In this document: positions 1 to 19,500 of the stretch, piece by piece
How positions within the stretch are numbered: position 1 is the first letter of the stretch
How the letters are laid out: each line of letters starts with the position of its first letter
DNA from: Oscillospiraceae bacterium
GTDB taxonomy: Bacteria > Bacillota > Clostridia > Oscillospirales > Oscillospiraceae
DNA length: 19,500 bases
Direction: 5' to 3'
NCBI GenBank assembly: GCA_017521875.1
Contig: JAFXBH010000290.1
Location: 1 to 19,500, forward strand
Made by a program: the position numbers and the translations under genes
Notes under the pieces: generated by a model
Told to the model about the DNA's origin: nothing
The model's input: only the letters and a program-made list of their open reading frames with translations
Databases searched by the model: none

Positions 1-141
1 GCAGTGGATCCTGATGATGTGGAAATGCTGCAGGATATGGTGATTGCCGCGGTCAATGAGGCAATGCGGGCAGCAGATGTGGATTCTGCCAATAATATGT
101 CCAGACTGACCGGCGGATTGAATCTGGGCGGACTGTTTTAA
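1..141 (+). CDS. YbaB/EbfC family nucleoid-associated protein, C-terminal part
   Basis: The window opens inside this gene and shows its last 46 residues. The visible part carries an acidic '[10 protein letters not shown]' stretch, a helix ending in 'AMRAADVD', and a Gly/Leu-rich tail ('[11 protein letters not shown]') typical of YbaB/EbfC proteins, small dimers that bind DNA. The position directly before recR matches the common bacterial order dnaX-ybaB-recR, and this supports the call as much as the short sequence does. The stop codon lies just upstream of the AAGGAGG ribosome site of recR, so the two genes are almost certainly co-transcribed. The family role is DNA binding; the exact function in this organism cannot be read from the fragment. 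Confidence 0.85.
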
Positions 142-150
142 GGAGGCATC

Positions 151-750
151 ATGCAGTATTTTCCTGCGGCGTTGCAAGATCTGGCGGATCAGTTTGCAAA
201 ACTCCCCGGTATCGGCGGAAAAACAGCCCAGAGATTGGCTTTTTATGTTTTGGAACTACCGGACGATGAAGCCCAGTTCTTTGCAGATGCCATTGTAAAT
301 GCCAAAAGGACCGTCCATACCTGTCCTGTTTGTCAGAATTTGACCGACCGGGAGATCTGTCCTGTTTGTAGTGACCAGTCCCGTAATCAGTCTGTAATTT
401 GTGTGGTTGCAGAACCTAGAGATCTGATTGCAATGGAACGCAGCCGGGAGTTTAACGGTGTGTACCATGTGCTCCATGGCGTGATATCACCGCTGAACCA
501 TGTAACTCAGGATGATATTCGAATTAAGGAACTTCTTCAACGGGTGGCAAAAGGCGATATACAGGAAGTAATTATGGCGACCAATCCGGACACGGAGGGG
601 GAAGCCACCGCGATGTATATCTCCCGCTTGCTGCGACCTATGGAGGTGAAGGTTACGCGACTTGCCTATGGTGTGCCGGTAGGCAGCCAGTTGGAATATG
701 CAGACGAAGTGACCCTTTCCCGGGCCTTGGAAGGAAGACAAGAAATCTAA
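151..750 (+). CDS. recR: Recombination mediator RecR
   Basis: RecR works with RecF and RecO to load RecA on single-stranded DNA gaps during repair. The 199-residue protein has the expected length and order: an N-terminal helix-hairpin-helix ('LPGIGGKTAQRLA', about 18-30), a four-cysteine zinc finger (C58, C61, C70, C73 in CPVC...CPVC), and a Toprim domain from about residue 81 ('VICVVAEPRDL', 'TNPDTEGEATA'). The C-terminal 'LAYGVPVGSQLEYADEVTL' segment is a strong family match. The start is fixed by AAGGAGG five bases before the ATG. Only nine bases separate it from the YbaB-like gene, and a hairpin follows its stop, so it is the last gene of its operon. No key residue appears missing. Confidence 0.97.
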   Translation: MQYFPAALQDLADQFAKLPGIGGKTAQRLAFYVLELPDDEAQFFADAIVNAKRTVHTCPVCQNLTDREICPVCSDQSRNQSVICVVAEPRDLIAMERSREFNGVYHVLHGVISPLNHVTQDDIRIKELLQRVAKGDIQEVIMATNPDTEGEATAMYISRLLRPMEVKVTRLAYGVPVGSQLEYADEVTLSRALEGRQEI

Positions 751-755
751 AAGAA

Positions 756-783
756 AAGCCGTACGGAAATTTCCGTACGGCTT
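756..783. terminator. Bidirectional intrinsic terminator between recR and the EIIC gene
   Basis: A perfect 28-base palindrome (arms 756-769 and 770-783, core GCCGTACGG/CCGTACGGC) lies between two converging genes. It is followed by TATTTGTT on the plus strand and by TTTCTTTT on the minus strand, so it can end transcription from both sides. In practice the hairpin would open a small AT loop at the centre. Confidence 0.9.
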
Positions 784-788
784 ATTTG

Positions 789-1895
789 TTACAGATTCAG
801 GCACAGATCGCCTTCTTTGATCCAACCCCATTTGCGGAGCACCTGACAGAATGCCCAACTGAGAATTGCGGGCAAAACGAAGCAAATCAGCACCAAACCA
901 ACCCAGTCAAAAGCGGTGATGGCATCTTTAGCACCGCTGGCAACATCGTTGACCCATCCGGTGTATACACCGATTTGACCAACCAGACCGCAAGTGCCCA
1001 TACCGGAGGAAACCGGTGCGCCGTTCATTTGCAATTTAAACAGGCAGGTTGCCAGAGGGCCTGTGATGGCAGAGGCCAAAACAGGGGGGATCCAGCAGCG
1101 GGGATTTTTAACCAAATTAGGCATTTGCAGCATACTGGTACCAATACCCTGAGCAACCAATCCACCCCAACGGTTTTCTTTGAAACTCATTACGGCAAAT
1201 CCAATCATATGTGCGCAGCAACCGGCAACCGCAGCGCCACCGGCAAGACCGGTCAAACCCAATGCGGCGCAGATGGCTGCGGAACTAATGGGCAGTGTCA
1301 GCGCAATACCAATGATTACAGAGACAAGAATACCCATCAACAAGGGTTGCTGTTCAGTTGCCCAGTTCACGGCAGTTCCCACAGCGGATGCCGCTTTTCC
1401 AATAGGCGCAGCAATCAAAGATGCCAGCAGAATGCCAACCAAAATAGAGACGATAGGTGTTACTAAAATATCAATCTTTGTTTCTTTGGAAACCAATTTG
1501 CCACATTCCGAAGCAACGATTGCAACAAAATAGACTGCAAGCGGCCCACCAGCGCCACCCATTGCGTTGGCGGCAAAGCCGACGGGAATCAGGGAGAACA
1601 GAACCAGCGGGGGGCAGTGCAGCGCAAAACCGATGGCAACTGCAATGCCGGGACCTACCATAGCAGAGGCCAAGCCGCCTACCGTGTAAGTAATGGTATT
1701 GTCGCCGCTCTTTAGCGTGACAATCACCTTATTCAGAAAATCAATTCCAAATTGCTGACCGATGGTGTTGAGAATCGTGCCAACCAACAGGGTGCAGAAC
1801 AGACCCTGTGCCATAGCGCCAAGGGCATCGATGCCATAGCGCTTACCGGAGAAGATAATATCCTTCCGTTGCAAAAAAGCCTTCAATTTGCCCAT
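789..1895 (-). CDS. PfoR-like / PTS EIIC_2 family integral membrane protein
   Basis: A 368-residue polytopic membrane protein of the family annotated as 'PTS sugar transporter subunit IIC' (PTS_EIIC_2, which includes Clostridium perfringens PfoR). Recognisable stretches are the N-terminal 'GKRYGIDALGAMAQGLF', 'NAMGGAGGPLAVY', 'GLTGLAGGAAVAGCCAHM' and 'SSGMGTCGLVGQIGVY'. Long hydrophobic, glycine-rich segments fill most of the length, giving roughly eight to ten likely membrane spans. No EIIA or EIIB domain is fused or adjacent, so phosphotransferase activity is not shown; the family includes proteins described as regulators, and a transport role is inferred only from the fold. A GAGAGG site eight bases before the ATG sets the start. 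It lies 25 bases downstream of the thioesterase gene on the same strand and is very probably co-transcribed with it. Confidence 0.85.
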   Translation of the reverse strand: MGKLKAFLQRKDIIFSGKRYGIDALGAMAQGLFCTLLVGTILNTIGQQFGIDFLNKVIVTLKSGDNTITYTVGGLASAMVGPGIAVAIGFALHCPPLVLFSLIPVGFAANAMGGAGGPLAVYFVAIVASECGKLVSKETKIDILVTPIVSILVGILLASLIAAPIGKAASAVGTAVNWATEQQPLLMGILVSVIIGIALTLPISSAAICAALGLTGLAGGAAVAGCCAHMIGFAVMSFKENRWGGLVAQGIGTSMLQMPNLVKNPRCWIPPVLASAITGPLATCLFKLQMNGAPVSSGMGTCGLVGQIGVYTGWVNDVASGAKDAITAFDWVGLVLICFVLPAILSWAFCQVLRKWGWIKEGDLCLNL

Positions 1896-1920
1896 TTCAA
1901 TTCCTCTCTTCTGTTTTTAC

Positions 1921-2316
1921 TTATAATTTGGAGTATGCTTTGTCCAGGAATCGCTGAGAGGTTACCACAAAGCGTTTGTGGGTACCTTCGCCAATTTTGC
2001 CTGTTTCATCGTAGGCAGTTACCTTGAAAGTAATTGCGTTGCCGTCTACCTCGGTGACCTCTGCTTCTGCACGGACTTCCAAACCCACTGGCGTAGCAGC
2101 CAAATGAGAAATGTTCAGTTGTGTACCAACGGAGGTTTTCTCCTCCGGCAATGCAGAAGCAATTGCCTCACAGGCAGCGCCCTCCATCAGGGCAACCATA
2201 CAGGGAGTAGCGTATACCAACAAAGAGCCGGACCCAACTTCATATGCAGTGTCTTCCCTCTCTACAAGAGTAGAGACGCTACCGGTCATTCCAACAGTAA
2301 TTTCTATAGAAATCAT
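1921..2316 (-). CDS. FlK-type hotdog-fold acyl-CoA thioesterase
   Basis: A 131-residue single-domain hotdog protein of the fluoroacetyl-CoA thioesterase (FlK) group. Such enzymes hydrolyse small acyl-CoA thioesters in the cytoplasm. The Thr-Glu-His active-site set of FlK is present with the same spacing: T37 ('YATPCMVALME'), E45 and H71 ('NISHLAATPVGL'), that is 8 and then 26 residues apart. The bulky Phe gate that gives FlK its fluoroacetate selectivity is not evident in the glycine/serine-rich 'EVGSGSLLVYAT' segment, so a general small acyl-CoA substrate is likelier. In-frame ATGs at 2346 and 2334 lie within or before the promoter core and are rejected. The ATG at 2316 has AGGAG immediately upstream with no spacer, which is unusual. 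It heads a two-gene operon with the EIIC-like gene. Confidence 0.85.
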   Translation of the reverse strand: MISIEITVGMTGSVSTLVEREDTAYEVGSGSLLVYATPCMVALMEGAACEAIASALPEEKTSVGTQLNISHLAATPVGLEVRAEAEVTEVDGNAITFKVTAYDETGKIGEGTHKRFVVTSQRFLDKAYSKL

Positions 2317-2334
2317 CTCCTGTCTTTTTTCCAT

Positions 2335-2363
2335 AATATAGTCCAAAAATCTAGGGATGTCAA
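2335..2363 (-). promoter_or_regulatory. Sigma-A promoter of the thioesterase-EIIC operon
   Basis: On the minus strand TTGACA (2363-2358) is followed after exactly 17 bases by TATATT (2340-2335). Transcription would begin near 2328, leaving a leader of only about 12 bases before the ATG at 2316. This excludes the two upstream in-frame ATGs. Confidence 0.8.
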
Positions 2364-2371
2364 TAAAGGGA

Positions 2372-2400
2372 TTGCATTTTTGTGATAACTGAACTATAAT
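2372..2400 (+). promoter_or_regulatory. Sigma-A promoter of pncB
   Basis: TTGCAT (2372-2377), a 17-base spacer, and a perfect TATAAT (2395-2400). Transcription would begin near 2407. The in-frame ATG at 2399 overlaps the -10 box and so cannot be the start of pncB. The -35 box lies 8 bases from that of the divergent thioesterase promoter. Confidence 0.82.
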
Positions 2401-2431
2401 GAATTTACGAATAAATTACGAGGTGTGTAAT

Positions 2432-3886
2432 ATGCTGACACAGGATAAATTAAACTTAACAATGCTTTGCGATTTCTATGAATTGACAATGGGTAACGGT
2501 TATTTTGAACACGGTTATAAGGACAGAATCTGCTATTTTGATGTGTTCTTCCGTCAGTGTCCCGATAACGGCGGTTTTGCCATTGCAGCCGGTCTGGAGC
2601 AGATCGTGGATTACATACAGAATCTGCATTTTTCTGCGGAAGATATCGAATATCTCCGGGGGAGAAAACTCTTCAGCGAGGACTTTCTGGAATATCTTAA
2701 GAATTTCCGGTTCACCGGTGATATCTGGGCAGTTCCCGAGGGAACACCTATTTTCCCCAAAGAGCCCATTATGACCATCAGGGCTCCTGCAATTGAGGCA
2801 CAATTGATGGAAACCTTTATTTTGCTGTCAATCAACCACCAGAGTCTGATTGCCACTAAGGCCAACAGAGTTGTGCGGGCAGCCCAGGGCAGGACTGTTT
2901 TGGAATTCGGTTCTCGCCGGGCTCAGGGCGCTGACGCAGCGATTTTAGGCGCAAGAGCAGCCTATATTGGCGGTTGCAACGGTACAGCCTGTACCATTGC
3001 TGATCAACTGTACGGAGTCTATGCCGGCGGCACAATGGCCCACGCATGGGTACAGATGTTCGATACGGAATATGAAGCATTCAAAACCTACTGCGAGATG
3101 TATCCCAATAATGCCACGTTGCTGGTAGATACTTATAATACTTTAAAATCCGGCGTTCCCAATGCCATTAAGGCATTCAACGAGGTGCTGAAACCTATGG
3201 GTATTACCAAGTGCGGCATTCGTTTGGATTCCGGTGATATGGCATACCTCAGCCGTGCTGCAAGAAAGATGCTGGATGAGGCCGGTTGGACGGATTGTAA
3301 GATCTCTGTTTCCAATTCTCTGGACGAATACATTATAGAAGACCTGCTGCATCAAGGCGCCCAAATTGATATGTTTGGCGTTGGTGAGCGGCTGATCACA
3401 GCAAAGTCTGAGCCTGTTTTTGGCGGTGTATACAAACTGACTGCCATTGAAGACGAAAACGGCAATGTTCTGCCCAAGATCAAGATCTCCGAGAATACCG
3501 GCAAGATTACCAATCCCCACTATAAGAAACTGTACCGTTTCTTTGGTAATGATACCGGGAAAGCCATTGCAGACTATCTTTGCGTTTACGACGAGACAGT
3601 GGATGATAGTCAGGATATGGAAATCTTCGATCCTGAGGCAACCTGGAAGACCAAGACTGTATATGATTTTACCGCCAAGGAACTGCAAGTGCCGATTTTC
3701 AAAAACGGAGAATTGGTGTACCAATGCCCCGATATTGATGAAGTGCGGCGTTACTGCCTGGAGCAGGTGGATACCCTGTGGGATGAGGTTAAACGGTTTG
3801 ATAACCCCCATAATTACTATGTGGACTTGTCTCAGAAACTGTGGGATATTAAGTTCGACTTGCTGAAAAAGCAGGGTAAGAAATAA
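2432..3886 (+). CDS. pncB: Nicotinate phosphoribosyltransferase
   Basis: This enzyme joins nicotinate and PRPP, with ATP hydrolysis, to give nicotinate mononucleotide, the entry step of the Preiss-Handler NAD salvage route. The 484-residue protein shows the family landmarks: 'LCDFYELTM' near the N-terminus (12-20), 'EFGSRRAQG' (158-166), 'GTMAHAWV' (200-207) with the histidine expected to be transiently phosphorylated at 204, and a downstream 'RLDSGDMAYL' phosphate-site segment. Length and order fit the long Gram-positive form of the enzyme. The ATG at 2432 is chosen because AGGTG stands seven bases before it and because the longer frame from 2399 begins inside the -10 box. It is a single-gene unit, ended by the hairpin at 3895-3929. 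Confidence 0.95.
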   Translation: MLTQDKLNLTMLCDFYELTMGNGYFEHGYKDRICYFDVFFRQCPDNGGFAIAAGLEQIVDYIQNLHFSAEDIEYLRGRKLFSEDFLEYLKNFRFTGDIWAVPEGTPIFPKEPIMTIRAPAIEAQLMETFILLSINHQSLIATKANRVVRAAQGRTVLEFGSRRAQGADAAILGARAAYIGGCNGTACTIADQLYGVYAGGTMAHAWVQMFDTEYEAFKTYCEMYPNNATLLVDTYNTLKSGVPNAIKAFNEVLKPMGITKCGIRLDSGDMAYLSRAARKMLDEAGWTDCKISVSNSLDEYIIEDLLHQGAQIDMFGVGERLITAKSEPVFGGVYKLTAIEDENGNVLPKIKISENTGKITNPHYKKLYRFFGNDTGKAIADYLCVYDETVDDSQDMEIFDPEATWKTKTVYDFTAKELQVPIFKNGELVYQCPDIDEVRRYCLEQVDTLWDEVKRFDNPHNYYVDLSQKLWDIKFDLLKKQGKK

Positions 3887-3894
3887 AAGGATTA

Positions 3895-3929
3895 AAAAAG
3901 TGCTTTGAGATTTACTCAAAGCACTTTTT
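3895..3929. terminator. Bidirectional intrinsic terminator between pncB and the DMT gene
   Basis: A 15-bp perfect stem (3895-3909 with 3915-3929, core GTGCTTTGAG/CTCAAAGCAC) around the 5-base loop ATTTA. The stem ends are A5/T5, so a U run follows in both directions. It lies between the converging pncB and DMT transporter genes. The 52 bases between it and the DMT stop codon hold no other feature that I can see. Confidence 0.92.
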
Positions 3930-3981
3930 GTATGTGATTACACACCTGATTGGCGTAAAATATGTAGATGTTTAAATCTCA

Positions 3982-4908
3982 TTAAAGTTCTTCACTGACT
4001 GCCAACAATAGGATACCGATGATCACGACAGCGATGAAAACATAAGTCTTCCAAGAGAGTTTTTCTTTCAGGAAAATACGGGATAGCAACAGGGAAACTA
4101 CACAAACAGAAGAGAGAATAGGGGCAGCAACAGCATCTGCCTTGCCCAGTGCGTAAACATAAGTAAACTGGCCTGCGGTTTCAAACACAGCGGCAAGAAT
4201 TTTATCTTTATGCTGGGGCACAGGACCGAATTTAACCTTTTTGGCTTTCATGAAGATGAACAGTCCCAGAGCAAACAGTGCAAAGGTCAGTTCATAACTG
4301 GTATTAGCCACGGCTTCAATAGTATCACTGGTAACATCTACCAAAGGAGAAGCGGCAACATCTTCGATCAGGAAGAAAGCGTCATCCAGGAAGGTACCGA
4401 AAGCATCCAGCAGAGCGTATACAAAGGGCATACAGAAGGCAACAACAGCCAAGGTTTTGCCCAATTTCTTTTTTCTGGTGGTCTCGCCATGGTTTTCTAA
4501 GAAACTGACACCCAATACACCGACTGTGATAATTCCGACAGATACCCAGGTGAGTATGCTATATGTTTCCTTGAAAAAGAGAACAAACAAAAGTATACAA
4601 ATGACACCGGCGGTGTTCTCAATGGGATCAGAGATCGATTCCTCCAGGAAGCGCATACCGAAATAGGAAAAAGCCATGGAGATGATGTAAAACAGAGAAA
4701 CGGGGAGATAACGGATAATATTAATGGGGTTGTAGTTAATATCCTGTGTCAGCAGCGTAAAAATGGCGTGTGCACCCATAACAATGCCAACCCATACACA
4801 GATTTTTAAATGAGAATATTTTTCGTTAGGCAACGCGCCTTTTTTATAAAATAGTTCTGCAGCACCCCAAAGAATGGCTGTACCAATAGCAAAAAACAAC
4901 CAAGACAT
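3982..4908 (-). CDS. EamA/DMT-family membrane transporter
   Basis: A 308-residue protein with about ten hydrophobic segments in the two-fold EamA (drug/metabolite transporter) arrangement. The first repeat opens with 'MSWLFFAIGTAILWGAAELFYKKGA' and closes near 'GVLGVSFLENHG'. A charged loop (RKKKLG, around 143-150) leads to the second repeat, which ends in 'FLKEKLSWKTYVFIAVVIIGILLL', a typical last-helix pair with the family's conserved 'LKEKLS'. Between the repeats is an unusually long acidic and hydrophilic insert (about 170-200). Family members export or import amino acids, metabolites or cofactors; the substrate cannot be read from sequence. AAGGAG eight bases before the ATG overlaps the tail of the upstream PLP-enzyme gene, so the two are co-transcribed and the transporter may move its substrate or product. 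Confidence 0.85.
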   Translation of the reverse strand: MSWLFFAIGTAILWGAAELFYKKGALPNEKYSHLKICVWVGIVMGAHAIFTLLTQDINYNPINIIRYLPVSLFYIISMAFSYFGMRFLEESISDPIENTAGVICILLFVLFFKETYSILTWVSVGIITVGVLGVSFLENHGETTRKKKLGKTLAVVAFCMPFVYALLDAFGTFLDDAFFLIEDVAASPLVDVTSDTIEAVANTSYELTFALFALGLFIFMKAKKVKFGPVPQHKDKILAAVFETAGQFTYVYALGKADAVAAPILSSVCVVSLLLSRIFLKEKLSWKTYVFIAVVIIGILLLAVSEEL

Positions 4909-4920
4909 ACAATTTTCTCC

Positions 4921-6204
4921 TTATAGATTTACAAGTCCTGCATCTACCATTTTTTGCAGGCTCATTAAGATACCCAGTTTGGCGTGATACCAAGTCAAAC
5001 CGCCTTGGAAATACACAGCATAGGGGGGACGGATCGGGCCGTCGGCCGATAATTCAATGGAAGAACCCTGTACAAATGCACCGGCTGCCATAATCACCTT
5101 TTCCTTGTAGCCAGGCATATCCCAGGGGAGGGGTGTTACAAAGGAATCTACCGGTGCAGCGGCCTGAATGCCTCTGCAGAAAGCGATCATACCTTCTTCA
5201 CTGCCTAACTCCACAGCCTGAATAATGTCATGACGGCTCTCTGTAGCGTTAGGAATACACTTAAATCCCAAAGGCTCATAGAGATTTGCAGCAAATACTG
5301 CGCCTTTTTCTGCACCGGCAACCACAGTGGGAGCCAGAAAGAAACCCTGATACAAAGCCGGCATAAGACCCAAGTTTGCACCTACTTCTTGACCCAGACC
5401 GGGAGCGGAGAGTCGGTAAGCACACCGTTGGACACAGGTTTCCGTACCGCAGATGTAGCCACCAATGGGAGCAAGACCGCCACCGGGATTCTTGATCAGG
5501 CTACCGACGACCATATCCGCGCCTACATCAGAGGGCTCAACAGTCTCTACAAATTCACCGTAGCAGTTGTCTACCATACAGATAAGATCCGGCTTGATAG
5601 ATTTGACAAAGGCAATTAATTCACCGATCTGTTTTACAGAAAAACTGGGTCGGGTGGCATAGCCCTTGGAACGCTGAATAGCAACCAGTTTGGTCTTAGG
5701 AGAAATGGCCTTGCGAATATTGTCGTAATCAAATGTTCCGTCCGGCAGTAAATCCACCTGCTTGTAGGATACACCGTACTCTTTTAAGGAGCAGGGACTT
5801 TCCCGGATGCCAATGACTTCTTGCAGGGTGTCGTAGGGAAGACCAACAGGGGAGAGAAGTTCATCTCCGGGAAGAAGGTTAGCGGACAATGCAACTGTCA
5901 AAGCGTGGGTTCCGCAGGTGATTTGCGGCCGTACCAATGCAGCCTCAGTGTGAAAAACATCGGCGTAAACTTTTTCCAGGTTATCCCGGCCTACATCATC
6001 ATAACCATAACCGGTGGTGGCGGCAAAATAGGCTGCAGACACACGGTTTTTCTGCATAGCAGCGATCACTTTGGACTGGTTATATTCTGCGATTTTGTCG
6101 ATCTGCGCAAACCGCTCCTGTAGGGCATTCAGCGCTTTTTCTCCATATGCATAGACCGCAGGACTGATGCCCATAGTTTCATATAAATTCAGTACTTCAT
6201 TCAT
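4921..6204 (-). CDS. YnbB-like PLP-dependent enzyme (methionine gamma-lyase-related family)
   Basis: A 427-residue fold-type I PLP enzyme of the family annotated 'methionine gamma-lyase family protein' or 'aluminium resistance protein' (Bacillus YnbB). Landmarks are 'GYGYDDVGRDNLEKVYADVF' (65-84), the cofactor-binding 'CGTHA' (97-101), 'VDNCYGEF' with the ring-contacting Asp212, and the Schiff-base lysine K238 in 'GSLIKNPGGG'. The family resembles Cys/Met metabolism enzymes, but its true substrate is poorly known, so gamma-lyase activity is not assured. I chose the ATG at 6204 over an in-frame ATG at 6231 because AGAGG stands eight bases before it and the longer form would run 35 bases into the AbrB gene. 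The remaining 8-base overlap with the AbrB gene implies translational coupling. A DMT transporter follows after 12 bases. Confidence 0.9.
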   Translation of the reverse strand: MNEVLNLYETMGISPAVYAYGEKALNALQERFAQIDKIAEYNQSKVIAAMQKNRVSAAYFAATTGYGYDDVGRDNLEKVYADVFHTEAALVRPQITCGTHALTVALSANLLPGDELLSPVGLPYDTLQEVIGIRESPCSLKEYGVSYKQVDLLPDGTFDYDNIRKAISPKTKLVAIQRSKGYATRPSFSVKQIGELIAFVKSIKPDLICMVDNCYGEFVETVEPSDVGADMVVGSLIKNPGGGLAPIGGYICGTETCVQRCAYRLSAPGLGQEVGANLGLMPALYQGFFLAPTVVAGAEKGAVFAANLYEPLGFKCIPNATESRHDIIQAVELGSEEGMIAFCRGIQAAAPVDSFVTPLPWDMPGYKEKVIMAAGAFVQGSSIELSADGPIRPPYAVYFQGGLTWYHAKLGILMSLQKMVDAGLVNL

Positions 6205-6445
6205 TATTTTTACCTCTGTTGTTGCTTTCAAAAATTTCGTCGGCCAAATCGCGGAGAAGTTCTGGCCGGGAAATAATCAGGCCCTTGTCTTCTTCACCCA
6301 TAATCAGCAGGGTGTCACCCGGTTGAATCTGAAACAGTTCCCGGGCTTCCTTGGGAATTACAATCTGTCCACGATCACCCACTTTTGCCGTTCCAAATAC
6401 CCGGCGGGAATTGCTTTTTCCCAATATATGTTTGCCACCGGCCAT
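6197..6445 (-). CDS. AbrB/MazE/SpoVT-type DNA-binding protein
   Basis: An 82-residue protein with one swapped-hairpin AbrB domain at about 20-60 ('AKVGDRGQIVIPKEAREL', then 'QPGDTLLIMG' and 'GLIISRP'). Such proteins bind DNA as dimers. Many are transition-state regulators, while shorter ones serve as antitoxins. No toxin gene is next to it, so an antitoxin role is unlikely here. The acidic C-terminal tail ('RDLADEIFESNN') is outside the domain. AAAGGAG precedes the ATG by about eight bases. It is the first gene of a three-gene operon with the PLP enzyme and the DMT transporter, and probably controls that operon and possibly its own promoter; this is inferred from position only. Confidence 0.88.
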   Translation of the reverse strand: MAGGKHILGKSNSRRVFGTAKVGDRGQIVIPKEARELFQIQPGDTLLIMGEEDKGLIISRPELLRDLADEIFESNNRGKNNE

Positions 6446-6487
6446 GGGAGTTCTCCTTTCCTACTTTTCATACTTTTCACACAGGAC

Positions 6488-6516
6488 AGTATAATAAAAT
6501 CCGCCTTGAATGTCAA
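6488..6516 (-). promoter_or_regulatory. Sigma-A promoter of the AbrB-PLP-DMT operon
   Basis: On the minus strand TTGACA (6516-6511), a 17-base spacer, and TATACT (6493-6488). Transcription would begin near 6481, about 36 bases before the AbrB start codon. The -35 box lies in the loop of the upstream terminator hairpin. Confidence 0.85.
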
Positions 6517-6529
6517 GTCCAAGGCGGAT
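6499..6529 (-). terminator. Intrinsic terminator of the YugP-like gene
   Basis: A 10-bp perfect stem (6529-6520 with 6508-6499; ATCCGCCTTG and its complement) around an 11-base loop, with TTTATTAT after it on the minus strand. It begins five bases past the stop codon of the metallopeptidase gene. Loop and 3' arm are shared with the promoter of the next operon. Confidence 0.75.
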
Positions 6530-6533
6530 GAAA

Positions 6534-7262
6534 TTAGTCGTTTCTTCTGCGACCGCCAAAGAGAATGATCAATCGCAACAACTGAGCAGCAGCCACAGCA
6601 ACGGCAGCCACATAGGTCATAGCCGCAGCGGTGAGGGTTTTTCTTGCGCCTCGTTGCTCATCTTCGGTCAGAATTTGTGCATCTTCAATGGCGCGCATAG
6701 CCCTGCGGCTGGCATTGAATTCTACCGGCAAAGTTATTAATTGAAATACTAAACTCAATGCAAAGCAGGCAATGCCAATCTCTACCAGCACATAACCCAA
6801 ATCGTTTTGCATGCTGCCGAATGCACCTAAAAGAATACCCAGCAAGATCAAAGGCATGGCCAGCCGGGAGCCAATGTTGGTTACGGGAATAATAGCTGCG
6901 CGGATCTTAATGGGAAAGTAATTCCGGGCATACTGTACTGCGTGACCGGCTTCGTGGCAGGCAACGCCGATGGCGGCAGTAGAGGTGCTGTCATATACAC
7001 TGTCCGACAGGCGGATCACATTGGCTTTTGGATCGTAATGGTCTGTCAGATTGCCGGATACCCGTTCAATGCGAACATTACTTACCCCATTGGCCCGTAA
7101 AACACGCTCCGCGGCATCTCTGCCGGTGATACGGCGGATGGAGATTTGCTTGGAGTACCTTTGAAAGGTACGATTAACACCGGCACTTGCCAACAAGGCC
7201 AGCAGAAAACAGGGAAGTACAATGTATATATACGTCCAGTCAAAACCGTAATAATAAGGCAT
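6534..7262 (-). CDS. yugP: YugP-family zinc metallopeptidase
   Basis: A 242-residue integral membrane protease of the YugP (Zn_peptidase_2) family. One N-terminal span (about 10-28) is followed by a cytosolic-looking segment with the family motif 'GNLTDHYDP' (70-78) and the zinc-binding, catalytic 'HEAGH' (103-107). A further zinc ligand is probably the Glu of 'LPVEFNASRRA'. Two or more hydrophobic segments lie between and after these motifs. The protein ends in a basic RRRND tail. Substrates of the family are not established; membrane protein turnover is a guess based on topology. A perfect AAAGGAGG stands about six bases before the ATG. It forms a single-gene unit, divergent from the PAP2 operon. 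Confidence 0.93.
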   Translation of the reverse strand: MPYYYGFDWTYIYIVLPCFLLALLASAGVNRTFQRYSKQISIRRITGRDAAERVLRANGVSNVRIERVSGNLTDHYDPKANVIRLSDSVYDSTSTAAIGVACHEAGHAVQYARNYFPIKIRAAIIPVTNIGSRLAMPLILLGILLGAFGSMQNDLGYVLVEIGIACFALSLVFQLITLPVEFNASRRAMRAIEDAQILTEDEQRGARKTLTAAAMTYVAAVAVAAAQLLRLIILFGGRRRND

Positions 7263-7291
7263 AGAAAACCTCCTTTAATTTGTTTTACTCT

Positions 7292-7319
7292 AGTATACCC
7301 CTTTTTTACAAAAAAGCAA
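7292..7319 (-). promoter_or_regulatory. Probable promoter of the YugP-like gene
   Basis: On the minus strand TTGCTT (7319-7314), a 16-base spacer containing A6 and T4 tracts, and TATACT (7297-7292). It lies about 30 bases before the AAAGGAGG ribosome site. The spacer is one base short of ideal. Confidence 0.6.
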
Positions 7320-7338
7320 GGGAGAACAAAGGGTCGAC

Positions 7339-7367
7339 TTTACTTTTTTGCACTGCCTGTGTATAAT
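7339..7367 (+). promoter_or_regulatory. Probable promoter of the PAP2-hydrolase-nrdG-dut operon
   Basis: TTTACT (7339-7344), a 17-base spacer, and a perfect TATAAT (7362-7367), with transcription expected near 7374. The -35 box is weak (four of six consensus bases), the -10 ideal. Confidence 0.65.
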
Positions 7368-7396
7368 ATTTCCATAATGATTTCCGGAGGTGGATT

Positions 7397-8314
7397 ATGG
7401 AATTTTTATATATACTGGAAAAGATCCGCGTGCCGGTGATCAATGAATTTATGCTCTTGATCACAACTTTGGGCGAGGAAACCGCCTTTTTGATGATTGC
7501 CATGATTCTCTTCTGGTGTGTAGACAAATATGTGGGTTATTATACGCTTTCGGTAGGCTTTATTGGTACCATAGGAAATCAGTTTCTGAAACTGTGGTTC
7601 CGGATTCCGCGGCCCTGGGTGTTGGATGAGAATTTTACCATTTTGGAACAGGCGAAGGAAGCGGCATCCGGATACAGTTTTCCCAGCGGTCACACCCAAA
7701 GCGCGGTTGGAACATTCGGTTCTATTGCCTATACCACCAAAAAGAACTCTATCCGTTGGGTTGCAATTGTGATTGCTTTTCTGGTTGCTTTTTCCAGAAT
7801 GTATATCGGTGTCCACACCCCTTTGGATGTAGGTGTTTCTGTGGTGATTGCTGTTGCCTTAATCGTTGTGCTTCGGCCTTTGGTCCTTGGGTGCAACCAT
7901 AAATATATTCCTGTGTTGTTGGGCGTCATGCTGGTGCTGGCAGCGGGCTTTCTTTGCTTTGTTGAATTCTATCATTTTCCAGCAGATATAGATCCGCATA
8001 ATTATCAGTCCGGCTTCAAGAATGCGTATACGCTGCTTGGCGCGCTGCTTGGTATGATATGTGTGTATATTGCAGACGAAAAGTGGATAAAGTTTTCCAC
8101 AAAGGCAGTTTGGTGGGCCCAGGTTTTGAAAGTGATTTTGGGCCTTGCTCTGGTGTTACTGGTGAAAAGCGGTACAAAGGGATTGCTGAATCTGTTATTT
8201 GGAGAATTTGTTGGTCGGAGTGTTCGGTATTTTCTTGTAGTGGTGACAGCGGGCGCAGTGTGGCCGTTATCCTTCCGGTGGTTCTCACAATTGGGTCGTA
8301 AGGAGTCAAAATAA
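7397..8314 (+). CDS. Membrane-bound PAP2-family phosphatase
   Basis: A 305-residue multi-span membrane protein of the type 2 phosphatidic acid phosphatase superfamily, which removes phosphate from lipid phosphates or pyrophosphates at the membrane surface. All three active-site motifs are present: 'KLWFRIPRP' (K65 to R72-P73), 'PSGH' (96-99), and 'SRMYIGVHTPLD' (S133, R134, H140, D144). The C-terminal half (about 155-300) adds several more hydrophobic helices beyond the core domain, which makes this a long member. The substrate could be phosphatidate, phosphatidylglycerol phosphate or undecaprenyl pyrophosphate; sequence alone does not decide. CCGGAGG stands before the ATG. It is the first gene of a four-gene operon, and the next gene's ATG follows its stop with no gap. 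Confidence 0.92.
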   Translation: MEFLYILEKIRVPVINEFMLLITTLGEETAFLMIAMILFWCVDKYVGYYTLSVGFIGTIGNQFLKLWFRIPRPWVLDENFTILEQAKEAASGYSFPSGHTQSAVGTFGSIAYTTKKNSIRWVAIVIAFLVAFSRMYIGVHTPLDVGVSVVIAVALIVVLRPLVLGCNHKYIPVLLGVMLVLAAGFLCFVEFYHFPADIDPHNYQSGFKNAYTLLGALLGMICVYIADEKWIKFSTKAVWWAQVLKVILGLALVLLVKSGTKGLLNLLFGEFVGRSVRYFLVVVTAGAVWPLSFRWFSQLGRKESK

Positions 8315-9256
8315 ATGCTAATTGCGGTGTATATTCTAATAGCGGTTTTATTGCTGATTGTATTTATTGGATGGTTTACATTTTATGTGGCCTGTGTTCG
8401 CAGAAAAGAATGTGATTGGCTGAACCAAAAAGAAATTGAAGCCTCAATCTATAACAACTACTACGAACTGATCATTTCAGCAAATCGCTTTCTGCAGGAA
8501 CACAACGCACAGGAATTGCAAATTGAAAGTCACGATGGCTTACAGTTGCACGCCCACTGGGTGCCGGCAAAAAATCCCAAAGGTACGATCATTCTCGCCC
8601 ACGGCTACCGCAGCACAAAATTGGTGGATTTTAGTATGGTCTTGGAATTTTACCATAATTGGGGTATGAATTTGCTGTTACCGGATCAGCGTTGCCACGG
8701 AAAAAGCGAAGGGAAATATATCACCTTTGGCGTGAAAGAAAGCCGGGATATGGAAGACTGGATTGTCTATCATAATAACAATCTTGGAAAGTGTCCTGTG
8801 ATCTTGAGCGGCCTTTCTATGGGCGCATCCACGATGCTTTATTTGGCAGACCGGGATCTTCCGGAAAATGTCAAGGGGATTATTGCAGATTGCGGTTTTA
8901 CATCTCCTCACGCTATTATCTCCCGGGTTTTCCGTAGAGTTTTGCACTTGCCGCCCGTTCTCTGTATGTGGGCATCTGATTTATGCGCAAGAGTGTTTGC
9001 CGGATTTGGACTCAAGGATAAAGATACCAGAACCACATTGCCCAACAGTAAAGTTCCGGTTTTGATGGTACACGGGGTGAACGACGGGTTTGTGCCATGT
9101 GAGATGACGCGACAAGGTTATGCCGTATGCGCGGAACCTAAGGAGTTGTTTTTGGTGGACGGTGCGGATCACGGATTGAGTTTTTTGGTAGACGGGACCC
9201 GTTATACCCAGATTGTAATTGCGTTTTTAGAGAAATATGTGGAGGGAATCCAATGA
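8315..9256 (+). CDS. Membrane-anchored alpha/beta hydrolase
   Basis: A 313-residue alpha/beta hydrolase with an N-terminal hydrophobic anchor (about 2-26), after which the positive charges (RRK) suggest an N-terminus-out topology with the enzyme domain inside the cell. The catalytic set is complete: oxyanion 'HGYRS' (96-100), nucleophile S168 in 'GLSMGAS', acid D257 in 'HGVNDGFVP', and H286 in 'GADHGL'. The 'LLPDQRCHGKSEGKYITFG' segment (121-139) is typical of YqkD/BEM46-like hydrolases, probably acting on esters or acyl lipids; the substrate is unknown. AAGGAG nine bases before the ATG lies in the end of the PAP2 gene, and the ATG abuts the PAP2 stop. Its own stop overlaps the nrdG start by four bases. 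Confidence 0.88.
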   Translation: MLIAVYILIAVLLLIVFIGWFTFYVACVRRKECDWLNQKEIEASIYNNYYELIISANRFLQEHNAQELQIESHDGLQLHAHWVPAKNPKGTIILAHGYRSTKLVDFSMVLEFYHNWGMNLLLPDQRCHGKSEGKYITFGVKESRDMEDWIVYHNNNLGKCPVILSGLSMGASTMLYLADRDLPENVKGIIADCGFTSPHAIISRVFRRVLHLPPVLCMWASDLCARVFAGFGLKDKDTRTTLPNSKVPVLMVHGVNDGFVPCEMTRQGYAVCAEPKELFLVDGADHGLSFLVDGTRYTQIVIAFLEKYVEGIQ

Positions 9257-9801
9257 ATTACGCAACGATTAAAAATTGTGATATTGCCAATGGACCGGGG
9301 GTTCGGGTCAGCCTGTTTGTTTCTGGCTGTACCCACCGGTGCAAAGGCTGTTTCAATGAAGTTGCCTGGGATTTTCAGTACGGAGAGCCTTTTACTCAGC
9401 AAACAGTTGACTTGATTCTGCAAATGGTTGCTCCGGATTATGTGCAGGGCATCACCTTGCTTGGTGGAGAGCCCTTCGAACCCCAAAACCAGCCGGAAAT
9501 TTTGAATTTACTCCGTCAAATGAAAGAAAAATATCCCCACAAGAATGTGTGGGCTTTCTCCGGCTATCTGTTTGATCAAGAGATACTGTCTCAAAAACTG
9601 GGTCCCTGGGAGATCACCAAGGAAATTCTCGGTTATGTAGATGTGCTGGTGGATGGACGATTTGTGCTGGAAAAGAAAGATTTGAGCCTGCGTTTTCGCG
9701 GTTCCTCCAATCAGAGGATCATTGATGTGCCGGCCTCATTAAAAACGGGAGACGTTGTCCTTTGGGAAGATTGGCAGGGACACGGAAAGGGAATGAAATA
9801 A
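9253..9801 (+). CDS. nrdG: Anaerobic ribonucleotide reductase activating protein
   Basis: NrdG is the radical SAM activase that makes the glycyl radical on NrdD, the anaerobic ribonucleotide reductase. The 182-residue protein has the [4Fe-4S] motif CxxxCxxC (C26, C30, C33 in 'CTHRCKGC'), the SAM-contacting 'GGEPF' (71-75), and the family opening 'NYATIKNCDIANGPGVRVSLFVSGC'. The 'FVLEKKDLSLRFRGSSNQRIIDV' tail is also characteristic. It starts at the ATGA overlap with the hydrolase gene, so the two are translationally coupled, and its stop shares one base with the dut start. No nrdD is in the window, so the reductase must be encoded elsewhere. Its presence indicates an anaerobic lifestyle. Confidence 0.96.
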   Translation: MNYATIKNCDIANGPGVRVSLFVSGCTHRCKGCFNEVAWDFQYGEPFTQQTVDLILQMVAPDYVQGITLLGGEPFEPQNQPEILNLLRQMKEKYPHKNVWAFSGYLFDQEILSQKLGPWEITKEILGYVDVLVDGRFVLEKKDLSLRFRGSSNQRIIDVPASLKTGDVVLWEDWQGHGKGMK

Positions 9802-10238
9802 TGGATGCTATCAGAGTAAAGAAATTAAAGGAAAGGGCAATGCTGCCTACATATGGTTCTTCTGAAGCAGCAGGCGCTGACCTGTATGCTTGTTTGGAGG
9901 AAACCCTCACGATTCAACCTGGCCAGTCTGTTTTTGTGCCTACAGGTTTGGCTATGGAGATTCCTGTGGGCTACGCGGGCCTGATTTATGCCCGCAGTGG
10001 GCTTGCCTGTAAGCGGGGATTAGCCCCTGCCAATAAGGTTGGCGTGATTGACTCCGACTACCGGGGGGAGTTTATTGTGGTGCTTTATAATCACGGAGAC
10101 ACGGCACAGGAGATTTCTCATGGAGAACGGATTGCGCAATTGGTAATCACGCCGGTATATACGCCGGGGTTTCAGGAAGTTCAGGAATTGACCGATACAG
10201 TTCGTTCTGCCGGCGGTTTCGGATCTACAGGTAAATAA
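9801..10238 (+). CDS. dut: Deoxyuridine triphosphatase (dUTPase)
   Basis: dUTPase hydrolyses dUTP to dUMP and pyrophosphate, which keeps uracil out of DNA and feeds dTMP synthesis. The 145-residue trimeric-type enzyme shows all five family motifs in order: 'AGADLYA' (24-30), 'ARSGLA' (64-69), 'GVIDSDYRGE' (81-90, with the catalytic Asp), 'GERIAQLVI' (108-116) and the glycine-rich 'RSAGGFGSTG' (135-144). The ATG at 9801 overlaps the nrdG stop by one base (TAATG) and gives the normal length; an in-frame ATG at 9762 would add residues foreign to the family. It is the last gene of the operon and a strong hairpin follows at once. Its pairing with nrdG puts two deoxynucleotide steps in one transcript. 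Confidence 0.96.
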   Translation: MDAIRVKKLKERAMLPTYGSSEAAGADLYACLEETLTIQPGQSVFVPTGLAMEIPVGYAGLIYARSGLACKRGLAPANKVGVIDSDYRGEFIVVLYNHGDTAQEISHGERIAQLVITPVYTPGFQEVQELTDTVRSAGGFGSTGK

Positions 10239-10275
10239 ACAAATACCGGGTGTAAAGAACACCCGGTATTTGTTT
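10237..10275. terminator. Bidirectional terminator between dut and glnN
   Basis: A 16-bp stem (10237-10252 with 10260-10275, core AATACCGGGTG/CACCCGGTATT) around the loop TAAAGAA, with a T6 run at its 3' end on the plus strand and TTGTTTATTT on the minus strand. It fills the whole gap between the converging dut and glnN genes. Confidence 0.93.
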
Positions 10276-10276
10276 T

Positions 10277-12361
10277 TTAGTAGAACAGCAAATCCGAATA
10301 GGTAGGGTAAGGCCAGTAACTCTTATCTGTCAAACTTTCCAAAATGTCACCCTGGGTACGGAGCATTTCCATATCTGTAATAATAACCTCTTGGTAGTAG
10401 GAGACAAGTGCCTCTTTTTCCTCGGGAATATGTACCAAATCCCGCTGCAGTCTTTCACAACACTGATACATCAGGTCAGTGGCCCGGGTTAGTTGCTGGG
10501 CAATTTGCATTTCTGCGTCGTAGGAAAGCCCCAAATCTTTTTTGGACTGAATGTCGTTACACAGATCTCTGCAGTAATGCATAGCAGCAGGCAGAATTTG
10601 ATGTAGAGTCATATCGATGCAAGTTTTTGCCTCAATATTCACCATCTTGCGATAGGCGTCCAAATGGATTTCATATCTTGCACGGAACTCTTCTTCTTTG
10701 TAAATGCCATGCTTTGTAACCAAATCAATGTTCTTCTGCTGGATATAAGTAGGCAGGCATTTTGCGGTAGTGGCATAATTGCTTAATCCGCGGCGGGCCG
10801 CTTCTTCGGTCCACTTAACAGAATAACCGTTGCCGTTGAAGATGATTCGTTGATGTTCTGTGAATGTTCTGCAGACCAATTTCTGCAAGGCGTGGTCAAA
10901 ATCTTCGGCCTGTTCCAATTCGTCTGCAAACTTGCCCAACTCCTCTGCCATAATGGTATTCAGAGCAATGTTAGGGCCGGCAATGGATTGGGAGGAGCCC
11001 AGCATACGGAACTCAAATTTATTACCTGTAAAAGCAAGGGGAGAGGTGCGGTTACGGTCGGTAGTATCTTTGGGTATGGCGGGCAAAACATCCACGCCGA
11101 TTCGCATAACGCTCTTTTCGGGATCGGTGTAGTTGGTTCCGTTGATAATGGAATTTACAACGGCGTTTAGTTCGTCACCGAGAAAGATAGAGATAATCGC
11201 AGGAGGTGCTTCGTGAGAACCAAGACGGTGATCGTTGCCGGCAGATGCGACTGTGCAGCGCAGGAAATCCTGATACTCGTCAACGCCCTTGATAAATGCG
11301 GCTAAAAACACCAAAAAGCGTGCGTTTTGCCGGGGCGTTTTGCCGGGGCTAAAGAGATTGCTGCCGGTGTCGGTAGCCAAGGACCAGTTATTGTGTTTGC
11401 CGGAACCGTTCACTCCGGCGAAAGGCTTTTCGTGAAGCAGACAGACCAGGTTGTGCTTGGCAGCACACTTTTTCATCACCATCATAATGATTTGGTTGGC
11501 ATCACAGGCGCTGTTTGCATCGGTATAGATGGGAGCAATTTCATGCTGACAGGGTGCAGTTTCGTTGTGCTTGGTCTTGGACAGAATACCCAGTCGCCAA
11601 AGTTGCTCATCCAGGTCTTGCATAAAATTGGAAACCCGGGTACGAATAGTGCCGAAATAATGGTCTTCTAATTCCTGACCTTTGGGAGGGAGCGCACCGA
11701 AGAGGGTACGGCCGGTCAGGCGTAAATCTTCCCGCTTGGCATACATATCCTTAGGCAGCAGAAAATACTCCTGTTCTGCGCCGACACAGGTTTTGATTCG
11801 CTTGGTATCGGCATCGCCAAAGAGCCGCAAAATTCTCAAGGCTTCCCGGGATACTTCGTCAATAGACCGGAGCAGAGGCGTCTTCTTATCCAGCGCTGCG
11901 CCGGTAAAGGAGAAGAAGCAAGTAGGGATATACAGACTGCCGTCTTTTACAAATGCAAATGCAGTGGGATCCCAGGCGGTGTAGCCGCGGGCCTCAAAAG
12001 TGGCGCGCAAACCGCCGGATGGGAAAGAGGATGCGTCCGGTTCACCCCGCACTAATGCTTTGCCGGAAAATTCCATAATGACCCGGCCGTCATCGGTGGG
12101 TTCGATAAAGGAATCGTGTTTTTCTGCAGTGATACCGGTCATAGGTTGGAACCAGTGGGTATAATGGGTAGCGCCTTTTTCAATGGCCCAGTCCTTCATG
12201 GCCACCGCAATTTCGTTTGCAACAGTTAATTCCAGGGGGGTACTGTCTTCAATACATTGTTTCCAAGCATGGAAAACCTCACTGCTAAGCCGTTGTTTCA
12301 TAACGGCCTCATTAAAGACATCACTGCCGAAAATCTCCGGAACATGAATTTTATGACTCAT
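10277..12361 (-). CDS. glnN: Glutamine synthetase, type III
   Basis: The enzyme makes glutamine from glutamate, ammonia and ATP. The 694-residue length and motif set are those of GSIII, the large dodecameric form common in Bacteroides and anaerobic clostridia, not of the roughly 450-residue GSI. Landmarks are 'THYTHWFQPMTG' (65-76), 'FPSGGLRATFEARGYTAWDP' (113-132), 'GAEQEYFL' (194-201), 'KHNETAPCQHEIAPIY' (264-279) and 'NGSGKHNNWSLAT' (318-330); 'GNDHRLGSHEAPPAI' follows. The start at 12361 has AAAGG about ten bases upstream. It is a single-gene unit transcribed away from the aminotransferase-kamA operon. A 16-bp palindrome overlaps its -35 box, so control shared with that operon is likely. 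Confidence 0.96.
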   Translation of the reverse strand: MSHKIHVPEIFGSDVFNEAVMKQRLSSEVFHAWKQCIEDSTPLELTVANEIAVAMKDWAIEKGATHYTHWFQPMTGITAEKHDSFIEPTDDGRVIMEFSGKALVRGEPDASSFPSGGLRATFEARGYTAWDPTAFAFVKDGSLYIPTCFFSFTGAALDKKTPLLRSIDEVSREALRILRLFGDADTKRIKTCVGAEQEYFLLPKDMYAKREDLRLTGRTLFGALPPKGQELEDHYFGTIRTRVSNFMQDLDEQLWRLGILSKTKHNETAPCQHEIAPIYTDANSACDANQIIMMVMKKCAAKHNLVCLLHEKPFAGVNGSGKHNNWSLATDTGSNLFSPGKTPRQNARFLVFLAAFIKGVDEYQDFLRCTVASAGNDHRLGSHEAPPAIISIFLGDELNAVVNSIINGTNYTDPEKSVMRIGVDVLPAIPKDTTDRNRTSPLAFTGNKFEFRMLGSSQSIAGPNIALNTIMAEELGKFADELEQAEDFDHALQKLVCRTFTEHQRIIFNGNGYSVKWTEEAARRGLSNYATTAKCLPTYIQQKNIDLVTKHGIYKEEEFRARYEIHLDAYRKMVNIEAKTCIDMTLHQILPAAMHYCRDLCNDIQSKKDLGLSYDAEMQIAQQLTRATDLMYQCCERLQRDLVHIPEEKEALVSYYQEVIITDMEMLRTQGDILESLTDKSYWPYPTYSDLLFY

Positions 12362-12415
12362 TTTGACTCATCCTTTCAAAATGAAATGATATAAACAAAA
12401 ACATCTGCTGACTAG

Positions 12416-12444
12416 ATTTTATGCTATCATCGAGAAAAAAGCAA
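12416..12444 (-). promoter_or_regulatory. Probable promoter of glnN
   Basis: On the minus strand TTGCTT (12444-12439), a 17-base spacer, and TAAAAT (12421-12416). Transcription would begin near 12409, about 48 bases before the glnN start. The -35 box overlaps one arm of the palindrome at 12441-12456. Confidence 0.65.
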
Positions 12445-12456
12445 GATATATCTTGC
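12441..12456. promoter_or_regulatory. Perfect 16-bp palindrome, candidate operator shared by glnN and the aminotransferase-kamA operon
   Basis: GCAAGATATATCTTGC is fully self-complementary and is flanked by A6 on the left and GT6 on the right. Its two TTGC ends form part of the -35 boxes of both divergent promoters (TTGCTT minus, TTGCGT plus). That position fits a dimeric repressor site better than a terminator, since neither neighbouring gene ends here. It does not match the TnrA/GlnR-type TGTNA-N7-TNACA consensus, so the regulator is unknown. Confidence 0.6.
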
Positions 12457-12481
12457 GTTTTTTATGAAAAGGGTGTATAGT
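12453..12481 (+). promoter_or_regulatory. Probable promoter of the aminotransferase-kamA operon
   Basis: TTGCGT (12453-12458), a 17-base spacer, and TATAGT (12476-12481). Transcription would begin near 12488, about 32 bases before the start codon. The -35 box contains the right end of the palindrome. Confidence 0.7.
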
Positions 12482-12519
12482 ATCCACAGTAAATTTTGAT
12501 TATGAAATGAGGGTTACCT

Positions 12520-13797
12520 ATGACTTATCTTCAGATGTCCAGAGAAGAATTGCAAAAGGAATACGAACTTCAGCAGAAGCATTTTGCTGATTGCAAGGCG
12601 CAGAACCTGAAATTAAATATGGCTCGTGGCAAGCCCGGCGCTGCACAGTTGGATCTGGTTAGTGACATTCTTTCCTGTTTTGTAGATCCTGCCGAGTGCT
12701 TTACTGACGGCATTGACGGAAGAAATTACGGCGAATTGGCAGGCCTGCCTGTTGCCAGAAAGTATTGGGCAGATGTGCTGGGTTGTAAGCCGGAGCAGAC
12801 CTTCATTGGCGGTGCTTCCAGCCTGAACTTGATGTTCGATATTATTTCCCGTGCATTTTCTCATGGTTTGCTTCATAGCCCTCGTCCTTGGAGCAAGGAA
12901 GCGGTTGTTAAGTTCCTGTGTCCCAGTCCCGGTTATGATCGTCACTTTAAGGTCACAGAGTTCTTTGGCGCAGAACTGATTACTGTTCCTATGACTGCTA
13001 CCGGTCCTGATATGGATGTGGTGGAAGATCTGGTTAAGGATCCGCTTGTCAAGGGCATTTGGTGTGTTCCCAAGTACTCTAACCCCGATGGCATCATTTA
13101 CTCTGAAGAGACCATCAACCGTTTTGCGAACCTGAAGCCTGCTGCACCTGACTTTACCATTATGTGGGATAACGCCTATTGCGTCCACGAGTTCGAGGGC
13201 GAATATGTTCCGTTCCCGGATATCATCTCCCTATGTGAGAAGGCCGGCAATCCGGATATGGTCTACGAGTTTGCATCTACCTCCAAGATCACATTCCCCG
13301 GCGCAGGTTTCTCTGTGATCGCAACATCCGAGGCGAATATTCAGTATATTTCCGGCCTGTTTGGCGTTCAGACAATTTCTTATGATAAGATCAACCAGTT
13401 GCGTCATGTCAAATACCTGAAGGACAAGGCTCATACCCTGGAAATTATGAAAAAACATGCAACTGTTCTGGGCCCCAAGTTCGGCGTGGTTGCCGATATG
13501 CTGGACAAAGAGATTGCACCCTGCGGCTTTGCCCAGTGGAACCGTCCTATGGGTGGCTACTTCGTCAGCCTGAATACCATGCACGGCACTGCTAAGCGGG
13601 CGTTGAGTCTTTGTAAAGAGGCCGGTGTTGTGATGACATCTGCCGGCGCCACTTTCCCCTATGGAAATGATCCTCAGGACAGTAATATCCGGATTGCTCC
13701 CAGTCTGCCTCCCGTTGCAGAACTGGAAAAGGCAATGGATGTATTTTGTACCTGCCTGAAACTGGCTGCATTGGAGAAGTTACTGGAGAAGAACTAA
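12520..13797 (+). CDS. Aspartate aminotransferase-like PLP enzyme (subgroup Ic, MocR-type domain)
   Basis: A 425-residue fold-type I aminotransferase of the family once called Aminotran_MocR and now linked to aspartate aminotransferases. It lacks the GntR-type DNA-binding domain of true MocR regulators, so it is an enzyme. Landmarks are 'LNMARGKPGAAQLDL' (32-46), 'GGASSLNLMFD' (97-107), 'CPSPGYDRHF' (134-143), 'PKYSNPDG' (184-191), 'WDNAYCVHEF' (216-225, Asp217 to the pyridine nitrogen), the Schiff-base K256 in 'ASTSKITFPGAG', and a C-terminal 'SNIRIAPSLPP' with the substrate-carboxylate Arg. Codons are strongly biased (CTG, GGC, AAG), suggesting high expression. The start follows an ATGAGGG site. 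It is 50 bases ahead of kamA with no terminator between, so the enzymes may share a pathway. Confidence 0.9.
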   Translation: MTYLQMSREELQKEYELQQKHFADCKAQNLKLNMARGKPGAAQLDLVSDILSCFVDPAECFTDGIDGRNYGELAGLPVARKYWADVLGCKPEQTFIGGASSLNLMFDIISRAFSHGLLHSPRPWSKEAVVKFLCPSPGYDRHFKVTEFFGAELITVPMTATGPDMDVVEDLVKDPLVKGIWCVPKYSNPDGIIYSEETINRFANLKPAAPDFTIMWDNAYCVHEFEGEYVPFPDIISLCEKAGNPDMVYEFASTSKITFPGAGFSVIATSEANIQYISGLFGVQTISYDKINQLRHVKYLKDKAHTLEIMKKHATVLGPKFGVVADMLDKEIAPCGFAQWNRPMGGYFVSLNTMHGTAKRALSLCKEAGVVMTSAGATFPYGNDPQDSNIRIAPSLPPVAELEKAMDVFCTCLKLAALEKLLEKN

Positions 13798-13847
13798 CCG
13801 GAGTTTTATTTGCAGCGTAAAGACTATATAGCCACGGAGGAATCCCT

Positions 13848-15101
13848 ATGATTACACCCAACGGTTTATTTGCTGATATCCCCGTCCATCAGTGGAATGA
13901 CTGGACATGGCAGGCGAAAAACCGCATAACCACACTGGAAGAATTGAAAAAATACATTGTGCTTACTCCTGAAGAGGAGCAGGGTGTCAAGAAGTGTCTT
14001 TCTACCTTCCGTATGGCCATTACGCCATATTATATGTCCCTGATGGATCTGAATGACCCGCAGGATCCTATTCGTAAGCAGATGATTCCGTCTGCTGAAG
14101 AATTGTACTTTGCCCCGGAAGAATCTGCAGACTCTCTACATGAGGATACGGATTCTCCCGTAAAAGGATTGACCCACCGGTATCCGGACAGAGTTCTGTT
14201 CTTGATTACAGACCGGTGTGCAGCCTATTGCCGTCATTGTACCCGACGCCGTTTTGTTGGTCAGACCGATAATGCGATGCCCCGTGAGCAAATTGATGCG
14301 TGTATCGCTTATATTCGGGACCATAAGGAAGTGCGGGATGTGTTGGTTTCCGGCGGCGATGTGTTTATGCAGAGTGACGAGACTTTGGAATATGTCATTT
14401 CTCAACTGCGGACCATTGACCATGTGGAGATTATTCGCCTGGGCACCCGTACCCCTGTTGTAATGCCCCAGCGTATTACTCAGGAACTCTGTGATATGCT
14501 GAAAAAATATCATCCCATTTGGGTGAATGTCCATTTCAATCACCCCAACGAGATTACTCCGGAATCTGCCGCTGCCTGTGCAAGACTGGCAGATGCAGGT
14601 ATTCCTTTGGGCAATCAAAGTGTTCTTTTGGCTGGTATCAATGACTGTGTCCATGTGATGCGTAAACTGGTCAACGATCTGGTAAAGATCCGGGTTCGCC
14701 CTTATTATATCTATGCCTGCGACCTGAGTTTAGGCTTGTCCCATTTCCGTACGCCTGTCAGCAAGGGTATTGAAATTATCGAAGGCCTGCGAGGTCACAC
14801 CAGCGGTTTCTGCGTACCCACATTCGTGGTAGACGCACCCGGCGGCGGCGGAAAGATTCCTGTAATGCCGAATTATGTTCTTAGTCAAGCACCGGGAAAG
14901 GTTGTTCTTCGCAACTTTGAAGGTGTGATTACCACCTATACAGAGCCGGTCAATTATCATTCTCAATGTAATTGTTCTGTATGCCGTGGGGAAAAAGAGA
15001 ATGTGCTCAATGGTATTGCGGGGCTGGAGCAGGGGATGGCGGTCAGTTTTGAACCTACCGACCTTCCCAGAAAGAACCGTCTGCACGGCAGTAAAGACTA
15101 A
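13848..15101 (+). CDS. kamA: Lysine 2,3-aminomutase (radical SAM, PLP-dependent)
   Basis: KamA interconverts L-lysine and L-beta-lysine with SAM, a [4Fe-4S] cluster and PLP. The 417-residue protein closely follows the Clostridium subterminale enzyme as I remember it. It has CxxxCxxC at C124, C128 and C131, followed by RRR; the PLP lysine K336 in 'PGGGGKIPV'; and the zinc cysteines C374, C376 and C379, with C267 from the partner subunit. D292 ('YACDLSLGL') and D329 ('FVVDAPGG') match the two aspartates that hold the lysine side-chain amine; glutamate 2,3-aminomutases have Lys and Asn there, so lysine is the likely substrate. The 'SGGDVFMQSDE' loop (168-178) differs from the usual 'SGGDALLVSDE'. 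GGAGG precedes the ATG by seven bases. No kamDE, kdd, kce or beta-lysine acetyltransferase gene is in the window. Confidence 0.93.
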   Translation: MITPNGLFADIPVHQWNDWTWQAKNRITTLEELKKYIVLTPEEEQGVKKCLSTFRMAITPYYMSLMDLNDPQDPIRKQMIPSAEELYFAPEESADSLHEDTDSPVKGLTHRYPDRVLFLITDRCAAYCRHCTRRRFVGQTDNAMPREQIDACIAYIRDHKEVRDVLVSGGDVFMQSDETLEYVISQLRTIDHVEIIRLGTRTPVVMPQRITQELCDMLKKYHPIWVNVHFNHPNEITPESAAACARLADAGIPLGNQSVLLAGINDCVHVMRKLVNDLVKIRVRPYYIYACDLSLGLSHFRTPVSKGIEIIEGLRGHTSGFCVPTFVVDAPGGGGKIPVMPNYVLSQAPGKVVLRNFEGVITTYTEPVNYHSQCNCSVCRGEKENVLNGIAGLEQGMAVSFEPTDLPRKNRLHGSKD

Positions 15102-15104
15102 TTA

Positions 15105-15138
15105 AAAACGAGAGTTGCTTGTTTGCAACTCTCGTTTT
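15105..15138. terminator. Bidirectional terminator between kamA and the gatD-like gene
   Basis: A 14-bp perfect stem (15105-15118 with 15125-15138, core CGAGAGTTGC/GCAACTCTCG) around TTGTTT, with T-rich tails on both strands. It fills the gap between the converging genes. Confidence 0.92.
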
Positions 15139-15140
15139 CT

Positions 15141-15860
15141 TTATTTGCTGGGTTTGCTCTTAATAAAACGCAGTGTAGAGTCAAAAGCATCTTTGGCGAT
15201 CGGGTAGTCGCCGGATTTTGAGACGGTAATATTCTTTTGCTCCAGAATTCCTTTCATAATTACTTCGGCAAACCAGGGATTTTTAACAAATAACGGGCCA
15301 AGACAGTTGGTGTAAATTAAATTGTTCCAACGAGCGCCCTCGGTGCCGGAATTGTTGTTACCCATTCCATAAAGGGTTGTACAAAGAGAATCTTTGACAT
15401 CCACATCTGCCATCTGAATCTGGGAGCCGATCAGTTCCATTTCAGTGCCGTTTATTTTGCAGTGCAGATCATCACCCCAGACGTATTTCCGCTCTGTTGC
15501 GGTCATATCCAAATATCCCAAGCCGGCCAGTTTACTGCCGTCCTCCCGGAGAATGGATTTGCCGAACATGAGCCCGGAGGTGCCAATAGCCAGTAAATAA
15601 CCGCCTTGTTCCAGATAATTCCGAAGAGTAATAGTTTGCAGAGCGGGAATGATGTGGTAGAATGTTGCAATTTCACCGGGGAGGAAAACAAGCAGATCCA
15701 GTTGGTCAAAAGGAATGGAATCGTCAAAATCTTCAATTCGAATAATTTCGACTTCCACATCCAGTTGTTTGCCGACTTCAACCAGAGCCTGAATACTGCC
15801 TCGTTCTCCGTGGAGATTCAGCAGGTTGGGATACATCCAACCAACGGTAATTTTATCCAT
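15141..15860 (-). CDS. gatD: GatD-like glutamine amidotransferase subunit lacking catalytic Cys and His
   Basis: A 239-residue class I amidotransferase-fold protein of the GatD group. In canonical GatD, the glutaminase subunit supplies ammonia to MurT for amidation of lipid II glutamate. Family landmarks are clear: 'YPNLLNLHGERGSIQAL' (10-26), 'GSKLAGLGYLDM' (108-119), 'KYVWGD' (125-130) and 'YGMGNNNSGTEGARW' (164-178). But the nucleophile elbow, normally 'ICGGYQ', reads 'AIGTSGLMFG', putting Gly93 at the Cys position. The normal 'YLHGP' reads 'NCLGP', putting Leu187 at the His position. The 'GGGxDxxQ' segment reads 'LPGEIATFY'. Glutaminase activity by the known mechanism is therefore not expected. 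The reading frame is intact and overlaps the murT-like gene by eight bases, so it is probably a functional non-catalytic partner, not a pseudogene. Confidence 0.82.
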   Translation of the reverse strand: MDKITVGWMYPNLLNLHGERGSIQALVEVGKQLDVEVEIIRIEDFDDSIPFDQLDLLVFLPGEIATFYHIIPALQTITLRNYLEQGGYLLAIGTSGLMFGKSILREDGSKLAGLGYLDMTATERKYVWGDDLHCKINGTEMELIGSQIQMADVDVKDSLCTTLYGMGNNNSGTEGARWNNLIYTNCLGPLFVKNPWFAEVIMKGILEQKNITVSKSGDYPIAKDAFDSTLRFIKSKPSK

Positions 15861-17214
15861 TTGCTGTTCCTCCCTGGGTAAAGTATTTCTTAATTTCTGG
15901 CGCGTGAACAGTATTGGTCAGAATATAAACCACATCAACAGGCATTTGATCCAGGGAAGCAAAAATCTTGGAGGTGTCGTTGCTGTCTACAACAGCAACC
16001 CGATCTTCCGGTGCACCTGCAAGGAGCATACGGCTTGCAATGTCGTTGGCAACGGTAGAGGAGAATGCAACAAAGTATTCTGCGTTGCTACTGACAACCG
16101 GAGCAAAATCACAGTCAAAGAAGTAAAAACTGCCGCCATAGTGAGGATAGAAGTCGGTAATTTCATACATACCTACAAATACAGCCTTTTTGCGATTGTC
16201 AGAGGCAATAATATCCAACTGGGACTGAAGCGCTTCGGGGTTTTCTTGTTTGCCCCGCAGATAATGGATTTCCTTTCCGTTGTACTGCATAACAGTTGCG
16301 TGGGAGGCAGGATTGGTAAAAGACTGAAATCCGTTTAGGATTTCTCTGTCAGCCAAGCCAATTTCGCGACAAATGGCAATACAAACAGCAAAATTATAAA
16401 TATAGAACGGTCTGCAGTAGGGAACAGTCCAACGGGACTCGCCACATAAAAATGTCTTTCGTTCAAAGTCTACTTCCGAGACAGTAACATCTGCATTCTT
16501 TTTAGACTGGTAATCGCATCTGGTGCAATGAAAACGACCGATGCTGGCAAGATTGTAGTAATCATAAGCGATGGGGTGAAAGCATTTGGGGCAGGGAAGT
16601 GTTACATTGTAGAAATCATCCCGCACATAACTTTCGCTGTTTTTCTCTACAGAAAAATAGACGGTTTTACCTGCAAAATCTTCCAGAGAATGACTGCGCG
16701 GTTCTTCGTTGTTGAGAAACAGGGTCATATCCTGATCAATTGCACCGCGAATCTTCCGGAGAATAAAATCCGGGTCTCCGTTGCGCTGTACTTGATCTTT
16801 TTGCAGATTGGTCAGAGCAAGATTCCGTCCGGGAAGTACCTTCCGAATGCCAGGAAAACTCCGCTCGTCAATTTCCAACACGAGGTATTCCTTGTTCAGC
16901 GCGCCGGATAGGGTGGAGTTTTTGATCAGTGTTGTAGCAACACCGCCCATCATGTTGGCGCCCTCTGTGTTGCAGGCCACCGTCTTGCCTGCAGAGATAA
17001 GGGTATGATACAGCAAATTGGTGGTGGTAGATTTTCCGTTTGTACCGGAAATAAAGAAAACTTTATTGTAGTTTATATTTTTAAAATGGGCGACAAATTT
17101 CGGCATCAATTTCACGGCAATCTTTCCGGAATAATTACTGCCTCGCTTTTTGTCGATTATATTGACTGCAAAGGATATAAACTTGCAGACCCAAAGCGTA
17201 AACAAAAATCGCAT
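15853..17214 (-). CDS. murT: MurT-like Mur ligase family protein
   Basis: A 453-residue Mur-ligase-fold protein of the MurT type; canonical MurT uses ATP and GatD-derived ammonia to amidate D-glutamate in lipid II. It has the P-loop 'GTNGKSTT' (57-64), 'NTEGANMMGGVATTL' (82-96), the metal-site region 'LEIDERSFP' (113-121), 'LTNLQKDQVQRNGD' (134-147), and a four-cysteine zinc ribbon (C208, C211, C230, C233) peculiar to MurT. The C-terminal domain follows, but its usual 'ND-N-ADG-D-SW-WD' stretch reads 'EITDFYPHYGGSFYFFD' (351-367). The ATG at 17214 is taken because an in-frame ATG at 17262 falls between the promoter boxes; GGAGG stands 11 bases before it. The amide donor or substrate may differ from canonical MurT. 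Confidence 0.85.
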   Translation of the reverse strand: MRFLFTLWVCKFISFAVNIIDKKRGSNYSGKIAVKLMPKFVAHFKNINYNKVFFISGTNGKSTTTNLLYHTLISAGKTVACNTEGANMMGGVATTLIKNSTLSGALNKEYLVLEIDERSFPGIRKVLPGRNLALTNLQKDQVQRNGDPDFILRKIRGAIDQDMTLFLNNEEPRSHSLEDFAGKTVYFSVEKNSESYVRDDFYNVTLPCPKCFHPIAYDYYNLASIGRFHCTRCDYQSKKNADVTVSEVDFERKTFLCGESRWTVPYCRPFYIYNFAVCIAICREIGLADREILNGFQSFTNPASHATVMQYNGKEIHYLRGKQENPEALQSQLDIIASDNRKKAVFVGMYEITDFYPHYGGSFYFFDCDFAPVVSSNAEYFVAFSSTVANDIASRMLLAGAPEDRVAVVDSNDTSKIFASLDQMPVDVVYILTNTVHAPEIKKYFTQGGTANG

Positions 17215-17241
17215 CTGTCTGTCTTCCTCCGTTTTTTCCTT

Positions 17242-17270
17242 AGTATAACACAAATATTGCACAATGACAA
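17242..17270 (-). promoter_or_regulatory. Sigma-A promoter of the murT-gatD-like operon
   Basis: On the minus strand TTGTCA (17270-17265), a 17-base spacer, and TATACT (17247-17242), with transcription expected near 17235. The pair therefore has its own promoter just downstream of the iclR terminator. Confidence 0.78.
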
Positions 17271-17289
17271 TCTAATGTTGTTAACAAGA

Positions 17290-17318
17290 AAAAGCGGAGT
17301 GAAGAACACTCCGCTTTT
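17290..17318 (-). terminator. Intrinsic terminator of the iclR-type gene
   Basis: A 12-bp perfect stem (17318-17307 with 17301-17290, core AAGCGGAGTG/CACTCCGCTT) around a 5-base loop, followed on the minus strand by TTTTTCTTG. It begins nine bases past the stop codon of the regulator gene. Confidence 0.9.
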
Positions 17319-17326
17319 GAAATGAT

Positions 17327-18118
17327 TTAGTCCTCTTTTTGATAGCCGAGCCGAGCAGAGATTTTCTGAGAAGCGCTTCGCAGTTCCGCAAAAACAGTAT
17401 CCAATACATCCTCGTCCTGCATTTCGTCCGAAGGGCCAAAGACGCTGATCGCAGCACAGACCCTTCCGGTATAGGAATAAAGAGGGAAAGACACACAACG
17501 CAAACCGGGTTCACACTCCTCGTCGTCGATGGCGTAACCCTGCTGACGAACTTTCTCCAGTTCGTCCATCAACTGCTGAGGCTGTATAATTGTGTGGTCG
17601 GTATACTTCTTCAACCCAATGCCTTCAATGTAATTATTCAGTTGAATAGGGGTGTATGTAGACAACAGAATTTTGCCGGATGCAGTTGTGTGAAGCGGTG
17701 CTAATTTGCCAATGTGCTGCAGGGGAGTGTGTGGTGCTTGCACAGGGTCAATACAGTCAAGATAAATAGACTCATTTTCTTTGCCGACCACTAAACAGAC
17801 ACCCAGTTGCAGTGTGTTTGCCAAATAACTGACAAAACTACCGGCGATGTTGCGCAGACCCAGATGAGAATCCCGGTTTTCCGTTAGTCCGCACAGTTTC
17901 CAGGTCAGACCGTATCGCAGGGTTTGTTCCTCCTGATATACATAATTGGCGTTTTGTAATGTGCGCAGATAACGCAGCACAGTGGGTTGACTCATGGAAC
18001 TTTTTTCTGCGATATCTTGCAGACGCATAGGAACTCTGCTTTCTGCTACGCATTCCAAAATAGCCAATAATTTGTCCGATGACAGACTGGCTTGCCGTTC
18101 AGTACCTCCGTTTGCCAT
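17327..18118 (-). CDS. IclR-family transcriptional regulator
   Basis: A 263-residue two-domain regulator. The N-terminal winged helix-turn-helix (about 12-65) includes 'LQDIAEKSSMSQPTVLRYLRTL' as its recognition-helix region; the C-terminal IclR effector domain (about 80-255) has 'APLHTTASGKILLS' and 'YAIDDEECEPGLRCVSFPLYSYTG', hallmark stretches of the ligand pocket. The ligand is probably a small organic acid or related metabolite, but it is not identifiable. The ATG at 18118 is chosen because GAGG lies six bases before it and a clear promoter ends at 18147; in-frame ATGs at 18184 (upstream of the -35 box) and 18130 are rejected. It is divergent from the aldehyde dehydrogenase gene, which it very likely controls. 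Confidence 0.92.
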   Translation of the reverse strand: MANGGTERQASLSSDKLLAILECVAESRVPMRLQDIAEKSSMSQPTVLRYLRTLQNANYVYQEEQTLRYGLTWKLCGLTENRDSHLGLRNIAGSFVSYLANTLQLGVCLVVGKENESIYLDCIDPVQAPHTPLQHIGKLAPLHTTASGKILLSTYTPIQLNNYIEGIGLKKYTDHTIIQPQQLMDELEKVRQQGYAIDDEECEPGLRCVSFPLYSYTGRVCAAISVFGPSDEMQDEDVLDTVFAELRSASQKISARLGYQKED

Positions 18119-18146
18119 AACACACCTCATCTTAAATAATGATATT

Positions 18147-18175
18147 AGTATATAATTCTTCTTTGCAGGTGTCAA
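18147..18175 (-). promoter_or_regulatory. Sigma-A promoter of the iclR-type gene
   Basis: On the minus strand TTGACA (18175-18170), a 17-base spacer, and TATACT (18152-18147), with transcription expected near 18140, about 22 bases before the start codon. Confidence 0.83.
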
Positions 18176-18199
18176 GTGTTTCAAAATTCGTTAAATATC

Positions 18200-18236
18200 A
18201 TTTCATTATTTGGAATTGAATGTTGACATATGAAAT
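18200..18236. promoter_or_regulatory. Candidate regulator-binding region upstream of the aldehyde dehydrogenase gene
   Basis: ATTTCAT (18200-18206) and its complement ATGAAAT (18230-18236) are about 30 bases apart centre to centre and flank the -35 box of the dehydrogenase promoter. The site is a guess: short AT-rich inverted repeats arise easily by chance, and no IclR consensus was matched. Confidence 0.25.
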
Positions 18237-18251
18237 ACATCGTGGTATCAT
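18223..18251 (+). promoter_or_regulatory. Sigma-A promoter of the aldehyde dehydrogenase gene
   Basis: TTGACA (18223-18228), a 17-base spacer, and TATCAT (18246-18251), with transcription expected near 18258. A strong TAAGGAGG follows at 18286-18293. Confidence 0.82.
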
Positions 18252-18301
18252 TATGGTGTCGCAAAATGTAATAAATTTTGACCTTTAAGGAGGACCAAAA
18301 A

Positions 18302-19500
18302 ATGATTAGAAAGCAATATTGTGTAAATGGTCAGTGGAAGGACTCCAAGACTGACAAGTGGATGGAAGTTACCGACTCTTCCACCGGTGAAGTCATCGCC
18401 GAAGTTCCCTGCTGTACCAAGGAAGAAGTAGAGGAAGCCATTGCTTCTGCTCATGCTGCATTTCCTGCATGGTCTCAGATGTCTCTGAGTAAGCGTACTC
18501 AGATGATGTTCAAGTGGCGTGATGTTCTGGTTGCTCACCTGGACGAACTGACTGTTCTGTGTGCCAAGGAACTGGGCAAGAACCTGGCCGAAGCCCGCGG
18601 CGACGTGCTGAAGGCTATCGAGCCTACTGAGGCTGCTTGTGCTGTGCCTTTCATCAGCCAGGGTTCTGCATCTCTGCAGGTTACTTCCGGTTTTGATACT
18701 GCTACTTACCGTATGCCTTTGGGCGTTGTTGCCGGTATCGTTCCCTTCAACTTCCCCGCTATGATTCCTTGGGGCTGGATGGTTCCTCTGGCAATCGCCA
18801 CCGGTAACACTGTTGTTCTGAAGGCTGCTTCCTACACTCCGTTGACATCTATGCGTATCATGGAACTGTTCTATGAAGAGGCTGGTTTCCCCGCAGGTGT
18901 TGTTAACCTGGTTACCTGCTCCAGAAATGAATCCGAACTGTTCCTGACCGATCCTCGGATCAAGGCTGTTACTTTCGTTGGCTCTACCGACATCGGCAAG
19001 CAGGTCTACTCCAAGGCTGCTGCCCACGGCAAGCGTGTACAGGCTCAGTGTGAAGCCAAGAACCACGCTCTGGTTCTGGAAGACTGCGATCTGGAAAGTT
19101 CTGTCAATGCTATCATCAACTCCACCTATGGCTGCGCCGGTATGCGTTGCATGGCTCTGCCTGTTATCGTTGTGCAGGAGAGCATTGCTGATAAGTTCGT
19201 TGCTCTGCTGAAGGAAAAGGCAATGGCTATGAAGGTTGGCTGCGCTTACGATCCCGAGACCCAGTTGGGCCCCGTTGTCAACGCAAAGCACAAGGAAAAT
19301 GTTTGCAAGTGGATCCAGAAGGGCATCGACGAGGGTGCAGAACTGGTTCTGGACGGCCGTGATATCGTTGTTCCCGGTTTCGAGAACGGCTACTTTGTAG
19401 GCCCCACCATTTTGGATAAGGTTACTCCCGAAATGTCCATTGGTGACCGTGAGATCTTCGGACCTGTTACTGTTATCAAGCGCGTTAAGACCTTCGAGGA
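18302..19500 (+). CDS. mmsA: CoA-acylating (methyl)malonate-semialdehyde dehydrogenase-type enzyme, 3' end cut off
   Basis: The first 399 residues of an aldehyde dehydrogenase run off the window; the family is normally near 490. It resembles MmsA/IolA, which turn (methyl)malonate semialdehyde, NAD and CoA into propionyl- or acetyl-CoA plus CO2. Matching segments are 'GVVAGIVPFNFPAMIPWGWM' (141-160, oxyanion N150), 'GSTDIGKQVY' (227-236), 'AKNHALVLEDCDLE' (252-265) and 'GCAGMRCMALPV' with the catalytic C283. The general-base Glu of hydrolytic dehydrogenases is absent, as expected for CoA-dependent members. Oddities: the usual 'ALGGAKNH' reads 'AQCEAKNH', and a substrate-site Arg appears as K104. 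TAAGGAGG stands eight bases before the ATG. Codons are strongly biased toward GGC, CTG, AAG and GTT, suggesting high expression. It is probably controlled by the divergent IclR gene. Confidence 0.85.
   Translation, partial: MIRKQYCVNGQWKDSKTDKWMEVTDSSTGEVIAEVPCCTKEEVEEAIASAHAAFPAWSQMSLSKRTQMMFKWRDVLVAHLDELTVLCAKELGKNLAEARGDVLKAIEPTEAACAVPFISQGSASLQVTSGFDTATYRMPLGVVAGIVPFNFPAMIPWGWMVPLAIATGNTVVLKAASYTPLTSMRIMELFYEEAGFPAGVVNLVTCSRNESELFLTDPRIKAVTFVGSTDIGKQVYSKAAAHGKRVQAQCEAKNHALVLEDCDLESSVNAIINSTYGCAGMRCMALPVIVVQESIADKFVALLKEKAMAMKVGCAYDPETQLGPVVNAKHKENVCKWIQKGIDEGAELVLDGRDIVVPGFENGYFVGPTILDKVTPEMSIGDREIFGPVTVIKRVKTFE

Follow-up and report, generated by a model that had tools for sequence, protein, structure and literature searches.

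The closest described relatives of the locus discussed here are the MurT-GatD lipid II isoglutaminyl synthases of Staphylococcus aureus (6gs2/6h5e), Streptococcus pneumoniae (6fqb) and Streptococcus pyogenes (9sq9). The literature treats MurT-GatD as an amidotransferase that depends on glutamine, and as a target for drugs. The MurC, MurE, MurF and pseudomurein ligases, as well as the CobB/CobQ glutaminase domains (Pfam GATase_3), also count among the closest known systems. The S. aureus GatD variants C94A, H189A and R128A are reported not to deamidate glutamine (PMC5871853). In another study, a C94G variant had lost the use of glutamine with its NH3-driven amidation of lipid II intact at pH 8.5; at pH 7.5 NH4Cl/NH3 served neither the mutant complex nor the wild type, and the authors conclude that MurT requires GatD whatever the nitrogen donor (PMC3266927). 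In S. pneumoniae, MurT activity depends on the Lys of the P-loop, on the acceptor Asn and on a pair of acidic residues, and the complex needs a MurT Trp that touches a GatD Gly (PMC6085368).

The window, by which we mean the whole stretch of 19,500 nucleotides that was analyzed, comes from an Oscillospiraceae bacterium (GCA_017521875.1, contig JAFXBH010000290.1). On its minus strand a gatD-like gene (15141..15860) encodes a protein of 239 residues with a class I glutaminase fold that lacks the catalytic residues. The reading frame is intact and its ATG start lies within an overlap with the stop of a murT-like gene (ATGGATAA, 15853..15860, minus), which has the eight bases given in an earlier first-pass annotation. 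That annotation had placed a Gly and a Leu at the two catalytic sites, and both assignments hold in a phmmer alignment to S. aureus GatD (PDB 5n9m/6gs2), where Gly93 (codon 15582..15584, minus) stands opposite the nucleophile C94 and Leu187 (codon 15300..15302, minus) opposite the catalytic H189; alignment with the GatDs of related genomes returns the same columns. The alignment to S. aureus GatD also bears out the reported loss of GGGxDxxQ, which is replaced by LPGEIATFY. Its segment L60-P-G-E-I64 (15669..15683, minus), in place of the oxyanion strand GGGxD, is a marker of the subtype to which the window belongs: the oxyanion Gly60 is found in 83/83 canonical rows versus 0/20 rows of the subtype. 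Likewise, the canonical G-F-E-N-H motif is replaced by G145-S-Q-I-Q-M-A-D152 (15405..15428, minus). Canonical rows have E and N at positions 147 and 148 in 83/83 cases, whereas the subtype has Q147 and I148 in 20/20 and Q149 in 15/20. The landmarks of the fold, described as well kept in the first reading, are matched by a predicted structure whose fold agrees with the GatD crystal structures. In terms of family profiles the protein is remote, with a sub-threshold GATase_3 match as its only Pfam match (19.1 bits, cut-off 27) and a score of 54.2 bits against a cut-off of 400 for the NCBIfam GatD equivalog NF045636. Some relatives are labeled CobQ-like, but unlike CobB/CobQ the protein is free-standing, is encoded beside murT, has GatD as its best structural match and carries no catalytic Cys or His.

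The partner is a MurT by several measures: it scores above the cut-off for PF08353, its best PDB match is S. aureus MurT (E 1.5e-39), a MurT_C domain is present and the predicted fold matches the MurT crystal structure, with 121.2 bits for the NCBIfam MurT equivalog NF045635, below the cut-off of 800. Its frame is open up to a GTG at 17262; relatives start at the ATG at 17214 (MRFL...), which has a GGAGG upstream, so that the gene is best placed at 15853..17214 (minus), with the start codon inferred from relatives and sequence. The P-loop GTNGK[ST], the acceptor Asn103 and the acidic Mg sites E130/D132/E133 are kept in the window and in 20/20 subtype rows (P-loop residues 73-77 being conserved in all 20), as is the Cys4 zinc ribbon (C224, C227, C246, C249). 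With the P-loop and the acidic catalytic residues retained, ATP-dependent ligation is expected. The picture is different for the third residue of the catalytic triad, which the synthase contributes from MurT. Here D349 of S. aureus MurT corresponds to Gly377 (numbered from the GTG at 17262; codon 16132..16134, minus), and the site is Asn in 13 and Gly in seven of the 20 subtype rows but Asp in 83/83 canonical ones. The three active-site losses counted earlier were thus all seen, yet they are an undercount, as the loss of the GatD Cys, the GatD His and the MurT Asp means that the whole triad is gone, spread over two genes. Two further regions of MurT have changed. The motif DNAAD, thought to touch the muropeptide (PMC6113224), is replaced in the subtype, and the loop at the GatD interface is rewritten, with Y/F161 exchanged for Asn in 20/20 and 76/81 rows. 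The site of the MurT Trp is Phe or Tyr in 19/20 subtype rows, and the partner Gly in GatD is kept in 19/20.

Compared as a whole, the window shares with the MurT-GatD synthase both folds, the gene order and the pairing, the ATP site and zinc ribbon of MurT, and a loop in which HGP has become xGP, followed by NP. It differs in lacking the GatD Cys and His, the oxyanion Gly60 and the E-N-H motif, and in its replaced MurT-D349 and DNAAD and its rewritten interface loop. The Cys-to-Gly change is identical to that of the S. aureus C94G laboratory mutant (PMC3266927), but in the window it is natural and old, and the His and the MurT Asp have been lost as well.

How widespread is this form? Within the genus, 18 of 61 genomes have a GatD match: four, at 55-100% identity, belong to the window's type, and the other 14 are distant and all likewise without Cys and His. 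MurT matches occur in 21 of the 61, one merely a weak fragment, and 40 have none; such a patchy pair suggests that many relatives either do without the function or achieve it in another way. At the level of the order, a MurT profile was run against 247 genomes at least 90% complete, with the window's own genome kept apart, and the match list, read by eye, shows 67 genomes with one match each above 200 bits. From these, 66 loci were taken (the fragment G167 was left out), 65 of which have a GatD (G089 has none). In 47 of the 65 pairs both Cys and His are missing, and 18 keep Cys, His and Asp349; in no pair is one of Cys and His kept without the other. The Cys site of the 47 is Gly in 46 and Ser in one, and Asp349 is lacking in 42 (Glu in 28) and kept in five. 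The gatD gene follows murT within 200 bases at 47/47 Cys-less loci (maximum 146) and at 17/18 canonical ones. Surveys of the class (match at 1e-30 in 153/293 genomes) and of the phylum (match in 105/299) were sampled with the best-scoring loci taken first and therefore lean to Cys-less forms. Classification of all 193 GatDs gives 83 with both Cys and His, 108 without the Cys (L215 among those scored Gly, although an ambiguous alignment has a Cys one residue earlier) and two with the Cys but no His, one of these having an Asp at the His site and one being truncated (L149 ends ahead of the His). Another 120 listed homologues were taken for each Cys-less type; the Cys site is Gly in 119 with one gap, and the His site is Leu in all 120 of one set and Thr in all 120 of the other. 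Acetobacterium woodii, A. carbinolicum, A. bakii and Eubacterium carry the window's subtype as well, with Gly and Leu checked at the respective sites. Among cultured Oscillospiraceae, Pseudoflavonifractor phocaeensis has a Cys-less pair. Judged by these comparisons, MurT-GatD without Cys and His is confirmed as an old and widespread lineage, beyond a one-off.

Phylogeny leads to the same distinction. Of 197 rows, five were dropped for a short MurT or a missing GatD, and removal of near-copies (at least 72% identity) kept 155 of 192 for a MurT tree from a quick search, calculated with the D349 loop omitted and no root inferred. One branch (SH-aLRT 99) separates 75 rows from 80 that are all without Cys and His; the 75-row side comprises 66 canonical and nine odd rows. 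The window's subtype forms a group of 14 rows with support 100, mostly with [SP]GE for GGGxD and mostly GT[ST] at the elbow. A GatD tree without the catalytic columns, likewise a quick unrooted search, groups the 14 subtype rows (99) and the other 66 (98). The fewest changes between Cys and no Cys are seven on the MurT tree and six on the GatD tree, which argues for several separate Cys losses besides the old one. On the canonical side, L142, L146 and L193 (Gly) and L194 (Ser) have lost the Cys with His and Asp kept, and L217 has lost the Cys, kept the His and has Glu for Asp; these five are separate losses of the nucleophile. L189 lacks Cys and His and keeps the Asp. Two other loci, L190 and L197, have Asn at the Cys position (an INN elbow) and no His.

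The first-pass annotation had drawn attention to the chance of an additional, canonical pair beside the window's own. None was found in the window's genome (82% complete, one MurT_C), and the relative G075 (95% complete) and G384 (one contig) have one MurT each. MurT matches at 1e-15 were counted in 16 genomes that carry the subtype, and 14 show just one; of the others, G536 carries two different Cys-less pairs (L130, L164) and G579 the Cys-less subtype together with a canonical pair (L166, L167). The single MurT in most of these genomes mostly speaks for a replacement in the same role, with coexistence in at least one, and G579 suggests separate jobs, at least there. As to the surroundings, five of the 12 subtype loci with long flanks have a glmM-like gene at most two genes from gatD; Pfam, run on one of these glmM-like members, assigns it to the phosphoglucomutase/phosphomannomutase family. 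The gene adjoins gatD directly in two, and in three an mnmA-like gene lies between and a glmS-like gene comes next. One further locus of the 12 has murE nearby. This neighborhood fits a role in the cell wall, and no gene besides murT and gatD is common to all loci compared.

What, then, might the pair do? A non-glutaminase role of the GatD-like protein, as first proposed, is well supported by the sequences: Cys, His, Gly60 and MurT-D349 have been lost while fold, pairing and purifying selection remain. The protein should not be filed as an enzymatic GatD; our verdict is that it probably does what the non-catalytic portion of GatD does. The earlier list of possible roles was right, and what was an open list can be narrowed to a structural or activating subunit of a MurT-type ligase. 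Given the behavior of the C94G mutant, the natural pair is most simply read as carrying out an ammonia-dependent amidation of lipid II, a reading to which we assign a probability of about 0.5. GatD, without glutamine hydrolysis, would be an obligate structural or activating subunit of MurT. MurT with its ATP site would activate a carboxylate, most likely the α-carboxyl of D-Glu in lipid II, and the acyl phosphate would most likely be attacked by free ammonia arriving via the old glutaminase side or from solvent; the product would be D-isoglutamine as in S. aureus, made without a glutaminase. This reading draws on the residue losses in both subunits, the kept ligase residues, the predicted folds, pairing, constraint and phylogeny, from which we infer complex formation, the acceptor and ammonia as the nucleophile. 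Counting against this reading are the lack of ammonia use at pH 7.5 in S. aureus, the lost DNAAD, the conserved pocket, the rewritten MurT loop, the two pairs of G579 and the patchy distribution.

The pocket also bears on the main competing idea. In both Cys-less groups the former glutaminase pocket is more conserved than the remainder of the protein (0/20,000 random draws as low), although its positions were chosen by hand and the canonical group gives the same result. The subtype has new polar residues there: E63, Q147, D152 and D131. Such retained conservation hints at a ligand in sequence terms; since some of the positions also face MurT, it is no proof of one. An amino acid or amine held in the old glutamine pocket would make the pair an amino-acid ligase, coupling either glycine or some diamino acid to the α-carboxyl of D-Glu in lipid II and, in some members, starting the interpeptide bridge in peptidoglycan of group B. 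Other Mur ligases use amino acids, and the walls of Acetobacterium and E. limosum are of group B, cross-linked via the D-Glu α-carboxyl, so that the occurrence of the subtype in A. woodii and Eubacterium adds weight, as do the glmM-like and murE neighbors. That same carboxyl is amidated by S. aureus MurT-GatD (PMC6301993), and a review table lists B2alpha for Eubacterium (PMC11382707). MurE weakens the case. A DNPR motif in this ligase is a mark of meso-DAP. It is present in the window genome and in 3/3 close relatives tested, and DNPA is found in A. woodii, as in four of the five f71 genomes tested without a canonical pair, that species included. With both motifs among subtype genomes, the subtype spans wall types and the idea loses weight; on balance we regard it as possible but rather unlikely. 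The motif, read in 29 of 30 genomes (G191, without an ORF bearing the signature, was left out), also failed as a predictor of the subtype, as both DNPR and DNPA occur and a few genomes have neither. A broader version, in which the entire Cys-less, His-less lineage would consist of such ligases with an amino acid in the former glutamine pocket, starting the group B bridge in Acetobacterium and Eubacterium and, in the gut lineage of the window, attaching a different substituent to a wall of the meso-DAP type, is a tentative and still unlikely proposal.

The loss of DNAAD and the newly furnished pocket could also be taken to mean that fold and partner were retained for another acceptor or for regulation, as a sensor or scaffold binding lipid II or muropeptides; we hold this to be doubtful, as the kept P-loop and acidic residues of MurT lead one to expect ligation and most genomes have one pair. 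Much less credible is a relocated nucleophile, in which Cys186, beside the old His, would form a new glutaminase site with His17 and Glu19. The first-pass annotation had named such a Cys as evidence against its own claim. In the close relatives listed, C186 is indeed present in 120/120, H17 in 116/120 and E19 in 120/120, but across the subtype C186 is found in just 9/20, otherwise Thr or Ala, and neither the oxyanion Gly60 nor the E147-N148-H149 motif has been preserved. Finally, a pseudogene or an assembly artifact would explain the missing catalytic residues and nothing further, and we consider it practically ruled out. The frames are open, dN/dS among close relatives is 0.05-0.10, there are 576 homologues, and the same Cys-less form occurs in single-contig genomes, for example G384 and G460. 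The Gly/Leu substitutions, for which relatives were to be searched, recur there: among the 120 listed of the 576 matches, Gly93 is present in 120/120 and residue 187 is Leu in 70, Met in 38 and Thr in 11, with one row without a reading. A scan of viral contigs found no relative that would point to a viral origin.

We found no description of a Cys-less GatD in the CC-licensed literature searched, and no account of a group B bridge ligase in the literature searched. If 47 of 65 pairs in the order cannot use glutamine, annotating isoglutamine makers by gene presence would be unsafe, and so would predictions of gut bacteria shedding isoglutamine-bearing fragments, which are sensed by NOD2. The lineage offers natural counterparts of C94G with which the activation of MurT by GatD can be studied separately from the glutaminase reaction. 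It also supplies a concrete candidate bridge ligase for group B walls, one that is testable in a harmless acetogen. One may further ask what, instead, is joined to the cell-wall building block in these bacteria.

Some smaller observations accompany these results. In the genome G508 (contig C80, L224) a murE lies about 2 kb from a Cys-less pair and has the motif CHPR, not DNPR. A second MurT-like ORF of 575 aa in G318 (C41:25719-27398; L279, L280) matches in two halves, with a canonical pair elsewhere in that genome, and several phylum genomes have similarly split MurT matches. In the window, a sigma-70-like promoter upstream of murT (TTGTCA-17-TATACT with TG before the second hexamer; 17242..17270, minus) is a consensus match, of which the region has four versus 3.6 expected by chance. 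Further upstream lies an IclR-type regulator (17327-18184), with a terminator-like hairpin between it and murT. A hairpin with a T run 3' of gatD (15104..15139, minus) is readable from the kamA side too; the sequence scan of the region found six terminator-like sites versus 2.4 expected by chance. Beside gatD, positions 10277-15101 hold a type III glutamine synthetase, an aspartate aminotransferase (PF12897) and a radical SAM gene of the lysine-2,3-aminomutase family; kamA is convergent with gatD and thus outside the operon, and the glutamine synthetase, the aminotransferase and kamA remain neighbors of the pair in several relatives of the window's clade.
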